Positions 1 through 64,000 of a stretch of 64,000 bases of DNA are shown one piece after another. The notes under the pieces are model-generated. The model was not told the DNA's origin, ran no database searches, and was given only the letters and a program-made list of their open reading frames with translations. The translations under genes and the position numbers were made by a program. The DNA comes from Turicibacter bilis. Its GTDB lineage: Bacteria > Bacillota_I > Bacilli_A > MOL361 > Turicibacteraceae. Numbering within the stretch: the stretch's first letter is position 1; the number at the start of each line of letters is the position of its first letter. The stretch is from contig NZ_CP071249.1 in NCBI RefSeq assembly GCF_024499055.1, forward strand, positions 868,001 to 932,000, in the 5' to 3' direction.

Positions 1-1288
1 GAATCGTGCGACCGGTCCAATAACGATTAAACTGAGCAAGAAAATGAAGTAAATAATGTTTACATTTAAACGCCTCTACCGCTGTTTTCTTATACAAATC
101 ATAGGCTAACAATAAATTCCCATGCTTAAATTGATAGTAGGCACGGTGATAATGTTGCCAAATCCCATCTCCTTGGTTCATGCACTCGGTTAAGACACTC
201 GTATACGGTGGCAGCAAATAATTTTTATCATCATTTTGAATAGAATGCACCGATCCATCTGGAAATTTAACCGTCCTAATCCCTGCTTTGTTAAGTTGCC
301 AACACGTCCGTTCATCTAGAACATAAGGTTTAGATAAGTTTAAGACTCCCATTTCAGTCACTTCTTCTTTGATTAGATGCCTTAAATCATTTAAGCGGAC
401 TCGATTTAATTCATCAAGAGGCGTGAGTCGCTCACCAAGCTCATTATCATCGCTAGAATAGCGATATAATTCATCAAGATTTAGTTTTGAAAGTGCCTGA
501 AAAAATGTTAAATAGCGTTGTTCATACGTTGCATCATCCACATTCGATAAAAGATGGTTCACATCAATCACATGGATGCCTTGTGACTTATAATAATCAA
601 AGTTATTTTGATCCAACGTTTGCTCTAAATATAATAGATAAACGGGTTGAAAACTACTTCCCTGTAATTCTTTCACCCAATTTAAAATAAGTTTCATATT
701 TCGATCGTTTAATGAGTATCCAATAAAAAGTGTAATATTTGAGGCGATAATGGATTTCACCATCGTTTCAATGAGACGAAACTGACTACTATAAGAGAGA
801 TAGTCATTCTCTTTTAAGACCACATTTTGATGTTTCACATCGCCATGCATTTTAATGAGGAATTTCTTAGTTCGCGTTTGCGATACTTCTTCATCTTTTG
901 CAATGACATCATAAAAAAGTCCTCGCGCATAAATCGCTTGCTCAAGTAAATCATCGTAATTCGTTGTAATGAGATGAATCGGATTTAAGTTTAAGATTTC
1001 ATCATGAATTTTATTACTTTGTAAATCGAGATCAAAAATATCTCGTAATAAATCATAATACTCTTTATGTCCACGCAGGTTATAATATTTTTGTGGAATT
1101 CGTAAGTATTCATTTTGCGAATAGCGTTCTTTTTGTTCTGAAAATGGACCAGAAAATCGATCAATGACTTCTTTCCATGATGGAAAATTAGATAACATCG
1201 AAACACCTGCTCCAACAACGATGACTAGCTTGTTATCTTCTGATGCCTTTTTGATAATCCGTAAACTTTCTTGCGTAAAGGACTTCAC
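1..1288 (-). CDS. SIR2-like domain protein, C-terminus cut by window edge
   Basis: The open frame enters from the left edge and is therefore partial (429 codons visible). Near the N-terminus it shows VIVVGAGVSM, then TTNYDDLLE, KMHGD and IGYSLNDRNM, which is the order of the NAD-binding motifs of the SIR2_2 family. Proteins of this kind hydrolyse NAD and many act in phage defence; that role is inferred here. The C-terminal part visible is helical, tyrosine-rich and unrecognised. I choose the GTG at 1288 because a strong ribosome site (GGAGGTGA) lies 8 bases upstream; an ATG at 1303 lacks one. Downstream partners are outside the window. Confidence 0.8.
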   Translation of the reverse strand, partial: MKSFTQESLRIIKKASEDNKLVIVVGAGVSMLSNFPSWKEVIDRFSGPFSEQKERYSQNEYLRIPQKYYNLRGHKEYYDLLRDIFDLDLQSNKIHDEILNLNPIHLITTNYDDLLEQAIYARGLFYDVIAKDEEVSQTRTKKFLIKMHGDVKHQNVVLKENDYLSYSSQFRLIETMVKSIIASNITLFIGYSLNDRNMKLILNWVKELQGSSFQPVYLLYLEQTLDQNNFDYYKSQGIHVIDVNHLLSNVDDATYEQRYLTFFQALSKLNLDELYRYSSDDNELGERLTPLDELNRVRLNDLRHLIKEEVTEMGVLNLSKPYVLDERTCWQLNKAGIRTVKFPDGSVHSIQNDDKNYLLPPYTSVLTECMNQGDGIWQHYHRAYYQFKHGNLLLAYDLYKKTAVEAFKCKHYLLHFLAQFNRYWTGRTI

Positions 1289-1544
1289 CTCCCTCACCTC
1301 CATTATTACCAATTTATGTAATTTCCGATAATTACATACTCCAATTCATCTCTGAATTTACAATAAAATCAGATTTAGAAACGTTCAAAATTAAAATCGT
1401 ACTTAGGGTTTAAACAGTTAAATAATCCTTTAGCCTTCATTATGGTCCGTTCACACACCTCTCTTAGCCAAAATATCTATTTCTCCTGATAAAAGCATCT
1501 CATTAGGATAAACTAAATTTAGATTAATACTGGGAGTGATTGAA

Positions 1545-1829
1545 ATGAGTTTAAAAGAGACATACGAAGATTTACAACAAAAGGCTTCTAAAATCAAACA
1601 TGAACTAGCATCACTAAAAACTGAAATGACCCTATTAGAAGAAAATATTCATGGGATTGAACTTAATCCAAATTTTTTAGAAACAGACGTACAGCCTCTT
1701 TATGAATCGCTTTGGAATTTGCAAATGGCTTATAAAAAGCGTCAAACGGAATTAAATACTGTAACACTTCAACTGAATCAACTTGATCACATTCTTGAAG
1801 GTATCATGGAAACTGATCAAATGATCTAA
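1545..1829 (+). CDS. small coiled-coil protein, unknown function
   Basis: A 94-residue acidic protein rich in Leu, Glu, Lys and Gln with heptad-like spacing over most of its length (KIKHELASLKTEMTLLEE), so probably a soluble coiled coil. No domain is recognised. The ATG at 1545 has GGGAG 8 bases upstream; a GTG nine bases earlier overlaps that site and is rejected. It is monocistronic and ends in a strong terminator shared with the converging lipoprotein gene. Confidence 0.6.
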   Translation: MSLKETYEDLQQKASKIKHELASLKTEMTLLEENIHGIELNPNFLETDVQPLYESLWNLQMAYKKRQTELNTVTLQLNQLDHILEGIMETDQMI

Positions 1830-1863
1830 AAAAAACCACCAGTAGAACTGGTGGTTTTTTTTT
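1828..1863. terminator. bidirectional terminator
   Basis: The stem CCACCAGT/ACTGGTGG with a 3-base loop has an A-run on one side and a T-run on the other. It serves both the coiled-coil gene (+) and the lipoprotein gene (-), whose stop codon lies inside it. Confidence 0.9.
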
Positions 1864-2518
1864 ATTCGAAATAAATGGGATGATAACTAATAATATAACT
1901 TTCATTTCCATCATGTTGAAGGGTTACACTTGCCACCCCAACTTGATGACACTCAATAGATTGATGCCAATTTTTAATTAAAGAGATGGGTTCTATCACT
2001 GTTTCATCCACTTCATATAAATCTAAATCAATCGTATAAGTTCCATCATCATTGAACTGACATTGATAAATTTCAGGATAGATTTGATAGGTTTTTAACT
2101 TAATATCTGGTCGTGCCACATAATCTCCTAAATCAATATAGATTCCTGACAATTGTGCCTCTTGATTAAAATACTGCTCTATCAATGAAAACATCATTTT
2201 TTTATCAAAAGAAGCATAGGCTTCATCTTCACGCCACATCGGTTCAACCATCGCCGGATAGTCTAACTGCAAAAGTTGTGAGGAAAAATTTAATAGTTGT
2301 AACGAACAGTCGTCTCCTTCTTCATAATCAGCAAAATGTGTAACAGTCAATGCCTTAAAGTATTCATTTAATTCTGCGACTTGTTCATTCGATAGTGGAA
2401 TCGTCCATTCATCTTCTCGATCATCTAATCCCTCATCTACTTTTTTACCATTCATTGAACAAGCTACCAAGCAAAGAGTCATTAACGAAAAACAAATCAC
2501 ACTCATTATTTGTTTCAT
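1862..2518 (-). CDS. putative lipoprotein, unknown function
   Basis: A 218-residue protein with a lipoprotein signal peptide: the hydrophobic run after MKQIMSVICF leads to the lipobox LVAC near residue 20. It should be lipid-anchored on the outer face of the membrane. The mature part is acidic and rich in Asp, Glu and Tyr, with no domain I recognise. AAAGGAGAGG lies just upstream of the ATG. It stands alone between unrelated genes. Confidence 0.65.
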   Translation of the reverse strand: MKQIMSVICFSLMTLCLVACSMNGKKVDEGLDDREDEWTIPLSNEQVAELNEYFKALTVTHFADYEEGDDCSLQLLNFSSQLLQLDYPAMVEPMWREDEAYASFDKKMMFSLIEQYFNQEAQLSGIYIDLGDYVARPDIKLKTYQIYPEIYQCQFNDDGTYTIDLDLYEVDETVIEPISLIKNWHQSIECHQVGVASVTLQHDGNESYIISYHPIYFE

Positions 2519-2690
2519 TAGATTTCCTCTCCTTTAAGAGTCTCTATGACTTTGATAGTACATTATATTCAATGATTCGCCTAAACTTGACATATTAAAA
2601 AGCTATGACAACAATTAGCCATAGCTTCTTTAGTGATGAAATGAATATTTATCTAGACATTCCGTTACCATTTATATGTGAAAATAACAC

Positions 2691-3527
2691 CTAATATTCC
2701 TCTTTTTGATCTGCTTCAATCATCAGTCTAGCTAAATGATTAACGGTATTTCCCCAAGTACAAAACATTAAATCAATTAAATCATCGCATCCTAAAAAAG
2801 CAACAGCGCTCTGTGTATCCCGCTTCAAGTCTTTTATTTGAATATCACAATTATCCACCAGTTCAGTATGTGAAGGGGATATCACATACTGAACCGATTC
2901 TTTTAAACGATATTCTTCCTCTAGTTCAAATACCTCATGATGGTTCTCCATCGTTGTCAAAGAGGCATTTTGAGGACTTGGTGTCGAATTCACTTTAAAT
3001 GACGTCACAATCGCATGCGTGATTTCGCGTGCATTCGTAAAATTTCCGTGTAGAGAAACTGAAATTTGTGTCAAACATTGATTAGAAATAAGCATCGCAT
3101 ACGTTTGACTTCCAGCGGTACTCATCGCCTGCTCGATAATCACAGCTGGATAACCATCGATCATGGCTTCAGTCATCGTTTTAATTGAAAATTGATGTTG
3201 CATAATGCCAACCATCCGTTTTAAAAAGGCTAGTTTGTCTGTCTTCGTTTGAAAAGATGCGTCATTAAGTCGTTGACTACTAATCGTCACGGTTAGAGGC
3301 GCGATACTATAATCATGATACTGATTCGCCTCATAAGCAATAAACTCATAACCATCACAATTGGTCATCGTATTCAAATGATTTGGTACACAGATACTGT
3401 AATTTAAAATATCATATTCCACTAAATTTCCATAAGCATACTCACGAGCAGCATATTTTCCTAACAACTCTTCTAAATTTAAATTTAGTCCCTGAAAAGT
3501 CGTACAGAATTGATGATTTAATCTCAT
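2691..3527 (-). CDS. conserved-looking hypothetical protein
   Basis: A 278-residue protein with no signal peptide or membrane segment. Residues about 40-180 (YSICVPNHLNTM ... IDGYPAVIIEQAM ... FTNAREITHAIVTSF) have the alternating pattern of a small alpha/beta sandwich, loosely like the DcrB/PsbP fold; I hold this weakly. The C-terminal 90 residues are acidic. Start chosen by AGGGGA 9 bases before the ATG. No operon partner. Confidence 0.5.
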   Translation of the reverse strand: MRLNHQFCTTFQGLNLNLEELLGKYAAREYAYGNLVEYDILNYSICVPNHLNTMTNCDGYEFIAYEANQYHDYSIAPLTVTISSQRLNDASFQTKTDKLAFLKRMVGIMQHQFSIKTMTEAMIDGYPAVIIEQAMSTAGSQTYAMLISNQCLTQISVSLHGNFTNAREITHAIVTSFKVNSTPSPQNASLTTMENHHEVFELEEEYRLKESVQYVISPSHTELVDNCDIQIKDLKRDTQSAVAFLGCDDLIDLMFCTWGNTVNHLARLMIEADQKEEY

Positions 3528-3640
3528 GAACCCATTTCCCCTTTTATCAAAGATATTCGATTGTAGTCGTCTTTTTTACTACATTGTCATTGTATGGTTC
3601 ACCTCACCATTTTAGACATTATTTTTAAAAGAAAACGCAT

Positions 3641-3674
3641 AAAAAAGATGTCTCCCCTAAAGCAAGACATCTTT
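3641..3674 (-). terminator. terminator of the GreA/GreB-C-like gene
   Basis: The stem AAAGATGTCT/AGACATCTTT is followed by T residues on the minus strand, directly after the stop codon at 3675. Confidence 0.85.
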
Positions 3675-4010
3675 CTATCCTCTCATTCCACTGACAGATA
3701 AAATCTTATATTCAATTTCTTGACACTCAAACGTTGTTAAAACTGAACCTTCTAAAATCAGATGGCCTAATTCTGAAGTTTCACCCCATTTTCCTTCAAA
3801 TAAGTTCACCTCATGATCAGGGACAATCATCACATTTAAAATAAGATGATCTGTTAAATTTAATAATTTGACTTTATCATATAATTTAATTTCTTCACCT
3901 TGTTGTAATTTCCGCACTTTTTTGAACGACTGACTCTGATTCACTGTCTGCTTTCGTTCTTTAGCTGTCGATAAATAATGCTGTAAATACGCCCTCTCTT
4001 TTCTTTCCAT
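3675..4010 (-). CDS. stand-alone GreA/GreB C-terminal-like protein
   Basis: An 111-residue protein. Residues 1-35 are basic and helical. Residues about 38-108 resemble the C-terminal FKBP-like domain of GreA/GreB: KVKLLNL, then IVPDHEVNLFEGKWGETS, LGHLIL and EIEYKILSVS line up with the VTLKE, IVGTAEADPFEGKIS, LLG and VKIVKIS landmarks. The N-terminal coiled-coil finger that enters the RNA polymerase channel is missing, so it cannot be an ordinary cleavage factor. It may bind RNA polymerase without cleavage activity; that is inference. Confidence 0.5.
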   Translation of the reverse strand: MERKERAYLQHYLSTAKERKQTVNQSQSFKKVRKLQQGEEIKLYDKVKLLNLTDHLILNVMIVPDHEVNLFEGKWGETSELGHLILEGSVLTTFECQEIEYKILSVSGMRG

Positions 4011-4290
4011 AACTCCCCCATAAACAAATAAATCTCACGTTACATTGTACAAGCATTAGAAAAAAATGTAAATCATAACCCTTCAATTTTCTTATGAAGC
4101 AAATAGCTCCTCCTTTATTTCGACATCTCCTTAAAAATAAATCTTTTTCCTTGATTCATTTTATCGGACTTCGTGAATTGACTCGTTAATCCCTGTGCTC
4201 ATTTTGTAATCATTTGTCACTCTAATCGTAAACCAAAAACGTGCTTAATATAATGTATCAAACTTATCATAAGAGAGAGGGTTGACCTAT

Positions 4291-4884
4291 TTGAAAAAAA
4301 TTATCGCTACATTATCTCTATCTATCACGGCCTTACTCGTCGTCTTTGTCTTACAATATAACTCTGGTGCCAAAACAACAGAAGAAGCCATGACTATAGC
4401 GGGTTTAAGCGCTCTTGAAGTCCTTTATGAGAAAAAGACGGAAGAAGGATCGATTCTACTTTATCGAGTACCAGGTGAAGAACAGATTTCTCTTGCATTT
4501 TTAGATCGTAGCTTTTTTGGTTATGAATATATCGATGGTTCGATTCAATATGAAACAACGACCCTAGAAGAACAAGCTGGGTTAACTTATGTCGCTCTTC
4601 GTCAATCGGATGATATTCCCTATACGATTTATGCTGGGGTCACTAAAAATCCTGACTTATTTGAAGTGCTTGTGACGGAACCAACCTTTAGCATTGCTCA
4701 TAGTGCCAAAATCTTTGAATCAGCCGTTGAAGGAACTTATATCTGGATGGCTTACTCGCCCGATTTTACAGGTGATAATTTTTCATTAATCGGTTTAAGT
4801 GAAGCAGGGGATATCATTGGTCACTTAGAACACGATGGAACGACATTAACCATTCATTCCATTGATCCATCCGAAGCACAATAA
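4291..4884 (+). CDS. signal-anchored extracytoplasmic protein, unknown
   Basis: A 197-residue protein with a basic start (MKKIIA) and one hydrophobic segment (residues about 5-23, ALLVVFVLQY), so it is exported and probably anchored by an uncleaved signal. The rest is acidic, beta-rich and unrecognised. I choose the TTG at 4291 with GAGAGG about 10 bases upstream; the TTG at 4282 lies too close to that site. Confidence 0.55.
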   Translation: MKKIIATLSLSITALLVVFVLQYNSGAKTTEEAMTIAGLSALEVLYEKKTEEGSILLYRVPGEEQISLAFLDRSFFGYEYIDGSIQYETTTLEEQAGLTYVALRQSDDIPYTIYAGVTKNPDLFEVLVTEPTFSIAHSAKIFESAVEGTYIWMAYSPDFTGDNFSLIGLSEAGDIIGHLEHDGTTLTIHSIDPSEAQ

Positions 4885-4906
4885 AAAATATTCCCATTCA
4901 AGCGAA

Positions 4907-4932
4907 AGGACACCGTAATGGTGTTCTTTTTT
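4907..4932 (+). terminator. terminator
   Basis: The stem GGACACC/GGTGTTC with a 5-base loop and a T-run follows the signal-anchored protein gene. Confidence 0.8.
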
Positions 4933-5026
4933 ATTTTATTTTTATATCCCTACTCTCCCTGTACAACGATGAATTCCAATTCATCCATCATACTGTCCTA
5001 TTCAGAGGATAATTAATGGTTTGAGT

Positions 5027-5291
5027 TTAACCTTTCTTTTCTAACAGCTCATCATGTTTTCCTTACTCAATCACCTATCCATTATTCCTCAAGAAGATTT
5101 GATCAGCTTTTAAATGGTTGACAAGCGATGAAGCACAATGAACGTGGTATGCCGTTGCATGATTTAATCAATACCTAATAACTACTTTTGTCCTTGAGAT
5201 AAATTCCCCCCCTCTTCGGTATCCTGTCCATCTCTTAATTGAGTACTAAATTGATAAGTGTCATTTTCCCACACCTAGTTGGACCAACAAT
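5027..5291 (-). pseudogene. eroded ABC-exporter ATPase domain
   Basis: No open frame survives, but the minus strand still shows the landmarks of an ABC-exporter nucleotide-binding domain in the right order. There is a Walker A relic (IVGPTRCGKMTLINL, from 5291), a signature (GGNLSQGQK, near 5205-5185), an H-loop (FIVLHRLSTI, near 5145-5115), and the usual tail (KADQIFL, then GKHDELLEKKG) ending at a stop at 5027. The pieces lie in different frames and are broken by TAA, TAG and TAA stops. The stretch from Walker A to the signature, and the Walker B/D-loop, are deleted. The rest of the 4933-5368 intergenic region shows nothing further. Confidence 0.75.
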
Positions 5292-5368
5292 GGAGTTTGA
5301 TACTCATCTTATTCCCTGCTCTCTAATGCTACTGTTATAACAAAATTTTGATTAACTTGTAAGCATAC

Positions 5369-5403
5369 AAAAAAGACATAGGTTCTCTTTTTCCCCTATG
5401 TCT
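5369..5403 (-). terminator. terminator
   Basis: The stem AGACATAGG/CCTATGTCT has a T-run on the minus strand, about 35 bases after the stop of the 170-residue gene. Confidence 0.8.
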
Positions 5404-5437
5404 GAACTTATTTAAATGAATTAATGGAAATCCCTCC

Positions 5438-5950
5438 TTAATAAACAAACTCCGTATGCGTCCATTGACGGAAAAAATTAATATCCCGAATGCTGCCATC
5501 AGAGTTTAATAAACCTAAGTAAACTCCATCATTTTTTCCAACTTTCCAAATCGCATTGGCTGTATTATCTTTCGTTGAAATTCCCATGTCCTTAATACAT
5601 TGAATAAAAATATCTTTTCCAACTCCAAATGTTTCAGTGATATAAGCCACTAAATAAATATCAATCGCACTAGCTCCTAGTTCACAAGGATCTTTACTTA
5701 AAAGGTGTTCTTTCAAAATTTCAGGCCAATCTTCTTGATAACTTTCTAATAGTAAGTCTTGGATTTCATTAATACAATATGACTTATAACAACGTTTCTC
5801 CCACTGACGTAACATTGAAGCATCTCCGTTTAATTCAACTAAATGGGTTAGCATCGTTTTTAATCCACATAGCATTGGAATAACTTTCGTGGTTAACGAA
5901 CGCCCTTGTAAATGATCTGGTAATACAATTTTTAAATTCTCATCTTTCAT
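5438..5950 (-). CDS. hypothetical cytoplasmic protein
   Basis: A 170-residue soluble protein without signal peptide or membrane segment. Five cysteines occur (CGLK, CYKSYC, CELG, CIKD). The sequence is mostly helical up to residue 130 and ends in a short beta-rich tail (DGVYLGLLNSDGSIRDINFF). I do not recognise a family. It is monocistronic with its own terminator. Confidence 0.5.
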   Translation of the reverse strand: MKDENLKIVLPDHLQGRSLTTKVIPMLCGLKTMLTHLVELNGDASMLRQWEKRCYKSYCINEIQDLLLESYQEDWPEILKEHLLSKDPCELGASAIDIYLVAYITETFGVGKDIFIQCIKDMGISTKDNTANAIWKVGKNDGVYLGLLNSDGSIRDINFFRQWTHTEFVY

Positions 5951-6092
5951 AACCTCTCCCCCAATTAATGTAAACCCTTTCTTTTTTGTTTTTCACGTTT
6001 ATTATATGACCTCTTGTCGATTATTTCAACAATGGTTGATGAAGATTTTTAAATTTTTCTTACATTTCTGATAAAGGTCGTTCTGACTTATG

Positions 6093-6142
6093 AAAAAAGA
6101 GCCCTTATCTACTGTCCAATATATGACATAGGGCTCTTTTTT
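6093..6142. terminator. bidirectional terminator
   Basis: The stem GAGCCCT/AGGGCTC has A-runs before and T-runs after, so it works on both strands. It closes the sigma factor-DUF4179 operon on the minus strand. Confidence 0.8.
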
Positions 6143-6167
6143 GGTTCCTAATTCTTTAAAACTTTCT

Positions 6168-6314
6168 CTATTTTAACGGAATTCGCAAACTCCATGCTGG
6201 CGCTTCTTCACTTAATTCAGGCATCAAAAGAATAACAATCGTATAAGCTTTTGATGTATCAATATAGTCAATTCTGACACTATATAACCCTTGCGATTGA
6301 TCTTCTACCGCCAT
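6168..6314 (-). CDS. 48-codon frame continuing the DUF4179 gene (frameshifted tail or coupled ORF)
   Basis: This frame starts with an ATG that overlaps the TGA of the DUF4179 gene by one base (TGATG). It reads as a beta-rich, in-character C-terminal tail: GLYSVRIDYIDTSKAYTIV, then SEEAPAWSLRIPLK. Read upstream without a start it gives RRTIVMAVEDQ, which would join smoothly to the DUF4179 protein after LNDYARR. A one-base frameshift is therefore the simplest reading. A translationally coupled 48-residue peptide is the alternative. Confidence 0.5.
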   Translation of the reverse strand: MAVEDQSQGLYSVRIDYIDTSKAYTIVILLMPELSEEAPAWSLRIPLK

Positions 6315-7618
6315 CACGATTGTCCTTCTCGTCGAGCATAATCATTCAACTCTTCATCAAATAAAACAAGACTACTTAAATTATGTGGCCAATAAGTATC
6401 TGGAAGTCTAAAGATAATCTTCACTTCATCCTCCATTAATTCAATATCTTCTATCATTACTTTTTCAGTTGAATTTACCCATATTTCTTCTCCAATAAAC
6501 TCAGTTAGAATTTTAAATTCGGTTGATTTTTGTAAATTCAAATAATAAATGACTTCATCTAATGCAAATCCTGAGGCTAATTCCTGATCAGTTGGTTTTC
6601 TTGTAATCGCTTGGTATTCATCATCAATCACTTGAGTGTTTGGTGTTTGATAAATCTGATAATGAATTTTATCTTTCACAATATAACGATACGGCTCGGT
6701 TGTTCTGGGATAAATCTCAATCCACTCTAAATCTGACCAATTCGAATTCACTCTTAATTTGAAAGTTGCCTCTTTTTTCTCAGAATCAAAGCTCCCTTGA
6801 ACATCATCTACATCGTAAAGCTCTTCATTTGAACCCTTAATGACCAAATCTCCTAGTTCATAAAAAACGTCATCAGCCGATTCCCCTTCAACACTCATAT
6901 AAATCGTATTAGCTAACTGGCTTTTTACGACTTGATTAGCTGAAATCATTGTCCTTTCATACTCTATTGTAGCATCCGGATTCAAACGTTCTCCTCCTAA
7001 TAATTTAGAGGCTTTAAATTTAAAATTCCATTTTCCTTTTAATGACTCAAATCCACGTGTTAACTGACTAATTCTTAAATCAATGGTAACTTCATCTGGT
7101 AAATGAAGATCGCCCATACTTGCTTCAATAATAATGGCTCCGGTTTTCTCATCAATTTGGCGAACTTTTGGACTATTAGCCATCGTTTTTTTCCCATTAA
7201 CGAATAAATAATAATCTAAATTAAAAAAATCATTTTCATTTAATTTCTCATAGCCAGCTAAAAAGTCACTCTCTACCGTTAGTGCCATCATTAAAAGATT
7301 ATCATCTAATACAACTTCATCTAGTGTTATAGTTGTTTCTTCATCAACTTCTGATACCCCAATCATTTTAGCCACTTCTTGAAACCTTCCGGTTGGTTCC
7401 CCAAATAAATGTGCCGAGAACGCATTGAATGATTGCGTCATTTCTTGTAATGCTTTTGCCACCTCTGGCTGACTTAATCCAATGATACCTACGATTCCAA
7501 CAGAGGCTGCTATTGACATCGTTTTTTTCCACTTCATCGGTTTTTTATGTTGCTTCATTTCAGTTTTAGCACGCGTTATCCCTTTTAATACGGCTTCTTC
7601 ATATGCTTTTGAATTCAT
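6314..7618 (-). CDS. DUF4179 membrane protein, probable anti-sigma factor
   Basis: A 434-residue protein: a cytoplasmic basic N-terminus (about residues 1-30), one membrane segment (SIAASVGIVGIIGLSQ, about 33-50), then a large extracytoplasmic beta-rich domain. This is the DUF4179 layout, usually encoded just after an ECF sigma factor and thought to restrain it. The ATG at 7618 overlaps the sigma stop codon (TAATG) and has GGAGGGGAG upstream. The end looks frameshifted; see the 48-codon frame directly downstream. Confidence 0.75.
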   Translation of the reverse strand: MNSKAYEEAVLKGITRAKTEMKQHKKPMKWKKTMSIAASVGIVGIIGLSQPEVAKALQEMTQSFNAFSAHLFGEPTGRFQEVAKMIGVSEVDEETTITLDEVVLDDNLLMMALTVESDFLAGYEKLNENDFFNLDYYLFVNGKKTMANSPKVRQIDEKTGAIIIEASMGDLHLPDEVTIDLRISQLTRGFESLKGKWNFKFKASKLLGGERLNPDATIEYERTMISANQVVKSQLANTIYMSVEGESADDVFYELGDLVIKGSNEELYDVDDVQGSFDSEKKEATFKLRVNSNWSDLEWIEIYPRTTEPYRYIVKDKIHYQIYQTPNTQVIDDEYQAITRKPTDQELASGFALDEVIYYLNLQKSTEFKILTEFIGEEIWVNSTEKVMIEDIELMEDEVKIIFRLPDTYWPHNLSSLVLFDEELNDYARREGQS

Positions 7619-8172
7619 TAGCAACTCCCCTCCTTTAACATCAATCGAAGTTCTCGCTTCCCTCTTCTTAAATGACTCTTGACCGTATTTGAGCTCATTC
7701 CAAGTTGAGTTGCAATTTCCTCAATACTTAAATCATCAAAATACTTTAAATGAATGACGGATTGATATTCAGGTCGTAAGTTCTTGATGGCTTCATGCAA
7801 ATCGATTTTTTCTTCAATTGAAAAAACATGATGATGCTTCATCATCCCTTCATCAAGTTCTAAAAAATCTACTTTTTGAATCGAATCAAGCGCTAAATTC
7901 ATTAAAATTTTGGTCATCCATGTTTTAAAATACTTAGGTTCCTTCAACTACCCAATCGTTAATAACCCTTTATAAGCTAGTTCTTGGATTAAATCCAAAA
8001 CTTCCTGATCATTCTTCACATATCGATAAGCAATCTGAGTAAAATAGCCCTCATAACGCTTCATTAATTCTAAAAATGCTAAATCATCTTGTTTCATTGC
8101 TTTTTTAACCAGTTGTACTTCCTCTAATTGACTATAATCTCGACACCATGGCATCATGATAACCTTTTTCAT
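7618..8172 (-). pseudogene. ECF sigma-70 factor interrupted by an amber codon
   Basis: The frame from the ATG at 8172 (AAGGAGG 5 bases upstream) to 7618 gives 184 codons, the normal ECF size. It contains region 2 (FLELMKRYEGYFTQIAYRYV, then DLIQELAYKGLLTI) and region 4 (SVIHLKYFDDLSIEEIATQL, then NTVKSHLRRGKREL). A single TAG at 7948-7950 falls in the sigma2 to sigma4 stretch (GLLTIG*LKEPKYFKTW) where homologues usually have an ordinary residue; one C-to-T change in CAG would explain it. A TTG directly after the stop could restart a sigma4-only fragment. Probably inactive unless read through. Confidence 0.75.
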
Positions 8173-8246
8173 TTCATCCTCCTTATAATCTGACTTTTGG
8201 ATCCACTCTCTTAGACAGAATTTCATCTTAAAAAGTTGCAAATAAA

Positions 8247-8272
8247 TATAAAAAGACCAAAAATTTTGGTCT
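8247..8272 (-). terminator. terminator of the YesL-like gene
   Basis: AGACCAA/TTGGTCT hairpin followed by T residues on the minus strand. The coding end at 8274 abuts it. Confidence 0.7.
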
Positions 8273-8273
8273 T

Positions 8274-8915
8274 CTAAAAATCTAATCCTTCTTCATTTAA
8301 TTCTTTTAAAATTTCTTGACGCTCAAGGAACTTAAGAATAGACTGGCGAACAAAATAGCTTGCAATTAAAGCGATAGCTCCTGGTAAAATAATCACAAGA
8401 CCTGGTACCATCAATAAGCAGAATAACATGCTCACAATCACTCCAAAGGCTTTAATAGATTCTAAAAAATAAGCATGTGTAAATAAAAATGAATTTTTAA
8501 TAATTGTGAATGTCTTTAATTCATACTTTGCTAATAAAGCACACATATAAATACTAATCATAATGACCTCAAAAGCAACTAAAATCATGATAATCAATGA
8601 AAGATTAAAGCCATCTTTTAATGAGGAAAGCCCCATCATAAAATAAGTGAGACTACTAAACCACAAAATTCCTAAGACAAGTGTAATCCAAAGTGATTGA
8701 ACAAAGTTTTCTTTATAACTTTTGATAAAATCAGAAACTATCTTAGGCTCTTTTCCACCTACTTTTTTACCAGCCACATAAAGTAACGCAGTTGTCGATG
8801 CGCCAATTGTTAGGATAGGCAAACACCCAATAAGCCATAAAATAGATAGAATTGCCATATCACTTAATGTGTAAATCAATTTAAAAAATAAATTATCATC
8901 ATACTGTTTTTCCAT
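8274..8915 (-). CDS. YesL/DUF624 family membrane protein
   Basis: A 213-residue protein with about five hydrophobic segments. The N-terminal block (FFKLIYTLSDMAILSILWLI, then GCLPILTIGASTTALLY) is characteristic of the YesL/DUF624 family, often found beside carbohydrate ABC transporters and of unknown biochemical role. The ATG at 8915 has GGGGGGA about 7 bases upstream; earlier in-frame codons lack a ribosome site. No sugar genes adjoin it here. Confidence 0.75.
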   Translation of the reverse strand: MEKQYDDNLFFKLIYTLSDMAILSILWLIGCLPILTIGASTTALLYVAGKKVGGKEPKIVSDFIKSYKENFVQSLWITLVLGILWFSSLTYFMMGLSSLKDGFNLSLIIMILVAFEVIMISIYMCALLAKYELKTFTIIKNSFLFTHAYFLESIKAFGVIVSMLFCLLMVPGLVIILPGAIALIASYFVRQSILKFLERQEILKELNEEGLDF

Positions 8916-9136
8916 TTTAAAATCCCCCCTAAAATCAGTCAACTATCTCAACATCTTTTTAATCGTTATTATACCATTTATAGGTAATTTTTTCTTCACA
9001 AATTGTTGCAATTTTTGTGCTTTTTATGATAACTTCATCATATGATTTAAAAGAAGGCAATACTCTCTAATTTCAACTTCATTTTGTTTTTGTATTTTCA
9101 CTTATATCGTCAAGAGATGATTACTCTACAATCAGC

Positions 9137-9177
9137 AAAAAGAAAACAGGTCCAAAACTTTGGACCTGTTTTCTTTT
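9137..9177 (-). terminator. terminator of the pcp operon
   Basis: Long stem GAAAACAGGTCCA/TGGACCTGTTTTC with flanking A and T runs, just after the last gene of the DUF969-DUF979-pcp-cyclotransferase operon. Confidence 0.9.
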
Positions 9178-9179
9178 GA

Positions 9180-9608
9180 TTAACCTTTAAATGTTTTCCA
9201 ACAACGAGTCTCCATTAAGCTAAACTCGTTAGGTTCAAGTTCTATTAATCGTGGATTAATCACGTAAGCATAGGCTTTTTTAATTTCCCCACTAGCAGTT
9301 TTAACATCAAGAATTTTACGATCATACATATTTTCTGGATGATTAGGAGCAATATACCCTTCAATCACATCGAGTGGTGGAAGAACCTTGTCTAAATTTT
9401 TAACATAGAATAATTGTCCCTTTACCGTATGAATTCCATCTGCTAATGCAGGATAATCTTCCTTACGATAATAATACAACTCTCCTTTTACACTGGCAGC
9501 TTCATGATGCTCTAAGTTTTCGTGTAAGATATCAATATAGTTGCGCTCTCCCAACATCAATGTTCCATAAACGAAAATAGGTAACTCATTTTCTTGATGT
9601 GTTAGCAT
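9180..9608 (-). CDS. gamma-glutamylcyclotransferase-like (AIG2/GGCT fold) protein
   Basis: A 142-residue protein with the family signature IFVYGTLMLGERN near the N-terminus and the following LYYYRKEDYPALADG block. Members release 5-oxoproline (pyroglutamate) from gamma-glutamyl amines or peptides; the exact substrate cannot be read from sequence. Its ATG overlaps the end of pcp by 7 bases (ATGCTAA), so the two are translationally coupled. The neighbour removes pyroglutamate from peptides, so both enzymes yield the same product. Confidence 0.8.
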   Translation of the reverse strand: MLTHQENELPIFVYGTLMLGERNYIDILHENLEHHEAASVKGELYYYRKEDYPALADGIHTVKGQLFYVKNLDKVLPPLDVIEGYIAPNHPENMYDRKILDVKTASGEIKKAYAYVINPRLIELEPNEFSLMETRCWKTFKG

Positions 9609-10246
9609 ACAGCTCCTCCTGTTTCTTTAACATCTTCTTCTACTTGAATGGCTGTTTTAATTAACGTCGTTAACCCTTTAACAATTTCATCACGTGACAT
9701 CGATGGCATCGTTGGTTTATCGACTGTTTGCATTGGTAAATATGGAATATGAACGAATCCAGCTTTTAAGCTTGGTTGATGTAGGGCTGCATAATGCAGT
9801 GCTCCATACATGATATGGTTACAAACGAATGTTCCTGCTGTATTCGAAACAGCAGCTGGAATTCCAGCTTCTTTCATATCACGTACCATTGCTTTGATTG
9901 GTAAAGTTGAGAAATAAGCCGCTGGTCCCTCTTCAAAAATCGAACGATCAATCGGTTGTTTTCCATCATTATCAGGAATACGAGCATCATCTTGGTTAAT
10001 CGCAATGCGCTCAACGGTAATGTTCGGACGTCCACCTGCTTGTCCCACACAAATCACAACATCTGGTTGCTCTTCTTTTAAAATTCCGTATAACACATCA
10101 ATACTACGATCGAAAACGGTTGGAATTTCACGTTTTAAAATTTGTACCCCTAAAATTTCATCTGGTAATTGTTTGACAGATTCTGTTGCTGGGTTAATGG
10201 CTTCTCCACCAAATGGATCAAATCCAGTGACTAAAATCTTTTTCAT
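9602..10246 (-). CDS. pcp: pyrrolidone-carboxylate (pyroglutamyl) peptidase
   Basis: A 214-residue cysteine peptidase of family C15, full length. It begins MKKILVTGFDPFGGEAINP. The catalytic Cys lies in NTAGTFVCNHIMYGALHY, the His in FVHIPYLP, and the Glu in the VERIAINQDDARIPDN block. It removes N-terminal pyroglutamate from peptides in the cytoplasm. It is the third gene of an operon behind two membrane proteins (26-base gap to DUF979) and overlaps the cyclotransferase gene. Confidence 0.95.
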   Translation of the reverse strand: MKKILVTGFDPFGGEAINPATESVKQLPDEILGVQILKREIPTVFDRSIDVLYGILKEEQPDVVICVGQAGGRPNITVERIAINQDDARIPDNDGKQPIDRSIFEEGPAAYFSTLPIKAMVRDMKEAGIPAAVSNTAGTFVCNHIMYGALHYAALHQPSLKAGFVHIPYLPMQTVDKPTMPSMSRDEIVKGLTTLIKTAIQVEEDVKETGGAVC

Positions 10247-10272
10247 CGAAAATTCCTCCTCAAATTAACAAA

Positions 10273-11187
10273 TTAAAATGCTAAAAAACGCATTAAAATA
10301 ATATGAATAATTAACATGATAACCGCAAATGGAGCTTGCGCTTTAATGACACCGTATTGATTTTTAATATCTAAAATTGAAGCGGGAACGATATTGAAGT
10401 TTGCCGCCATTGGCGTTAATAATGTCCCACAGAATCCTGCAGTTAAAGCAAGGGCACTTGCAATTAATGGATTTGCCCCTAATGCAAAGACAAATGGAAC
10501 TCCAATTCCTGCTGTAATAACTGAGAAGGCTGCAAAGGCATTTCCCATAACTGCTGTAAATAACGCCATACCCACACAGTACGCCGTTACCCCTAACCAA
10601 ATGTTCCCGGTAGGAATCACTTGACTTACTCCACCAGCAATCACATCACCGACACCAGCAATCGTAAATAAAGTTCCAAGAGCGGCTAAGATTTGAGGTA
10701 AAATCGCTGTTGGCCCAACTTGGCTTAATAAGCGAGTCGCCTCAGAATTAGCTTCCCCAATACTTGATTTTGAAATCAATAAGATGACAATTAACGCTCC
10801 AATACCACTTAATCCAATGGCATTGTACGATCCTAGGTTTGTAAACTGGGCAATCACGAATGCTAAAATTGCTAAGACTAACGCTGGAATAAATAATTTA
10901 TTTCCAATCTTAGCTGCTGATTCTTGTTTGAACTCTTCTGTCGTTGTGTTGAAGCTAACTAGTTTAACCTGTTTTGTAGCTGATAAGATAGCCATTACAA
11001 TAATTAAAACTCCAACAATATTAGCTGGAATATAGTCACCTAAAATAAAGATAATCCCTAAAATCGACCAAAATAGAGCCGTTCCAACACGTGCTTGTTG
11101 TCCTTTAGTACGTAAAGCTGAGACAGCTAAGGAAACACAAATTAATCCAATAATCGCATAAATAACAAATAAAAGTACATTCGTCAT
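10273..11187 (-). CDS. DUF979 family membrane permease subunit
   Basis: A 304-residue protein, almost entirely hydrophobic, with about nine to ten membrane segments. The DUF979 family is found next to DUF969 and pcp in many Firmicutes. The two proteins look like halves of an ion-transporter-fold permease. The substrate is unproven; 5-oxoproline or pyroglutamyl peptides is inferred from the gene neighbours. Its ATG shares one base with the DUF969 stop, so translation is coupled. Confidence 0.8.
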   Translation of the reverse strand: MTNVLLFVIYAIIGLICVSLAVSALRTKGQQARVGTALFWSILGIIFILGDYIPANIVGVLIIVMAILSATKQVKLVSFNTTTEEFKQESAAKIGNKLFIPALVLAILAFVIAQFTNLGSYNAIGLSGIGALIVILLISKSSIGEANSEATRLLSQVGPTAILPQILAALGTLFTIAGVGDVIAGGVSQVIPTGNIWLGVTAYCVGMALFTAVMGNAFAAFSVITAGIGVPFVFALGANPLIASALALTAGFCGTLLTPMAANFNIVPASILDIKNQYGVIKAQAPFAVIMLIIHIILMRFLAF

Positions 11188-11888
11188 TAGTTATTTCCTC
11201 CTTTCCTACTGCTCACACCATGTGCGCGTTGCATTTTTTTCTCGTTCAGTTTAAACTGAATAACCCCAAGAATTAAGGCAATCACTGCGATTGGTAACGT
11301 ATACAACGCAATTGTTGTTGGTCCTTGCTTTGAATCAACCGTATAACCTAATTCATTTAAAGTTCCGACAATTAACATTACTCCTGAAGCACCAATAAAT
11401 AAGTTTTGTCCAAAGAAGTTCCCATAGTTTTCAGCCGCTGCTGTTAACCCTTTAATGCTTTCAGAATCTTTTTCATTTAACTCTTTATAATTAGCGCGAG
11501 CTGCTCCTTCAGCCATTGGTAAAACTAATGGACGACCAAATTGAACATGGCCTGACATACGAATACTTAACGCTGCCATTAATAAACGAAATACTAAGTA
11601 AATAGAAAGAACACCATCTGCTTTTGCACTTTTTAATTGACTAATTAACCAAGCTGCGCGTTCTTTTAGACCATAACGCTCCATTAATCCGATAACTGGT
11701 AACGTAATGACAAATAACGTCATATAACGATTGGCAACGAAAGCTTCCCCTAACTTTGTTAAAATTTCATTAAAATCTAATCCTCCAACAAATCCTGTGG
11801 CAATCCCTGCTACCACAACGATGGCCAGTGTGTCGATTTTTAAGATGAACCCAATAATGATGATAAAAACACCGATTAAACTTAACAC
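11187..11888 (-). CDS. DUF969 family membrane permease subunit
   Basis: A 233-residue integral membrane protein, first gene of the operon. It has about six membrane segments with a conserved loop (RMSGHVQFGRPLVLPMAEGA) typical of DUF969. It pairs with DUF979, whose start overlaps its stop. AAAGGAGG precedes the ATG, and an extended -10 promoter lies 36 bases upstream. Function inferred only from context. Confidence 0.8.
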   Translation of the reverse strand: MLSLIGVFIIIIGFILKIDTLAIVVVAGIATGFVGGLDFNEILTKLGEAFVANRYMTLFVITLPVIGLMERYGLKERAAWLISQLKSAKADGVLSIYLVFRLLMAALSIRMSGHVQFGRPLVLPMAEGAARANYKELNEKDSESIKGLTAAAENYGNFFGQNLFIGASGVMLIVGTLNELGYTVDSKQGPTTIALYTLPIAVIALILGVIQFKLNEKKMQRAHGVSSRKGGNN

Positions 11889-11923
11889 ATCATTTCCTCC
11901 TTTGATTTCTTTGTCTTAAAAAA

Positions 11924-11932
11924 ATTATAACA
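11924..11932 (-). promoter_or_regulatory. extended -10 promoter of the DUF969 operon
   Basis: TGTTATAAT on the minus strand, 36 bases before the DUF969 ATG. No good -35 box is visible, as expected for an extended -10 element. Confidence 0.55.
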
Positions 11933-12087
11933 CAATTTTGACACATTCCGACATATATTTTATGGAAATGAAGTTGATTTTTCCATAAAAATAATACAAA
12001 TCACTATCTCTAACAGTTATTTTGTCTATAAACAACACGAAGAACCGTATTCTTAATTTGATATCTAAAAATTTATAAAAAAACAAA

Positions 12088-12137
12088 GAAAAACCTGAGA
12101 AATCAACACTAAAGTGATAGATTTTCTCAGGTTTTTC
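12088..12137. terminator. terminator after sbcC
   Basis: Long stem AAAACCTGAGAAATC/GATTTTCTCAGGTTTT with A/T tracts on both sides. It ends the sbcDC operon on the minus strand. The rest of 11933-12191 shows nothing I can name. Confidence 0.85.
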
Positions 12138-12191
12138 AATGATTAAGCTCTTTTTCACCCTCTAAATTTGATAAAACTTAACGTCTTCGTA

Positions 12192-15100
12192 CTATTTTCT
12201 AAAATAAGCCTGACTTCCTGCACCATCCGTTTCAACAATCAATTTAGCTGGAATTCTTTCTTTTAATTCATTCACATGTGAAATTACACCAATTAATCGA
12301 CCATGATCCTGTAACTCCATTAAAATATCAATTGCTTGATCAAGCGACTCCGAATCAAGCGTTCCAAATCCTTCATCAATAAACATCGTATCTAATTGGA
12401 TTCCTCCAGAATTTTGTTGCACTGTATCTGAAAGCCCTAATGCAAGTGCTAGCGAAGCTTTAAAACTCTCACCACCTGATAATGTATTAACGGGACGATT
12501 GTTGCATGTATGACTATCGTAAACATCTAAATCTAATCCTTTACGCCCTACACCTTTAACCTCTTCACGACGAAGTAAATAGTAACGTCGTGAGGTCATC
12601 TTCTGAAGTCTTACATTAGCTGCCGCTAATACCTCATCAAAATAGCTGGATAACACATATGTTTCAAAAGACATCTTTCCACCACTACGTCCATTAGCTA
12701 ATGAGTCTAACTCACCAACAATCGCATACTCTTGTTCTCTCTTTTGAATGATTTGATATTTTTTTGTGATAGAGGCTAGAATCGTCTCATTTTGTTCAAG
12801 GTTCGCCATTAATGTCGCACGATCTTTCGTTATTTCAACCTTTCGACGATCAAGTTCAGCCATCATTTCTTCCAAGACACTTAAATCGACACGATCTTTA
12901 CCTTTTAATTCTTCTTGAAGTATTTCTTGCATCTTCGTTGCCGTATGAAGCTCTTGATAATAATTTTGAACCTGTTGCTCAAGTTGAGCTAATAATTCAA
13001 TCCATTGTTTTGCCTCTTCATAACGTTCAACTGATTCAAAATAAGTTTGAATTTGTTCAAAAAAGACCTCATTAGATTGTTCAAACTGTTCAATATAATA
13101 AGCTAATTGTTGATTAACTTCTTCGATAGCCGCTTTTAAACCAGCGATTTGTGTCGTGACTCGTTGATAATCTGCTTCACTTGAAGAAATATTTTGTTCC
13201 AGTTCAACTTTTCTCAATTCGACCTCACTCATCATTTGATTTAATACCTCTAATGAACGGTAGTTTTCTGGGATACTTTCCTCTAAATCTTTTTTTGAAC
13301 GCTGTTCAGCTTTATAACGGTCCCGTTGCTCTTGAAGTACACCTTGCTTTTGATCAATCTGCTGCTCTAATGGTTCAATCTCAAGCTTCAATTGTGTCAA
13401 TCGTTGAATCTCATTCTCTAATCTTTGAACGTCTAAATGAACTTTTTCAATTAATTGTACTAATTCATGAGTCTCTTTTCTTAACGCCTCACTTAACTGA
13501 TCAGCCACTTCTTGATTTAATCTGAAATCAGATGAAACGACATGTCGTCCTTGTAATGTTTGAACCAATTCATTTAATGAGCGTTGCTCTTCTGATTGGG
13601 TAGTCTGTAACACTGTTAGCTCCTGTTGGACTTGACGCACTTTATTTTCTAATGATTCTACGTCAAAGCGAAACTGATCAAGCTCGTTTTTCGACAAAAT
13701 CTTCTCATCACTACGACGTGGATTTGGATGGTCTAAAGACCCACAGACCGGACAAGCTTGACCCACCTTTAATTCATTCGCTAATCGTATGGCGGCTGCA
13801 TTAATGAACAACTCAGCTTGATGTTCATAAGCGTGACGCTGAGTCGTAGCGTCACTCATCAATTGCTGATAATAAATCTGCTGTGTTTCAATCAAATTCG
13901 TTGTTTTTTCATACGAATGGAGTCGATTAACCAGTGACTGAACATATTCAAAATCTTCATTTAATTTCAACTGTTTCAAATTTAACGTATGTTGTTGATC
14001 TTTAAAAGTCGCTAATTGCAATGTCAATTGCTCCAATTGTGAAACTTCTTGACGTAACACGATTAAACGACCTTCTTCGACTTCAAGTTCTGTCTTTAAT
14101 GTCTGCCCACTTTTTTTAAGACTCTCAAGTAACTGCTGTTTTTGTTCTAACTGAGTAACCCCCTCGATATAACGTGATAAGTCACTCTTTGACTCAATTA
14201 AACCAGCAATTTCCTGTCTTAATGATTCAATGGCAGTGTAGCACTTTTCTACTAAAATGAACTCTGTTTCACACTCTTTTAATGAGTGCATTAACTGCTG
14301 CTGTTTCGTTGCTGTATCCTGTTGCAGGACTTGATATTTCAGACACTCATTCTCTAAATTAATGAGACCTTGTGCAGATTTTGCCTCTTGTATCTGTTTT
14401 TCTCGTTCTGAAATCGAGGCTTGATAATGATTTAATTGTTCTAGTGTTTGAATCACTTGTTCATATTGTGTAAACTTCTCATTCAATCTCATTCCCGCTT
14501 CATGATGAGTGCGATGCTCTTGTATCATTTCATCTAAGCGATTTGACATCTCAGTTAACGTATTCGCCGATGCTTTCCAAACGGCTTGCTGATCTTTAGC
14601 TATTGCTAATACGTTCGTTAATGGCTGTTCTAGCTCAATCACATGTTCTTCATCCGTTTTAATGAGCTTTAACTCTGCCTGAATTGACTTTTGTGTATCT
14701 GCCACCTCTAGCTTCAGTGCATTGGCCTGTTGAGTTAGCTGTTCCTGAATCGTTTTATAAAAATCAGTTCCAAAAATCTTACGTAAGATCTCTTCTTTAT
14801 TCGTTGTATTCGCAAGCAAAAATTCTTTAAAATCTCCTTGTGGAATCATCACAATCTTACGAAATTGCTCAACTTTCAATCCAATGATTTGTTGAATTTG
14901 CTCTTTTACCTCACCATCCTTCGTTATTGGCGCCTGCTCACTTCCTACCTCTAGTAACTCCACTGTTGCAGGAACCTCTCTAAATCCATCCCCACGCTTT
15001 TTCTTTTGAAGTTGCTGGGGGGCACGTGTAATCTGATACGTTTTATCCTTCACTCTAAAACTAAACTCAACCTCAGTTTTTAACTCACTATCCTTTGCAA

Positions 15101-15311
15101 AATCACTGCGGAGCTCTTTTCCTGTACGACTACCTCCACTCGTTTCACCATAAAGCGCATAACAAATGGCATCAAAAATCGTTGTTTTACCTGCACCCGT
15201 TGGTCCTGTCACAACAAAAATATCTTGCCCGTCTAAATCTTCCTTAAAATTCAACGTCGTTTGCTTCGCATAAGGCCCAAAAGCCGTAATCTTTAATGAC
15301 AATGGCTTCAT
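12192..15311 (-). CDS. sbcC: exonuclease SbcC, ATPase subunit
   Basis: A 1039-residue SMC-like ATPase (Rad50 homologue). It has Walker A VTGPTGAGKTTIFDAICYAL at residues 36-55, two long coiled-coil arms, a zinc-hook CPVC (GQACPVCGSLDHP) near residue 520, the ABC signature NTLSGGESFKASLALAL and Walker B TMFIDEGFGTLD near the C-terminus. With SbcD it cleaves hairpins and protein-blocked DNA ends. Its ATG lies one base after the sbcD stop, so it is coupled. Long inverted repeats such as those elsewhere in this window are the substrates known for the complex. Confidence 0.97.
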   Translation of the reverse strand: MKPLSLKITAFGPYAKQTTLNFKEDLDGQDIFVVTGPTGAGKTTIFDAICYALYGETSGGSRTGKELRSDFAKDSELKTEVEFSFRVKDKTYQITRAPQQLQKKKRGDGFREVPATVELLEVGSEQAPITKDGEVKEQIQQIIGLKVEQFRKIVMIPQGDFKEFLLANTTNKEEILRKIFGTDFYKTIQEQLTQQANALKLEVADTQKSIQAELKLIKTDEEHVIELEQPLTNVLAIAKDQQAVWKASANTLTEMSNRLDEMIQEHRTHHEAGMRLNEKFTQYEQVIQTLEQLNHYQASISEREKQIQEAKSAQGLINLENECLKYQVLQQDTATKQQQLMHSLKECETEFILVEKCYTAIESLRQEIAGLIESKSDLSRYIEGVTQLEQKQQLLESLKKSGQTLKTELEVEEGRLIVLRQEVSQLEQLTLQLATFKDQQHTLNLKQLKLNEDFEYVQSLVNRLHSYEKTTNLIETQQIYYQQLMSDATTQRHAYEHQAELFINAAAIRLANELKVGQACPVCGSLDHPNPRRSDEKILSKNELDQFRFDVESLENKVRQVQQELTVLQTTQSEEQRSLNELVQTLQGRHVVSSDFRLNQEVADQLSEALRKETHELVQLIEKVHLDVQRLENEIQRLTQLKLEIEPLEQQIDQKQGVLQEQRDRYKAEQRSKKDLEESIPENYRSLEVLNQMMSEVELRKVELEQNISSSEADYQRVTTQIAGLKAAIEEVNQQLAYYIEQFEQSNEVFFEQIQTYFESVERYEEAKQWIELLAQLEQQVQNYYQELHTATKMQEILQEELKGKDRVDLSVLEEMMAELDRRKVEITKDRATLMANLEQNETILASITKKYQIIQKREQEYAIVGELDSLANGRSGGKMSFETYVLSSYFDEVLAAANVRLQKMTSRRYYLLRREEVKGVGRKGLDLDVYDSHTCNNRPVNTLSGGESFKASLALALGLSDTVQQNSGGIQLDTMFIDEGFGTLDSESLDQAIDILMELQDHGRLIGVISHVNELKERIPAKLIVETDGAGSQAYFRK

Positions 15312-15312
15312 G

Positions 15313-16446
15313 TTAACACTCCCCTCTCAATTGTTGAATTAATTGTGTAATGAGCTGAGCTCCTTCTTCATGGATAGTTTCTCCCTTGTGATGTTCGTAA
15401 AAATCAGCAAACAATTGCTCAGGTGTTTTTTGTTCACGAGCTTGCTTTGTTAATCCGCTTCCTTTAAAGTCACTATTATTTTCAAGGAGATCAAGAATCA
15501 TCACATTCGGATACACTTGACGTAGCTTTGCCATCGGTTCTAATAATTGGCCTTTATCCGTTAAGATGACACGTAAATAATCCTCGCTACCTGGTTGATT
15601 CAACAAATCATCTAACTGTCCTGTTAACGTTCTTAAATCACGTCTTGGCGTTAACGGTAAAAGTTCACACGTTAGCTCTCCTGTTCCACTTAAATCAATC
15701 ATCGTGACCGATTTTTGATAATTTTCTTCTGAAAATGAATACTTGAGTAACGAACCGCTATAACGAATTTTATCACTACCAACTTTTTGTGTTCGATGTA
15801 AATGTCCGAGGGCGACGTAATCAAAAGGCTCAAAATGTGTAGCAGAAACAGACTCTTTTCCCCCAACCACTAATTTTTTCTCTGAATCTGATTCTTGTGG
15901 GTCCTCTCCACCAACAACAAACGCATGCGTGACTAACACGTTACGCTCTTCCTTATTAATCGGGTTAGACTCAAGTGTGACCCTCATTGCCTCATCGAGT
16001 GATTTAATGGTTTCATCTTGATGGGCTTCACGTACAACCGCGTAATCAGCAAAGGGAAGTAAATAAACATTCACAGGTCCATGCTCATCATGTAAAACTA
16101 CTTTTTTCATCTCTTTCGTATAACGCCCCGCTACATAATAATGAGCAGCTTCAAATAATTCATGACCAAAACTAATTAAATCCGCCCCATCATGATTGCC
16201 TGCCACCGCTAAAACTGGCGTCTTTAACTCCATTAATACATCTCTTAAAAACTGACTATACAATGAAACCGCACGGGCAGGTGGAACACTTCGATCATAA
16301 ATATCTCCTGCTAACAAAACAGCATCTGGTTTATACTTTTTAACATACTCTTTTACCTGCTCTAACACATACTGTTGATCCTCAATCATTGAAAATGAAT
16401 TAACAATTTTACCAAAATGTAAATCTCCTAAATGTAAAAACCTCAA
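15313..16446 (-). CDS. sbcD: exonuclease SbcD, nuclease subunit
   Basis: A 377-residue Mre11-type metallophosphoesterase. The motifs in order are FLHLGDLHFGK, LLAGDIYDRSVPP, VAGNHDGADL, VTHAFVVGG and ALGHLHRTQ, which bind two Mn ions. I choose the TTG at 16446 because GAGGAGG lies 7 bases upstream and the protein then begins directly with LRFLHLGD. The ATG at 16485 overlaps the -10 box of the promoter and would add 13 residues of no homology. Confidence 0.95.
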   Translation of the reverse strand: MRFLHLGDLHFGKIVNSFSMIEDQQYVLEQVKEYVKKYKPDAVLLAGDIYDRSVPPARAVSLYSQFLRDVLMELKTPVLAVAGNHDGADLISFGHELFEAAHYYVAGRYTKEMKKVVLHDEHGPVNVYLLPFADYAVVREAHQDETIKSLDEAMRVTLESNPINKEERNVLVTHAFVVGGEDPQESDSEKKLVVGGKESVSATHFEPFDYVALGHLHRTQKVGSDKIRYSGSLLKYSFSEENYQKSVTMIDLSGTGELTCELLPLTPRRDLRTLTGQLDDLLNQPGSEDYLRVILTDKGQLLEPMAKLRQVYPNVMILDLLENNSDFKGSGLTKQAREQKTPEQLFADFYEHHKGETIHEEGAQLITQLIQQLRGEC

Positions 16447-16483
16447 ACCAATTTCCTCCTCAAAAAAGCGAATATTTGTTCTC

Positions 16484-16513
16484 ATTATAAGCTTTTTTTA
16501 CAAGAACCGTCAA
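16484..16513 (-). promoter_or_regulatory. sigma-A type promoter of sbcDC
   Basis: On the minus strand TTGACG, 18 bases, TATAAT. It ends about 37 bases before the TTG start of sbcD and confirms that the upstream ATG is not used. Confidence 0.75.
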
Positions 16514-16572
16514 TGAAATTAGGTTCCAAACTATCGACAAGTTTCTTACTTTATTACCAAGGAAATACATAC

Positions 16573-16600
16573 AAAAAAATCGTCAATTGACAATTTTTTT
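16573..16600. terminator. terminator-like hairpin upstream of sbcDC
   Basis: The palindromic core GTCAATTGAC is flanked by A7 and T7. No gene obviously ends here, so it may be a relic. The stretch 16601-16800 shows nothing else I can support. Confidence 0.45.
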
Positions 16601-16804
16601 ATCCGAATTTAAACACAACCTGGTATCCCATCTAGTGATAAAGATATAAAACTCATCCTATGACTTTGGATATTCGACTACGATTGATGACTAATGGCCC
16701 TTATGAAGATGTTATATTAACTAATTATGTCTTCCTCAAGATTTCACACTCCTGCTGTCTTGTGATTTTTATTTAAAGTAACACAGGTTATATTTTGACA
16801 GCTA

Positions 16805-17170
16805 CTATATAAGTCCAGATAAACTTTCTTCAGAGAAAATTTAAAGCCCTAGTAATGGAAGAATAGACTTCTTTCAGAAATCGCTAGGTGACCCAAGCCC
16901 TAGTAATGGAGGAATAGATTTCTTTCAGAAATCGCTAGGTGACCCAAGCCCTAGTAATGGAGGAATAGATTTCTTTCAGAAATCGCTAGGTGACCCAGCC
17001 CTATCAGTGGATGATACATTTTCTTCCAAAATGCTAGGGAACCCATTCCCTAGCAATGGTGGATTGTTTCACAAGTGAAACTGCTAGGTGACCCATTCCC
17101 TAGCAATGGTAGATTGTTTCACAAGTGAAACTGCTAGGTGACCCCCGGACGATAGGCTGTCTCGATAGGT
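16805..17170 (+). repeat. tandem hairpin-repeat array, six units (family copy 1)
   Basis: Starts with the end motif TATATAAGTCCAGATAA and a weak hairpin. Then come six units of 48-51 bases at 16846, 16897, 16948, 16998, 17046 and 17096. It closes with GGACGATAGGCTGTCTC. Each unit has an outer pair CCTAG.A/T..CTAGG, an inner hairpin and the trailer GTGACCC. Units 1-3 are nearly identical (GATTTC/GAAATC stem), units 5-6 nearly identical (GTTTCAC/GTGAAAC stem), and unit 4 differs (CATTTT/AAAATG). The same family recurs at 44.3, 48.25 and 48.46 kb. Confidence 0.85.
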
Positions 17171-17416
17171 ACAACATATCAGTATTTTTTACTTGCTACT
17201 TGAGAGGTAGACTACTTATTTGTTTATATATCGTTTTTTTTATGGATTATTGACATAATCACTCATTTCAAATCAAGTTGTACTATCAATTCTTCAAGGA
17301 TGGTACAAGCTCATTTAATTACTTCAAAATCATTGCTTAACTCTGTAAAAAAAATATATACTATTAACAGACAACTTTTTTTAAAAACAAAAATGACTTG
17401 ATAAGGGGCGATATTT

Positions 17417-18502
17417 ATTCTTAATCAAAACTTACCTAAATACTTAGCCGTTGCAGAGTGGATTAAACAAAATATTTATAATCATACCTTTAAAGCGGGA
17501 GAAAAGTTAATCAGTGAGAATCAATTGTGTGAAAAGTTCTCAATTAGTCGTCAAACTGCTCGCCAAGCCATTTCTGTTCTTGAAAAAGAAGGATTAATTC
17601 TTAAAAAACAAGGAAGCGGGACTTATGTTAGTCAGATTTTCTCTGAAGCTAAAACAATTTCTAAAAATATTGGATTGGTGACAACGAATCTAGATGATTA
17701 TATTTTTCCTGCAATCATCTCTGGGGTGGAGAAAGTTTTATCGAGTAATGGTTATAATACGACGTTACGCTTAACAAGAAATAGGATTAATAATGAGCGA
17801 GAACAATTATTATCACTCTTAAAATCAGATATTGATGGTTTAATAGTTGAAGGTACAAAATCTGCTTTACCAAATCCAAATCTTGATATTTATCGTCAGT
17901 TTGCTGATCGTGGGATTCCAGTTGTTTTCATTAACAACTACTATTCGTCACTAAACTGTAATTTCGTTGTCGTCGATGACGAAAAAGGGGGCCGCTTAGC
18001 CACACGCTATTTAATTGAGCAGGGACACCAAAAGATTACTGGAATCTTCAAATATGATGACATACAAGGGAATCTTCGCTATAAAGGATTTTTAACTGAA
18101 ATGTATGATCAAAACTTATCCGTGGATGAATCAACGATTATCTGGTATTCAACTGAAAATGCAGAACAACAATTCTCAATCGAAAATCTCCCTACTCTAC
18201 TAAAAAAATTAGATCAATCAACGGCGATTGTTTGTTACAACGATCAAATTGCAATGAAGTTAATGCAATTGTTATCAAATAGCGAATTATCAGTTCCTGA
18301 GGATTTATCGCTTGTGAGCTTTGATAACTCGAGCTTAAGTCAAATCGGGACGATCTCTTTAACGAGTGTGACTCATCCAGGAAAAGAGCTTGGACGATTA
18401 GCAGCCGAATCTATTTTAATGATGATTGAAAATCCTGATTATGAGATTAAATATGTTTATGAACCGGAGCTAATTGTACGACAATCGGTAAAAAAACTAT
18501 AA
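17417..18502 (+). CDS. araR: AraR-type transcriptional regulator (GntR-type HTH plus sugar-binding domain)
   Basis: Residues 1-70 form a GntR-type winged helix (LPKYLAVAEWIKQNIY, then SISRQTARQAISVLEKEGLI and GSGTYVSQ). Residues about 85-360 form a periplasmic-binding-protein-like effector domain (DYIFPAIISGVEKVL, DGLIVEGTKSAL, SVPEDLSLVSFDNS, ELIVRQSVKKL). The length of 361 fits B. subtilis AraR (about 362). The only start that keeps the whole DNA-binding domain is an ATT at 17417 with AAGGGG 8 bases upstream; a TAA lies upstream in frame, and the next standard start (TTG, 17525) cuts into the helix-turn-helix. No arabinose genes lie nearby. Confidence 0.75.
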   Translation: MLNQNLPKYLAVAEWIKQNIYNHTFKAGEKLISENQLCEKFSISRQTARQAISVLEKEGLILKKQGSGTYVSQIFSEAKTISKNIGLVTTNLDDYIFPAIISGVEKVLSSNGYNTTLRLTRNRINNEREQLLSLLKSDIDGLIVEGTKSALPNPNLDIYRQFADRGIPVVFINNYYSSLNCNFVVVDDEKGGRLATRYLIEQGHQKITGIFKYDDIQGNLRYKGFLTEMYDQNLSVDESTIIWYSTENAEQQFSIENLPTLLKKLDQSTAIVCYNDQIAMKLMQLLSNSELSVPEDLSLVSFDNSSLSQIGTISLTSVTHPGKELGRLAAESILMMIENPDYEIKYVYEPELIVRQSVKKL

Positions 18503-18505
18503 ATG

Positions 18506-18537
18506 AAAAAGAACTCGTTTGAAGCGAGTTCTTTTTA
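18506..18537 (+). terminator. terminator of araR-like gene
   Basis: Stem AAAGAACTCG/CGAGTTCTTT with a T-run directly after the stop codon. Confidence 0.9.
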
Positions 18538-18810
18538 TTATTCTACTTTAATCAAAAGTCTTCTTTTATCTTAGGTAACTTAAAAAAGTGTAATCATTAC
18601 CCACTCATTTAATACAAAGCAAAGGAGGACTTTCAACCTTTCAGTTAAAAGTACTAATCCCTTATCTCCTATCTCTAAAAAGAAAATTTAGCTTCTTTTC
18701 AAAGAGTGACTATACTTGATTTGTTTATCAATACAACTTATAAAAATAAAACACCAGTACAATATGGAAATTTGCCTCACTTCATTAATGAAATGTTTAT
18801 CACACGCTAT
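18538..18810. other. intergenic stretch, no clear gene
   Basis: Together with its flanking terminators this gap is about 340 bases. A 35-codon plus-strand frame (GTG near 18704 to TAA near 18812, ending NLPHFINEMFITRY) has no ribosome site and could be a gene remnant, but I cannot identify it. Confidence 0.4.
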
Positions 18811-18841
18811 TAAAAAATAGCTGACAAACATCAGCTATTTC
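18811..18841 (-). terminator. terminator of the DUF368 gene
   Basis: Stem AAATAGCTGA/TCAGCTATTT with a T6 tract on the minus strand, right after the stop at 18846. Confidence 0.85.
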
Positions 18842-18845
18842 TCGA

Positions 18846-19748
18846 TTATTTATGTTTTTTTTCAATAACTTTACTGAACTGTTCTAATCCAATAATAACT
18901 GCCCCTCCAATAATGAAGAAGATAATATTGAAGGTACTAAGTGACATTGGAGGTTGTGGAACTTCTAATGTCGTTGGTCCCATAAAAACAGCATATAATG
19001 ATCCTATCATTAATCCTAAAATTAAATAAATCATTTGAGGGCGTGCTGTTTCTAAGAAATGACGAATAATTTTAATCGTTGATAAAATCCCGATAATAAC
19101 TCCTAATCCAAATACAATTAAAATAGGTAAATACGAAAAATTAAACGTTAACACTTCTTTGATTGAACTAATAATCGTTGTATATAATCCGAAAATTAAC
19201 AATAAAGTTGATCCTGAAATTCCTGGTAAAACCATAGCTGAGATGGCAATCATTCCAGCAATAAATACATATAAAATCAATCCAATATTTAACTGGCTTA
19301 ACGAAACTTCAAACCCTGTGCCTCCCGCTACTGGATTAAAGACCGTAATGGCTACGACCACTAAAATCCCTGTAATGGTCCAAACAATATTTAGATATTT
19401 ATTTTTAATTGTCTCTTTCTCCGCTTTAATAATTAATGGAATTGAAAAGATAATAAATCCAATGAAGACAGAGCTAATACTATAGATATGCTCTTCAAAG
19501 ATTGAAGCTAAGAATAAAACGGATGTAATCATCCCAATAGCCCATCCAACTCCAATTTTTAACAAGAACTGTAATGCTTCAATTTTTTCCTCTTTGCTAT
19601 TTTTTGAAACAAGTGTATTTAATGATCCAATAAATTTATCATAAAATCCTAAAATAAATGCAATCGTTCCTCCTGATACACCTGGCACACTATCTGCTAA
19701 GGCCATAAAAAAACCACGAATTAAATTAACAATAAACATGTTTTTCAC
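18846..19748 (-). CDS. popT: DUF368 family polyprenyl-phosphate transporter
   Basis: A 300-residue polytopic membrane protein with eight or more hydrophobic segments. The N-terminal motif NLIRGFFMALADSVPGVSGG, the related second motif AMVLPGISGSTLLLIFGLY and the internal symmetry are hallmarks of DUF368. Members (PopT) have been shown to return the undecaprenyl-phosphate carrier across the membrane for peptidoglycan synthesis. That function is known for the family and not tested here. The gene stands alone with its own terminator and an upstream palindrome. Confidence 0.8.
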   Translation of the reverse strand: MKNMFIVNLIRGFFMALADSVPGVSGGTIAFILGFYDKFIGSLNTLVSKNSKEEKIEALQFLLKIGVGWAIGMITSVLFLASIFEEHIYSISSVFIGFIIFSIPLIIKAEKETIKNKYLNIVWTITGILVVVAITVFNPVAGGTGFEVSLSQLNIGLILYVFIAGMIAISAMVLPGISGSTLLLIFGLYTTIISSIKEVLTFNFSYLPILIVFGLGVIIGILSTIKIIRHFLETARPQMIYLILGLMIGSLYAVFMGPTTLEVPQPPMSLSTFNIIFFIIGGAVIIGLEQFSKVIEKKHK

Positions 19749-19802
19749 CTTTACCTATTCTGATATTTTCATCCGTTATTTCTACTTTTAATATTATCCA
19801 CT

Positions 19803-19816
19803 TTATGTATACATAA
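19803..19816. promoter_or_regulatory. perfect 14-base palindrome upstream of the DUF368 gene
   Basis: TTATGTATACATAA is fully self-complementary and lies 55-68 bases before the ATG at 19748. It is a plausible operator, but no cognate repressor is evident. Confidence 0.4.
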
Positions 19817-19988
19817 GATAATCTTTTCCAAAATTAATTCTAACATAATCTTTAAAAGACTTCAATCCAAGAACCATTGTTAAAACACTTACATCCTGAG
19901 ACAAACTTTAAGATATTATTCACCTTTTAGGCACTGTCCCATAAGATAATAATGGATAATGTATTGTGAGCTTAAGGGAGGCATCTGA

Positions 19989-21077
19989 ATGACAGCAACT
20001 ATTAAAAGCTATTTTGCTTGTGCAAATAGTTCTCGTGGATTTTGTAATTATTTTGAGTCAAATCTTCAAGGGCTTGAACGTTTATATATTTTAAAAGGAG
20101 GACCTGGGACTGGAAAATCAACGTTGATGAAAAAAATCGGCGCTGACTTCTATGATTTAGGTTACGATATTGAGTTTATTTATTGTTCATCTGATGCAAG
20201 TTCATTAGATGGTGTTTTAATTCCTGCTTTAAAAGTTGGAATTGTTGATGGGACAGCGCCACATGTGATTGAGCCAACCGCTCCTGGTGCAATTGAGCAA
20301 TATGTCAACTTAGGGATCGCGTGGGATAAAGAAAAACTTTCCCCTTATAAAGATGAAATTCTTTTATTAAAACATGAAATTAGTGCCTGTTATGAACGAC
20401 TTTATTCAGAATATGCTCATGCATTAGAAATTCATGATGCATGGGAAAAAATTTATATTGATGAGATGGACTTTAACTTAGCTCCTCAATTTAGATACGT
20501 TATTTGCGAAACCTTATTAAAATATCCTTCAATTAACCGTACTCCAACTGTTAAACATCGATTCTTTGGTGCATCGACTCCTACTGGTTCTGTAGATCAC
20601 ATTGAAGACTTAACACATGATTTAAAACGTTATTTTATTAAAGGTCGTCCTGGAACAGGGAAATCAACACTTTTAAAAGAATTAGCTAAAAAAAGTGAAA
20701 CATTAGGGTATGATACTGAAATTTATCACTGTTCATTCGACCCTGAATCATTAGATATGGTTTTAATCCCTCAACTAAACATCTGCTTCTTCGATTCAAC
20801 CGCTCCTCATGAATACTTTCCAAGTCTTGAAACAGATGAAGTAATTGATACGTATGAAACGTTAATTACTCCAGGTACCGATGAAGCTAATGCCGATCGA
20901 TTAGCTGAAATCGCCAGTTTATATAAAGCAACTATTAAAAAAGGAACAACTGCTTTAGGCGAAGCAAAAAAACTCCATGATGTATTAGAAGAAATTTATA
21001 TTAAAGCCATGAACTTTCAAATCATTGAAGGGATTTATGAACAAATTAAATCTGAAATTTATGACTTAATCAAATAG
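19989..21077 (+). CDS. twin P-loop ATPase (PRK06851-like), unknown role
   Basis: A 362-residue protein made of two homologous halves. Each half has a Walker A (KGGPGTGKSTLMKK near residue 37; KGRPGTGKSTLLKE near 221), then a matching block (FIYCSSDASSLDGVLIPAL; IYHCSFDPESLDMVLIPQL), then a DGTAPH/DSTAPH motif. Both P-loops keep their Lys, so both may bind nucleotide. The family is conserved in spore-formers and clostridia without a known function. A 60-base gap and a strong terminator show it is monocistronic. Confidence 0.75.
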   Translation: MTATIKSYFACANSSRGFCNYFESNLQGLERLYILKGGPGTGKSTLMKKIGADFYDLGYDIEFIYCSSDASSLDGVLIPALKVGIVDGTAPHVIEPTAPGAIEQYVNLGIAWDKEKLSPYKDEILLLKHEISACYERLYSEYAHALEIHDAWEKIYIDEMDFNLAPQFRYVICETLLKYPSINRTPTVKHRFFGASTPTGSVDHIEDLTHDLKRYFIKGRPGTGKSTLLKELAKKSETLGYDTEIYHCSFDPESLDMVLIPQLNICFFDSTAPHEYFPSLETDEVIDTYETLITPGTDEANADRLAEIASLYKATIKKGTTALGEAKKLHDVLEEIYIKAMNFQIIEGIYEQIKSEIYDLIK

Positions 21078-21078
21078 A

Positions 21079-21112
21079 AAAAGAGGTGTATCAATTTGGA
21101 TACACCTCTTCT
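21079..21112 (+). terminator. terminator of the twin P-loop ATPase gene
   Basis: 12-base stem AAGAGGTGTATC/GATACACCTCTT immediately after the stop codon. Confidence 0.85.
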
Positions 21113-21117
21113 GTATT

Positions 21118-21186
21118 GGCTGTGTTTTAAATAAATGTTGATGGTTAAAGTGATTAATATTAACTACACTCTTCTAAAACACAGCC
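21118..21186. mobile_element. MITE-like element, short copy
   Basis: 69 bases bounded by the inverted repeat GGCTGTGTTTTA/TAAAACACAGCC. Its left half is nearly identical to the element at 22108 over about 50 bases (GTTTTAAATAAATGTTGA, then GATATTAACTAC or GATTAATATTAACTAC). No transposase and no clear target duplication. The following 235 bases to 21421 hold nothing I can name. Confidence 0.65.
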
Positions 21187-21421
21187 TATGATTTAAATGG
21201 ATTAGGTTTTTATTTAAATCGTTCTTAGTTTAACAGTGTAGGTAAAAATAGTTTGTTAAGGGTATTGATACTGGGGTAAATCATTGGTTTAGACAACCTT
21301 TAAACATTGAGTACCTATATGAACCATGATCCTATATTCAGGTGCTTATCATACCTCAATTTATCTTCCTCGTCACTCACTTTTACCAAACTTTTTACAA
21401 GATTATACATTTTTATTTTTC

Positions 21422-21997
21422 TTAGCGAATTATTTCAACCAGGTTGAATTGTTTATTTTCATATTCGTACTTACAAATGGCACAATTCGAAAAAGCACCA
21501 TTCACCATCGCTTGTTTTGCTTCCTCTTCAGTTATCCAGTTTCTCATGAAATGAAAACAAGCTCCCGCATGTGAAACGGCTAAGACGATTTGATGATCGT
21601 CTTTTTCCATAATCCCAAGGCAAGTTTCTTTCATTCGTTGTTTCACTTCTTCTTGAGATTCTCCCCCATAAGGAACGAAAAAGTCTTTATATCCCTCTGG
21701 CGTTTTTGGATTTAAGTCTTCGCTTTCACCTTCAAAGGTTCCGAAATTCATTTCTTTTAATCCTTTTAGACGTTGATAAGTAATGGACTCACCAACGACT
21801 AATTCTAAGGTGTCAGATGCTCGTTCAGCTGTTGAACTGTAGAAATGGTCAAAGTTAATTCCCTTTAATCGCTCTCCCGCTTCTTTTGCTTGAATGATTC
21901 CTTGCTCTGTTAGAGGTGAATCACAAGCCCCCTGAATTTTTCGACGAACATTGAACAGTGTTTGCCCATGTCTCATTAAATAAAATGTTTTCTTCAT
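21422..21997 (-). CDS. histidine phosphatase superfamily protein
   Basis: A 191-residue phosphoglycerate-mutase-like phosphatase with the catalytic motif YLMRHGQTLFN at the N-terminus, the acid loop LKEMNFGTFEGE and the second histidine in VSHAGACFHFM. It hydrolyses a phosphate ester or anhydride; the substrate cannot be told from sequence. I choose the ATG at 21997 (GGGGAAT upstream) over an upstream frame start at 22039, since it begins MKKTFYLMRHG as the family does. The gene is bracketed by two MITE-like elements. Confidence 0.85.
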   Translation of the reverse strand: MKKTFYLMRHGQTLFNVRRKIQGACDSPLTEQGIIQAKEAGERLKGINFDHFYSSTAERASDTLELVVGESITYQRLKGLKEMNFGTFEGESEDLNPKTPEGYKDFFVPYGGESQEEVKQRMKETCLGIMEKDDHQIVLAVSHAGACFHFMRNWITEEEAKQAMVNGAFSNCAICKYEYENKQFNLVEIIR

Positions 21998-22019
21998 GTT
22001 TATTCCCCGTTTTGTGCTT

Positions 22020-22049
22020 ATTTTAACAGTTTTACACAACTTATGTAAA
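22020..22049 (-). promoter_or_regulatory. probable promoter of the phosphatase gene
   Basis: On the minus strand TTTACA, 18 bases, TAAAAT. It lies just upstream of the ATG at 21997 and overlaps the rejected upstream start. Confidence 0.5.
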
Positions 22050-22107
22050 GCGTTTCTATTTTAGGATTTGATTGTAATAGGAGAAATAAAAAGTTTTATC
22101 TTTTTTA

Positions 22108-22240
22108 GGTTGTGTTTTAAATAAATGTTGAGGTTTAAAACCATTGATATTAACTACTATATATCTTGTAGTTATCGAACAATGATGTAAGTAAATTAGT
22201 ATGTTTTAAAGAAATATCAACACGCTTCTAAAACAGAGCC
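22108..22240. mobile_element. MITE-like element, long copy
   Basis: 133 bases bounded by GGTTGTGTTTTA and TAAAACAGAGCC, imperfect versions of the 21118 element's ends. The left 50 bases match that element, and about 62 extra bases sit in the middle. No coding capacity. It may be the parent form from which the short copy lost its centre. Confidence 0.6.
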
Positions 22241-22251
22241 TTTGTATTTAA

Positions 22252-22521
22252 TTAGCGGCGCTTTGACTTATCGTTGCCTTTAGCTTCTTTTTTAACCAAT
22301 AACGCCTCCATTTTAGTTTTAATTTGATGATAACTCACAGGATCAAATAATAAATCATTCCAAATTTTTACCTGATTATCACGCATTCCTGCAATGACCT
22401 GTTCATAATTTGGACGTACAACGACTGCAACGCCTTCTTTCTTTTTAATTTCTACTGTGACTACTTCTTTTTGTCTAGTTTCGAATTGTTTAACAGAACC
22501 ATTGTTAGTATCTTTCCACAT
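22252..22521 (-). CDS. small basic hypothetical protein
   Basis: An 89-residue protein, Lys/Arg-rich at the end (KKEAKGNDKSKRR), with no membrane segment. The middle reads VAVVVRPNYEQVIAGMRDNQ and WNDLLFDPVSYHQIKTKM. I do not recognise a family. AGGGAGAG lies upstream of the ATG. It has codon use like its neighbours and is probably real. Confidence 0.45.
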   Translation of the reverse strand: MWKDTNNGSVKQFETRQKEVVTVEIKKKEGVAVVVRPNYEQVIAGMRDNQVKIWNDLLFDPVSYHQIKTKMEALLVKKEAKGNDKSKRR

Positions 22522-22998
22522 ATTTCTCTCTCCCTTTGCTTATATAAATTAAAATACATCTGATGCGACTATCATTTTCATATTGGCAGAATGCCCTGCG
22601 TCACATTAAACTGTATGCTTAGATGGATGAAATATGCAAAAAAATTAAGCTATGCACTTAATTTTTTAGAGCACTTGAATCACCATACTCACTTATCCAA
22701 ACCAATCGACATTTTCCTAGGAAATACTTATAAAAACGACCACCATTTTCGCATTTAAAAGAATACTTGTTTTTTCAGCCATTACATTCCCGACATTCAT
22801 ATTTAATCCTCTCCCTACAAGCAATATAGTTCTTCCTTAATCACGTGTTATGACATGGCGTTGATCTATCTTCTTAAGCGTCTCAAGAAAAGCAACGAAT
22901 TTTTTACTCACGAATGTTAAGAAGTGTGAATACACGGTCATCTTTTTTTCATTTGTGTTATAATAAAACAAAAGATTAAAGAGTAATGGAGTAATAAG
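22522..22998. other. intergenic stretch with hairpin and possible gene relic
   Basis: Contains a terminator-like hairpin at 22638. A minus-strand frame at about 22810-22655 reads YECRECNG, a stop, then KNKYSFKCENGGRFYKYF and KCRLVWISEYGDSS. It looks like the remains of a short cysteine-rich protein but has no usable start. A TATAAT box near 22967 probably serves the metalloprotease gene. Confidence 0.35.
22638..22667. terminator. terminator-like hairpin
   Basis: AAAAAATTAAG/CTTAATTTTTT stem with a 7-base loop, A/T tracts both sides. Confidence 0.5.
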
Positions 22999-23652
22999 AT
23001 GCAAATTATTATTAATGAGGTGCCAATTTATTTTGAGGTTCAATTTTCAAAACGTTCAAAAATAAACTTAGATGTCAGCCCAGAAGGATATCTGACATTA
23101 AAAGTTCCGACTAAAACAAGTGAAGATGAAATTATGACCTATATGAAATCTCAATCAAAGTTTTTATTAAATCTTCAAGAAAAATTAAACAATCGAAAAT
23201 ATATTTCAAATCAAAAATCATATGATAATGAAGAATTATTTTTATATTTAGGAAAAGGATTCCCACTTCATGAATTACTAGATGAAATTCCTGAAACAGA
23301 AGTCGAAATTCAATCCCAACTGAAGAAGTTATATACGAAAAAGACAAAACAATATGTAAAGAAACGTGTCACTTATTTCGAAAAAATCATTGGCGTGAAA
23401 GCTAAATCAATTACCGTCGTCGACTCCCCTCGTACATGGGGAACTTGTAATTCAAACAAAGATTTAACATTTAATTACAAACTTTCAATGGCGCCAACCA
23501 ACGTCATTGATTACGTCGTGATTCATGAGCTGTGTCATATTCACCATATGAATCATGACCGTTCGTTCTGGCGTAAAGTCGGAATGTATGATCCTAATTA
23601 TAAACAACACCAAGCTTACCTTGAAAAATTCGGTGGTGTTATGACCATCTAA
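22999..23652 (+). CDS. YgjP-type M48-like metallopeptidase family protein
   Basis: A 217-residue protein. The C-terminal zinc site VVIHELCHIHHMNHDRSFWRKV carries HExxH with a further His, and is preceded by PRTWGTCNSNKDLTFNYKL, the conserved block of the YgjP/DUF45 family. The N-terminal 90 residues are the usual beta-rich lead. The biochemical role of the family is unsettled. Cytoplasmic (no signal). Single gene with its own terminator. Confidence 0.85.
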   Translation: MQIIINEVPIYFEVQFSKRSKINLDVSPEGYLTLKVPTKTSEDEIMTYMKSQSKFLLNLQEKLNNRKYISNQKSYDNEELFLYLGKGFPLHELLDEIPETEVEIQSQLKKLYTKKTKQYVKKRVTYFEKIIGVKAKSITVVDSPRTWGTCNSNKDLTFNYKLSMAPTNVIDYVVIHELCHIHHMNHDRSFWRKVGMYDPNYKQHQAYLEKFGGVMTI

Positions 23653-23655
23653 ACG

Positions 23656-23690
23656 AAAAAAGCACTTTAGAGGATTCTAAAGTGCTTTTT
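23656..23690 (+). terminator. terminator of the YgjP-like gene
   Basis: 15-base stem AAAAAGCACTTTAGA/TCTAAAGTGCTTTTT with a 4-base loop right after the stop codon. Confidence 0.9.
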
Positions 23691-23725
23691 ATCTATGACA
23701 TAGCTATAAGCTATAAAAATCAAAA

Positions 23726-23802
23726 TGGCGCGCCTGGCAGGAGTCGAACCCACAACCCTCTGATCCGAAGTCAGATGCTCTATCCAATTGAGCTACAAGC
23801 GC
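23726..23802 (-). tRNA. tRNA-Arg (anticodon TCG)
   Basis: 77 bases on the minus strand with the full cloverleaf. Acceptor GCGCTTG pairs with CAGGCGC, the D arm is GCTC/GAGC, and the anticodon stem TCTGA/TCAGA holds the loop CTTCGGA. The T arm is GTGGG TTCGACT CCTGC, and the 3' CCA is encoded. Loop positions 34-36 read TCG, which decodes CGA and CGG arginine codons. Confidence 0.95.
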
Positions 23803-23928
23803 TAATTTAATATTTGCGACTATTTAAGTTTAACATAACTTTTTTCATTTTACAATATATTCCTTTTGATTTTTATCACTATTAAAAACTTAAGCTTATT
23901 CCATACCTAAATTCTAATAATCTTAATG

Positions 23929-23957
23929 AAAAAAATCGTCGAAATGACGATTTTTTA
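23929..23957 (-). terminator. terminator of the SDR gene
   Basis: AAAAATCGTC/GACGATTTTT hairpin with T tracts, overlapping the stop codon of the SDR gene. Confidence 0.8.
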
Positions 23958-24728
23958 TTTTTTCTTTAGTTGTGTGTTATAGACAATTTGACATCCTAGC
24001 TTTCTTGGAATGAAGCGATTGAAGAAGAGTAACACTCGGTTAGAAAGACCTGGAACAATTAAAGTCTGTCCTTTCATCAACTCTTGATACGCATACTCTG
24101 CGACTTCTTTTGCCGTTGGAACTTTTAATATTGACTTTGCTAATTTAATGTCTGCTTTTTGTTGAAACTCTGTATCAACTGGTCCTGGACAAAGCACACT
24201 CACTACAACCTTTGATTGTTTTGCTTCTAGTTCTTTTGCAATCGCTTCTGTTAACTGCAAGACATATCCCTTACTCGCATAATAGGTTGCCATTAATGGA
24301 CCTGATTGAAACGCAGCAGTCGAGGCGACATTCAATAGATATCCTTCATCTTGACGGACAAAGTCTTTTAAAAACAGCTTACTTAAATAATGAACACTTT
24401 TAATATTTAAATCAATCATATTAAATTCATCTTCAATATCAAGATTTAAAAATTCACCATATAAGCCATAACCCGCATTATTAATTAATCCTACAACGTG
24501 ATAACTTTGACAATTTTCATGCAACTGTTTTAAACTGCTAAGATCAGATAAATCAGCTGGCATTATGATGACCTCGCGTAGATAGTTAGATTCAATCTTT
24601 GCTTTTATTTGTTTAAGTCGATCTACTCGTCTAGCTACAATGATAAGATCATGTCCTTGTTGAGCTAAAACATCACACATTGCTTCTCCAATTCCTGATG
24701 AAGCACCCGTTACAATGAAATAAGACAT
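23955..24728 (-). CDS. short-chain dehydrogenase/reductase
   Basis: A 257-residue classical SDR. It has the cofactor motif VTGASSGIGEAM at residues 6-17, NNAGYGLYG, the catalytic Ser in NVASTAAF and the YxxxK in YYASKGYV. The C-terminal 50 residues (LSNRVLLFFNRFIPRKLGCQ) are hydrophobic and may sit at the membrane. NAD(P)-dependent; substrate unknown. The ATG at 24728 has AAGGAGGCGACT before it; an upstream 23-codon extension is rejected. Confidence 0.88.
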   Translation of the reverse strand: MSYFIVTGASSGIGEAMCDVLAQQGHDLIIVARRVDRLKQIKAKIESNYLREVIIMPADLSDLSSLKQLHENCQSYHVVGLINNAGYGLYGEFLNLDIEDEFNMIDLNIKSVHYLSKLFLKDFVRQDEGYLLNVASTAAFQSGPLMATYYASKGYVLQLTEAIAKELEAKQSKVVVSVLCPGPVDTEFQQKADIKLAKSILKVPTAKEVAEYAYQELMKGQTLIVPGLSNRVLLFFNRFIPRKLGCQIVYNTQLKKK

Positions 24729-24812
24729 AGTCGCCTCCTCCTTATAAAAGAAAAAGAAGAAAGCAAAACCATATTTTAAACAAATAGAGTTTTGCATTCT
24801 TCCTTCATGAGA

Positions 24813-25523
24813 TTATTTTTTCTCACATGATTTTGCTAAAATTTCGATAGCTCCCTTAGCTGCCTGTTGTTCAGCCTCTTTCTTTGTTTTACCGATTCCA
24901 CGACCTAATGTGATGCCATCTAATAAAACGATCGCCTCGAATGAACGATTATGGGCTGGACCTGTTTCAGAGACAATACGATATTCGATTGCCTTTTTAG
25001 AGTCAGCCTGTACAAGTTCTTGCAAGGTACTTTTATAATCAAAGACTTGTGTGACTTCACCTTTTTGATAAGCTTTATGGATAATCGTATGAACAAATGA
25101 ATACACGGTATCCATTCCTAAATCAAGATACATCGCACCGATAAATGCTTCAAATGCATCCGCTAAGACAGTTGGACGTTCACGTCCACCTGAATTTTCT
25201 TCACCACGACCAAGCAACATTAGCTTTCCTAAATTTAAATTACGCGCGTAAGACTCTAGAGACGGCTCACAGACTAATTGGGCACGAATTTTAGTCATTT
25301 CCCCTTCAGATAACGCAGGTTTTAAATTAAATAAGTAATTCGATACCGTCAACTCTAAGACTGCATCTCCTAAATATTCAAGACGTTCATTATCCTCAAT
25401 TTTTAGGTGACGATGTTCATTGACGTATGATGAATGTGTAAATGCTTGACAATAACGGTCAAGTTGTTTAAATGGGATCTTATTTTCTTTTAAAAACTCC
25501 GTTAATTGATCTAAATACGCCAT
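24813..25523 (-). CDS. rnc: ribonuclease III
   Basis: A 236-residue double-stranded RNA endonuclease. It has the catalytic motif NERLEYLGDAVLELTVS near residue 43, the second acidic cluster LADAFEAFIGAMYLD, and a C-terminal dsRNA-binding domain (DYKSTLQELVQ ... KTKKEAEQQAAKGAIEIL). It matures rRNA and cuts structured RNA. It follows plsX, but fabD, fabG and acpP, which separate the two in Bacillus, are absent. GGAGGTGA precedes the ATG. Confidence 0.97.
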   Translation of the reverse strand: MAYLDQLTEFLKENKIPFKQLDRYCQAFTHSSYVNEHRHLKIEDNERLEYLGDAVLELTVSNYLFNLKPALSEGEMTKIRAQLVCEPSLESYARNLNLGKLMLLGRGEENSGGRERPTVLADAFEAFIGAMYLDLGMDTVYSFVHTIIHKAYQKGEVTQVFDYKSTLQELVQADSKKAIEYRIVSETGPAHNRSFEAIVLLDGITLGRGIGKTKKEAEQQAAKGAIEILAKSCEKK

Positions 25524-25649
25524 GTGTTTTCACCTCCATTCAAAGACCAAATAATTATAACCCTTTTCCTGTTATTTCACAAGTGATTCAAGCTAAGACG
25601 ACGTGTTTCGACGAAAATAGATGATATTTTCGCCGAAATCATTCACTCA

Positions 25650-26648
25650 TTACTCTGCTTTTAATGCCTGACTAATTTTTGCTACGACATCTTTAGATAC
25701 CGTTTCGCGTGCCTGACGAATCGCATTCATTAACGCAATTGAATCTGATGATCCATGTGCTTTAATAACTGGCGCTGAAACTCCTAATAAAATTCCACCA
25801 CCAACTTCTGATGCATCCATACGCTTTTTAATACGGGCAAACGCTGGCTTTAATAATAAAGCTCCAATTTTACCTCGAGTGGATGACATTAATTCTTCTT
25901 TAATTAATGATAATAACGATTTAGACGTTCCCTCTACTGATTTTAAAGCGATGTTTCCAGAATAGCCATCTGCTACAATGATATCCACTTCACCTGCAAT
26001 CATCGTTTTCCCTTCCATATTCCCAACAAAGTTGATCGTTGGATCCGCTGCGATTAAGGCGAATGCTTCTTTTTGTAAGTCAGTTCCTTTTCCATCTTCA
26101 GTTCCAATATTTAAAAGCGCAACTGTAGGATTTTCAATATTCATCACTTCACGTGCATAAATAGAAGCGATTTTAGCATTTTGATATAAATATTGAGGTT
26201 TGGCGTCACTTGTTGCTCCCGCATCACATAAAATAGTATATTTATTTTCTTTGATCGTTGGCATCACTGGTGCTAAAGCTGGACGCTCGACTTCTTTTAA
26301 ACGTTTAACGACTAATGTTCCCGCTGCAATTAATGCTCCTGTTGCTCCAGCTGAAACGACAGCATCAATATCACCTGTTTTTGCATCTTTACACGCACGA
26401 ACCATTGATGAATCTTTAAATTTACGAATAGCCATCGCAGGATCTTTAACGTCCATCGGAATGACTTGCTCACAATGAACGATTTTAATACGGTCATGTG
26501 GTTGTTTCATAAACTTTTGAATCTCTGATTCAATTCCATATAAGCTGATTTCAATATCATCAAATTTTTCAACAGCAGCATAGGCACCTAAGACAGTTTG
26601 TTCTGGCGCAAAATCGCCACCCATGGCATCTAATCCGATTTTAATCAT
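25650..26648 (-). CDS. plsX: phosphate acyltransferase PlsX
   Basis: A 332-residue enzyme that makes acyl-phosphate from acyl-ACP for phosphatidic acid synthesis, working with PlsY at the membrane. Family blocks seen: IGLDAMGGDFAPE at the start, VSAGATGALIAAG, LCDAGATSDAKPQYLYQNA and VADGYSGNIALKSVEG. I choose the ATG at 26648 (AGGTGA 8 bases upstream) over the GTG four codons earlier. The gap to rnc holds a hairpin (TTTCGACGAAAATA/TATTTTCGCCGAAA, near 25595-25640). Confidence 0.95.
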   Translation of the reverse strand: MIKIGLDAMGGDFAPEQTVLGAYAAVEKFDDIEISLYGIESEIQKFMKQPHDRIKIVHCEQVIPMDVKDPAMAIRKFKDSSMVRACKDAKTGDIDAVVSAGATGALIAAGTLVVKRLKEVERPALAPVMPTIKENKYTILCDAGATSDAKPQYLYQNAKIASIYAREVMNIENPTVALLNIGTEDGKGTDLQKEAFALIAADPTINFVGNMEGKTMIAGEVDIIVADGYSGNIALKSVEGTSKSLLSLIKEELMSSTRGKIGALLLKPAFARIKKRMDASEVGGGILLGVSAPVIKAHGSSDSIALMNAIRQARETVSKDVVAKISQALKAE

Positions 26649-26726
26649 GTATTTGTTCACCTATCTCTTCTATTTTATTTCACTAATTACCATTATAAAC
26701 TATTTTATAACAGAAAGAATACTATT

Positions 26727-28772
26727 TTAATCAAATTGGTGCATTTCATTAGCAACAGTCTCCTGGATATAATCACGAAGTCCTAAGAATTCATTATTAT
26801 GGTGGAACTCATCTGAACTCACAAGATGATAAGCATCTTGCATCGCAACTTCTAAAATTTTATAGTCTTCAACGAGATCTGCCATTTTAAAGACTGGTGC
26901 ACCTGATTGTTTTTCACCAAAGAAATCCCCTGGTCCACGAAGTTTTAAATCCGCCTCTGCAATTTCAAATCCATCGGTTGTTCCTGTCATAATTTTTAAA
27001 CGTTCTAAACTCTGCTCATTTTTAATATCACTCATGAGTAAACAATAAGCTTGCTGACTTCCACGCCCGACACGCCCTCTTAACTGATGAAGCTGTGAAA
27101 GTCCGAATCGGTGTGCATCATAAATCAGCATTAAGTTCGCATTTGGAACGTTTACCCCAACTTCAATCACCGTTGTCGAGATTAAAATTTGCGAACGATT
27201 CGCGACGAAATCTTCCATGACTGCATCTTTTTCAGCTTGTGATAAACGTCCGTGCATCAGTCCAACTTTTGCTTTCCCCTCAAAATGATGTTGCCATAAA
27301 TGATACACTTCAACGGCATTTTGAACGTCCATCGCTTCTGATTCTTCAATGAGTGGCGTAATGACGTAAGCTTGTTGCCCTTGATCTAAAATCGTTTCTT
27401 GAATAAATCCAAGTGCACGATCCAGTTTAGAGCTATCAATCAAGAACGTTTCCACCGGTTTACGACCTTGTGGCAGTTGGTTAATAATCGAGACATCCAT
27501 ATCTCCAAATGCTGAAATCGCAAGCGTACGTGGAATAGGTGTTGCTGTCATCATTAAAACATCAACAAAGTCCCCTTTTTCACGCAACATTTTTCGTTGA
27601 TTAACCCCAAAGCGATGCTGCTCATCCGTAATAACAAGTCCTAGTTGCTTAAAGATAACATCCTGTTGGATAATGGCGTGCGTTCCGATAATTAAATGAA
27701 TCTCACCACTCGCTAGTTGCTCTAAAATTTCTCTTCGACGTTTCCCTTTAACCGAGCTACTTAAAAACTCAATTTTAAACGCCGGATAAGGCTTAAAGAG
27801 TTCTAAGAGTGATTTATAATGCTGTTGTCCTAAAATCTCTGTCGGCACCATTAACGCCGTCTGATACCCAGATAGCATGACCATTAATAAACTAATCGCC
27901 GCGACGACTGTTTTCCCTGATCCAACGTCCCCTTGTAATAAACGATTCATGCGACTTCCCGAACGCAAATCTTGTTTAATATCTTCTAATACCTTTTTCT
28001 GAGCATCCGTAAGCGTAAATGGCAGTCGATTCATAAATTCAATAACTTGGTGTTCATCAAAAATCTTCTCTGCTCCTTGGCGCTCACTTTTCGTTTGATA
28101 ACGTAAATATTGAATTTTTAATTGAAATTTTAATAACTCTTCATATTTAACACGTCGCTGTACTTGTCGTACTTGCTCTTTATTTTCTGGAAAATGTGAA
28201 AACAATACCGCATCTTCATAAGAAATGAGACGATATTGCTGTCTCAATTGAAGCGGGAGGTCATCACGTAATTGCATCGCATACTGATCATAGGCCTCTT
28301 TTACAATCTTTTTGAACGTTTTAAGTGGAACTTCTTTTAGGGAATAGACCGGTTCAATCCCTCGTCCATCTGCTGTACCCATTTTTATATCAGTAGCAGT
28401 AATCACTTTACGTCCGAGATCCCATTTACCTGTCACGGTAATCAATGTATCTAGCTTTAATTGATTTTTTAAGAAAGTACGGTTAAAAACAACGACTTTC
28501 ACAACCTCATGATTCACTAACACATTAAACGTCATACGTGCTTTCATTTTTCCATAGTATTGAACTTGGCAAGCTGTAATAACTTTCCCTTCAACTGTAA
28601 TTTTTTCTTCATGCATGGCGCGATGAATGTCAATTAACTCAAAGTTTTCATAACGATAAGGAAAATACTCCAGTAAATCTTTCACACTTACAATTTTTAA
28701 TTGATGTAATTTTTCAAGCAGCGAAGGACCTACCCCTTTTATTTTTTCAACAGGAATACTTGCTAGTGACAT
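26727..28772 (-). CDS. recG: ATP-dependent DNA helicase RecG
   Basis: A 681-residue helicase that remodels stalled replication forks and branched DNA. It has an N-terminal wedge/OB domain (residues about 1-230), Walker A LLQGDVGSGKTVVAAISLL, DEQH box ITDEQHRFGVNQR, motif TATPIPRTLAISAFGD, and C-terminal motifs HRFGLSQLHQLRGRVGRG. The start is the ATG at 28772 with AAAGGGTG 7 bases upstream. Order fakA-recG-plsX matches the Bacillus region with sdaA and fapR missing. Confidence 0.97.
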   Translation of the reverse strand: MSLASIPVEKIKGVGPSLLEKLHQLKIVSVKDLLEYFPYRYENFELIDIHRAMHEEKITVEGKVITACQVQYYGKMKARMTFNVLVNHEVVKVVVFNRTFLKNQLKLDTLITVTGKWDLGRKVITATDIKMGTADGRGIEPVYSLKEVPLKTFKKIVKEAYDQYAMQLRDDLPLQLRQQYRLISYEDAVLFSHFPENKEQVRQVQRRVKYEELLKFQLKIQYLRYQTKSERQGAEKIFDEHQVIEFMNRLPFTLTDAQKKVLEDIKQDLRSGSRMNRLLQGDVGSGKTVVAAISLLMVMLSGYQTALMVPTEILGQQHYKSLLELFKPYPAFKIEFLSSSVKGKRRREILEQLASGEIHLIIGTHAIIQQDVIFKQLGLVITDEQHRFGVNQRKMLREKGDFVDVLMMTATPIPRTLAISAFGDMDVSIINQLPQGRKPVETFLIDSSKLDRALGFIQETILDQGQQAYVITPLIEESEAMDVQNAVEVYHLWQHHFEGKAKVGLMHGRLSQAEKDAVMEDFVANRSQILISTTVIEVGVNVPNANLMLIYDAHRFGLSQLHQLRGRVGRGSQQAYCLLMSDIKNEQSLERLKIMTGTTDGFEIAEADLKLRGPGDFFGEKQSGAPVFKMADLVEDYKILEVAMQDAYHLVSSDEFHHNNEFLGLRDYIQETVANEMHQFD

Positions 28773-28867
28773 TTCATCACACCCTTTCAACTATTTTTTA
28801 AATGATTTGGTGAACAAGTGTTCTCTAATTGATATTTTAGCATAAACAGTTTAGGCATTCAAAGCAT

Positions 28868-28900
28868 AAAAAAGATGTGAGGTGAAACCTCACATCTTTT
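28868..28900 (-). terminator. terminator of the asp23-fakA operon
   Basis: 12-base stem AAAGATGTGAGG/CCTCACATCTTT with T-run on the minus strand, just after the fakA stop. Confidence 0.88.
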
Positions 28901-28905
28901 GTAAA

Positions 28906-30543
28906 TTATTCTACTGAGATAATGTATGAGTAAACAGGTTGTTGACCGTCGAAGATTGTAACTTCAACGTCATCGTATTTATTTTCGATGTATTCAGCTA
29001 ATTCATCTGCTTCATCTTCATCGACACCCTCACCGTATAGGATTGTGACGATTTCACTATCTTCATCAATCATTTTATCCACTAAAGCACAAGCACTTTC
29101 GAAACGCTCTGGAACAGACACGATAATATCCTTATCTAAAATTCCGATAAAGTCGTTTTCTTTAATGTCTACACCATTCATTTGTGTATCACGAACTGCA
29201 TATGTCACTTGTCCAGATTTCACTTCTGTAATGGCCTGATTCATCTCTTCTGTATTATCTTCTACTGATGCATGTTCATTAAACATCATTAAAGCCGTGT
29301 ATCCTTGTGGGATTGTTTTTGATGGAACAACAACGACATTAACATCTTCCGTTACTTGAGCGGCTTGATTAGCTGCCATAATGATATTACTGTTGTTTGG
29401 TAAGATAATAATATTTTTAGCATTTAACTCATCAATAGCTTTTAAGAAGTCTTCTGTTGAAGGGTTCATTGTTTGTCCACCTTCAATCACATAATGGCAT
29501 CCTTGCTCTTCAAATAAATGCTTAATTCCTTCTCCCGCTACCACTGAAATAATTCCATATTCAGCTTGTTCACGTTTCGCTGGTTCTGATTGTGGTGCAT
29601 TTTGACCAATAATTTCATTATGTTGTTCCGTCATATTTTCAATTTTTAACTTCACGAATTCACCATGTTTTTGTGCTAAGTTTAACGCATCACCTGGTGT
29701 TAATGTATGAACATGTACTTTAACGATATCTTCATCTTGTACCACAACAATTGAGTTTCCTAATTTCTCTAAACGTCCACGGAAGACATCTTCTTTAAAT
29801 GGTGTACGTTCTTCATCTAAACGGATGATAAACTCTGTACAATATCCAAATTCTACCTCATCACTCGATAAAGCTGTTTGTGCAGATTCTCCTGTTGCTT
29901 CTGTTTGAGCTTCTAAAACAATTGTTTCTCCTTTTAACGCTTTTAAGAATCCTTCAAAAATATAAAGTAATCCTTGTCCACCACTATCAACAACACCAAC
30001 TTCTTTTAAAACTGGTAATAATTCTGGTGTACGATTTAATGAAATTTGCATTTCATTTACTACTAAATCATATAAATCAACAATTGTTTCAACTGTTTCA
30101 TATTTTGCACCAGCTGCTTCAGCAGATTCACGAGCAACGGTTAAAATTGTTCCTTCAATAGGCTTCATAACAGCTTTGTATGCTGTTTTAACTCCACTTT
30201 CTAAGGCTTTAGCAATATCTTCAATATCCGCTTCGTCTTTCCCCTCAAGACCTGTTGCAAATCCTCTAAATAATTGTGATAAAATAACACCTGAGTTTCC
30301 ACGTGCACCCATTAATAAACCACGTGATAAAACTTTTGCAACTTTTCCAATTGAAGCTTCTTCTAAAGAAACTAATTCTTTAGCTCCAGCCGTCATCGTC
30401 ATACTCATATTCGTCCCTGTATCACCATCTGGAACAGGGAATACGTTAAGCTGGTCTACATATTTAGATCTGTTCGCTAAGTTGTTAGCTCCATTAATTA
30501 CCATTTGTTTAAATACGATACCATTAATCTGTTTCAACGACAT
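28906..30543 (-). CDS. fakA: DAK-domain fatty acid kinase (FakA/YloV family)
   Basis: A 545-residue protein. The N-terminal DAK2 ATP-binding domain shows NVFPVPDGDTGTNMSMTM, GARGNSGVILSQLFRGF and VVDSGGQGLLYIFEGF. A middle domain and a C-terminal DegV-like domain (IISVVAGEGIKHLFEEQG, IILPNNSNIIMAANQAA) follow. The family phosphorylates FakB-bound fatty acids; no fakB lies in this window. It sits 14 bases after the Asp23-like gene, the same pairing as yloU-yloV in Bacillus. Confidence 0.9.
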   Translation of the reverse strand: MSLKQINGIVFKQMVINGANNLANRSKYVDQLNVFPVPDGDTGTNMSMTMTAGAKELVSLEEASIGKVAKVLSRGLLMGARGNSGVILSQLFRGFATGLEGKDEADIEDIAKALESGVKTAYKAVMKPIEGTILTVARESAEAAGAKYETVETIVDLYDLVVNEMQISLNRTPELLPVLKEVGVVDSGGQGLLYIFEGFLKALKGETIVLEAQTEATGESAQTALSSDEVEFGYCTEFIIRLDEERTPFKEDVFRGRLEKLGNSIVVVQDEDIVKVHVHTLTPGDALNLAQKHGEFVKLKIENMTEQHNEIIGQNAPQSEPAKREQAEYGIISVVAGEGIKHLFEEQGCHYVIEGGQTMNPSTEDFLKAIDELNAKNIIILPNNSNIIMAANQAAQVTEDVNVVVVPSKTIPQGYTALMMFNEHASVEDNTEEMNQAITEVKSGQVTYAVRDTQMNGVDIKENDFIGILDKDIIVSVPERFESACALVDKMIDEDSEIVTILYGEGVDEDEADELAEYIENKYDDVEVTIFDGQQPVYSYIISVE

Positions 30544-30557
30544 GAATAATACTCCTC

Positions 30558-30932
30558 CTAGCGATCTAACCCTTTAACTCCTTGTACAAACACATTAACT
30601 TCTTTAACATGTTCTCCGAAAGTTTTTTCGATCACATATTGAACTTTTTTCTGAATTTCAAAACATACTTCTGAAACTTTAATTCCGATTCCGACAATTA
30701 CATATAAGTCTACAATCAGTTTATTATTTTCATCTGCGCGCAGTGTAACACCTTTACTATAGTTTTCTTTTCCTAAAACAACAGCTAAACCATCTTTAAC
30801 TAAATTCTTTGAAGCCATCCCGACAACACCATAACATTCTGTTGTTGCATTTCCAATGACTGTTGAAAGGGCATCTCTTGAAATGTCAATTCGACCATAT
30901 TCATTTTTAATTTGGACTGTCATATGTGACAA
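30558..30932 (-). CDS. Asp23/Gls24 family protein (YloU-like)
   Basis: A 124-residue protein with the Asp23 fold: an N-terminal block IDISRDALSTVIGNATTECYGVVGM, then LIVDLYVIVGIGIKVSEVC and VKEVNVFVQGV. Family members are envelope-stress or lipid-metabolism associated proteins; the precise role is unknown. First gene of the operon with fakA, with GGGAGG upstream and a good promoter at 30963-30991, divergent from rpmB. Confidence 0.92.
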   Translation of the reverse strand: MSHMTVQIKNEYGRIDISRDALSTVIGNATTECYGVVGMASKNLVKDGLAVVLGKENYSKGVTLRADENNKLIVDLYVIVGIGIKVSEVCFEIQKKVQYVIEKTFGEHVKEVNVFVQGVKGLDR

Positions 30933-30962
30933 ACCTCCCTCATCGCTATATTCTTACTTTCA

Positions 30963-30991
30963 ATTTTACTATATATTATACACATTGACAA
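30963..30991 (-). promoter_or_regulatory. promoter of the asp23-fakA operon
   Basis: On the minus strand TTGTCA, 17 bases, TAAAAT, about 30 bases upstream of the start codon. Confidence 0.65.
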
Positions 30992-31062
30992 ATATAAAAT
31001 GTCATCTAGAAGGTGTAAAACCGCCTTAACATGACTATTCTCTGCATTTCTTTCAAAAAAAC

Positions 31063-31091
31063 TTGCTAATCCACAAAAAGTATGATAAATT
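31063..31091 (+). promoter_or_regulatory. promoter of rpmB
   Basis: TTGCTA, 17 bases, TAAATT, 46 bases before the ATG of rpmB. Confidence 0.55.
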
Positions 31092-31136
31092 AATAGGAGT
31101 CTTAGATAAGAATGTGAAGTAAGGAGGTTTTTACTA

Positions 31137-31328
31137 ATGGCTCGTGTTTGTACAGTAACTGGACGTCGTACTAAAACTGGAAACGCTCGTTCACACGCAA
31201 TGAACGCTTCAAAACGTACTTGGAAGTCTAACGTTCAAAAAGTTAAAATCTTAGTTAACGGTAAACCTAAAAAAGTATACGTTTCTGCTCGCGCATTAAA
31301 ATCAGGAAAAGTAGAACGCGTTTATTAA
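31137..31328 (+). CDS. rpmB: 50S ribosomal protein L28
   Basis: A 63-residue basic protein of full family length, beginning [16 protein letters not shown] and ending in [15 protein letters not shown]. The ribosome site AAGGAGG is strong. It reads divergently from the asp23-fakA operon and is followed by its own terminator, as in Bacillus. Confidence 0.97.
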
Positions 31329-31335
31329 TAACATA

Positions 31336-31370
31336 AAAAAGGTTATCTCTTCGGAGGTAACTTTTTTTAT
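31336..31370 (+). terminator. terminator of rpmB
   Basis: Imperfect stem AAGGTTATCTC/GAGGTAACTT with a TTCG tetraloop and T-run right after the stop codon. Confidence 0.85.
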
Positions 31371-31736
31371 GTTATTAAATAATTTTTCATATCAATCTTT
31401 ATTGACTCAAACATCAAACTTATACAAATGGCCGGCCACTTCATTAGGTGCAAAAACATACAACTTTAATTTGTTAAGCCTTTATCATTGCACAGCTTCT
31501 GCAATGAGATACCGGAATTACCAGCGAAAGATAGAGATAGCAAGCAAATATTTTCTCTTGTTGAGAAAGTAAACAATTAAACAAATTATTTACATTTTTA
31601 CAACTTCTACTTCTTCTTAGTCCACATTTTGATTTTTTTCATGGGCCTATTCGTATATAGCTTTTGATGCATAACGATGAAGTTCCTCATTATCTTCTCA
31701 TTTTAAGGATGATTACTTCATCTCTCTCTTCTCTCT
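31371..31736. other. intergenic stretch, nothing recognised
   Basis: About 365 bases between the rpmB terminator and the YvlB-like operon. A plus-strand frame (31369-31572) begins inside the terminator, has no ribosome site and no recognisable sequence, so I do not call it a gene. No strong terminator for the minus-strand operon is seen. Confidence 0.5.
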
Positions 31737-32120
31737 TTAGTCAATCCAAATTCGAATTTTAGCATCTTTCGTATCAATCGTCATTAGATCTCCCATTACC
31801 TCTGAATCAATCAGTGCTAAAATTTCTTCAATATCTAGATTAACATTTTCACCGACTTTAGCATTTAATTGCTTTTGAACAATTCCCATTTTTAGAACGG
31901 CTTTAGCTAAATTTAATGGAAAATTAATTTGAACTGTTTCTTTTTCTCCCTCTTCCGTCGATAATATGTCTAATCTTAAGAATCGTCCTATCGGGTGTGA
32001 ATTTACTCGGGCCACTTTTTGTTCAGATTTTTGCATAGCTTGAATCAGTTTCTGACCTTCCTCCGATGTAATGACACCACTTTCTATCATTTTTAATACT
32101 CGTATTAATTCTTCACTCAT
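31737..32120 (-). CDS. small YvlB/LiaX-N-like protein A
   Basis: A 127-residue protein. The N-terminal 35 residues (SEELIRVLKMIESGVITSEE, then GQKLIQAM) form a SHOCT-like helical hairpin as in YvlB/LiaX N-termini. The middle INFPLNLAKAVLKMGIVQKQ and the C-terminus TIDTKDAKIRIWID are strongly shared with the next gene, showing duplication. Last gene of a four-gene operon. Start at the ATG at 32120 (AAAGGA upstream). Role unknown; YvlB/LiaX relatives belong to the envelope-stress response. Confidence 0.6.
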   Translation of the reverse strand: MSEELIRVLKMIESGVITSEEGQKLIQAMQKSEQKVARVNSHPIGRFLRLDILSTEEGEKETVQINFPLNLAKAVLKMGIVQKQLNAKVGENVNLDIEEILALIDSEVMGDLMTIDTKDAKIRIWID

Positions 32121-32147
32121 TTTAATCATCCTTTCTAGCTAAAATCA

Positions 32148-32528
32148 TTAATCAATCCAGATTCGTACATTTACTGAATTACGATCAATAGTTATTAAAT
32201 CACCAATGGAATCTAGATTAAGCAAATCTATCATCTCATCTAAATCCGGTTCAATTCCAGTTCTAGTCTGCGCCTTAATTTGTTTTTGAATAAATCCCAT
32301 TTTTAAAACAGACCTTGCAAGATTAAGAGGAATATTGATTTCAATGACTTCTTCTTCTTTGTCATGGCTGTCTACATTAATGTGTAAAAAACGTCCCGTC
32401 ATCCCCTGATTCACCTCATTAACTTTTCGATGTGCTGTATCAATCACCTTGATCAACGCTTGACCATCTTCTGACGTAATAACACCACTTTCTATCATTT
32501 TTAAAATCTTTCCTAACTCATCACCCAT
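32148..32528 (-). CDS. small YvlB/LiaX-N-like protein B
   Basis: A 126-residue paralogue of the downstream neighbour, with DELGKILKMIESGVITSEDG, INIPLNLARSVLKMGFIQKQ and TIDRNSVNVRIWID in the same positions. No membrane segment or signal, so cytoplasmic. It lies 27 bases before protein A and 15 bases after the DUF2089 regulator, so one transcript is likely. Function unknown. Confidence 0.6.
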   Translation of the reverse strand: MGDELGKILKMIESGVITSEDGQALIKVIDTAHRKVNEVNQGMTGRFLHINVDSHDKEEEVIEINIPLNLARSVLKMGFIQKQIKAQTRTGIEPDLDEMIDLLNLDSIGDLITIDRNSVNVRIWID

Positions 32529-32543
32529 ATAAACTCCCCCTCT

Positions 32544-32906
32544 TTATCGTTTTAAGCACTCAGTTGCCTCCTCAACAGTGATATCCCCTCGTTCAAGCTG
32601 AGATAAACTATCTTGTTTATCGATTGTTTCTTGTCCTGTTGTAAACCCTAATCCTTGAATTGTTTGATCAAGCATTCGTCTAACGGTTGGATAAGAGATT
32701 CCAAGTTCACGTTCAACCTCCTTAATATTCCCACGATTTTTAATAAAGACTATGGCAAAATTTAATAGTTCCTTATCTAAATAACAAAATTCATTTAATG
32801 TGTATTGACCATTAATTTGTGTTTTACATCCTTGGCACGTCAATTGTGTAACTAAAAGTCGTTTATAGCAAATAGGACAATGTCCCAACACTTCGTACTG
32901 TTTCAC
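32544..32906 (-). CDS. DUF2089 zinc-ribbon HTH protein, probable regulator
   Basis: A 120-residue protein typical of DUF2089. It has an N-terminal zinc ribbon with two CxxC pairs (CPIC and CQGC), then EFCYLDKELLNFAIVFIKNR, then a helix-turn-helix GNIKEVERELGISYPTVRRM. The C-terminal 30 residues (DSLSQLERGDITVEEATECL) repeat the helical hairpin seen in its three operon neighbours. It likely binds DNA and may bind the neighbours through that hairpin; the latter is inference. Confidence 0.75.
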   Translation of the reverse strand: MKQYEVLGHCPICYKRLLVTQLTCQGCKTQINGQYTLNEFCYLDKELLNFAIVFIKNRGNIKEVERELGISYPTVRRMLDQTIQGLGFTTGQETIDKQDSLSQLERGDITVEEATECLKR

Positions 32907-32917
32907 CTAAACCCTCC

Positions 32918-33292
32918 TTACTTTGTCATAATTTTAATAACCGTATTTTTAGACTTCACATTAATAAACTCAAGTGGTGGATACTCCTTCATAATCTTCA
33001 GCACTTCTTCTAAGTTTACTAAAATAGTCTGTATCTCTTCTTTACTAAACTTTCCATTAATAGCCTCTTGATCAAACTTAATAAAAGGAGCACATAATCT
33101 AAAAAAACTTTTAATCAATCCAAATGAAACTGCCGGCAAATATATTCTCTTCCCATCATCGACAATAAATAATTTAATCTTCTTAGCACGATGCTTTTGT
33201 CGCCGTTTTGATTCTTTTTCAATCTCTTTAATTGCTTGCTGAACTGTCAGACGTCCGTCTTCGATTTTCTCTAAAACATAAAGATATGACAC
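32918..33292 (-). CDS. small YvlB/LiaX-N-like protein C
   Basis: A 124-residue protein, first in the operon and more divergent. The N-terminal hairpin YVLEKIEDGRLTVQQAIKEI is followed by a basic stretch (KESKRRQKHRAKKIKLFIVD), a middle segment and a C-terminal ending INVKSKNTVIKIMTK that parallels the IRIWID end of proteins A and B. I choose the GTG at 33292 (AAAGGAG upstream); the frame's first TTG at 33313 has its ribosome site too close. Confidence 0.55.
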   Translation of the reverse strand: MSYLYVLEKIEDGRLTVQQAIKEIEKESKRRQKHRAKKIKLFIVDDGKRIYLPAVSFGLIKSFFRLCAPFIKFDQEAINGKFSKEEIQTILVNLEEVLKIMKEYPPLEFINVKSKNTVIKIMTK

Positions 33293-33372
33293 TTTAAGCT
33301 TCTCTCCTTTCAATTCCTACGTCTCTACATTACCATTATACTCCACGAATCTAAAAATCCAACTCCATAATT

Positions 33373-33402
33373 AATAATATTAATATATAAATTAATATTA
33401 TT
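33373..33402. promoter_or_regulatory. AT-only inverted repeat upstream of the DUF2089 operon
   Basis: AATAATATTAAT, 6 bases, ATTAATATTATT: perfect 12-base arms, 81 bases before the first gene. It could be an operator or just AT-rich structure. Confidence 0.35.
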
Positions 33403-33555
33403 TAAAAAAACAATATATTTTTTGAAAAATAATTAGCTTTAAATAACTGTTACTGTTTTATATCATTCAATCGTTATTCTAATTCAATGAGCACAAAATA
33501 ATTTTCAAGCTAATTTAATATGATATCCCCCGTCCTTAAAACAAAGACAATAATA

Positions 33556-33590
33556 AAAAATAGTTGCCGAATAAATCGACAACTATTTTT
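33556..33590 (-). terminator. terminator after spoVM
   Basis: Stem AAAAATAGTTG.CGA/TCG.CAACTATTTTT with a T-run on the minus strand, overlapping the spoVM stop codon. Confidence 0.85.
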
Positions 33591-33669
33591 AATGTTTTTT
33601 AAAGATGTTCATAATACCTACAACAATTGCACTGATCCATTTTGGTAATTTAATCGTATAAAATCTCAT
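33589..33669 (-). CDS. spoVM: stage V sporulation protein SpoVM
   Basis: 26 codons encoding MRFYTIKLPKWISAIVVGI and a short basic end, matching the amphipathic-helix protein SpoVM of B. subtilis (MKFYTIKLPKFLGGIV...) in length and sequence, with Pro9 kept. SpoVM marks the forespore surface by binding curved membrane and anchors the coat protein SpoIVA. GGGGAG precedes the ATG. Position between thiN and rpmB is the same as in Bacillus, which strengthens the call. Confidence 0.93.
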   Translation of the reverse strand: MRFYTIKLPKWISAIVVGIMNIFKKH

Positions 33670-33744
33670 CTTATCCGCTCCCCTATTCAAGGATATTAAT
33701 TACTGTACACTATATGTCCTCATGGAAAAAGATATGACTACAAC

Positions 33745-34374
33745 TTAATCACGACTAAATATCATTAATAAATAACCACTATCAAACGAGACAAAAAAGC
33801 TAGATTCAGTTGTCTCATTACTAATGCAACGAATATCATCCTGTGTTAACTCATAATTCGTTAATGGATATTTTAAACGATTTAACGTTAGATTAGTTAC
33901 CGTTGACTCTAAGGCAAAAAATGAAATATAGGGCAAGCCTGGATGATTGATTTCATGCTGACCTGAGGCTAACACCATTAAGTGATTTCTTTCATCCACT
34001 AATGTAATCGGTAAGCCTTTTTTAGCAAACTGAAGTAATAAGCGAATATTAGCTAAGCTATGATCGATTCGTCCACCTAATGATCCATAAATCCGAACAT
34101 CAGTTGCTTCTTTCGTCATCGCTACATTCAAAGCCACTTCAGTATCCGTTTCATCTTTTTCACTTGGTAATTGAACAAGTTCCAACGCAGAATCTTTAAT
34201 TTTAGCAAACTCAGATTCCGTCACTGAATCAAAATCTCCAATAGCGATATCCGGACAAATTCCATGCTCTACTAAAGTTAAAGCTCCTCGATCGACTCCA
34301 ATCACGAAGCTCGCTTTAATATGTTCTAAATCTAACCACGCATTTGGTGCTCCGCTAATAATCGCAATTTTCAT
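33745..34374 (-). CDS. thiN: thiamine pyrophosphokinase
   Basis: A 209-residue enzyme that converts thiamine to thiamine diphosphate with ATP. Motifs: FVIGVDRGALTLVEHGICPD, IGDFDSVT, QLPSEKDETDTEVALN and YGSLGGRIDHSLANIRLL. Standard family length. Six bases downstream of rpe in the same operon, as in Bacillus. Confidence 0.95.
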   Translation of the reverse strand: MKIAIISGAPNAWLDLEHIKASFVIGVDRGALTLVEHGICPDIAIGDFDSVTESEFAKIKDSALELVQLPSEKDETDTEVALNVAMTKEATDVRIYGSLGGRIDHSLANIRLLLQFAKKGLPITLVDERNHLMVLASGQHEINHPGLPYISFFALESTVTNLTLNRLKYPLTNYELTQDDIRCISNETTESSFFVSFDSGYLLMIFSRD

Positions 34375-34379
34375 TCAAA

Positions 34380-35024
34380 TTACCCCTTAATTTTTTGAAT
34401 GGCTAATTGACGGTCTACTGCATTAAACACAGCTGATCCAGCAACTACCACATCTGCCCCAGCTTCTTCACATAAGCGGGCTGTTTCCTCGTTAACTCCA
34501 CCATCAACTTCAATCACATAAGATAAGTTTTGTTCTTGACGCCACTGATTTAATGTCGCAATTTTATTTAATGAATCCGGAATAAAGGTTTGACCTCCGA
34601 ATCCTGGATTAACTGACATAATTAAAATCCAATCTACCTCTTGTAAAACATGTTTAATCATTTCAAGTGGTGTATGCGGATTTAAAACGACTCCACACTG
34701 CATCTCATATTGCTTAATTAATTGTAACGTACGATGTAAATGACGGCATGCCTCTACATGAACTGTAATAATATCTGCTCCCGCCTCTTTAAAATCTTTA
34801 ATATATTGATCCGGATTTTCAATCATTAAATGAACATCAAATGGCAACTCTGTATGAGGACGTAAACATTTCACAATCCCTGGACCTAATGTAATATTAG
34901 GGACGAAATGACCATCCATCACATCAATATGAATATAATCCGCTCCTAGTGAATCAACACATTTTACTTCTTCTGCTAATTTTGAGAAATCAGCAGCTAA
35001 AATTGATGGTGCAATTTTCAACAT
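34380..35024 (-). CDS. rpe: ribulose-phosphate 3-epimerase
   Basis: A 214-residue TIM-barrel enzyme interconverting ribulose-5-P and xylulose-5-P in the pentose phosphate pathway. Seen: IAPSILAADFSKL, YIHIDVMDGHFVPNITLGP with the metal ligands, VNPGFGGQTFIPDSL and EVDGGVNEETA. Full length; lies between rsgA and thiN. Confidence 0.97.
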   Translation of the reverse strand: MLKIAPSILAADFSKLAEEVKCVDSLGADYIHIDVMDGHFVPNITLGPGIVKCLRPHTELPFDVHLMIENPDQYIKDFKEAGADIITVHVEACRHLHRTLQLIKQYEMQCGVVLNPHTPLEMIKHVLQEVDWILIMSVNPGFGGQTFIPDSLNKIATLNQWRQEQNLSYVIEVDGGVNEETARLCEEAGADVVVAGSAVFNAVDRQLAIQKIKG

Positions 35025-35044
35025 CTTTCCTACTCCTTCATGTC

Positions 35045-35932
35045 TTAATACTTCGGTTTACGAGTTTTAATTTCTGTTAAGAACTGTAAGTAGTTCTCAT
35101 ATCGGGTTGGGATGATTTCTCCTGCCTCCACAGCCGATTTGACAGCACAACGAGGTTCATTTTCATGCAAGCAACCTCTGAACTTACACTGCTCTGAACG
35201 CTCATAGAATTCGATAAAGCATTGTGATAAATCGATAGGTTCTAATTGATCTAAATCTAAAGAACTAAATCCTGGTGTATCTGCGATTAAGCCTTCGCTT
35301 AACTTATGTAATTCAACATGTCGAGTTGTATGTTTTCCGCGTCCTAGTGCTTTTGAAATTTCATTAACCTGAATATCTAATGTATGATCGATTGAGTTAA
35401 GTAATGACGATTTTCCTACTCCTGATTGACCGCAAATCACAACAATACGATCTTTAATTAAATCACTAATCGATTCTAATCCAAATTGTCGTTTAGATGA
35501 GGTCTCAATGACTTCATAACCAATTTCACGGTAATAATTAATCGTTGGTTCAATTGATTGTTTCTCTTCTTCACTCAATAAATCCATCTTCGTTAGCACA
35601 ATAACAGGTTCAATGCGATTCATTTCAATAACAGCTAAAAAACGATCTAACAACTTCGGACTGAAGTCGGGTTCTTTCACTGAAAAAACAACTAATGCTA
35701 AATCTACATTAGCAATAGGTGGGCGCACTAATTCATTTTTTCGAGGGCCGATTTCCATCACATAACCATTTCCATCAGATTCAACTAAAAACTCAACTTC
35801 ATCTCCTACTAACGGAGTAATTTTCTGTTTACGAAATAATCCTCGACTTCGACATTGAATCATTTCTTTACTTTCTAAATCTTCAACGTAATAAAACCCA
35901 CTTAAGGCTTTTAAAATAATTCCCTTTTTCAA
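35045..35932 (-). CDS. rsgA: ribosome small-subunit GTPase RsgA
   Basis: A 295-residue circularly permuted GTPase that assists 30S maturation. It has an N-terminal OB fold (ILKALSGFYYVEDLES), G4 ITKMDLL before G1 CGQSGVGKSSLLNSI, G3 ADTPGFSSL, and the C-terminal zinc site CKFRGCLHENEPRC. I choose the TTG at 35932 (AGGTGAT 5 bases upstream, giving MKKGIILKALSG as in homologues); the ATG at 35968 would add 12 unmatched residues. Confidence 0.95.
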   Translation of the reverse strand: MKKGIILKALSGFYYVEDLESKEMIQCRSRGLFRKQKITPLVGDEVEFLVESDGNGYVMEIGPRKNELVRPPIANVDLALVVFSVKEPDFSPKLLDRFLAVIEMNRIEPVIVLTKMDLLSEEEKQSIEPTINYYREIGYEVIETSSKRQFGLESISDLIKDRIVVICGQSGVGKSSLLNSIDHTLDIQVNEISKALGRGKHTTRHVELHKLSEGLIADTPGFSSLDLDQLEPIDLSQCFIEFYERSEQCKFRGCLHENEPRCAVKSAVEAGEIIPTRYENYLQFLTEIKTRKPKY

Positions 35933-35983
35933 ATTATCACCTACTAAATGATCAGGTTCACTCATCATTTTCTTTATTGTCTA

Positions 35984-37288
35984 TTATTCTTGTCTCGTTG
36001 AAGATGATTTTTCTGGAGTCTTTGCGACATATAACGTAACACTAGACTTCACTTTTACGCGTGTTCCGATAGCCGGTGATGTTTTAAATACATCACCATC
36101 TTCATAATTCTCATCTTCAATATAAATGACTTTTGCATATTTAAGTCCGATGTCTTTTAATTCCTTTTCTGCCTCTGTCACTGTCATCGTTGAAACATCT
36201 GGAACATAAACTTCAGCGACTTTATGAGTTGCAGGTCGATAGATAATGACATAATAAAGCGTGATGGCACAAATTAAGAAAACAGTGAAAGAGACTAATA
36301 AAGCTGAGTTTAAAAAGTCAAATTTCTTTCCTTTTCGTCCTTTACGCTTTTTCTTTGATTTCTTAGCCATTTCTTCTGATACCTCCTTCTTCAGGTCAGA
36401 CATCACCATCGTTTTTTCAAGTGCCTCATCTTTTATACTTTCACTTAGAAGAGGCTCATCGACACGCTCAGTTGTTAACGCTGAGTTTAAATCAATTAAT
36501 AATTCATCAACACTGTGGTATCGATCGCTTGGTAGCTTGCAGGTACAACGACTAATAATGTTATCTAAACTATTCGGTAATTCCTCTTTGACTAGCTTGA
36601 TTGAAGGCATTTCTGCTTCTAAATGTTGAAGGGCAATATTAACCGCACCTTCTCCTTTAAAAGGCACATCTCCCGTTAATAATTCATATAAAATAATTCC
36701 TAACGCATAAATATCTGAGCGCTCAGTTGCTAAATTTCCACGTGCTAATTCCGGTGCTAAATAATGAACCGAACCCATAATCGTGTTCGTTTGTGTCATA
36801 TCTGCCTCATTACTTGAAAGAGCAATTCCGAAATCAGTAATTTTTACAACTTGATCATCAGTAATCATAATATTTTGCGATTTAAGATCGCGATGAATGA
36901 TATTGTTTTGATGAGCATATAAAACCCCCTCAGCTAATTGTGTCATAATATGAATCACTGTTTGAGGTTCTAACGCTCCATGTTCACGTAAATAATCTTT
37001 CAATGTTTTTCCTTTAACATATTCCATGACAATAAACGGCTGTTGCTTATAATCACCAACTGTATAAACATGAACGATGTTCGGATGATCCAAATTAATC
37101 ACTTGTGCTGATTCACGTTTAAATCGTTTAATGAAACGTTCATCTTTCGAAAGCTCATATCGTAACATTTTAATCGCTACATGTCGTTTTAGTGTACGGT
37201 CATACGCTAAATAAACATTAGCCATTCCACCATCACCAATTAGCATCTTAATGTCATAGCGCGAATTAATCGTTGTTCCGATAATCAT
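35984..37288 (-). CDS. prkC: PASTA-domain Ser/Thr kinase PrkC
   Basis: A 434-residue membrane kinase. Kinase domain about residues 12-270 with GDGGMANVYLAYD, VAIKMLR, IIHRDLKSQNIMI and ITDFGIALS. A basic juxtamembrane stretch (KKSKKKRKGRKGKKFD), one membrane segment (ALLVSFTVFLICAITLYYV) and one PASTA domain (VPDVSTMTVTEAEKELKDIG) follow. B. subtilis PrkC has three PASTA domains, so the sensor here is short. It overlaps prpC by 4 bases. It senses muropeptides and drives germination in Bacillus. Confidence 0.95.
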   Translation of the reverse strand: MIIGTTINSRYDIKMLIGDGGMANVYLAYDRTLKRHVAIKMLRYELSKDERFIKRFKRESAQVINLDHPNIVHVYTVGDYKQQPFIVMEYVKGKTLKDYLREHGALEPQTVIHIMTQLAEGVLYAHQNNIIHRDLKSQNIMITDDQVVKITDFGIALSSNEADMTQTNTIMGSVHYLAPELARGNLATERSDIYALGIILYELLTGDVPFKGEGAVNIALQHLEAEMPSIKLVKEELPNSLDNIISRCTCKLPSDRYHSVDELLIDLNSALTTERVDEPLLSESIKDEALEKTMVMSDLKKEVSEEMAKKSKKKRKGRKGKKFDFLNSALLVSFTVFLICAITLYYVIIYRPATHKVAEVYVPDVSTMTVTEAEKELKDIGLKYAKVIYIEDENYEDGDVFKTSPAIGTRVKVKSSVTLYVAKTPEKSSSTRQE

Positions 37289-38037
37289 AAAGAGTCACTC
37301 CCTTCGAGGCGTTCGCATAAAGCCACTGATATATTATCTTTTCCTCCATTACGATTCGCCACTTCAATCAGTAAATTTACTTTTTCTTCTGTTGACGTTT
37401 GTTTGCTTAAAATAGCAAGAATCTCTTGATCATCTACCATCGATGTTAACCCGTCTGTACAAAGTAAGATGGCATCTAATTGATAATGCTCTAACACAAG
37501 ATAATCAAATTTCAATTCTTTATTCACCCCAAGAGCATTCATAATAATATTACGATGTGGATGATTTTTTGCTTCTTGTTCAGATAGTTTTCCTTCTTCG
37601 ACTAGTTTACGAACGAAGGTATGATCCTTTGTAATCTGTCTTAATTGGTGATGGGATAAAAGATAAGCTCGACTATCCCCAATATGTGCAAATGCGATAA
37701 AAGACTTAGTCATCACAGTTACAATAGCTGTCGTTCCCATTCCATGTGAGATATGATGATCTTCAATATACGTCAAGATATCTTGATTTACTTGATGTAA
37801 AATCTTCTTTAACCATTTTCTCAATATTTCTGAGTCATCAAATGTTAAGTCCTCATTAAAGTATTGCTCGATTGTTTTTAATACCATGGCACTTGCGACT
37901 TCTCCCGCTTCATGCCCTCCCATGCCATCGGCTACTACAATAATTGAGCAATGTTGATTTTTATAAATTTTAACAGCATCTTCGTTATGTGGTCGGATTT
38001 TTCCGACATCAGTCTTATAACACATCTGGTCAAACAT
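37285..38037 (-). CDS. prpC: PP2C-type protein phosphatase PrpC
   Basis: A 250-residue Mn-dependent phosphatase partnering the PrkC kinase. Motifs with metal-binding Asp residues: VVADGMGGHEAGEVAS, FAHIGDSRAYLL, LLCTDGLTSMV and NGGKDNISVAL. ATG/stop overlap with prkC (4 bases) ensures coupled synthesis. One base after the rlmN stop. Confidence 0.96.
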   Translation of the reverse strand: MFDQMCYKTDVGKIRPHNEDAVKIYKNQHCSIIVVADGMGGHEAGEVASAMVLKTIEQYFNEDLTFDDSEILRKWLKKILHQVNQDILTYIEDHHISHGMGTTAIVTVMTKSFIAFAHIGDSRAYLLSHHQLRQITKDHTFVRKLVEEGKLSEQEAKNHPHRNIIMNALGVNKELKFDYLVLEHYQLDAILLCTDGLTSMVDDQEILAILSKQTSTEEKVNLLIEVANRNGGKDNISVALCERLEGSDSL

Positions 38038-38038
38038 T

Positions 38039-39079
38039 CTATAAAGCCCCCTCTTTAGCTCTTAACTGTCCACAAGCCGCGTCGATGTCACTTCCTAACT
38101 CGCGTCGAACAGTTGCATTAATCCCACGTTTTTTTAATGTCTTCTCAAATTGTTCAATATGTTCAATTGGTGTACGATCAAACCCACGTTCCGGTACATA
38201 ATTCACCGGAATTAAATTGACGTGACAATTCATTCCTTTTAATAAGTCCGCTAATTTTGTTGCACATTCTACTGTATCATTGACATTTTTAATTAATCCA
38301 TATTCAAAAGTGATACGACGATGTGTTTTATTTACATAAAACTTCGCCGCTTCCATTAACTTTTCTAATGGATAAGCACGGTTAATTGGCATTAATTGCG
38401 TACGCAATTCATCGGTTGGTGCATGTAATGAAATCGCAAATGAAACTTGAGGATGATGCTCGGCAAAATCATAAATTTTCGGAACAATCCCACTTGTTGA
38501 AACAGTAATATGACGTGCTCCAATATTTAACCCTTTATCATCATTAATAATATTAATGAATCGAGTTAAATTATCATAATTTTCAAATGGTTCTCCAATT
38601 CCCATCACAACAATATGACTAACACGACCTTCTGTTTCATCTAAGTATTGTTGAACACGTAAAACTTGTGCTACAATTTCCCCTGCCTCTAAATTACGTT
38701 TTAAGCCGCTTAAGGTAGAAGCACAGAACTTACATCCAATGCGGCACCCAACTTGTGTCGTCACACAAACAGAATAACCATAGTTGTGACGCATTAACAC
38801 CGTTTCAATTAAGTTTCCATCTGCTAATTCAAATAAAAACTTTGTTGTTCCATCACTTGCGATTTGTTTTTTACGTTCTGATAAGGTTGTGAAATCAAAT
38901 GTTTCACTTAATAAATGTTTTAAATCTTTCGGTAAATTACTCATCTCATCAATTGATGGCACACGTTTTTTATATAACCAATCAAAAATTTGTTTCGCAC
39001 GAAACTTTGGTTGGTTATTGGCTACTAACCAATTCTGCCAATCTTCAATATTTAAACTAAAAATGGATTTAAACTCCAT
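38039..39079 (-). CDS. rlmN: 23S rRNA/tRNA adenine-C2 methyltransferase RlmN
   Basis: A 346-residue radical-SAM enzyme. The [4Fe-4S] motif [14 protein letters not shown] follows [24 protein letters not shown] is seen, and the C-terminal catalytic Cys lies in [13 protein letters not shown]. It methylates A2503 of 23S rRNA and A37 of tRNA. It stands at the head of the prpC-prkC-rsgA-rpe-thiN-spoVM run. Confidence 0.97.
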
Positions 39080-39309
39080 ATTAGCACCACCATTTCTACT
39101 AAATTCGTTAAAGTCATTGCTGTGTCAGTCATCTATCTATATAGAAACAGATCAATCATTTACATTGCCTAACTCAAAGTTATAGTCTTAAACTATCCTA
39201 AACTAAGGCTAACGCCAGAAATAATCACGTTTACCGATGTAAAAAAACGACTGTTTCTTCTATATATTATCCTGCTAAAACACAGATTCTCATGCAATCA
39301 TTTCTGAAA

Positions 39310-40641
39310 TTAAGCTTGGCGCTTTAAGCAAGCAATAAAGAAACCATCTGTTTGATAATCACCTGGGAATAATTGAACCATTCCATTTTTCGTTTGCTCG
39401 TGTAAAACCTCTGGAAGTCGATTGACTAATGTTGGATCGAGTTCATATTCTGGATGTTGTGCTAGGAATTGCTCAACCATTTTGTCATTTTCTTTACGAT
39501 TTACGGTACATGTACTATAAACCAGTGTTCCCCCTACTTTAACTAATGGGGCAACTGTATTTAAAATTTTCTTTTGAATCATCATGATTTCATCTAAATC
39601 CGAAGGTTGTTTCGTAATTTTAACTTCTGGATGACGTCTTAAAATACCTAATCCTGAACATGGAGCATCAACTAAAACGGCATCAAAGCTATCTGACTCA
39701 TAACGTTCATTTAAAGTTGTTGCATCTTGCAATGTCGCTACGACGTTTGTTAACCCTAAACGTTTCACATTATCTTTGATTAATTTAATTTTATGCTCAT
39801 AAACGTCATGGGCATAAACCGTTCCTGTTTGACGCATTAACTCTGCTACATGTGTCGTTTTTCCACCAGGTGCTGAGCATGTATCTAATACTTTCGAATG
39901 ATGTTTTGGTTTTAACGCACGTGCGACTAGCATTGACGATTCATCTTGAACATAGAACCATCCTTGCTCAAAAGCCTTCGTCTTAATCACATTACCTTTT
40001 AAAATAAGTAGTGCATCTTGGCTCAAATTACCATACTCACATGTGATGCCTTCCGATTCAAGTTTTTGCTTTAATTCTTCACGTGTTCCACGAACACCAT
40101 TGACACGAATCGTCACATTGACACGCTCATTATTAGCACGAGCCATCTGAATCGTTTTTTCCCAACCGAATTGCTTACTCCACAATTTAATCAACCAAAG
40201 TGGATGTGACGTTTCAACCGCCAAACGCTCCGCCTCATCTTTAATCGTATCAAGACTTGGCAATGGGGTACGTGTCATTTCACGTAAAATAGCATTCACT
40301 AATTTGCCATTAAATTGCCCTCCACGTTTTTTAGCAATCTTAACCGCTTCAGAGATTGCTGCGTGTTCTGGGACACTATCTAAAAATAACATTTGATATA
40401 GGGTCATTTGAATTAAAATACGAACCCATGCTTTGACTTTTCCGTTAAAGAAGGGTGTCACATAAAAATTCAATAACTGTTCATGTTGTAATGTTCCATA
40501 AACCAATTCAGTCATGAAATTTTTATCTTGAACTGTTAACTCATTTTTTTCAATTTGTTCACTTAAAGCATGATTACTATAAGCTCCATCTATTAAAATA
40601 TCGGTTAACGTCTGCAATGCCAATTCGCGGGCATTTGCCAT
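39310..40641 (-). CDS. rsmB: 16S rRNA (cytosine-967-C5) methyltransferase RsmB
   Basis: A 443-residue enzyme with an N-terminal NusB-like RNA-binding domain (residues 1-130, ending before LPSLDTIKDE). The SAM domain follows: LDTCSAPGGKTTHVAEL, VLVDAPCSGLGILRRHPEV with one Cys, and YSTCTVNRKEND with the catalytic Cys. The 230-base gap to rlmN breaks the Bacillus operon. Extended -10 promoter 55 bases upstream. Confidence 0.96.
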   Translation of the reverse strand: MANARELALQTLTDILIDGAYSNHALSEQIEKNELTVQDKNFMTELVYGTLQHEQLLNFYVTPFFNGKVKAWVRILIQMTLYQMLFLDSVPEHAAISEAVKIAKKRGGQFNGKLVNAILREMTRTPLPSLDTIKDEAERLAVETSHPLWLIKLWSKQFGWEKTIQMARANNERVNVTIRVNGVRGTREELKQKLESEGITCEYGNLSQDALLILKGNVIKTKAFEQGWFYVQDESSMLVARALKPKHHSKVLDTCSAPGGKTTHVAELMRQTGTVYAHDVYEHKIKLIKDNVKRLGLTNVVATLQDATTLNERYESDSFDAVLVDAPCSGLGILRRHPEVKITKQPSDLDEIMMIQKKILNTVAPLVKVGGTLVYSTCTVNRKENDKMVEQFLAQHPEYELDPTLVNRLPEVLHEQTKNGMVQLFPGDYQTDGFFIACLKRQA

Positions 40642-40695
40642 AATACCACTCCGTTCTCCTGTTTACCTGATGTATGTATAGTGATGTCATTTTAT

Positions 40696-40704
40696 ATTAT
40701 AACA
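40696..40704 (-). promoter_or_regulatory. extended -10 promoter of rsmB
   Basis: TGTTATAAT on the minus strand, 55 bases before the rsmB start. Confidence 0.5.
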
Positions 40705-40785
40705 TAATCTGCCTACTTTCATCTGTCATTTCACACAATTCTCCCCTAAATTCATCAGTCTTTCCTCATTGATTGAGAAATTTTA

Positions 40786-40818
40786 AAAAAGTTGCTTCTA
40801 AATTAGAAGCAACTTTTT
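40786..40818 (-). terminator. terminator of the first YitT gene
   Basis: 15-base stem AAAAAGTTGCTTCTA/TAGAAGCAACTTTTT. Confidence 0.88.
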
Positions 40819-40820
40819 GA

Positions 40821-41702
40821 TTATTGTGTTTTATCAACAATTTTACGCCCGAAGTTCCCTTGAACTTGTGAACTTTGTAAGACGTTCGTAAACGAGTTTG
40901 GATCGACCTCATTTAATAATTGTAAAGCAATATATAATTCATAGCTTGAAACAACCATCATTAATAAACTACGATTTTGATGCGTGTAAGCTCCCTCCGC
41001 ATTAATAATAGTAATCCCACGACCTAATCGACTTTGTAAAGTTGAAATCACCTCATCTTGCTTATTTGTGACAATAAACACTGTATAGCTTTGATGTGGA
41101 GTATGAATACGGTCAATAATTTGCATTTGAACAAAGATTAATAAAATCGTATATAATGCAATTTCCCATCCATCAACACATCCTGCAATTGCAATAATCA
41201 CACAGTTTACAGCAAATGAGTATTGACCAAATGACCCTTGCGTTCTCATGGATAAAATTTGTGATAAAATATCAAGTCCTCCCGTTGAACCGCCATACTT
41301 TAAGATCGTTCCACTACCTAAAGCATAAATCATTCCACCAACAACGATATTTAATAACACATCATCAGAAAAAGAAATTTCTGGAACAATATTTAAACCT
41401 AACGTCATCAGTGTTACCGTATATAGCGTATGATAGGTGAAACGTTTCCCAATAAACTTATATGAAATTAGTAATAACGGGATGTTAATTGACCAAATAA
41501 GCATTCCAAGATTAATCTTAATCCCCCATGCACTATAAAGGAATCGACTAATTAACTGAGAAATCCCTGTGACCCCACCTACATATAACCCCGATGGATT
41601 GATAAACCAGTTAATTCCAATGGAGAATAGTAAAATCCCAACCGAAATCATTGCTAAACTTTTAAATTCTTTTTTCAAATGTTCTGCCTTAATAATACCC
41701 AT
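40821..41702 (-). CDS. YitT family membrane protein (copy 1)
   Basis: A 293-residue protein with five to six membrane segments (N-terminal block LAMISVGILLFSIGINWFIN, then PSGLYVGGVTGISQLI) followed by a C-terminal cytoplasmic DUF2179 domain (YTVFIVTNKQDEVISTLQSR, GRGITIINAEGAYTHQN). Function of the family is unproven. It is a close paralogue of the gene at 42169, equal in length, with cse60 between them. Confidence 0.88.
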   Translation of the reverse strand: MGIIKAEHLKKEFKSLAMISVGILLFSIGINWFINPSGLYVGGVTGISQLISRFLYSAWGIKINLGMLIWSINIPLLLISYKFIGKRFTYHTLYTVTLMTLGLNIVPEISFSDDVLLNIVVGGMIYALGSGTILKYGGSTGGLDILSQILSMRTQGSFGQYSFAVNCVIIAIAGCVDGWEIALYTILLIFVQMQIIDRIHTPHQSYTVFIVTNKQDEVISTLQSRLGRGITIINAEGAYTHQNRSLLMMVVSSYELYIALQLLNEVDPNSFTNVLQSSQVQGNFGRKIVDKTQ

Positions 41703-41779
41703 TACTAAATTCCTCCACTTCCGTTTTTCATGCAGCTTTCTCTCTATTAAAACGGAATCTTTGATTTAATTCTTGAGAA

Positions 41780-41788
41780 ATTATAACA
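41780..41788 (-). promoter_or_regulatory. extended -10 promoter of YitT copy 1
   Basis: TGTTATAAT on the minus strand, 78 bases upstream of the start codon. Confidence 0.45.
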
Positions 41789-41881
41789 TGTTTTCTCCCG
41801 ACAGGAAACGAAAAAATTGTTACTATTTTGTGTACATCCACATACAATTTATCCCATGATTTTAGAGGTAATTATTCCATG

Positions 41882-41911
41882 AAAAAAAGCACCTAAAAAA
41901 AGGTACTTTTT
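41882..41911 (-). terminator. terminator of the cse60-like gene
   Basis: AAAAAG.ACCT/AGGT.CTTTTT hairpin with T-run on the minus strand, ending at the cse60 stop. Confidence 0.75.
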
Positions 41912-41913
41912 GT

Positions 41914-42096
41914 CTATGCTTCATAAATAATCATAGCCGAATAACTATAAACCTGTCCCTCTGTATCACTGAAGTGAGAGATAGAGTATTTAATATCTAT
42001 GACCGATTGATAAGGTAATGTTTTTAAAAATTCATTGACGACACTTTCTAAATCTAGCTCATGTTCTTCATCAAAACATTTCACTTGAACCGACAT
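41914..42096 (-). CDS. cse60: Cse60-like small sporulation protein
   Basis: A 60-residue acidic protein: QVKCFDEEHELDLESVVNEF, VIDIKYSISHF and QVYSYSAMIIYE. This matches the short Cse60 family (FDEEHE start, DIKYQ, SAMI end), first found as a sigma-E dependent gene in B. subtilis sporulation. AGGAGG lies upstream. It sits between two YitT paralogues. Confidence 0.75.
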   Translation of the reverse strand: MSVQVKCFDEEHELDLESVVNEFLKTLPYQSVIDIKYSISHFSDTEGQVYSYSAMIIYEA

Positions 42097-42168
42097 TCTG
42101 TCTCCCTCCTATCACATTAAAGACAGAATACCATTCGAAGCTTTGAATTTTTGTCAAAAAACAGAAAT

Positions 42169-43050
42169 CTATTTAATTTCTTTTCTAACAAAGTGACCTT
42201 GAACCATCTCACTACGCACGACGTTTGTGAAAGCATGATCATCAACCATTTTAATAACCGCTAATGCTTCATATAACTCATAACTTGATAATACTATCAT
42301 CAACACACTTTTATTATTCTTTGTATAAGCACCACGGCCTTCTAAAACCGTAATTCCTCGATAAAGTTGTTTTTGAATCGCATCAATCATTTCATCTTCT
42401 TTACTCGTTACGATATATAATGTCAAATTTTGATGAATCGTATGAATTCTATCCACGACGACGGACGTAATGTAAATTGAAATAATAGTATATAAGGCTG
42501 TTTCCCATCCTTGTGTAATTCCAGCTAATAAAATAATAACTGCATTAATACCAAATGAGTACTTTCCAAAAGAACCATTAAACTTCATTGAGATGTATTG
42601 TGAGACAATATCTGTTCCCCCAGTTGATGCACCAATTTTTAAAATCATTCCTACACCAACACCGATTAACACCCCACCAAATACAGCGTTTAGTAAAATA
42701 TCATCAGAGAATTTTCCCATGGGAACTAATTCTAAAATGATGGATTGCAACACAACTGTTAAAATACTTAAGACAGCAAATCGTTTTCCAATTGAACGCC
42801 ACGCTAAATATAAAAGTGGCACATTCAATAAGAAAATTAATCCACCTAAACTTAAATGAATCCCAAATGCAGAAGAAGCAAAGGCTATTATTAACTGCGC
42901 AATCCCTGTCACTCCACCTGTATATAGATTAGCAGGCGAAATAAACATATTCATCGCTAACACATATAAAAATACCCCTATAATCATAATCCCTAAGTTC
43001 TTCAGTTTAATTGAAACTTGTTCATTTTTTAAAATATTCATCTGTTCCAC
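42169..43050 (-). CDS. YitT family membrane protein (copy 2)
   Basis: A 293-residue paralogue of the gene at 40821, sharing NMFISPANLYTGGVTGIAQL, LKIGASTGGTDIVSQYISMK and the C-terminal DUF2179 domain (LTLYIVTSKEDEMIDAIQKQ, RGITVLEGRGAYTKNNKSVL). The pair arose by duplication. It lies 34 bases after cvfB and may share its transcript. Confidence 0.88.
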   Translation of the reverse strand: MEQMNILKNEQVSIKLKNLGIMIIGVFLYVLAMNMFISPANLYTGGVTGIAQLIIAFASSAFGIHLSLGGLIFLLNVPLLYLAWRSIGKRFAVLSILTVVLQSIILELVPMGKFSDDILLNAVFGGVLIGVGVGMILKIGASTGGTDIVSQYISMKFNGSFGKYSFGINAVIILLAGITQGWETALYTIISIYITSVVVDRIHTIHQNLTLYIVTSKEDEMIDAIQKQLYRGITVLEGRGAYTKNNKSVLMIVLSSYELYEALAVIKMVDDHAFTNVVRSEMVQGHFVRKEIK

Positions 43051-43084
43051 ACTCCTTCTCTGATGTCCTGATGAATAATTAGAC

Positions 43085-43951
43085 TTATTCGTTTGAATCT
43101 GTGTCTTCTTTTAAATAAGTCCATCCATCTTCTTGATAAACTTTTCCCTCTTTCATTAAACGCCCTAATGCACGCTTAAATGAGGCCTTACTCATTTTAA
43201 AGACACGACGAATATCGTCTGGTTCTGATTTATCATAAAACGGCATCGCCCCACGACGTCCCATTAAATATTCTAAAATAATGTCTGAGTCTTCCACAAT
43301 CGCAAATTCCTTTTGTGGAATTAATGACATATTAAATTCACCATTATCTTTTACACGTACGACACGTCCCTCAACTACTTCTCCAAGACGTGGTTCTTCA
43401 CGACGTTCACTTTCATGAATGAATCCCATGTATCCTTCTTCTGTAATGACGTTTGTTCCGATTTTACCTGTACGAATTACACGCGCTTTTACCTTTTTAC
43501 CATGTAATGATTGTGGCGCCTCCTCTTTAACTCCGCCAAACTCTTGTGGGCGAGCTAAGATTGCAAATAAGTAGTTTGATTGTGATTCTTTTAAATAACA
43601 ATACACATAATCTCCGACTTGTGGCCATAATGATTCGAAAATTGGTAAGTCTGATGGTGCGATTAAAATGTTTTTGTTAATTCCGATATCAACAAAAACT
43701 CCTAAATCTTTACGCACATCTACTACTTCAACCCAACCGAATTCTTCTGTTGTCACTGCTGGCTCTTGCATCGTTGCTGTTAAACGTTTTTTTGCATCAT
43801 AATAAACGAAGACTTCGATTGTTTCTCCAACTTCGATAGGATGCGTTACTTCTGCTTGATGTAAGAAGAACTCTTCACCATCTAGCATTAATGTATAACC
43901 AAGTGGCGTCTGACGCTCCACTTTCATTTCATGAAATTTTCCTGCTAACAT
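43085..43951 (-). CDS. cvfB: S1-like RNA-binding protein CvfB (YitL)
   Basis: A 288-residue protein with tandem S1/OB domains (GYTLMLDGEEFFLHQAEVTH; GWVEVVDVRKDLGVFVDIGI; then VITEEGYMGFIHESERREEP, LGEVVEGRVVRVKDNGEFNM) and a C-terminal winged helix (FKMSKASFKRALGRLMKEGK). The layout is that of CvfB, which binds RNA and affects virulence in Staphylococcus. Own extended -10 promoter upstream. Confidence 0.92.
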   Translation of the reverse strand: MLAGKFHEMKVERQTPLGYTLMLDGEEFFLHQAEVTHPIEVGETIEVFVYYDAKKRLTATMQEPAVTTEEFGWVEVVDVRKDLGVFVDIGINKNILIAPSDLPIFESLWPQVGDYVYCYLKESQSNYLFAILARPQEFGGVKEEAPQSLHGKKVKARVIRTGKIGTNVITEEGYMGFIHESERREEPRLGEVVEGRVVRVKDNGEFNMSLIPQKEFAIVEDSDIILEYLMGRRGAMPFYDKSEPDDIRRVFKMSKASFKRALGRLMKEGKVYQEDGWTYLKEDTDSNE

Positions 43952-43983
43952 TTCATCACTTACTTTCCTTTTAAAGTCAATAT

Positions 43984-43992
43984 ATTATAACA
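43984..43992 (-). promoter_or_regulatory. extended -10 promoter of cvfB
   Basis: TGTTATAAT on the minus strand, 33 bases before the start codon. The following intergenic stretch 43993-44311 shows only a shared CTATATAGAAACAGA segment near 44247. Confidence 0.5.
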
Positions 43993-44311
43993 TGCACCAA
44001 AATTCGTGAAAAGTGGAAATTGCTTTTTCACTCTATTTAATCGTTTTATGTATCAAATCACATATAATTTTATTATCACCGACGTTACTTAAATCAATCC
44101 ATCTTTTTCTTATTTTTTAAATTTGAACATCTACTCATTAAATATTCATTTTTAAAAAAACATTTACCGTCATGAGCAGGAAAAAATAAAAGATCAACCC
44201 TACCTAACTAAAACCAAAGATTTCTACTCATTCAAACACGATGACAAATCTATATAGAAACAGAAACCTTTTCTACATTTAATATAGCAACTCAAATATA
44301 TGATAGTCATA

Positions 44312-44526
44312 CCGTGAGTCACCTGCCATGCGAAGCATGTTTCCTCCATTGGTAGGGAATGCAAGGCAGACTATCGTCCAGGGGTCACCTAGCAGCTTCA
44401 CTTGTGAAACAATCCACCATTGCTAGGGAATGGGTCACCTGGCAGATTGTCGAAGACAATCTAATCCTCAACTGCTAGGGATTTAAAATTTTTTACAATG
44501 TAAAAAACTTATCTGGACTTATATAT
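44312..44526 (-). repeat. hairpin-repeat array, three units (family copy 2)
   Basis: Read on the minus strand: TATATAAGTCCAGATAAG, a hairpin GTTTTTTAC/GTAAAAAAC, a unit with inner stem GATTGT-CTTCG-ACAATC, and a unit almost identical to units 5-6 of copy 1. Then comes the end motif GGACGATAGTCTG, followed by one more unit with inner stem CATG-CTTCG-CATG. Orientation is opposite to copy 1. It lies in a 715-base gap between cvfB and the next gene. Confidence 0.85.
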
Positions 44527-44612
44527 CGAAGCATAAAGTCATGAAAACTGTATGACTTTGCAACATTCATTTTATGTTTATAGCGATTCGGATGAACGTT
44601 AATCTGCTCATA

Positions 44613-44656
44613 TTAAAAGCCTTAGAAACTCCTAAAGGGTTCTTAAGGCTTTTTTT
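44613..44656. terminator. terminator
   Basis: AGCCTTAGAA/TTCTTAAGGCT hairpin with A4 before and T7 after, directly downstream of the coiled-coil gene at 44667. Confidence 0.75.
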
Positions 44657-44666
44657 CTCTTTCAAA

Positions 44667-45137
44667 TTAAGCAACGAAGTCTTCCTTTTCAACTTGTTCC
44701 ATAATAAATAATAAATCAGCTTCAACTCGCTCATAACGGCGATGATACGTTAATAATTTATCATTTAAATCAACCGTTAAACTTTTTAACTTTTGAAGAT
44801 ATAAAAATAACTGTTCATTTCCAGTCTTAAGTGGTAATCGTTCCACATGAGCTTCTAATTCATACACTTTTGCTTCCCACTCTTTAATACTCATGGTTGA
44901 TTGTTTTAAACTTTTTTGTGTATGATGCTGTAAATCCTCAAGTTTTTTATACAATGAAGCTTCTAAATAACCATATTGTTGCCACTCTGAACCTAATGAC
45001 AATAAAATTGAACGGATACGTAATAAATTTTTTAAGTGTTTCGAGACATGATAAGAGGCAAAAAAGCCATCCTCATATAACACTTTTGCTAACATGAAAT
45101 TTTTCTTATATGCCTTTTTAATATTCATTCTCGCCAT
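44667..45137 (-). CDS. helical/coiled-coil hypothetical protein
   Basis: A 156-residue mostly helical protein (SLYKKLEDLQHHTQKSLKQS; WEAKVYELEAHVERL; LYLQKLKSLTVDLNDKLLTY) with a basic N-terminus. No known domain, no membrane segment. Start at the ATG at 45137, with AAGGGTGG 8 bases upstream. Single gene flanked by terminators. Confidence 0.5.
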   Translation of the reverse strand: MARMNIKKAYKKNFMLAKVLYEDGFFASYHVSKHLKNLLRIRSILLSLGSEWQQYGYLEASLYKKLEDLQHHTQKSLKQSTMSIKEWEAKVYELEAHVERLPLKTGNEQLFLYLQKLKSLTVDLNDKLLTYHRRYERVEADLLFIMEQVEKEDFVA

Positions 45138-45257
45138 AACCAACACCACCCTTTACTAAAACTTAAGTAAATTATAATATATTTTTAGTAAAAAATACAC
45201 TATTTTACATGAATAAAAATCTTATATCAAAAAAACTCACCAGCCTTCGCTAATGAG

Positions 45258-46142
45258 TTATAATATATTCTTCAAAATAACAATCATTAAACTTAAAATA
45301 AAAAGGTGAAGAGGATAAAAAGCATAAAAGAAATATTTATTCAGCTTTATTGATCCTTTCTCTCCATTGTATTTCGAAATTGGCCATAAGGCAGCAAGAC
45401 AGAACAATTGAGCAACACACTGTAAATACACTAAAACTTGTAGAATCATTCCCAACCCATCGGTCGTCACAAAGCCATATCCATCATGAATAAAAGATGA
45501 AACAGAGGACCACATGCCAATCGATTGACCATATAATAATAAATTAAGGACAACCAGCATAATACTCATACGAGTTTTATTTTCAAAAAAGAGATACATC
45601 ATAAAAATGGTGAGAATTCCATAAAGGTCATAGTCTGTTCTTAAATTTGCAGCCATTAAGCCTATGAGAATAATAAATAATCCCCCTATAAATTTAAATC
45701 CTTGATCTTTAGAGATATTATCATATCCCCAAATGGCTAATAAACCTAAAGCCAAGGTGAAAAAGACATTTTGGTGAGTGAATTCTAACCATCTCCCTGA
45801 AATAGCAACATCAAAAAATGGCTCAGAAATCAAAGCAAAAATACTTAATCTTAATAAATATTTTTTCCGATTACTCGTGTGGTAGAACCCATTGACAATC
45901 AAAAAAGCAAAAATTAGAAATGAGATTCGTCCAACTAAACGCATGATGACCATCAATCCTTCAAGCGCAATAAACGTGGTCATATTTTCAGTATATCCTT
46001 GTAAAAAAGGGATGATAATTGCACCAATATGATCAATCAACATGGTGATTAGAGCGATTATTTTTAATTGCGAGGCATCTAACCCTTTTTTCTTTTCAAT
46101 CACACAACCTTGACTGATATCTAACTGATTTTCTAACTCCAT
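45258..46142 (-). CDS. TraX family membrane protein
   Basis: A 294-residue protein with about seven to eight membrane segments. The start of the core, LDASQLKIIALITMLIDHIG, and RLVGRISFLIFAFLIVNGFY, with a charged SNRKKYLLRLSIFALISEPF, are typical of the TraX family. TraX acetylates F-pilin; chromosomal relatives in Firmicutes are presumed acyltransferases of unknown target. There are no conjugation genes here, so this is not evidence for a plasmid. Confidence 0.82.
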   Translation of the reverse strand: MELENQLDISQGCVIEKKKGLDASQLKIIALITMLIDHIGAIIIPFLQGYTENMTTFIALEGLMVIMRLVGRISFLIFAFLIVNGFYHTSNRKKYLLRLSIFALISEPFFDVAISGRWLEFTHQNVFFTLALGLLAIWGYDNISKDQGFKFIGGLFIILIGLMAANLRTDYDLYGILTIFMMYLFFENKTRMSIMLVVLNLLLYGQSIGMWSSVSSFIHDGYGFVTTDGLGMILQVLVYLQCVAQLFCLAALWPISKYNGEKGSIKLNKYFFYAFYPLHLFILSLMIVILKNIL

Positions 46143-46173
46143 TCAAGCACCCTCTCTTCCAAAATTTTCTTAA

Positions 46174-46182
46174 ATTATAACA
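46174..46182 (-). promoter_or_regulatory. extended -10 promoter of the TraX-like gene
   Basis: TGTTATAAT on the minus strand, 32 bases upstream of the ATG. Confidence 0.5.
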
Positions 46183-46206
46183 TGAATCACTCAAAATAAC
46201 CACTAT

Positions 46207-46236
46207 AAAAAAGACAGTCTTAATCGACTGTCTTTT
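46207..46236 (-). terminator. terminator of the flavodiiron gene
   Basis: AAAAGACAGTC/GACTGTCTTTT hairpin with T tract, just after the stop at 46243. Confidence 0.85.
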
Positions 46237-46242
46237 AAATAA

Positions 46243-47481
46243 CTAATCTAAATCACAAACTAAACGTCCTTCTAATAAACTACGTCCGATTGTTTTTCCA
46301 AGCGTTAGTACGTCAGCTAATTTTTCTTCATCAGGTTTAAAGCATAGCTTAACCGGTTCAACCATTTTTAATTTTAATTGGGTTAAACGGGCATGAACAT
46401 TATCTACCGCTTCTCCACTCCATCCATATGAACCGAAGGCTGCACCAAATTTCCCACCATGAGTCACGGGATTCATTCCTGTTAAGACATCCCAAACAAT
46501 TGGCACTGCATCTTTATTCACAGTTGTTGCTCCGATAGCAATCGCATCAGCTGCATATAAATCCGCAAATAATTGTTCTTTTACCTCTGGGAAGCTCTTA
46601 ATATCTAAATCATATAAACGAACTGTGACATTCGGGTTAACCATTAAGATTCCTTCTTTAACTTTATCAGCCATCATCTTTGTATATCCATAAGCTGATG
46701 TAAATGGAATTACCACTAATTTTTCTGTTGAGAAGTCTTCCGTTGACCATTCTTTATAGATATTCATAATTTCTTCAATGCGTGCATCTAATACCGGTCC
46801 ATGTCCAGGGCAAATCATCTTAATATTTAATCCCGAAAGAGTCGCAATTGCTTTTAACACATACGTTTTAAATGGTGCGAAGATTGGATTATAATAGTTT
46901 AATAATGCATCCATGTAGTCGTCATTTTTTTCTACTGGTAATTTTGACATTAATACATCATCAAACGCATAATGACTACCAAATGAGTCACATGTAAATA
47001 AAATTTCTTCTTCTACTAAATAACTATAAATAGTATCTGGCCAATGTAAGTTTGGTGCTGAGATGAATTTTAATGTACGCCCACCTAAATCTAATACATC
47101 ATTCATTTTTACAACTTGTGATTTGAAATCAATATTCACAATGTTACGTAAATAACGAATAGCTACGGCTGAAGCAATAACCGTAATATTTGGATTTAAT
47201 TTGATTAATTTTTCAATTGATCCTGCATGATCGGGCTCTGTATGATGAACGATGATATAGTCGATTTCATCAATTGAAACATGTTTTTGAATTTTTTGAA
47301 GATAATCTTCAAAATAAGGCGCTTTCACTGTATCAAATAACGCAACCTTGTCTTCTCCTTTTACAAAATAAGAATTATATGATGTTCCATATTTTGTTTC
47401 CATAACAACGTCAAACACTTCAAGATCGTGATCTTGAATCCCTAACCAGTAAACATTTTCAACTAGCTTCAAACTCTCCAT
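46243..47481 (-). CDS. fprA: A-type flavoprotein (flavodiiron O2/NO reductase)
   Basis: A 412-residue protein. Residues 1-250 form a metallo-beta-lactamase domain with di-iron ligands in HHTEPDHAGSIE, TCDSFGSHYA and CPGHGP. Residues about 255-405 form a flavodoxin domain (VIPFTSAYGYTKMMADKVKE; GKFGAAFGSYGWSGEAV). It reduces oxygen or NO to protect anaerobes; electrons come from rubredoxin or F420-type donors not encoded nearby. Monocistronic. Confidence 0.93.
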   Translation of the reverse strand: MESLKLVENVYWLGIQDHDLEVFDVVMETKYGTSYNSYFVKGEDKVALFDTVKAPYFEDYLQKIQKHVSIDEIDYIIVHHTEPDHAGSIEKLIKLNPNITVIASAVAIRYLRNIVNIDFKSQVVKMNDVLDLGGRTLKFISAPNLHWPDTIYSYLVEEEILFTCDSFGSHYAFDDVLMSKLPVEKNDDYMDALLNYYNPIFAPFKTYVLKAIATLSGLNIKMICPGHGPVLDARIEEIMNIYKEWSTEDFSTEKLVVIPFTSAYGYTKMMADKVKEGILMVNPNVTVRLYDLDIKSFPEVKEQLFADLYAADAIAIGATTVNKDAVPIVWDVLTGMNPVTHGGKFGAAFGSYGWSGEAVDNVHARLTQLKLKMVEPVKLCFKPDEEKLADVLTLGKTIGRSLLEGRLVCDLD

Positions 47482-47615
47482 TAACTGATCTCTCCTTTAG
47501 AAAATTGCGAAGTATTTTATATAGTTTTTTTACCTTTAAAGTTTAACATACTATCCTTTTTATTCCCAATAATATGCACTTTAATTTTAAACATTATTAT
47601 GTTTTAAATTTATTT

Positions 47616-47993
47616 CTACTCATGTAACTCTAGTGGTAGACCATCTGGGTCTCTAAAAAAGACGAATCTTGTATTAGTATATTCATCTAGACGAATCTCT
47701 TCAGTCTCAATTCCTTTATCTTTTAACATGTTAACAGCTGCTTCTATATCATCTACTTTAAAACAAAGGTGTCTTAATCCACATGCTTCTGGATAAGATG
47801 GACGCTTTGGACTATTTGGAAATGAGAATAGCTCAATTTCACTGTCTCCAATTTTTAAATCTAATTTATACGAATTACGGTCGATACGATAATTTTCTCG
47901 AATCACTTCAAAACCTAAGACATCCACATAAAATGATTTCGATACCTCATAATTAGAAGCAATAATCGCAACATGATGAATATTTTTAAACAT
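47616..47993 (-). CDS. glyoxalase/VOC family protein
   Basis: A 125-residue single VOC-domain protein (MFKNIHHVAIIASNYEVSKS ... RHLCFKVDDIEAAVNMLKDK ... FVFFRDPDGLPLELHE) with the His and Glu metal ligands in place. Similar proteins (YaeR-like) have no settled function. The ATG at 47993 has GGGGGGAG upstream; 18 further in-frame codons are unlikely to be translated. Confidence 0.85.
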   Translation of the reverse strand: MFKNIHHVAIIASNYEVSKSFYVDVLGFEVIRENYRIDRNSYKLDLKIGDSEIELFSFPNSPKRPSYPEACGLRHLCFKVDDIEAAVNMLKDKGIETEEIRLDEYTNTRFVFFRDPDGLPLELHE

Positions 47994-48251
47994 CAATCTC
48001 CCCCCTCTTTTATCTATCATTTTACTAGCTTTACTCCAAAAAAACAAACGCTACCTTAAATGATAAATAAGAAATCATCATTTTTATAAATCATAAAAAT
48101 TTACTGTTTCTATTATTAGCCTATGTGATAAACATTTAATGAGTTTAAGACTTATACCTTCAATAAATAAGCTTCATGTGTGACTATATATAAGCCGAAA
48201 TATCTTTCAAATTTTTTGAATAATACATAGTTCTTAAGGCTTTTTGATACT

Positions 48252-48404
48252 CGGTCACCTACCATGCGAAGCATTAATCCTCAACTGGCAGGGTATAAGA
48301 CATCCTATAGTCCAGGGGTCACGTGTCATTTTCGAAGAAAATGTATCCTGCATTGGCAGGGCTTAAGTTTTTACGACGTGAAAAACTTATCGGGACTGAT
48401 ATAT
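48252..48404 (-). repeat. hairpin-repeat array, two units (family copy 3)
   Basis: Minus strand: TATATCAGTCCCGATAAG, a hairpin AAGTTTTT/AAAAACTT, a unit with inner stem CATTTT-CTTCG-AAAATG, the end motif GGACTATAGGATGTC, and a further unit with inner stem ATG-CTTCG-CAT. It lies in the gap between the VOC gene and ppi (47994-48564), whose remaining bases show no gene. Confidence 0.82.
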
Positions 48405-48463
48405 AAACAAAAAAGTTTTTCACATTATTTACTTCAGACTAAAACCATAAAAACATTGATATC

Positions 48464-48527
48464 AAGACATCCTATAGTCCAATTAAATTTTTTTACGATA
48501 TGAAAAAATTAATGCAACTTATATATA
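48464..48527 (-). repeat. hairpin-repeat family member with no repeat unit (copy 4)
   Basis: Minus strand: TATATAAGTTGC, a hairpin TTAATTTTTTC/AAAAAAATTTAA, then directly GGACTATAGGATGTC. Both ends of the family are present but the CCTAG...GTGACCC unit is absent. Confidence 0.7.
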
Positions 48528-48564
48528 GAAAAAGAACTAAACTTTCGTTTAGTCCTTTTAGAAA

Positions 48565-49122
48565 TTATAATTTGTTTGGTTCTTCGTAGTCAACACCTTT
48601 AGTATCAACTGTCACTGATTTCATGACTTGCCCAATGACTGGTTGATCTAAATGGTTACATTCTACGCTAGCAATTTGATCAACAACATCGATTCCTTCA
48701 ATCACTTTACCGAAGGCTGCATAGCTTCCATCTAAATGTGAAGAATCTTTATGCATGATAAAGAATTGTGATCCAGCTGAGTTTGGAACGTTTGTACGCG
48801 CCATAGAAATAACTCCACGTTCATGTTTGACTGGGTTGTCAAATCCATTTGATTTGAATTCTCCGTAGATGCTGTACCCTGGTCCACCAATTCCTAAACC
48901 TTGTGGGTCTCCACCTTGAATCATGAAACTACGGATGACACGGTGGAAAATAACACCGTTGTAGAATCCTTTGTTTGCTAATGAGATGAAGTTACGAACT
49001 GACTGTGGAGCTACTTCTGGATATAATTCGATTTTCATTACTCCACCGTTTTCCATTTCAATTGTTGCCACTGGATTCGTATCTTTTGAGTATTCTGTTT
49101 GTCCAACATATTGTTTTGCCAT
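48565..49122 (-). CDS. cyclophilin-type peptidyl-prolyl isomerase
   Basis: A 185-residue cytoplasmic cyclophilin. Active-site blocks: FHRVIRSFMIQGGDPQGLG (Arg, Phe, Met, Gln), ISMARTNVPNSAGSQFFIMH and AAFGKVIEGIDVVDQIA. It speeds proline isomerisation in protein folding. Slightly longer than PpiB of Bacillus. It lies 27 bases after fmt. Confidence 0.93.
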   Translation of the reverse strand: MAKQYVGQTEYSKDTNPVATIEMENGGVMKIELYPEVAPQSVRNFISLANKGFYNGVIFHRVIRSFMIQGGDPQGLGIGGPGYSIYGEFKSNGFDNPVKHERGVISMARTNVPNSAGSQFFIMHKDSSHLDGSYAAFGKVIEGIDVVDQIASVECNHLDQPVIGQVMKSVTVDTKGVDYEEPNKL

Positions 49123-49149
49123 GTCTTACTACCTCCTATAGATTATTTC

Positions 49150-50082
49150 TTAGTTGAATTTCTTTCCAACTTCAATTGGATGTGAACCATTTAAAAGGCT
49201 TGCAACATCCATACGTTTTTTACCTGAGATTTGAATATCTGTAATCTTTAATCCGGCATGATCACCACATGCCACCACGATTCCATCCTTTTCAACTTTC
49301 ACAATCGTTCCAGGTTCAGCATCATATAAATGATTATTTGGTTCGGCCCACCAAATTTTTACTGATAACTCATCTAATTGCGTGAATGCTACCGGCCAAG
49401 GGTGAAGTCCACGAACTTGGTTATATAAAACATTGGCTGGTTTATACCAATCAATACGCTCATCTTCGCGCTTAATATTCCATGCAAATGTCGCTTCTTC
49501 ATGATTTTGAGGAATTGCCTCGATCTCACCTGCTAATAATTTAGGTAATGTTTCTGCTAAAAGCTTCGCCCCAGCTACACTTAATTTTTCAAACATACTT
49601 CCTGTGTGATCTTTTTCCTCAATTGGAACAACCACTTTACTAATCATGTCTCCTGTATCCATTTTGACATCCATGTACATGATTGTAACTCCTGTTTCTT
49701 TTTCACCATCAATAATCGCTTTATGAATCGGTGCACCACCACGATATTTTGGTAATAACGAAGCGTGGACATTAATACATCCGAACTTTGGTGCATCTAA
49801 TAAAATTTTCGGGATGATTTGACCAAAGGCAGCTGTAATAATTAAATCTGGATTCCAATCTAAAACTGTCTGATAATCTTCTTTAATTTTTTCAGGTTGG
49901 AACACTGGGATGTTGTGCTCTAACGCTTTTTGTTTAACTGGTGTTGGTGTTAAAATACGTTTACGTCCAACCGGACGATCAGGTTGTGTGACAACCCCAA
50001 CGACTTCATAACCTTCTTTAATAATTGTTTCTAAAACAGGAACTGAAAAGTCAGGAGTTCCCATAAATACAACACGTGTCAT
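49150..50082 (-). CDS. fmt: methionyl-tRNA formyltransferase
   Basis: A 310-residue enzyme that formylates initiator Met-tRNA. Seen: VVFMGTPDFSVPVLETII, the catalytic NVHASLLPKYRGGAPIHKAI and the C-terminal tRNA-binding domain (VRGLHPWPVAFTQL). The def gene, usually between priA and fmt, is not here. Separated from priA by 131 bases. Confidence 0.97.
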   Translation of the reverse strand: MTRVVFMGTPDFSVPVLETIIKEGYEVVGVVTQPDRPVGRKRILTPTPVKQKALEHNIPVFQPEKIKEDYQTVLDWNPDLIITAAFGQIIPKILLDAPKFGCINVHASLLPKYRGGAPIHKAIIDGEKETGVTIMYMDVKMDTGDMISKVVVPIEEKDHTGSMFEKLSVAGAKLLAETLPKLLAGEIEAIPQNHEEATFAWNIKREDERIDWYKPANVLYNQVRGLHPWPVAFTQLDELSVKIWWAEPNNHLYDAEPGTIVKVEKDGIVVACGDHAGLKITDIQISGKKRMDVASLLNGSHPIEVGKKFN

Positions 50083-50213
50083 GTTGTCCCTCCTCTATTG
50101 TAGCTCAAATCACATCTAGCATATGGATGTGAGATTAAACGATAAATCTAGACTCTAATTATTATTACCACATCTATCGACATTTTACTACCATCTTTAG
50201 TAAGTTTTTTTAA

Positions 50214-52586
50214 TTAATTAAACTGATTTGGAAAAAAATCAAGTGATAAGCTCACTGAACCTTCTTGGAAATACATTAAAAGCTGAGACAAAATAGCTCT
50301 TAACCTCGGTTCCTGCTTATATTTAATCATAAAATACATGCGAAAGCGCTGATTAATTCGCCCAACATACGGCATAGTTGGACCAACAATAATACAGCTA
50401 TGTCCAAGTTGATTTCGTAAATATTGATTCACTTTATCGCATGCCATAATAAGATCATTATAGTCTTCACTACTCATCATGACACTGGCTAAATAATAAT
50501 ATGGTGGATAGCCAAAACGACGGCGCATCTTCATTTCTTCGACATAAAATGCATGATAATTTTGCTCAACGACACATTTCATGACGTAATGTTCTGGACT
50601 ATAGGTCTGAATAAATACTTCCCCTTCTAGTTCATGACGACCCGCTCGACCTGCAACTTGAGTTAATAATTGGAAGGTTCGTTCAGCGGCTTTAAAATCA
50701 GATAAATGAAGCATTAAATCAGCCGCTAAGACACCAACAAGGGTTACATCTGGGAAATCAAGTCCTTTTCCCACCATCTGTGTCCCAATTAAAATATCGG
50801 CTTCTTTTCGTTCAAAGGCTGCAATGAGCTCTTGATGTGAACCTTTTTTTGATGTCGTATCTACATCCATTCGCATAATACGTGCACCCCGAAATTGATC
50901 TTGTAAATATTCTTCAACTTTTTGAGTTCCTAAACCAAAAAATCGTAACTCTTCACTCTGACAAGATGGACATCGTCTTAAAATGAATGACTCAAAGCCA
51001 CAATAATGACATTTTAATTTTTGATTTGGTTTATGATAGGTCAGTGAGACGTCACAATTTGGACAATTCACCACTTCTCCACACTCGCGACATTGCATAA
51101 AGTTCGAATAACCTCGACGATTTAAAAGTAACACGACTTGTTCCTGACGCTCTAAACGCTTTGCAATCGCCTCTTGCAAAACATCACTTAAAATCATTTG
51201 ATCACTGACCGTTGAATGTTGACGCATATCAATCAATTTGACCGTGGGTAACTTCGCTGTAGAAACGGCACGCTTCGATAACGTTAATAATCGATAAACC
51301 CCTTTTTGAGCACGAGCAAATGATTCTAAAGACGGTGTCGCACTTCCTAACACAACTGGACATCGATGCGTAATTGCACGCTGTTTAGCTACTTCAATCG
51401 CATGATAGCGTGGCGCCTCTTCCTGCTTATATGTCGCCTCATGCTCCTCATCAATAATAATAATACCGATGTCTTTAAATGGAGCAAAAATTGCTGAACG
51501 TGCGCCCACCACAATTTGTACTTCTTGTTTTAAAATCTTACGCCACTCATCATACTTCTCACCCATTGACAAAGCACTATGCAAAACGGCTACTTTATTT
51601 TGGAAGCGACTTTTGAATCGCCCTGCAATTTGTGGTGTCAAGGCAATCTCTGGTACTAACATAATCGCCTGTTGCCCTTTAACCAACACATTTTCAATCA
51701 TTTGTAAATAAACTTCTGTCTTCCCACTTCCTGTAATACCATGTAACAAAAAGATATCGCATGCATTTTCCTCGCACGCATGAGCGACAGTAGTCACTGC
51801 AACTTGCTGTTCTTGATTTAACTTTAACGCCTTCGATTGTTGATGCACCACATCTGCGTATGGATCACGATAGGCTTCTACCTCGATTTCTTTAATGACC
51901 GATTTATCTACAAGTGTTTTCATAATGGCATGAGTAACTTGTAACTCATCCATTAGTTGAGACTTTAAAACGGGGTTCGGCTGTGCTATTAAATATTCTA
52001 ACACTTGCTTTTGCTTCGCTGCGCGATTAAATGATGATAAATCTAATTTCGGATCGACAAGTGCGATATATTTAATCATCTTTTTACCAAGCTGATCTTT
52101 CACTTCATAAATGAGTTCAACTTGTTTATGTTCAATTGCTTGTTTAACTTCTTTTAAAAGGTTAGCAGGGATTTGCTCATAATCAATGACGCGTGAATTT
52201 TGAAATAGCGACGCTAAATTTGGCGATAACGTGTCACTTAAACAAAGAAGCTTTTTCTTATATTTTGCACGCATGGCATTTGGAATCATCGCCTCGAAAC
52301 ATTGAATCATCGTACTTCCTGTTTCTTCACTTAAACTCATTCCAAGCTCACGCAACTCATCATTTAAAACTGGAACGACATCAATCAGTTCTTTAATCGG
52401 GCGTAGATTTTGTAACTCCGTCTGTTCTTTTAACGAAATAACAAAGCCCATAATCGTGCGAGGTCCAAATGGAACTAAAACACGAACACCAGGTTGAATT
52501 AAATGTGCTAATTCTTCTGGCACCGTATAATCAAAGACTTTATTCACAGCTTTATTTTTAATATCAACAACAACTTCAGCAATCAC
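50214..52586 (-). CDS. priA: primosomal replication-restart helicase PriA
   Basis: A 790-residue helicase. N-terminal DNA-binding domain from MIAEVVVDIKNKAVNKVFDY, Walker A LLHGITGSGKTEVYLQMI, DEEH motif IIIDEEHEATYKQE, the two-zinc insertion with CRECGEVVNCPNCDVSLTYH and CHYCGFESFILRRCPSC, and C-terminal motifs AGRAGRHELEGEVFIQTY. The GTG at 52586 has GGGGAGG 7 bases upstream; the first frame start at 52631 would add 15 unmatched residues. No coaBC between rpoZ and priA. Confidence 0.96.
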   Translation of the reverse strand: MIAEVVVDIKNKAVNKVFDYTVPEELAHLIQPGVRVLVPFGPRTIMGFVISLKEQTELQNLRPIKELIDVVPVLNDELRELGMSLSEETGSTMIQCFEAMIPNAMRAKYKKKLLCLSDTLSPNLASLFQNSRVIDYEQIPANLLKEVKQAIEHKQVELIYEVKDQLGKKMIKYIALVDPKLDLSSFNRAAKQKQVLEYLIAQPNPVLKSQLMDELQVTHAIMKTLVDKSVIKEIEVEAYRDPYADVVHQQSKALKLNQEQQVAVTTVAHACEENACDIFLLHGITGSGKTEVYLQMIENVLVKGQQAIMLVPEIALTPQIAGRFKSRFQNKVAVLHSALSMGEKYDEWRKILKQEVQIVVGARSAIFAPFKDIGIIIIDEEHEATYKQEEAPRYHAIEVAKQRAITHRCPVVLGSATPSLESFARAQKGVYRLLTLSKRAVSTAKLPTVKLIDMRQHSTVSDQMILSDVLQEAIAKRLERQEQVVLLLNRRGYSNFMQCRECGEVVNCPNCDVSLTYHKPNQKLKCHYCGFESFILRRCPSCQSEELRFFGLGTQKVEEYLQDQFRGARIMRMDVDTTSKKGSHQELIAAFERKEADILIGTQMVGKGLDFPDVTLVGVLAADLMLHLSDFKAAERTFQLLTQVAGRAGRHELEGEVFIQTYSPEHYVMKCVVEQNYHAFYVEEMKMRRRFGYPPYYYLASVMMSSEDYNDLIMACDKVNQYLRNQLGHSCIIVGPTMPYVGRINQRFRMYFMIKYKQEPRLRAILSQLLMYFQEGSVSLSLDFFPNQFN

Positions 52587-52614
52587 TTTGGCACCTCCCC
52601 AATTCATTACCTTT

Positions 52615-52623
52615 ATTATAACA
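52615..52623 (-). promoter_or_regulatory. extended -10 promoter of priA
   Basis: TGTTATAAT on the minus strand, 29 bases before the GTG start, which also supports that start. Confidence 0.5.
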
Positions 52624-52657
52624 CACGACATATTTTGATAAACGTACGCAAAAACAA

Positions 52658-52681
52658 AAACCTTAGCATTCGCTAAGGTTT
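52658..52681 (-). terminator. terminator of gmk-rpoZ
   Basis: AAACCTTAGC/GCTAAGGTTT stem, ATTC loop, T-rich on the minus strand right after rpoZ. Confidence 0.88.
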
Positions 52682-52686
52682 AATCA

Positions 52687-52914
52687 TTATTGTTCTTTTA
52701 ATTCGAAATCAACAACGTCGTTTAATAGTTCTTCTAAAGCAACCCCAACTGGTTTTGCACATTTAGCTGTTGGTAATCCGTCAACATAATCTAATTGTGA
52801 TTGTCCAGCGTCAACAATTTGACGTGCACGTTTTGCAGCAATGTAAGCGATTTTGTATTTAGAATCTACTTTATCTAATAATTTATCGATTGATGGATAG
52901 CGCATTCCTGTCAT
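52687..52914 (-). CDS. rpoZ: RNA polymerase omega subunit
   Basis: A 75-residue protein starting MTGMRYPSIDKLLDKVDSKY and then KIAYIAAKRARQI, the conserved omega core that clamps the beta' subunit. Two bases after the gmk stop, with GGAGG inside the gmk end. Confidence 0.95.
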   Translation of the reverse strand: MTGMRYPSIDKLLDKVDSKYKIAYIAAKRARQIVDAGQSQLDYVDGLPTAKCAKPVGVALEELLNDVVDFELKEQ

Positions 52915-52916
52915 TA

Positions 52917-53540
52917 CTATTCAACCTCCACAATATTCTTATTATAATATTCTAAGACACGGTTTGAGCGTGAATGCTCAGCTTCAATGATTGCCATAAT
53001 ACGATCACGAGCATTTTCTACCGTATCATTGATAACGATATAGTCGTATTCATGAGCAAGTCCAATTTCAGACTCTGCTTTTTGCATACGTTTATTAATA
53101 ACTTCCATCGCTTCTGTTCCACGAGTCATAATGCGATTACGAAGCTCTTCCATGCTAGGAGGAGCAATAAAGATGAAGCATGCATCTGGCATTACATTTT
53201 TAACTTGTAATGCACCTTGAACTTCGATTTCAAGAACAACGTCTTTTCCTTCATCTAATTTTTGTTTCACATAATCAAGCGGTGTTCCGTAATAATTTCC
53301 AACGAATTCAGCCCACTCTAATAATTGACCTTGATCAATTCTATCTAAAAATTCTTCTTTTTCAACGAAGAAATAATCCACACCATGAACTTCTCCAACG
53401 CGTGGTTTTCTTGTTGTCATTGAAATTGAATACTCTAAATTATGGTTTTCTTGTTCGAATATTGATGCGCGCACAGTTCCTTTTCCTACACCACTAGGAC
53501 CTGATATGACTATTAGTACGCCTTTTTCTACTAATCTCAT
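52917..53540 (-). CDS. gmk: guanylate kinase
   Basis: A 207-residue kinase making GDP from GMP and ATP. P-loop [15 protein letters not shown] near residue 12; GMP-binding [20 protein letters not shown]; lid region [17 protein letters not shown]. Starts at the ATG at 53540 and is coupled to rpoZ. Divergent from rqcH; 53563-53754 has only a chance frame. Confidence 0.97.
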
Positions 53541-53774
53541 GCATTCACTTCTCCTTAAACTTTCATTCCACTATAATAGCATGAATTTCAACAAAATTAA
53601 ATAGCTCGACACAGAATTTATCATGAATTATTTTACAGTTCATTTTAGACATTTTAGAAATATCTATACACACAGTATGATTATTATGAGATTTTTCAGT
53701 TATTTTTATGTCTAACAGTTTTAAAAAATGATATACTTTTGAATATAAATTCATTGTTAAAGAGGTGATTTTTA

Positions 53775-55478
53775 ATGGCTTTTGATGGTCTTATGACGTC
53801 TAGTGTCGCTGCTTCCTTAAAGGAATCGCTACTTGCTGGGCGTATCAATAAAATTTATCAATTATCAAACCACGAAATTTTAATGCAAATTCGTGCGCAA
53901 GGAAAAAATCAGAAAGTGTTATTTTCAACACATTCATCTTATGCTCGTGTGCAAATCACAAAGCTTGATTATCAATATCCAGATGAGCCACCGATGTTTT
54001 GTATGTTTTTAAGAAAACATCTAGAAGGTGGAATTATTTATAACATCGAACAGATTAACCATGATCGTATCATCAAGTTTACGATTCGTCATATCAACGA
54101 ACTCGGTGATCAAATGATTAAATTTTTATATATTGAGATTATGGGGAAACATAGTAACTTAATTTTAACAGATGCGACGCATCGTATTTTAGATACGATT
54201 AAACATATCTCACCTCTTGTCAATCGTTATCGTTCTTTACAACCGGGTGCTACCTATATTTTACCGCCTACGCAAGAAAAACAACTCCCAACAGATGTTG
54301 ACTTTGAAACCTTCTCAAGCTTAATTGTTGAAGGTGAACGTTACGATAAACAACTGGTCGCTAAGTTCCAAGGCTTATCTCCACTCATTGCGCGTGAAAT
54401 CATTTATCGCAGTGAATCAGATTCAATCAAAAATATCTATGACTCGTTTACAAATGTCTTGACTAAAATTCAAAAAGCACCTACTCCTCATGTCATGATA
54501 GCGTCCAAAGAATACTTCTACCTTCTTCCGCTATATCATATTGAAGGAGAACTGATTCCGTGCGTTACATTATGGGACATGTTTGACCGCTATTATTTTG
54601 GAAAAGATGAACGCGATCGTATTAAACAACAATTCCATGATATTGAACGTTTTATCCGTCAAGAATATGACAAAAACGTAAAAAAACTTGAAAAGTTAAA
54701 TGAGGAATTAGTGAATTCCGAAAAAGCGGAGCAGTATAAAGTTTTAGGTGAGTTAATTTTAGCGAATATCTATCAAATTAAACGCGGTGACTCAGTTGTG
54801 CGTGTACAAAACTTCTATTCAGAGAACCTAGAAGAACTTGATATTCCATTAGAGCCGATGTTATCAGCATCTGAAAATGCTCAAAAATACTTCCAAAAGT
54901 ATACCAAAGCTAAAAATGCGGTGAATTATATTTTAGAGCAACTCGAGTTAACCGAAAAAGAGATTGCTTACTTTGAAACGCTGATGATTCAAATTGAAAC
55001 AGCAACGTTAAAAGATGCCTATGAGATTAAAGAAGAACTTGAGTTAGCAGGGTATTTACGTAAACGTCAAATTAAAAAACGTAAAACGAATGGAAAACCA
55101 AACATCGAGAAATATTTATCAACAGACGGTGTCGAGATTTTCGTTGGGAAAAATAATTTACAAAATGATTACTTAACCCATAAATTCGCCCGTCGTCACG
55201 AATGGTGGTTCCACGCTAAAGATATGCCAGGTTCGCACGTCTTAGTTCGAAGCGATGCCGATGAGTTAAGCGAAGCTACGATTCGTTCAGCGGCACAGCT
55301 CGCATCTTATTTCTCAAAAGGGCGCTTATCATCAAGTGTGCCTATTGATTACACACGCGTACGCCACGTTAAAAAAGTACCTGCTGCCCATCTTGGATTC
55401 GTCACATATGAGAATCAAAAAACGATTTATATCGATCCAGATGAAAGCTTCATTATGAACTTAACGAAATTAAAATAA
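53775..55478 (+). CDS. rqcH: ribosome quality control protein RqcH (NFACT/FbpA)
   Basis: A 567-residue protein: NFACT-N domain from MAFDGLMTSSVAASLKESLL with the conserved LAGRINKIYQLSNHEI, a central coiled coil (residues about 285-420), and NFACT-R with HEWWFHAKDMPGSHVLVRS near residue 475. It binds stalled 50S subunits and adds alanine tails to trapped nascent chains. Older annotations call it a fibronectin-binding protein. AAAGAGGTG precedes the ATG. An IS1182 element begins 5 bases after its stop codon. Confidence 0.95.
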   Translation: MAFDGLMTSSVAASLKESLLAGRINKIYQLSNHEILMQIRAQGKNQKVLFSTHSSYARVQITKLDYQYPDEPPMFCMFLRKHLEGGIIYNIEQINHDRIIKFTIRHINELGDQMIKFLYIEIMGKHSNLILTDATHRILDTIKHISPLVNRYRSLQPGATYILPPTQEKQLPTDVDFETFSSLIVEGERYDKQLVAKFQGLSPLIAREIIYRSESDSIKNIYDSFTNVLTKIQKAPTPHVMIASKEYFYLLPLYHIEGELIPCVTLWDMFDRYYFGKDERDRIKQQFHDIERFIRQEYDKNVKKLEKLNEELVNSEKAEQYKVLGELILANIYQIKRGDSVVRVQNFYSENLEELDIPLEPMLSASENAQKYFQKYTKAKNAVNYILEQLELTEKEIAYFETLMIQIETATLKDAYEIKEELELAGYLRKRQIKKRKTNGKPNIEKYLSTDGVEIFVGKNNLQNDYLTHKFARRHEWWFHAKDMPGSHVLVRSDADELSEATIRSAAQLASYFSKGRLSSSVPIDYTRVRHVKKVPAAHLGFVTYENQKTIYIDPDESFIMNLTKLK

Positions 55479-55532
55479 CAAAGGGGCTGTCTCAAAATAG
55501 ATGACCCTTTGAATTAAAAAACTACAGTTTAC

Positions 55533-55566
55533 AAAAAAAGGCAGTCCCATTCGGGACTGCTTTTTT
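55533..55566 (+). terminator. terminator inside the left end of the IS
   Basis: Stem AAAAAAAGGCAGTCCC/GGGACTGCTTTTTT with an ATTC loop. It lies between the left IS end and the transposase, so it should block read-through from rqcH into the transposase and also act as rqcH's terminator. Confidence 0.85.
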
Positions 55567-55579
55567 GTATACTTTTTTT

Positions 55580-57196
55580 ATGCTAAAAAAAGAAAATATA
55601 CCTCAAGATTATACAACTTATTCAGCTGGATATCAACTCTCTTTAACGATGGATATTCAAGTTTATATTGCACCTCATGACCCTGTACGTTTGCTTAATC
55701 AATTATTGGAGGGATTAGATGATAAAAAATTATTAAGCACTTACTCTGATAAAGGGAGAAATTCTGTCGTACCACCGGTTATTATGTTTAAGATTTTAGT
55801 TTACGCGTATATGAATCGCGCTTTCTCTTCGCGAGAAATTCAGCGACTTTGTCAACGGGATATTCATTTTATCTGGTTGTTAAACGGTTATCCCGCGCCT
55901 AGCCATCATACGATTAATCGATTTAGAAAACATCATTTAAGCGATGGTGTCATGGAAGATTTATTTGATCAATGGATTGAGCGTCTTCACGCCTTAGATG
56001 AAATTCATTTTAAAAACCTATTTATTGATGGAACAAAAATTGAAGCGAATGCCAATCGTTATTCCTTTGTTTGGTTAAAATCAGTCACTAAAAATGAATC
56101 TAAACTTCATACAAAAATTGAAAAACTGCTTCAACAAATCAACGAAATGTATCTAACAACGTATCAGTTCAATTCGAATCAACCCTTAGATGTTTTAGAA
56201 TCTTGTTTAATGAATTTGAAACAACGAGTGATTGAACAATCCATTGAATTTGTTTCTGGAAAAGGAAAGAGAAAAACCGTTCTCCAACGTCAAGTGGAAG
56301 CACTCGAGGATTATATTGAAAAACAGAACATGTATTTGACGTATCAAGAAAGGATTGGCGAGCATCGTTCAAGTTGTTCAAAAACGGATGTTGATGCCAC
56401 TTTTATGAGAATGAAAGACGATCACATGAAAAATGGTCAATTAAAACCAGGATATAATGTCCAAATTGGCGTTGAAGCGGAGTATATTGTGCATGTTGGA
56501 ATCTTTAGTTCGGCCAATGATGTCACGACTTTGATTCCCTTTCTGACATCCATGGAATCTCGATTATCTAACACATTTGAACGGGTGATCGCAGATGCAG
56601 GTTATGAAAGTGAAGAAAATTATGCTTATTTGAAGGAGAACCATCAAAAAGTTTTCATTAAGCCTCTCAACTATGAAGCCTCAAAAACAAGAAAATATAA
56701 AGCTCAACTGGGGAAACGAGAAAACATGGCATATGATGAACTCACAGATACCTATACGTGTGCCAATGGAAGAGTGTTAAAACCGATCGAAGTTAAAAGT
56801 CGAGAAAGTCGGACGGGATATCGAAAAGAAGTCACGATTTATGAATGTGAAACTTGCCAAGATTGTCCCTTGCGTTCCAAATGTACAAAAGCGAAAGAAG
56901 GAAACCATAAACGAATAGAAGTGTCTAAAAAAATGCTTTCGCTAAGAACAGAGTCACTTGAAAATATCCAAAGTGAAGAAGGGATTATTTTAAGAAAGAA
57001 TCGCTCCATTCAAGTTGAAGGTGCTTTTGGCGTGTTAAAACAAGATTACGGCTTCAGAAAATTTTTAACCCGTGGAAAAGTTCATGTCACAGTAGAAATG
57101 TTGCTTCTATGTTTTGGATATAATGTACAAAAATTACATAACAAAATCCAAAACAATCGTTGCGGGCAACAACTCCATACACAAAAAGTGGCTTAA
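55580..57196 (+). CDS. IS1182 family DDE transposase
   Basis: A 538-residue transposase. The N-terminal DUF772 domain (QVYIAPHDPVRLLNQLLEGL; PSHHTINRFRKHHLSDGVME) is followed by DDE core blocks LFIDGTKIEANANRYSFVW, KTDVDATFMRMKDD, VIADAGYESEENYAYLKEN and VEGAFGVLKQDYGFRKFLTR. A cysteine cluster (CETCQDCPLRSKC) lies between the second and third acidic regions. No ribosome site precedes the ATG at 55580, which fits the weak expression usual for transposases. Confidence 0.92.
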   Translation: MLKKENIPQDYTTYSAGYQLSLTMDIQVYIAPHDPVRLLNQLLEGLDDKKLLSTYSDKGRNSVVPPVIMFKILVYAYMNRAFSSREIQRLCQRDIHFIWLLNGYPAPSHHTINRFRKHHLSDGVMEDLFDQWIERLHALDEIHFKNLFIDGTKIEANANRYSFVWLKSVTKNESKLHTKIEKLLQQINEMYLTTYQFNSNQPLDVLESCLMNLKQRVIEQSIEFVSGKGKRKTVLQRQVEALEDYIEKQNMYLTYQERIGEHRSSCSKTDVDATFMRMKDDHMKNGQLKPGYNVQIGVEAEYIVHVGIFSSANDVTTLIPFLTSMESRLSNTFERVIADAGYESEENYAYLKENHQKVFIKPLNYEASKTRKYKAQLGKRENMAYDELTDTYTCANGRVLKPIEVKSRESRTGYRKEVTIYECETCQDCPLRSKCTKAKEGNHKRIEVSKKMLSLRTESLENIQSEEGIILRKNRSIQVEGAFGVLKQDYGFRKFLTRGKVHVTVEMLLLCFGYNVQKLHNKIQNNRCGQQLHTQKVA

Positions 57197-57374
57197 AAAA
57201 TCAGAATATACGGTCATTTTGAAGGAAAGAAACGTCCTTCTTTTCATCGTACTCAAAAATAAATTCAATCCATAAAATTCAATCCAGGGCCTAATTTTTT
57301 TACGATGAATAGCCAAAAAAAGGAGCATGTCGCTCCATGACTATAAAATTTTAGTCATTTTGAGACAGCCCCTT

Positions 57375-58655
57375 TTAATGAGTTTTCTTTTTATAAACGC
57401 TCGTATGTAAAAACTGTTCGTAGACCACTTCCCCATCAGCATTATAGCCATAAAGCGTCGTATCTGCCTTTAGCCCGCCATCATAGATGATCGTTTTAGG
57501 ACGATAAGTAATGCCATGTAGCGCTTCGGAATTCGACCAAATTTCAACCGTTAGGCTTCCATATTGCGCATAAGTATGAATGTAGATTGGATATTCTAGC
57601 GTGTTAATGAACTTTAAATCAATCGCATTATCCGCCATCGTGGCATCTTGACCGAGTGGAACATAACTAACTGGCAAACTATGATTGCGTCGCTCAGTGG
57701 CGATAATACCTGCCTTAAGTTGAGCATTATAAAGGGTTGAAGAGACTTGGCAGATTCCCCCTCCAACTCCAGGAACAGCTCTCCCATTTAAAAAAATCGT
57801 TGCATTCACATAACCATGCGCGCCATCAACCGGGGACACCTTTTCTGCATAAGAAAACTGTTCACCCGGCATCAAAATCGTATGATTGATTTTAGATGCG
57901 GCTAGCTCAACATTTTTAGCACGAGGAATTCCTGTTGGATAATCTGTCGAATAAGAGGAAATCTTAGTGTTGATCATTTTTAACTGCTCAATATCTCGTT
58001 CACGAGGATCAGTCATCACATTTGCCTCAACCTCAATCGGATCCATAGAACTTATATCCAGTTCCTCAATTAACATATCCCTTAATTCTTCGGTCAAAAT
58101 GAGTTGACCATCTTGACCTTCATTTAATTTTAAGATTCCGTAACCAGCCATTTCGAATTTCGGTTCCACTTTTTCAACATAAACCTCTTTCTCGATCATT
58201 CGCGCCCATTTTTCAACTTCATCATGATCATAAGTATAGCCGACCGTAAATTCATAACGCATCGGCTCTTTGATTTGAGAGGCCTGTTCCATTAGTTCTA
58301 AATCTTTTCCAATCGCAATAATTTCATCAACTAACTGGTCCATCTCTTGATTAACCGTCGGATTAAACTGTGATAACGTTGTTTCAAAATCTTTTTCTCC
58401 AACATGAACGATGATTTTCCGTTCTTTATACTGCTTTATTTGATCATCAATCATCGCTTTAATCTCATCTCGATTTAAGTTCGACACGTCTAAATCATTA
58501 ATGAAGATATTTGGTAAGGCGATGTCTTCATACGCTAACACTAACGCTTTCGCATCTTGAAATTCAAACACCTTATATGCAATGAACGATAAGATAAACA
58601 CCGTATTTAAAGAAGCAATGATTAAGCGAATGATTCGTCCTTGATTCATCTCCAT
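57375..58655 (-). CDS. VanW family protein with signal anchor
   Basis: A 426-residue exported protein. One membrane segment (residues about 8-25, LIIASLNTVFILSFIAYKVF), then a peptidoglycan-binding-like region (residues about 40-215, two repeats), then the VanW domain with ILMPGEQFSYAEKVSPVDGA, GGGICQVSSTLYNAQLKAGI and RRNHSLPVSYVPLGQDATM. The molecular role of VanW is unknown; the setting is the cell wall. AGGAGG upstream. It follows the vWA gene by 41 bases, so the two probably form an operon. Confidence 0.9.
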   Translation of the reverse strand: MEMNQGRIIRLIIASLNTVFILSFIAYKVFEFQDAKALVLAYEDIALPNIFINDLDVSNLNRDEIKAMIDDQIKQYKERKIIVHVGEKDFETTLSQFNPTVNQEMDQLVDEIIAIGKDLELMEQASQIKEPMRYEFTVGYTYDHDEVEKWARMIEKEVYVEKVEPKFEMAGYGILKLNEGQDGQLILTEELRDMLIEELDISSMDPIEVEANVMTDPRERDIEQLKMINTKISSYSTDYPTGIPRAKNVELAASKINHTILMPGEQFSYAEKVSPVDGAHGYVNATIFLNGRAVPGVGGGICQVSSTLYNAQLKAGIIATERRNHSLPVSYVPLGQDATMADNAIDLKFINTLEYPIYIHTYAQYGSLTVEIWSNSEALHGITYRPKTIIYDGGLKADTTLYGYNADGEVVYEQFLHTSVYKKKTH

Positions 58656-58696
58656 CTCCTATATACCTCCTTTGTTAATGATTTTAGTGTCTCTTC

Positions 58697-60784
58697 TTAG
58701 GTTGTCGAGTGAATGTAATATTTATTCTCACAGACGACAATTTCACCAATTTTTTGTTTTGAAGTCAGCATTTTCCCAGTTGTTAGGTACGTGTGTTGAC
58801 CTTGTTTTTTCACTTCTCTCTCATATACCTCATCCCAATAAAAAATAGGTTGCCCACATAACTGAGACTGGATTCTTAATAAGTAGATTTTATTTTGAAG
58901 TATTAATCGTTGCTTTTTCGTCTCATTTAACCGTGTATATAATAACTGAAGAGGATTCTCTTGACTCATCAGCACTTGTTGTTGAATATTTTCATAGAGT
59001 CGTTGCCATTCACTCTGTTTTGGAAAATTTTCTATTGACCATTTGGTGAAGCTCTCATCATAAGCATCCCGTTTCGCTAATGCGTTTGATTTCACCCTTG
59101 GAATAAATAATCCTGACGGACTCACATGATACTGACTCCGGATGCGATTAATCGATTCATCTATTTGATGCTTGTCTAATCTAAACGTCGATTGATTCGT
59201 TGAAATAAGTGTTTTTAAGACTTGTTGTCTCAAGGTTAATTGTTCGAGTTCATATAATTGTTGAGCCATCATTTGACTAATATCAGATGAAAAACATTGA
59301 AAATGAGTTAACTTTAATCGTGATAAATCAATTAAATCAATTTCAGATTCATGATTGAGTTGCCCTGAAATGAGCTTTAATGCTACAAATCTCTTTCTGA
59401 GTGTCGGTGATAACCGGCACGCTAACGTTTGTAATTTTAAATTTCCACCTTCAATAAAAAAATATTGTCGAAAAATATAACAATCTAACTTCAAGTCCGT
59501 TTGATTTTGTTTCGCAACACCTTCGACTTTTACCGTGAACGTCACATTTTGTTTGGTCGTACTAGCTCGAACTTGAATAATTGGAAAATATAACTTATCA
59601 TGTGCCGTAAAGGTCACCCGACCATCGTCTTGTTTAATGGGAAATCGAGCTTCATTTTTATAATAAAGCTGAGAGAAGGAATCGTCTAAAATCATTTGAA
59701 TCAATTCAAACACCGATAATGGAATAAACGATTGCACTCTTAATGCCTGCCGTGTGTATCGGGCTTGATTAATCGCTGCTAAACTTCGACTTATTTCATT
59801 GATGGAATACCCTTGATGGATGATTGGGAAAAGCTCTGTCTCTTGAAGTAAAAAAGAGGCATCATCAATCTGACGTTGCTTGATAAGATAGTAGCCATAA
59901 GCAAGCTTAAAGTGTTGTTCAATCTCCTTTGAAACTTCATCAGCTGACGCTGGAACTTCTTGTTGTTCAAGTTTTAACGTTTCATCAAAGGTCACCACGA
60001 GTTGAGGAAGCGTCAATAACTGTTTAGGCTGATGAAGATGTAACGTTTGGGCCATGAGAAAATAGTCCTTATTAAATAGACAGATTTCCTGATGAGCGCC
60101 TTTTTTTAGTGAACTTTTCCATTGCTTGAAATGAGTTCGATATGTCTTTAAGTTTTGATAAGGATAAAAATCACCTGTCCGACTTGTCGTAGCTAACCAA
60201 GTTAAAAAATTTAAGTTATATGTTCCTATCCCTACAATATGCGTCATGACGTGTTGCTTCGCCAAATCAAGCATCCAACCATAACATCTCGATTGCTCCA
60301 CGACAATGGAATGACTGGATGGATAAAGATGACCGTCTGTCACCACAATGAGCTGGATTTCTTCCTTATCCTTTTGTTTCGTTAACATGGCAAATGTGGT
60401 TTCAAGGGCAGACGATAACACCGTCCATTCATCACCACATCGTTCTTCTAGACGCTTGTGTAACTCTTCAGTAAGTAGATCTTTATCTATAATAAACTCT
60501 TGATTGACAAGCCAATCGTCTTCAAATTCATTCCCAAACAGTAAAATGGAAAGTTTATGGGATACATTTAATTGATGAATGGTTTCATGAACAATCTGCT
60601 TGAGGTCTTCTAAATAAGGAAGCATACTTGCTGAGCCGTCAATTAATAAAACTGTATGCAATAGATTATTTCTTGTTTGATGGTTTCCAATCTTATAAAA
60701 ATAGCATGTCCTAGTTAGTTGTGGTGTTAAACGTAGTTGCTTTCTTCCTAAACTTTGAACACTTATTTGAACTTCTTTATTCAA
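58697..60784 (-). CDS. large von Willebrand factor A domain protein
   Basis: A 695-residue protein. Residues about 40-210 form a vWA domain with the metal-binding DGSASM motif (TVLLIDGSASMLPYLEDLKQ), a Thr in EWTVLSSAL and an Asp in VVTDGHLYPS. The remaining 480 residues are unrecognised, beta-rich then helical at the end. No signal peptide, so probably cytoplasmic. The TTG at 60784 has GGGGGCGG 8 bases upstream; nine codons earlier a GTG lacks a site. Paired with the VanW gene; function unknown. Confidence 0.7.
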   Translation of the reverse strand: MNKEVQISVQSLGRKQLRLTPQLTRTCYFYKIGNHQTRNNLLHTVLLIDGSASMLPYLEDLKQIVHETIHQLNVSHKLSILLFGNEFEDDWLVNQEFIIDKDLLTEELHKRLEERCGDEWTVLSSALETTFAMLTKQKDKEEIQLIVVTDGHLYPSSHSIVVEQSRCYGWMLDLAKQHVMTHIVGIGTYNLNFLTWLATTSRTGDFYPYQNLKTYRTHFKQWKSSLKKGAHQEICLFNKDYFLMAQTLHLHQPKQLLTLPQLVVTFDETLKLEQQEVPASADEVSKEIEQHFKLAYGYYLIKQRQIDDASFLLQETELFPIIHQGYSINEISRSLAAINQARYTRQALRVQSFIPLSVFELIQMILDDSFSQLYYKNEARFPIKQDDGRVTFTAHDKLYFPIIQVRASTTKQNVTFTVKVEGVAKQNQTDLKLDCYIFRQYFFIEGGNLKLQTLACRLSPTLRKRFVALKLISGQLNHESEIDLIDLSRLKLTHFQCFSSDISQMMAQQLYELEQLTLRQQVLKTLISTNQSTFRLDKHQIDESINRIRSQYHVSPSGLFIPRVKSNALAKRDAYDESFTKWSIENFPKQSEWQRLYENIQQQVLMSQENPLQLLYTRLNETKKQRLILQNKIYLLRIQSQLCGQPIFYWDEVYEREVKKQGQHTYLTTGKMLTSKQKIGEIVVCENKYYIHSTT

Positions 60785-60984
60785 AGCAACCGCCCCCTCA
60801 TATGTAGTCACTGCTACCCAATATATGAGCGGGGCTTCGTCATTATTCTAGCAAACTTTAAAAATAGAAATTGGTCACTTTTTGTAAATCAACGACACAT
60901 TCATCATATTTCGATGATTCTTTTTTCATTAAATCTGATGGTAGTCTCTATGGTTGTCAGTTTCTGTACTTTTGCTTCTAACCC

Positions 60985-61013
60985 TTAACAGAAAACCATT
61001 TGACAGTTATAAT
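60985..61013 (+). promoter_or_regulatory. promoter of the exonuclease gene
   Basis: TTAACA, 17 bases, TATAAT, 33 bases before the ATG at 61047. Confidence 0.7.
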
Positions 61014-61046
61014 AGTGAATACAATCATTATATAGGGGGCTTCGTC

Positions 61047-61970
61047 ATGAATTTTATCGCTATCGACTTTGAAACAGCAAATGAAAAACGTGCGAGTGCT
61101 TGTTCACTCGGGATGACGATTGTCAAAAATGGACAAGTCGTTGATGAATTATATTATTTAATCAAACCTAAGGAGTTAAGATTTAGTCCGATGAATACAT
61201 GGATTCACGGATTAAGAGCTCATGATGTGAAAAATGCAAAAGAATTTGATGCTCTTTGGCCTGAACTTGAACCTTACTTTAGAAATAACTTTGTCATTGC
61301 TCACAATGCATCCTTTGATATCAGTGTTTTACGTGCGACCTTAGACGCCTATAGCCTTCCTTATCCATCATTTGACTATGGCTGTACGATGCTCTTAGCA
61401 AAAAACTTCTTTCCTATGCTTGAAAATGCCAAACTAAATACTGTTAATCATTACTTAGGACTTGAATTTAATCACCATCATGCGGGCGCCGATGCGTTTG
61501 CCTGCGCAAATATTTTATTAAAAGTTAAAGATGAGCTTAATTCCTTAACGATTCACGACGTGTTTGATCAAGTTGGAATTAAACCCGGAAAAGTGTATGA
61601 TAAAGGTTATCAAGCACCCAAAAAAGGGCATTCGACCTTAACTTCTAACCGTCAATTCCAACGAATTACCTCACCGTTGTTTAATAGTCAAACAGACTTT
61701 TTCAAGCACAAAACAGTCGTCTTTACTGGTCCTCTTCAATCACTCTCACGCACAGAAGCGATTGCTTTAATCGGCCAATTAGGTGGAACGGTAGGCAGCT
61801 CAGTTACGAAAAAGACAAACATTATTGTGACAGGGATTAAAAACATTTATGAACTCTCTGCTGATGAAATGAGCACAAAACTAAAAAAAGCCATTCAACT
61901 AGTGTATCATGGTCAAGAAATCCTCTTTTTAAATGAAGACGAGTTTTTAAAAATTTTAACCTCATCATAA
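61047..61970 (+). CDS. DnaQ-type 3'-5' exonuclease with C-terminal BRCT domain
   Basis: A 307-residue protein. Residues 1-165 form a DEDDh exonuclease: FIAIDFETANEKRASACSLG, then FVIAHNASFDISVLRATLDA and FNHHHAGADAFACANILL. Residues about 220-300 form a BRCT domain (KTVVFTGPLQSLSRTEAIAL, QLGGTVGSSVTKKTNIIV), the phosphopeptide or DNA-end binding fold seen in ligase. Likely DNA repair or proofreading. AGGGGGC before the ATG, which lies downstream of a clear promoter, so the longer frame is rejected. Confidence 0.88.
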   Translation: MNFIAIDFETANEKRASACSLGMTIVKNGQVVDELYYLIKPKELRFSPMNTWIHGLRAHDVKNAKEFDALWPELEPYFRNNFVIAHNASFDISVLRATLDAYSLPYPSFDYGCTMLLAKNFFPMLENAKLNTVNHYLGLEFNHHHAGADAFACANILLKVKDELNSLTIHDVFDQVGIKPGKVYDKGYQAPKKGHSTLTSNRQFQRITSPLFNSQTDFFKHKTVVFTGPLQSLSRTEAIALIGQLGGTVGSSVTKKTNIIVTGIKNIYELSADEMSTKLKKAIQLVYHGQEILFLNEDEFLKILTSS

Positions 61971-62001
61971 AAGGCATCCTCACTAATCGAGGATGCCTTT
62001 T
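61969..62001. terminator. bidirectional terminator
   Basis: AAAAGGCATCCTC/GAGGATGCCTTTT between the converging exonuclease and SpoIIE-like phosphatase genes. Confidence 0.9.
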
Positions 62002-62004
62002 GCT

Positions 62005-63165
62005 TTAAAAATATTGAATATGAACAACTTTTCCAACTTTAATTAAAATTTCTTCTAGCTCCTCAATAACTCGTAATTTAATGCTCAATTCTTTAGGAAA
62101 ATCAGGATTTTGATGAGCCGCATTAATGGCCCTACCAATCAGTAATTGAATATGCGTACATTCCTCATACAATAACTTCGCTAAACGTGCTGCTCCATGT
62201 CCTTCTTCAAGTTTTTCAAATCTCGAATTCATTTGCACATCTTTTAAAATCTCGACGGCTCCTTTAATCGTCAATACGCCTTCTGTGACTAAATCAATCC
62301 CACGAATGGAAGCAATCGGTGGAAAACGTGGATCAATATAATCAAAACTCGTCTGTATCTCTTCACCAATTTCTCGTGCCACAATATTAGCGGCTGTTCC
62401 TCCACAAATAATTTTCTTCCCGCTACTTTTCATGAGTGTTTTGACAACCTGTTGATCTTCTAATTTCACCTGTGGCGGTCCAGCAAATAAGGTTGCCCAT
62501 TTGGGTTTCATAACTTTTAAAGTCGCCACCGTTGTGTCATCCCCCGGTTGACCGACATATAAATCAGAACACACGTCAAGCAATAAATTCGTGATTTCAC
62601 GAGCTGTCTTTTCTTCATCAATGACTGACTGTAAAAAACAAGACACTTCTGGCCAACTCCATCCTAAATTTAAAATCGTCCCAACGCCTGCATGAATCAC
62701 ACCATCACTTGTTAACACCAGTGTATCGCCTTCTTGTAAAACAAATTGACTTTCTTTAATTGTTCGCCCATTAATACAACGCTCTGTACTTTCTAAAGGT
62801 TTTACCCCTCCATCTCGAATAAAAAACACACTAGGATTATCGATCTCTACCACATAGACATTATTAGAGACGTCAATTTTAACGATAGTTAAGGTCGAAT
62901 AGGCAAGCTTTCTCACTTGACAAACCGGGAGGGTATGAACCATTGTATCAACCACCTCATCAATCGAAAGTCCCGCTTTAAGCATCGTAATTGCAATTTT
63001 TGAACTCAACGTTGCTAGAATATTTGCTTTAACTCCACTTCCTAGTCCATCCGATAAAACTGCAATCACACAATCAGTCGTTCGAAAAAATTCAACTTTA
63101 TCTCCACAAAGTTCTTCTCCTACCTTATTTAAACTACGACAAGCAAAATCGACAAAGTAATTCAT
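62005..63165 (-). CDS. SpoIIE-type PP2C phosphatase linked to hydrogenase-like sensor
   Basis: A 386-residue protein. Residues about 10-225 match the SpoIIE/PP2C fold: VIAVLSDGLGSGVKANILAT, VLTSDGVIHAGVGT and GQPGDDTTVATLKVM supply the metal-binding Asp residues. The C-terminal 160 residues (KIICGGTAANIVAREIGEEI; EGVLTIKGAVEILKDVQ) form an extra domain found in such phosphatases beside [FeFe]-hydrogenase genes in clostridia. Start at the ATG at 63165 (GAGG 8 bases upstream); the upstream gene ends 4 bases earlier, so it is coupled. It probably dephosphorylates an unknown anti-sigma antagonist or partner. Confidence 0.82.
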   Translation of the reverse strand: MNYFVDFACRSLNKVGEELCGDKVEFFRTTDCVIAVLSDGLGSGVKANILATLSSKIAITMLKAGLSIDEVVDTMVHTLPVCQVRKLAYSTLTIVKIDVSNNVYVVEIDNPSVFFIRDGGVKPLESTERCINGRTIKESQFVLQEGDTLVLTSDGVIHAGVGTILNLGWSWPEVSCFLQSVIDEEKTAREITNLLLDVCSDLYVGQPGDDTTVATLKVMKPKWATLFAGPPQVKLEDQQVVKTLMKSSGKKIICGGTAANIVAREIGEEIQTSFDYIDPRFPPIASIRGIDLVTEGVLTIKGAVEILKDVQMNSRFEKLEEGHGAARLAKLLYEECTHIQLLIGRAINAAHQNPDFPKELSIKLRVIEELEEILIKVGKVVHIQYF

Positions 63166-63168
63166 CAC

Positions 63169-64000
63169 TTATACCTCATTTTCTTGGATTAATTCTTTTA
63201 GTCGGGTTAAGGTTACTTTCGTCTCAGCTGTTGTCTCTCCTAGTAAGCTAGCGATTTCTTGTGCTACAATCATCTGTTTATTAATGACTTGTTGAGCCAT
63301 ATCAATCGCATTAATTTTTAACCGCTGTAAATGTTCTTCATGACGAATTTCTTCAGTTAAATCATGTAAAATACAAAGCATTACCTCTTGGTGCTCGATT
63401 CGAATAATACTCTCAATTACGGTTGTTTGATTATTATTAAGTGTCAAACGTAACCCTACTAAATCTTGTTTTGACTCCATCACTTCTAAAAAAGGCTCCT
63501 CCTCTAAAAAGACGGAAATGGGCAGCTCAATCGCTTGATCTTTCGTAATATCAAAAAAACGTTGTGCGGCCGGGTTCATATCAACAATCGTTAATTCATG
63601 ATTGACTACTAAAATAATGCTTGGCGTCACATCAAAAATAACATGTGAGTATGTCTCTGCCTTATGCTTCATATAAGGTAAGCACATTGATGGTTCAGCC
63701 ATATGATTATAAACAGCAATCGCCTTCTGCCGACATGTTTTATACCCGCACGAACCACAATTCAGCTCATCAGCAGATGAATATTTGCCTATATGATTTA
63801 AGATCTGTTCAATTTCTTTTTCACTTGGCTGAAGGATGGGGGCATATTTATTTTTAAATATTCGACCTACGTTAACGTGAAGCGGGTAGGTTTGTGAAGC
63901 AGGAATTTGATTTGGATCATTAAGTTCCCGATATTTTTTAATTCTCATTTTACGTTTGAAAATATTAACTTCCTTATCACCAATCGCAGGTCCTCCGATA
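63169..64000 (-). CDS. [FeFe]-hydrogenase-like PAS protein, N-terminus cut by window edge
   Basis: The frame runs on past 64000, reading GGPAIGDKEVNIFKRK before the ATG at 63948, so this is the C-terminal 276 residues of a larger protein. The visible GGP loop fits the end of a hydrogenase H-cluster-like domain. A CGSCGYKTCRQKAIA iron-sulfur motif follows, then a PAS domain (VIFDVTPSIILVVNHELTIV; FFDITKDQAI) and a helical tail. Known relatives in clostridia are sensory rather than catalytic. Its stop lies 4 bases before the phosphatase start, so the two are coupled. Confidence 0.78.
   Translation of the reverse strand, partial: IGGPAIGDKEVNIFKRKMRIKKYRELNDPNQIPASQTYPLHVNVGRIFKNKYAPILQPSEKEIEQILNHIGKYSSADELNCGSCGYKTCRQKAIAVYNHMAEPSMCLPYMKHKAETYSHVIFDVTPSIILVVNHELTIVDMNPAAQRFFDITKDQAIELPISVFLEEEPFLEVMESKQDLVGLRLTLNNNQTTVIESIIRIEHQEVMLCILHDLTEEIRHEEHLQRLKINAIDMAQQVINKQMIVAQEIASLLGETTAETKVTLTRLKELIQENEV

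Follow-up and report, generated by a model that had tools for sequence, protein, structure and literature searches.

What kind of sequence is repeated, in both orientations, in the intergenic regions of a 64,000-nucleotide stretch of Turicibacter bilis DNA (hereafter, the window), which belongs to a genome of 2.79 Mb in a single contig? The initial annotation recorded copies at 16.8, 44.3, 48.25 and 48.46 kb, treated hairpin units and end motifs as one family, and took the kept pairing of the inner stems as the mark of selection on a folded RNA or single-stranded DNA. All four copies are present in the sequence, and further genomic copies occur far beyond chance, with 49 blastn matches to one query in the same genome and 145 units detected there by a covariance model (E ≤ 0.01). 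The repeats are therefore real; however, rather than one family, they probably represent two non-autonomous mobile elements, one nested in the other, namely an IS630-type MITE outside and a hairpin unit inside, with solo units also found within genes (Table 1).

Table 1 Repeat elements and their parts in the window (positions within the window).
Feature	Position	Strand	Basis or remark
Complete MITE with six units	16806..17233	+	5′ and 3′ module matches; ends TATATAAGTCC..GTTTATATATCG; the initial annotation stopped at 17170
5′ module: terminal repeat TATATAAGTCCAGATAA and hairpin	16806..16846	+	nhmmer match; matches right end of IS630 copy
Unit 1, GATTTC-type inner stem with mismatch	16847..16894	+	
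Unit 2, GATTTCT/AGAAATC	16898..16945	+	
Unit 3, GATTTCT/AGAAATC	16949..16996	+	
Unit 4, CATTTT/AAAATG	16999..17044	+	
Unit 5, GTTTCAC/GTGAAAC	17048..17094	+	
Unit 6, GTTTCAC/GTGAAAC	17098..17144	+	
3′ module with terminal repeat	17145..17233	+	nhmmer E 2.5e-10
Complete MITE, two array units and a third unit within the 3′ module	44250..44525	-	
Unit, GATTGTC/GACAATC	44432..44480	-	
Unit, GTTTCAC/GTGAAGC	44382..44428	-	
Unit CATGC/GCATG in 3′ module, TTGC^ACGG to TTGC-ATT-unit-ACGG	44316..44357	-	Unit-free 3′ module at G000:2058189
MITE, one array unit and one within the 3′ module	48184..48403	-	Distal 3′ module matches weakly, E 0.066
Unit, CATTTTC/GAAAATG	48316..48361	-	
Unit ATGC/GCAT in 3′ module, CTT^AGTAT to CTT-ATA-unit-AGTAT	48252..48293	-	Unit-free 3′ module at G000:29273
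Unit-less MITE, sharing the TATATA junction with MITE 48184..48403	48399..48525	-	3′ module E 2.9e-8; 5′ end by eye
Probable unit-less MITE, similar terminal repeats TATATAGAAACAG..CTTCTATATA	39138..39266	.	Sequence; weak 3′-module match, E 0.72

A complete element begins with a 5′ module (TATATAAGTCCAGATAAG plus a hairpin), contains between zero and nine units, and finishes with a 3′ module running from CTGGAC(T/G)ATAGG to ...CTGTTTATATATAG, the boundaries being read from the better part of the 49 blastn matches with their flanks. The motif GGAC.ATAGG.TGTC, formerly given as the end of the repeat, lies inside it: the element continues for another ~60-90 nt. The window copies contain six units at 16.8 kb (plus strand), three at 44.3 kb and two at 48.25 kb (both minus strand), and none at 48.46 kb, where both end modules are present; unit-less copies measure 128-131 bp. 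In the sequence gathered around matches, where many units are flanked by 5′ and 3′ modules, 50 5′ modules could be matched to 49 distinct 3′ modules (the window's own genome, G000, accounts for 40 pairings and G001 for 10; these are not genome totals). The outer stem GTCC/GGAC of the MITE has the same four pairs in 34 of the 50 pairings, and both sides are changed in one.

The MITE is dispersed and multi-copy, lacks a transposase gene, and has two ends that match those of an IS630-family transposon carried by the same genome. A 26-nt pattern of the MITE 3′ end, allowing up to 3 mismatches, occurs at 17 places in the genome (reversed control, 0), two of which (1449041 and 1542329) are left ends of the IS630 element. 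The right end of the first IS630 copy, CAGATAAGTTTTTCACAT, is identical to the MITE 5′ end, and that of the second is altered in its last bases. The IS630 element, ~1.18 kb long, contains a pair of overlapping frames (172 and 177 aa); the second exceeds the cut-off for DDE_3 and NF033545 (transpos_IS630), and the first falls just under that for NF033545 (97.6 of 100 bits). By its sequence, this MITE is an ordinary representative of the IS630 type (IS630/Tc1-mariner). The MITE and the transposase do not strictly co-occur, because 5′-module matches are found in all five genomes of the genus and the IS630 transposase in two (E ≤ 1e-10), G002, G003 and G004 having the former without a match to the latter.

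At the 16.8-kb locus, G001-G004 have a shorter, element-free intergenic region, as do G002 and G003 at the 48-kb locus. MITE ends lie in TATATA, and at least two pairs of MITEs abut at this sequence; duplication of a TA target would be expected. Since no base-resolved empty site was found, the empty-site search of the sequence gathered around matches returning two self-matches only, we infer the TA target from the ends, which suggest that the two-frame IS630 transposase would mobilise the MITE in trans into TA-rich, mostly intergenic DNA. In the region beside the 16.8-kb array (window 12192-16485), an SbcD-like gene adjoins the array, and behind this gene lies a 1039-aa frame that may be SbcC. 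SbcCD cuts DNA hairpins; the proximity is probably a coincidence.

The unit, 40-64 nt in length (about 45), has the fold CCCTRSY-ARTGGAGGAWW-variable hairpin-SYAGG-TGACCC, in which an outer stem of 6-7 bp (CCTRSY/RSYAGG) is followed by a tail (TGACCC/GAACCC) and accompanied by a conserved one-sided bulge, ARTGGAGGAWW, with a GGAGG core; the inner hairpin, stacked on the outer stem, varies freely in sequence and length. Both stems covary far beyond shuffles. Among 28 hand-picked seed units, 85.8% of cells pair, compared to 74.9 ± 1.3 in shuffled alignments, and among 150 model-aligned units (116 distinct rows; the best 150 of 204 matches in 73 chosen sources), 90.3% pair compared to 78.2 ± 0.6. 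In the latter alignment, which was fitted to the structure and in which related copies inflate the counts, there are 159 double-changed cells (59.3 ± 7.0 shuffled) and the covariation score is 0.272 (0.119 ± 0.007 shuffled; at most 0.048 for slid versions). Two of the five covariation measures were unremarkable, namely double-change pairs, reached by 184 of 500 shuffles, and further pair types, reached by 60 of 500. Outer-stem position 5 is non-standard in 48 of the 116 distinct rows, in all 48 cases A.C. The initial claim that the inner stems differ and always pair was slightly too strong: they differ and nearly always pair, the unit at 16847 being mismatched.

Two further arrangements of units were observed. 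In sequence L160 (6206-6630; G000:2351.2-2351.6 kb), a recent expansion has produced an array of seven almost identical units in tandem, which belong to a 58-nt type whose inner stem is long. In L023 (G000:1095.9-1096.9 kb), GGGAACCC-type units and a TTATCCAGGTGG-containing spacer form a larger repeat, and MITE ends are not visible there.

The statement that all copies are intergenic holds for the four window copies but not for the units elsewhere, some of which lie within transposase genes. A lone unit occurs in an IS3-family gene of G001, at the place of the window's 44-kb region, and an alignment of 14 of the 22 matched IS3 places revealed five sites (A-E) at which certain copies carry an exact insert that the others lack. 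When the comparison was widened to 199 units, grouped in 114 clusters, an empty counterpart was identified for 47 of the 113 clusters whose flanks are complete, three self-matches among 50 apparent empty sites having been dropped; in 29 of the 47, each flank is at least 90% identical. There are 12 distinct sites in transposase genes, assigned by Pfam to IS3-type (6), IS66 (4) and ISL3 (2) elements; the IS3-type site at G001:1611310 is at a frame edge. All resolved genic sites are in transposase genes, and the other units lie in MITE tandem arrays and intergenic DNA. The cleanest sites are those of six ISL3 copies in G003, with flanks 97-100% identical to the empty copy; the unit at G004:1395095 has flanks 98% identical to the empty G000:984644. 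At IS3 site C, the edges of filled and empty copies differ by several bases, and at site 1271994 the empty copy, which reads ATTCCCT, might be a deletion.

The insert consists of a 3-nt leader and the hairpin (CCC...CCC), with neither MITE end module. Leaders were compared at 35 distinct sites (single units with non-MITE flanks, near-identical flanks merged; a few edges of decayed arrays remain), the commonest being ATT (11/35) and ATA (7/35). The base before the leader is C at 20 sites, and the right flank begins with ATT at 11 and ATC at 4; a similar 3-nt leader separates most units within arrays. A 3-nt target duplication (AAT), suggested by the first IS3 sites, was dropped because the left and right triplets agree at 5 of the 35 sites, no more than expected by shuffling (4.2). 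The empty and filled paralogues show that the unit inserts precisely, as leader plus hairpin, without target duplication.

Counting each site once, 9 of the 12 genic sites are antisense and 3 sense (11 sites come from one list; IS3 site E comes from the IS3 alignment only). The frame is shifted in the G003 ISL3 copies (net +44) and at IS3 site D (+49), and some sites bring stops; the ISL3 unit at G004:1395095 is in frame and adds 15 codons, none of them a stop. IS elements that bear units nevertheless occur in several copies, as in the six G003 ISL3 copies, which were presumably moved in trans by intact relatives. Different unit types occupy one site in sister IS66 copies (G000:346835, 237377, 1270551 and 2419643, compared to the empty 2381131) and at two ISL3 sites, three sites in all, which could reflect target specificity or in-place replacement, not only insertion. 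Another insertion, a hairpin of 20 nt (TACCCGCAAGGGGTACGCCG and variants), is seen at column 955 of the IS3 alignment in 5 of the 14 copies (L160, L175, L204 and others) and is possibly a further tiny mobile hairpin.

At E ≤ 0.01, covariance model R1, with up to 150 candidates scored per genome, detected 145 units in G000, 54 in G001, 47 in G003, 27 in G004 and 14 in G002. Among 247 genomes of the class, searched with stricter filters and 24 candidates scored per genome among the matches listed, six matched, namely all five genus members and one further genome of the family, G006, the only match among the 242 genomes outside the genus. G006 has two weak matches, one of which reads as a unit-like hairpin, CCCCATTAATGGTGGATACATTTTC..GCGGGGACCCC (L207, G006:C101:7583-7628), in another genus of the family and, by eye, apparently within a gene. 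Of 60 genomes, five were matched by the blastn query; all five, its own among them, belong to the genus. An exact pattern matched only Turicibacter sp. UBA7094 in genome_contigs (where near records may be omitted) and found no match among the IMG/VR viral contigs; blastn of one array gave no match in plasmids. Because units are present in all five genomes of the genus and the IS630 transposase in two, the units are independent of this transposase.

The fold and the insertion sites suggest that units would move by a separate route that recognises the strand in its folded form and creates no duplication, resembling single-strand transposition. The kept pairing with drifting stem sequence would be most simply explained by a moving enzyme that recognises a folded single strand, comparable to REP or IS200/IS605. 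A Y1 transposase (PF01797) is present in four of the five genus genomes and gave no match in G004, the carrier of 27 units; the association of Y1 with repeats expected of a RAYT was not found across the five. An IS200-like transposase was considered as the mover and rejected, the ends of two copies reading without a unit-like hairpin; nhmmer matches near the IS200-like copies correspond to a neighbouring unit array.

Could the units be a mere repeat module of the MITE, like boxB of BOX, with solo units as remnants of decayed MITEs? Many units do lie between 5′ and 3′ modules; however, the transposase-gene inserts consist of leader and unit without end modules, their flanks reach as much as 100% identity with the empty copy, and G003 and G004 carry units without an IS630 transposase match, which makes this explanation improbable. 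Equally improbable is a functional structured RNA, a cis-regulator or sRNA, copied around by the MITE. The covariation, the conserved bulge with its GGAGG core and the A.C kept at one outer-stem position would fit such an RNA, but units lie inside transposase frames in both orientations, and Rfam at the gathering threshold returned a single tRNA and no other match in the window. Thus, of the original claim of selection on folded RNA or single-stranded DNA, the covariation is real and the kept fold fits a mobile hairpin, the RNA part being disfavored: so far, the repeats have the appearance of mobile DNA whose fold is maintained, rather than of regulatory RNA.

The pairing could also be kept by mutation, with quasi-palindrome template switching using one arm to repair the other. 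Such repair, to which hairpin DNA is prone, produces inner stems that pair perfectly although their sequences are unrelated. Nevertheless, we consider this unlikely: the conserved bulge and tail require another cause, and repair should have removed the A.C mismatch from the 48 rows that have it. Translational bypassing or tolerated in-frame insertion (byp- or RPE-like), whereby ribosomes skip or read through units, was considered when the first genic sites were all antisense. That the G004:1395095 unit is in frame without a stop and that unit-bearing IS copies are multi-copy would agree with it, but the frame shifts and stops elsewhere and the presence of both orientations in the full set of sites leave it hardly credible. 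Nested mobile elements, an IS630-type MITE and a hairpin unit, therefore remain our preferred reading.

REP/REPIN elements with RAYT, and IS200/IS605 elements, are small mobile DNA defined by hairpins and inserted without target duplication, features that the unit shares. REP elements carry a GTAG-type tag; in contrast, no such tag was noticed in the units, no RAYT was identified, and G004 gave no Y1 match. The small dispersed repeats of cyanobacteria, reportedly described by Elhai et al. in 2008, are said to be very small mobile hairpins of ~21-27 nt nested in other repeats; going by this description, the Turicibacter unit is likewise a tiny nested mobile hairpin, but a longer one.

The remark that no named family has this layout was partly right: in the available text on BOX of Streptococcus pneumoniae and S. 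suis (Croucher et al. 2011, PMC3049150), an A-Bn-C plan with variable middle modules and strong predicted stem-loops is described, the terminal repeats are likened to a resident IS (ISSpn2), and repeats are nested in one another. The Turicibacter element is also A-Bn-C in plan, with n = 0-9; however, its middle module also stands alone at exact genic insertion sites, for which that text holds no counterpart in BOX (PMC3049150). RUP, according to the portions available, is a simple 107-bp repeat paired with IS630-Spn1 (PMC3049150, PMC2229807, PMC10969869); like RUP and bacterial MITEs as described there, the Turicibacter MITE is non-autonomous and has the terminal repeats of an IS630-family transposon of the same genome, but unlike RUP it harbours a second mobile element arrayed in tandem. 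Rickettsia palindromic elements, in the same partial sources (PMC2229807, PMC10969869), are 105-150 bp long and in frame, many of them in conserved genes. The Turicibacter units are likewise palindromic mobile repeats found within protein genes, but they are shorter than the elements these sources describe, and their 12 resolved genic sites fall within IS transposases, where several units lie out of frame or introduce stops.

Tentatively, and at somewhat less than even confidence, the unit may constitute a distinct minimal mobile class of ~45 nt, defined mainly by its fold of two stems and a conserved bulge. A putative enzyme that reads hairpins would move it without duplicating the target, and it would be a specialised parasite of other mobile elements, such that BOX-type repeats would arise when hairpins colonise a MITE. 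Among the literature matches listed, there was no paper on repeats of Turicibacter, and in the accessible parts of the literature on BOX, REP, RPE and MITEs, a middle module alone at exact sites was not found described. BOX and other modular repeats were described long ago, and in these parts of the literature we met no account of the origin of their middle modules. Turicibacter has cultured members, and with a solo module whose leader is defined, whose stems covary and whose exact sites are seen both empty and filled, both the origin of the arrays and the moving enzyme become testable.

Follow-up and report, generated by a model that had tools for sequence, protein, structure and literature searches.

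A DUF2089 regulator and its X-domain partners in Turicibacter bilis: a conserved gene unit with a predicted operator

What do four small genes that lie between spoVM and rpmB in Turicibacter bilis do together, and is their common hairpin the joint of a single complex? The DNA analysed here (the window; 64,000 nucleotides of NZ_CP071249.1, positions 868,001 to 932,000) belongs to a genome of one 2.79 Mb contig, and a sequence-only reading of it had described a DUF2089 regulator with three partners, all sharing a SHOCT-like helical hairpin by which they would assemble.

The gene run and its domains

From the window ORF list, it is clear that the four genes are indeed consecutive. They form a compact minus-strand run in the order S-R-A2-A1 with intergenic gaps of 11, 15 and 18 bp, and rpmB follows downstream on the opposite strand. 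The 26-codon minus-strand ORF at 33589-33669 (MRFYTIKLPKWISAIVVGIMNIFKKH) reads as SpoVM, for which a place upstream of rpmB is, we take it, the usual one. The run begins at 33313 if S starts at a TTG, or at 33292 if it starts at a GTG behind AAAGGAG (ORF 32918-33292); the GTG is the more likely start, and it agrees with the end given to S in the earlier reading. The features are:

31737..32129, minus strand: A1, hairpin plus X domain, acidic (net charge -4), 130 aa, paralogue of A2
32148..32528, minus strand: A2, hairpin plus X domain, acidic (net charge -8), 126 aa
32544..32906, minus strand: R, DUF2089 regulator with zinc ribbon, HTH and C-terminal hairpin (the hairpin at family level), 120 aa
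32918..33313, minus strand: S, hairpin plus X domain, basic (net charge +11 from the TTG start)
33335..33362, minus strand: predicted promoter of S, TTGGAT at 33357-33362, 16 nt, TATAAT at 33335-33340
33370..33405, minus strand: predicted operator, two ATTAATNNNATTAAT palindromes 21 bp apart, from motif comparison
33556..33590, minus strand: terminator-like hairpin between spoVM and the operon

In Pfam searches R matched the zinc ribbon PF22747 (2.4e-12) and the DUF2089 HTH domain PF09862 (3.6e-22), both over the cut-off, and the SYPTV stretch in its HTH core is invariant across 28 relatives, up to Chloroflexi. The hairpin model PF22746 (SHOCT-like_DUF2089-C) passed its cut-off in A1 (4.5e-7), fell under it in A2 (6e-5) and S (0.006), and was not significant against the window R alone (12.6 bits, E 0.49). 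Since 26 of the 28 R relatives do match, as do all 13 A relatives, the C-terminal hairpin of R appears to hold at the family level. R can thus stand as a zinc-ribbon DNA-binding protein with a family hairpin, as had been supposed, and the hairpin claimed for all four proteins exceeds the cut-off in A1 alone, with support for A2 and S coming from their families.

A1 and A2, about 48% identical overall, have a C-terminal domain in common, here called X. This sharing had been noted for two partners; it extends to S, which in profile-profile alignments matches A over its whole length (probability 97.5, E 8e-12) and is, judged from these alignments, a diverged copy with both hairpin and X domain. 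Some S proteins of 97-106 aa lack the hairpin, indicating that it is dispensable in S. In the AlphaFold2 monomer model of A1 (pLDDT 84), a two-helix hairpin and a low-confidence loop precede X, which folds as two strands, three helices and two strands; the S model, of moderate confidence (pLDDT 71), has the same order of elements with one helix fewer. X is covered by no Pfam or NCBIfam model, a sequence search of the PDB gave nothing meaningful, the best structural hit that Foldseek found there for the A1 model had E 0.06, with none at or below 0.001, and the NCBIfam and PADLOC searches returned nothing convincing. X is an uncatalogued domain that would deserve a family model of its own.

Two variations on these domains were seen elsewhere. 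One Acholeplasmatales family has R proteins without most or all zinc-ribbon cysteines that keep the HTH, hairpin and operator (L130:4502-4870, L132:5101-5469, L135:5404-5772 and L136:5084-5473), and extra small genes between R and A can encode a hairpin without X (L214:3424-4017 and L197:2522-2863).

Conserved order, charge pattern and X-domain fusions

Scattering of the genes in other genomes had been named as the observation that would speak against a cassette. Among 86 distinct R loci, the order was S-R-A in 64, R-A in 15 and S-R in 2, with neither partner in 5, four of which hold distant DUF2089 proteins; these fractions are not a census, the loci having been fetched partly by similarity to A. 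A search for related loci with A2 alone as query found none. The genes are not scattered, and the cassette is conserved to that extent; the conserved unit, on the evidence of gene order, is the three-gene S-R-A and not a four-gene one, A being duplicated in this genus. Another genome of the genus (L039) has S-R-A, and in two more (L073 and L074) the spoVM-rpmB site holds S-A-A and S-A with R gone. Taken together with the S-R-A loci, these indicate that certain Turicibacter genomes have a second copy of A, and that R can disappear while S and A stay.

Two identical IS200-like transposase ORFs lie upstream of S in one of the genomes without R (L074:6096-7320). In Izemoplasmatales (L139-L149, L151 and L154), a micro-ORF, some 34-45 codons long and K/R/Y-rich at its end, stands between R and A.

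These observations bear on the proposal that all four proteins form a fixed, hairpin-built multi-subunit complex. The presence of the hairpin in A1, A2, S and the R family speaks for such an assembly, but some S proteins do without it, R has been lost in some genomes and a single A is usual, so that we regard the fixed complex as quite unlikely.

The partners differ consistently in charge. Across 72 S-R-A sets, the net charge of S averages +7.8 (positive in 68) and that of A averages -6.1 (negative in all 72). S also has a more hydrophobic segment than A, reaching a Kyte-Doolittle value of 2.15 in an Izemoplasma and 1.36 in the window, where S was not predicted to be a membrane protein. Because the window segment reaches only 1.36, membrane contact of S here is something that we infer. 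In three Chloroflexi loci (L207, L209 and L216), proteins adjoining A show an apparent membrane segment, as read from sequence, between hairpin and X.

In many genomes X follows a Cro/C1-type HTH within one fused protein (HTH_3, 1e-17 in the example tested), and a short S-like gene often comes next (8 of 21 by a strict count that misses overlapping pairs). The fusions point to an action of A-type X domains on DNA-binding proteins. The survival of S and A without R in two genomes, however, argues against a reading in which S and A control an autoregulated R. Their persistence at the same site in these same-genus genomes speaks for S and A as the working parts (for example, membrane-protecting ones) that make no contact with R, with R setting their dose and the hairpin reflecting common ancestry. 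We consider this unlikely, in view of the Cro/C1 fusions and of the same kind of hairpin in R itself.

A predicted operator, its promoter and its outputs

Reading 41 upstream regions together revealed repeated ATTAAT units. In 49 such regions, exact ATTAATNNNATTAAT occurs 20 times, against 0.18 copies expected from dinucleotide shuffles, and 73 times against 2.8 in shuffles when up to one mismatch is allowed. Copies most often lie 21 bp apart, and next most often 9, 42 and 30, meaning that half-sites alternate 9 and 12 bp apart. A tandem site, accepted with up to 5 of 24 mismatches, was found in 76 of the 94 cassettes that contain R and in 1 of the 52 X-domain loci that lack it; within the class of lowest GC content, the figures are 42/47 with R versus 1/7 without. 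Some loci were counted twice because they appear under two names, and the related species among them are not independent of one another. When 512 upstream regions belonging to the other genes of these loci were scanned, 35 matched; from their position and a reading of the list, nearly all are divergent neighbours that share the cassette intergenic region.

The site also occurs in one Diplocloster and one Eubacteriales locus, outside the group where the motif was first seen, and 0 of 1000 shuffles reach either match. Chloroflexi sites are weak (reached by 30/1000 shuffles in L208 and 243/1000 in L199). Within the genus, the R-bearing relative with S-R-A has a weak tandem form (5 mismatches, 8/1000 shuffles), and the two genomes without R have no tandem site upstream. 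In a plain inverted-repeat scan the window site had seemed unconserved, terminators dominating the same-genus upstream regions. A site before another gene in one genome (G169) was set aside, since a reversed control gives as many matches there.

In the window, the copy at 33370-33384 is exact and that at 33391-33405 has two mismatches, a tandem site that none of 1000 shuffles matched. With up to 3 mismatches, the tandem pattern occurs once in the whole genome, upstream of S, and the reversed control gives 0. Exact single copies of ATTAATNNNATTAAT number nine genome-wide; the other eight lie inside coding sequence and were taken as chance. A looser tandem pattern gives further genome matches with 2-3 mismatches, eight of which are one repeated sequence, the identical 36-mer TTTAATCACTTTAATCTTGTTATTAATCCCTTCAAG (C1:3654, 691001, 1026735, 1347786, 1568955, 2128978, 2654032 and 2759917), which is probably part of a repeated mobile element.

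An operator in the cassette promoters is thus well supported by motif comparison, and R is the likely binder of the predicted tandem palindromes because the site tracks the presence of R, a correlative argument that falls short of measured binding. The ATTAAT arrays might instead have nothing to do with R and belong to the AT-rich make-up of the promoters, for example as UP-element-like sequence, the regions being strongly AT-rich. This we find very unlikely: the palindromes are exact and kept in a 21 bp register, the arrays are absent from GC-matched X loci without R and from R-less relatives, and the tandem form is single in the genome.

In the window, a poor -35 box and a perfect -10 box 16 nt apart make up the predicted promoter, with the operator 7 nt away. 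When each locus was represented by its best promoter match, the gap between the last operator copy and the -35 downstream of it was 7-9 nt in 25 of 55 loci; in another 8 it was 17-19 nt, and in a further 6 it was 28-29 nt. In this way 39 of the 55 gaps fall at one-helical-turn steps, as would be expected if R always reaches RNA polymerase along the same side of the helix. We lean towards activation of the window promoter, with repression as a strong rival. As an autorepressor, R would block the promoter by binding the palindromes, and S and A would act as anti-repressors or co-repressors; an operator that overlaps the -10 or lies just after it in several loci (L170 and L181 among them), with some sites 9-31 nt downstream of the -10, fits such repression. 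The helical-turn spacing upstream of the -35, which the window has in common with most loci, and the poor -35 box of the window stand against it, and autorepression seems to us possible, on the less probable side.

An ABC or MFS exporter lies directly downstream, on the same strand and within 300 bp, in 34 of the 86 R loci. Of these, 19 have ABC half-exporters and 15 have an MFS exporter, the family assignments having been checked and upheld on examples. In Izemoplasmatales and Acholeplasmatales, this link suggests what such switches control. An unlinked MFS exporter with the operator upstream was found in two Izemoplasmatales genomes (3 and 4 mismatches), and the operator is absent before two other close relatives of that exporter (L273 and L279), so that this second link is only suggestive. 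In the T. bilis genome itself, the operator is absent before the nine closest ABC half-exporters; the operon is therefore the sole visible target, and the proposed output here would be S, R and A alone.

Taken together, we give an even chance to S-R-A being an autoregulated signalling operon, in which R acts on palindromes at its own promoter and S and A modulate R; the switch is probably membrane-linked. In this scheme R would bind the tandem ATTAATNNNATTAAT beside its own operon's promoter and act as an oligomer, the copies lying two helical turns apart, and would probably activate the promoter with its poor -35 box in the window. The paralogous X-domain proteins, basic and more hydrophobic S and acidic A, may pair together and hold or modulate R through the shared hairpins, S being the likelier membrane-side partner. 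Membrane disturbance would then alter the hold of S and A on R, inducing the operon together with any attached exporter. Of this, the sequence itself shows the run of genes with its domains and kept order, the operator-like sites, the linkage to exporters and the charge pattern; binding by R, pairing of S with A, docking through the hairpins, membrane sensing and the direction of control are deduced from it.

Comparison with known systems

The closest published treatment, a comparative genomic survey of PSP systems from 2024 (PMC11237479), distinguishes a zinc ribbon, an HTH and a SHOCT-like part within DUF2089, places it in a four-gene Toastrack context and proposes membrane-linked control of transcription. 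The window R has the same three parts, with the hairpin at family level, and in the Chloroflexi loci L199 and L208, as well as in L042, R stands beside Toastrack or Toastrack-like genes, as in the contexts described in that paper. The Toastrack-like repeat protein of L199 (1738-2895) itself ends in a SHOCT-like hairpin (PF22746, 2.2e-8). Unlike the contexts described there, the window cassette has no Toastrack, PspC, LiaI-LiaF-TM or sigma factor gene adjoining, and the partners carry X; the run consists of S, R, A2 and A1 only, and none of the four proteins matches DUF4097 (Toastrack, PF13349). The X pair, the operator, the Cro/C1 fusion and the exporter coupling were not found in the passages of that paper that were consulted, and the literature searched contained no DNA target or binding site for DUF2089. 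The earlier remark that such a cassette has no described function was thus nearly right, except that PMC11237479 predicts that DUF2089 contexts link membrane signals with transcription.

DUF2089 genes also adjoin ABC exporter genes in leaderless bacteriocin clusters, as in the exporter-linked loci described here; the proteins there are short forms of 89-98 aa (EntDD14, PMC7332713; bawcin, PMC10707071). The suggested link to envelope stress is supported in that relatives occur in the membrane-stress contexts proposed in PMC11237479; membership in YvlB/LiaX itself fails in that the partners have no DUF4097. An N-terminal hairpin of similar kind is common to YvlB, LiaX and the window partners, and an envelope-stress setting is likely for both; YvlB and LiaX have DUF4097, whereas the window partners have X and are encoded with DUF2089 and not with LiaFSR.

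In PspF-PspA and lia-type membrane stress operons, a regulator and its modulators are autoregulated, and a partner may contact the membrane. The comparison is of the works-like kind only: the cassette also puts a regulator and modulators in one operon, but has no PspA, AAA+ activator or two-component system. Somewhat short of an even chance, we put forward a new kind of module in Bacillota and Chloroflexota, in which an X pair controls either DUF2089 or a Cro/C1 HTH, with exporters as a frequent output. If true, a basic, membrane-leaning X protein and an acidic one would act on DUF2089 via hairpins and on the Cro/C1 HTH via fusion, and DUF2089 would gain its first predicted binding site. Set against the passages of PMC11237479 that were consulted, the cassette appears ordinary in its parts and new in its partner pair and its testable predicted operator, which, together with the Cro/C1 fusion, make the uncharacterised DUF2089 family open to experiment.
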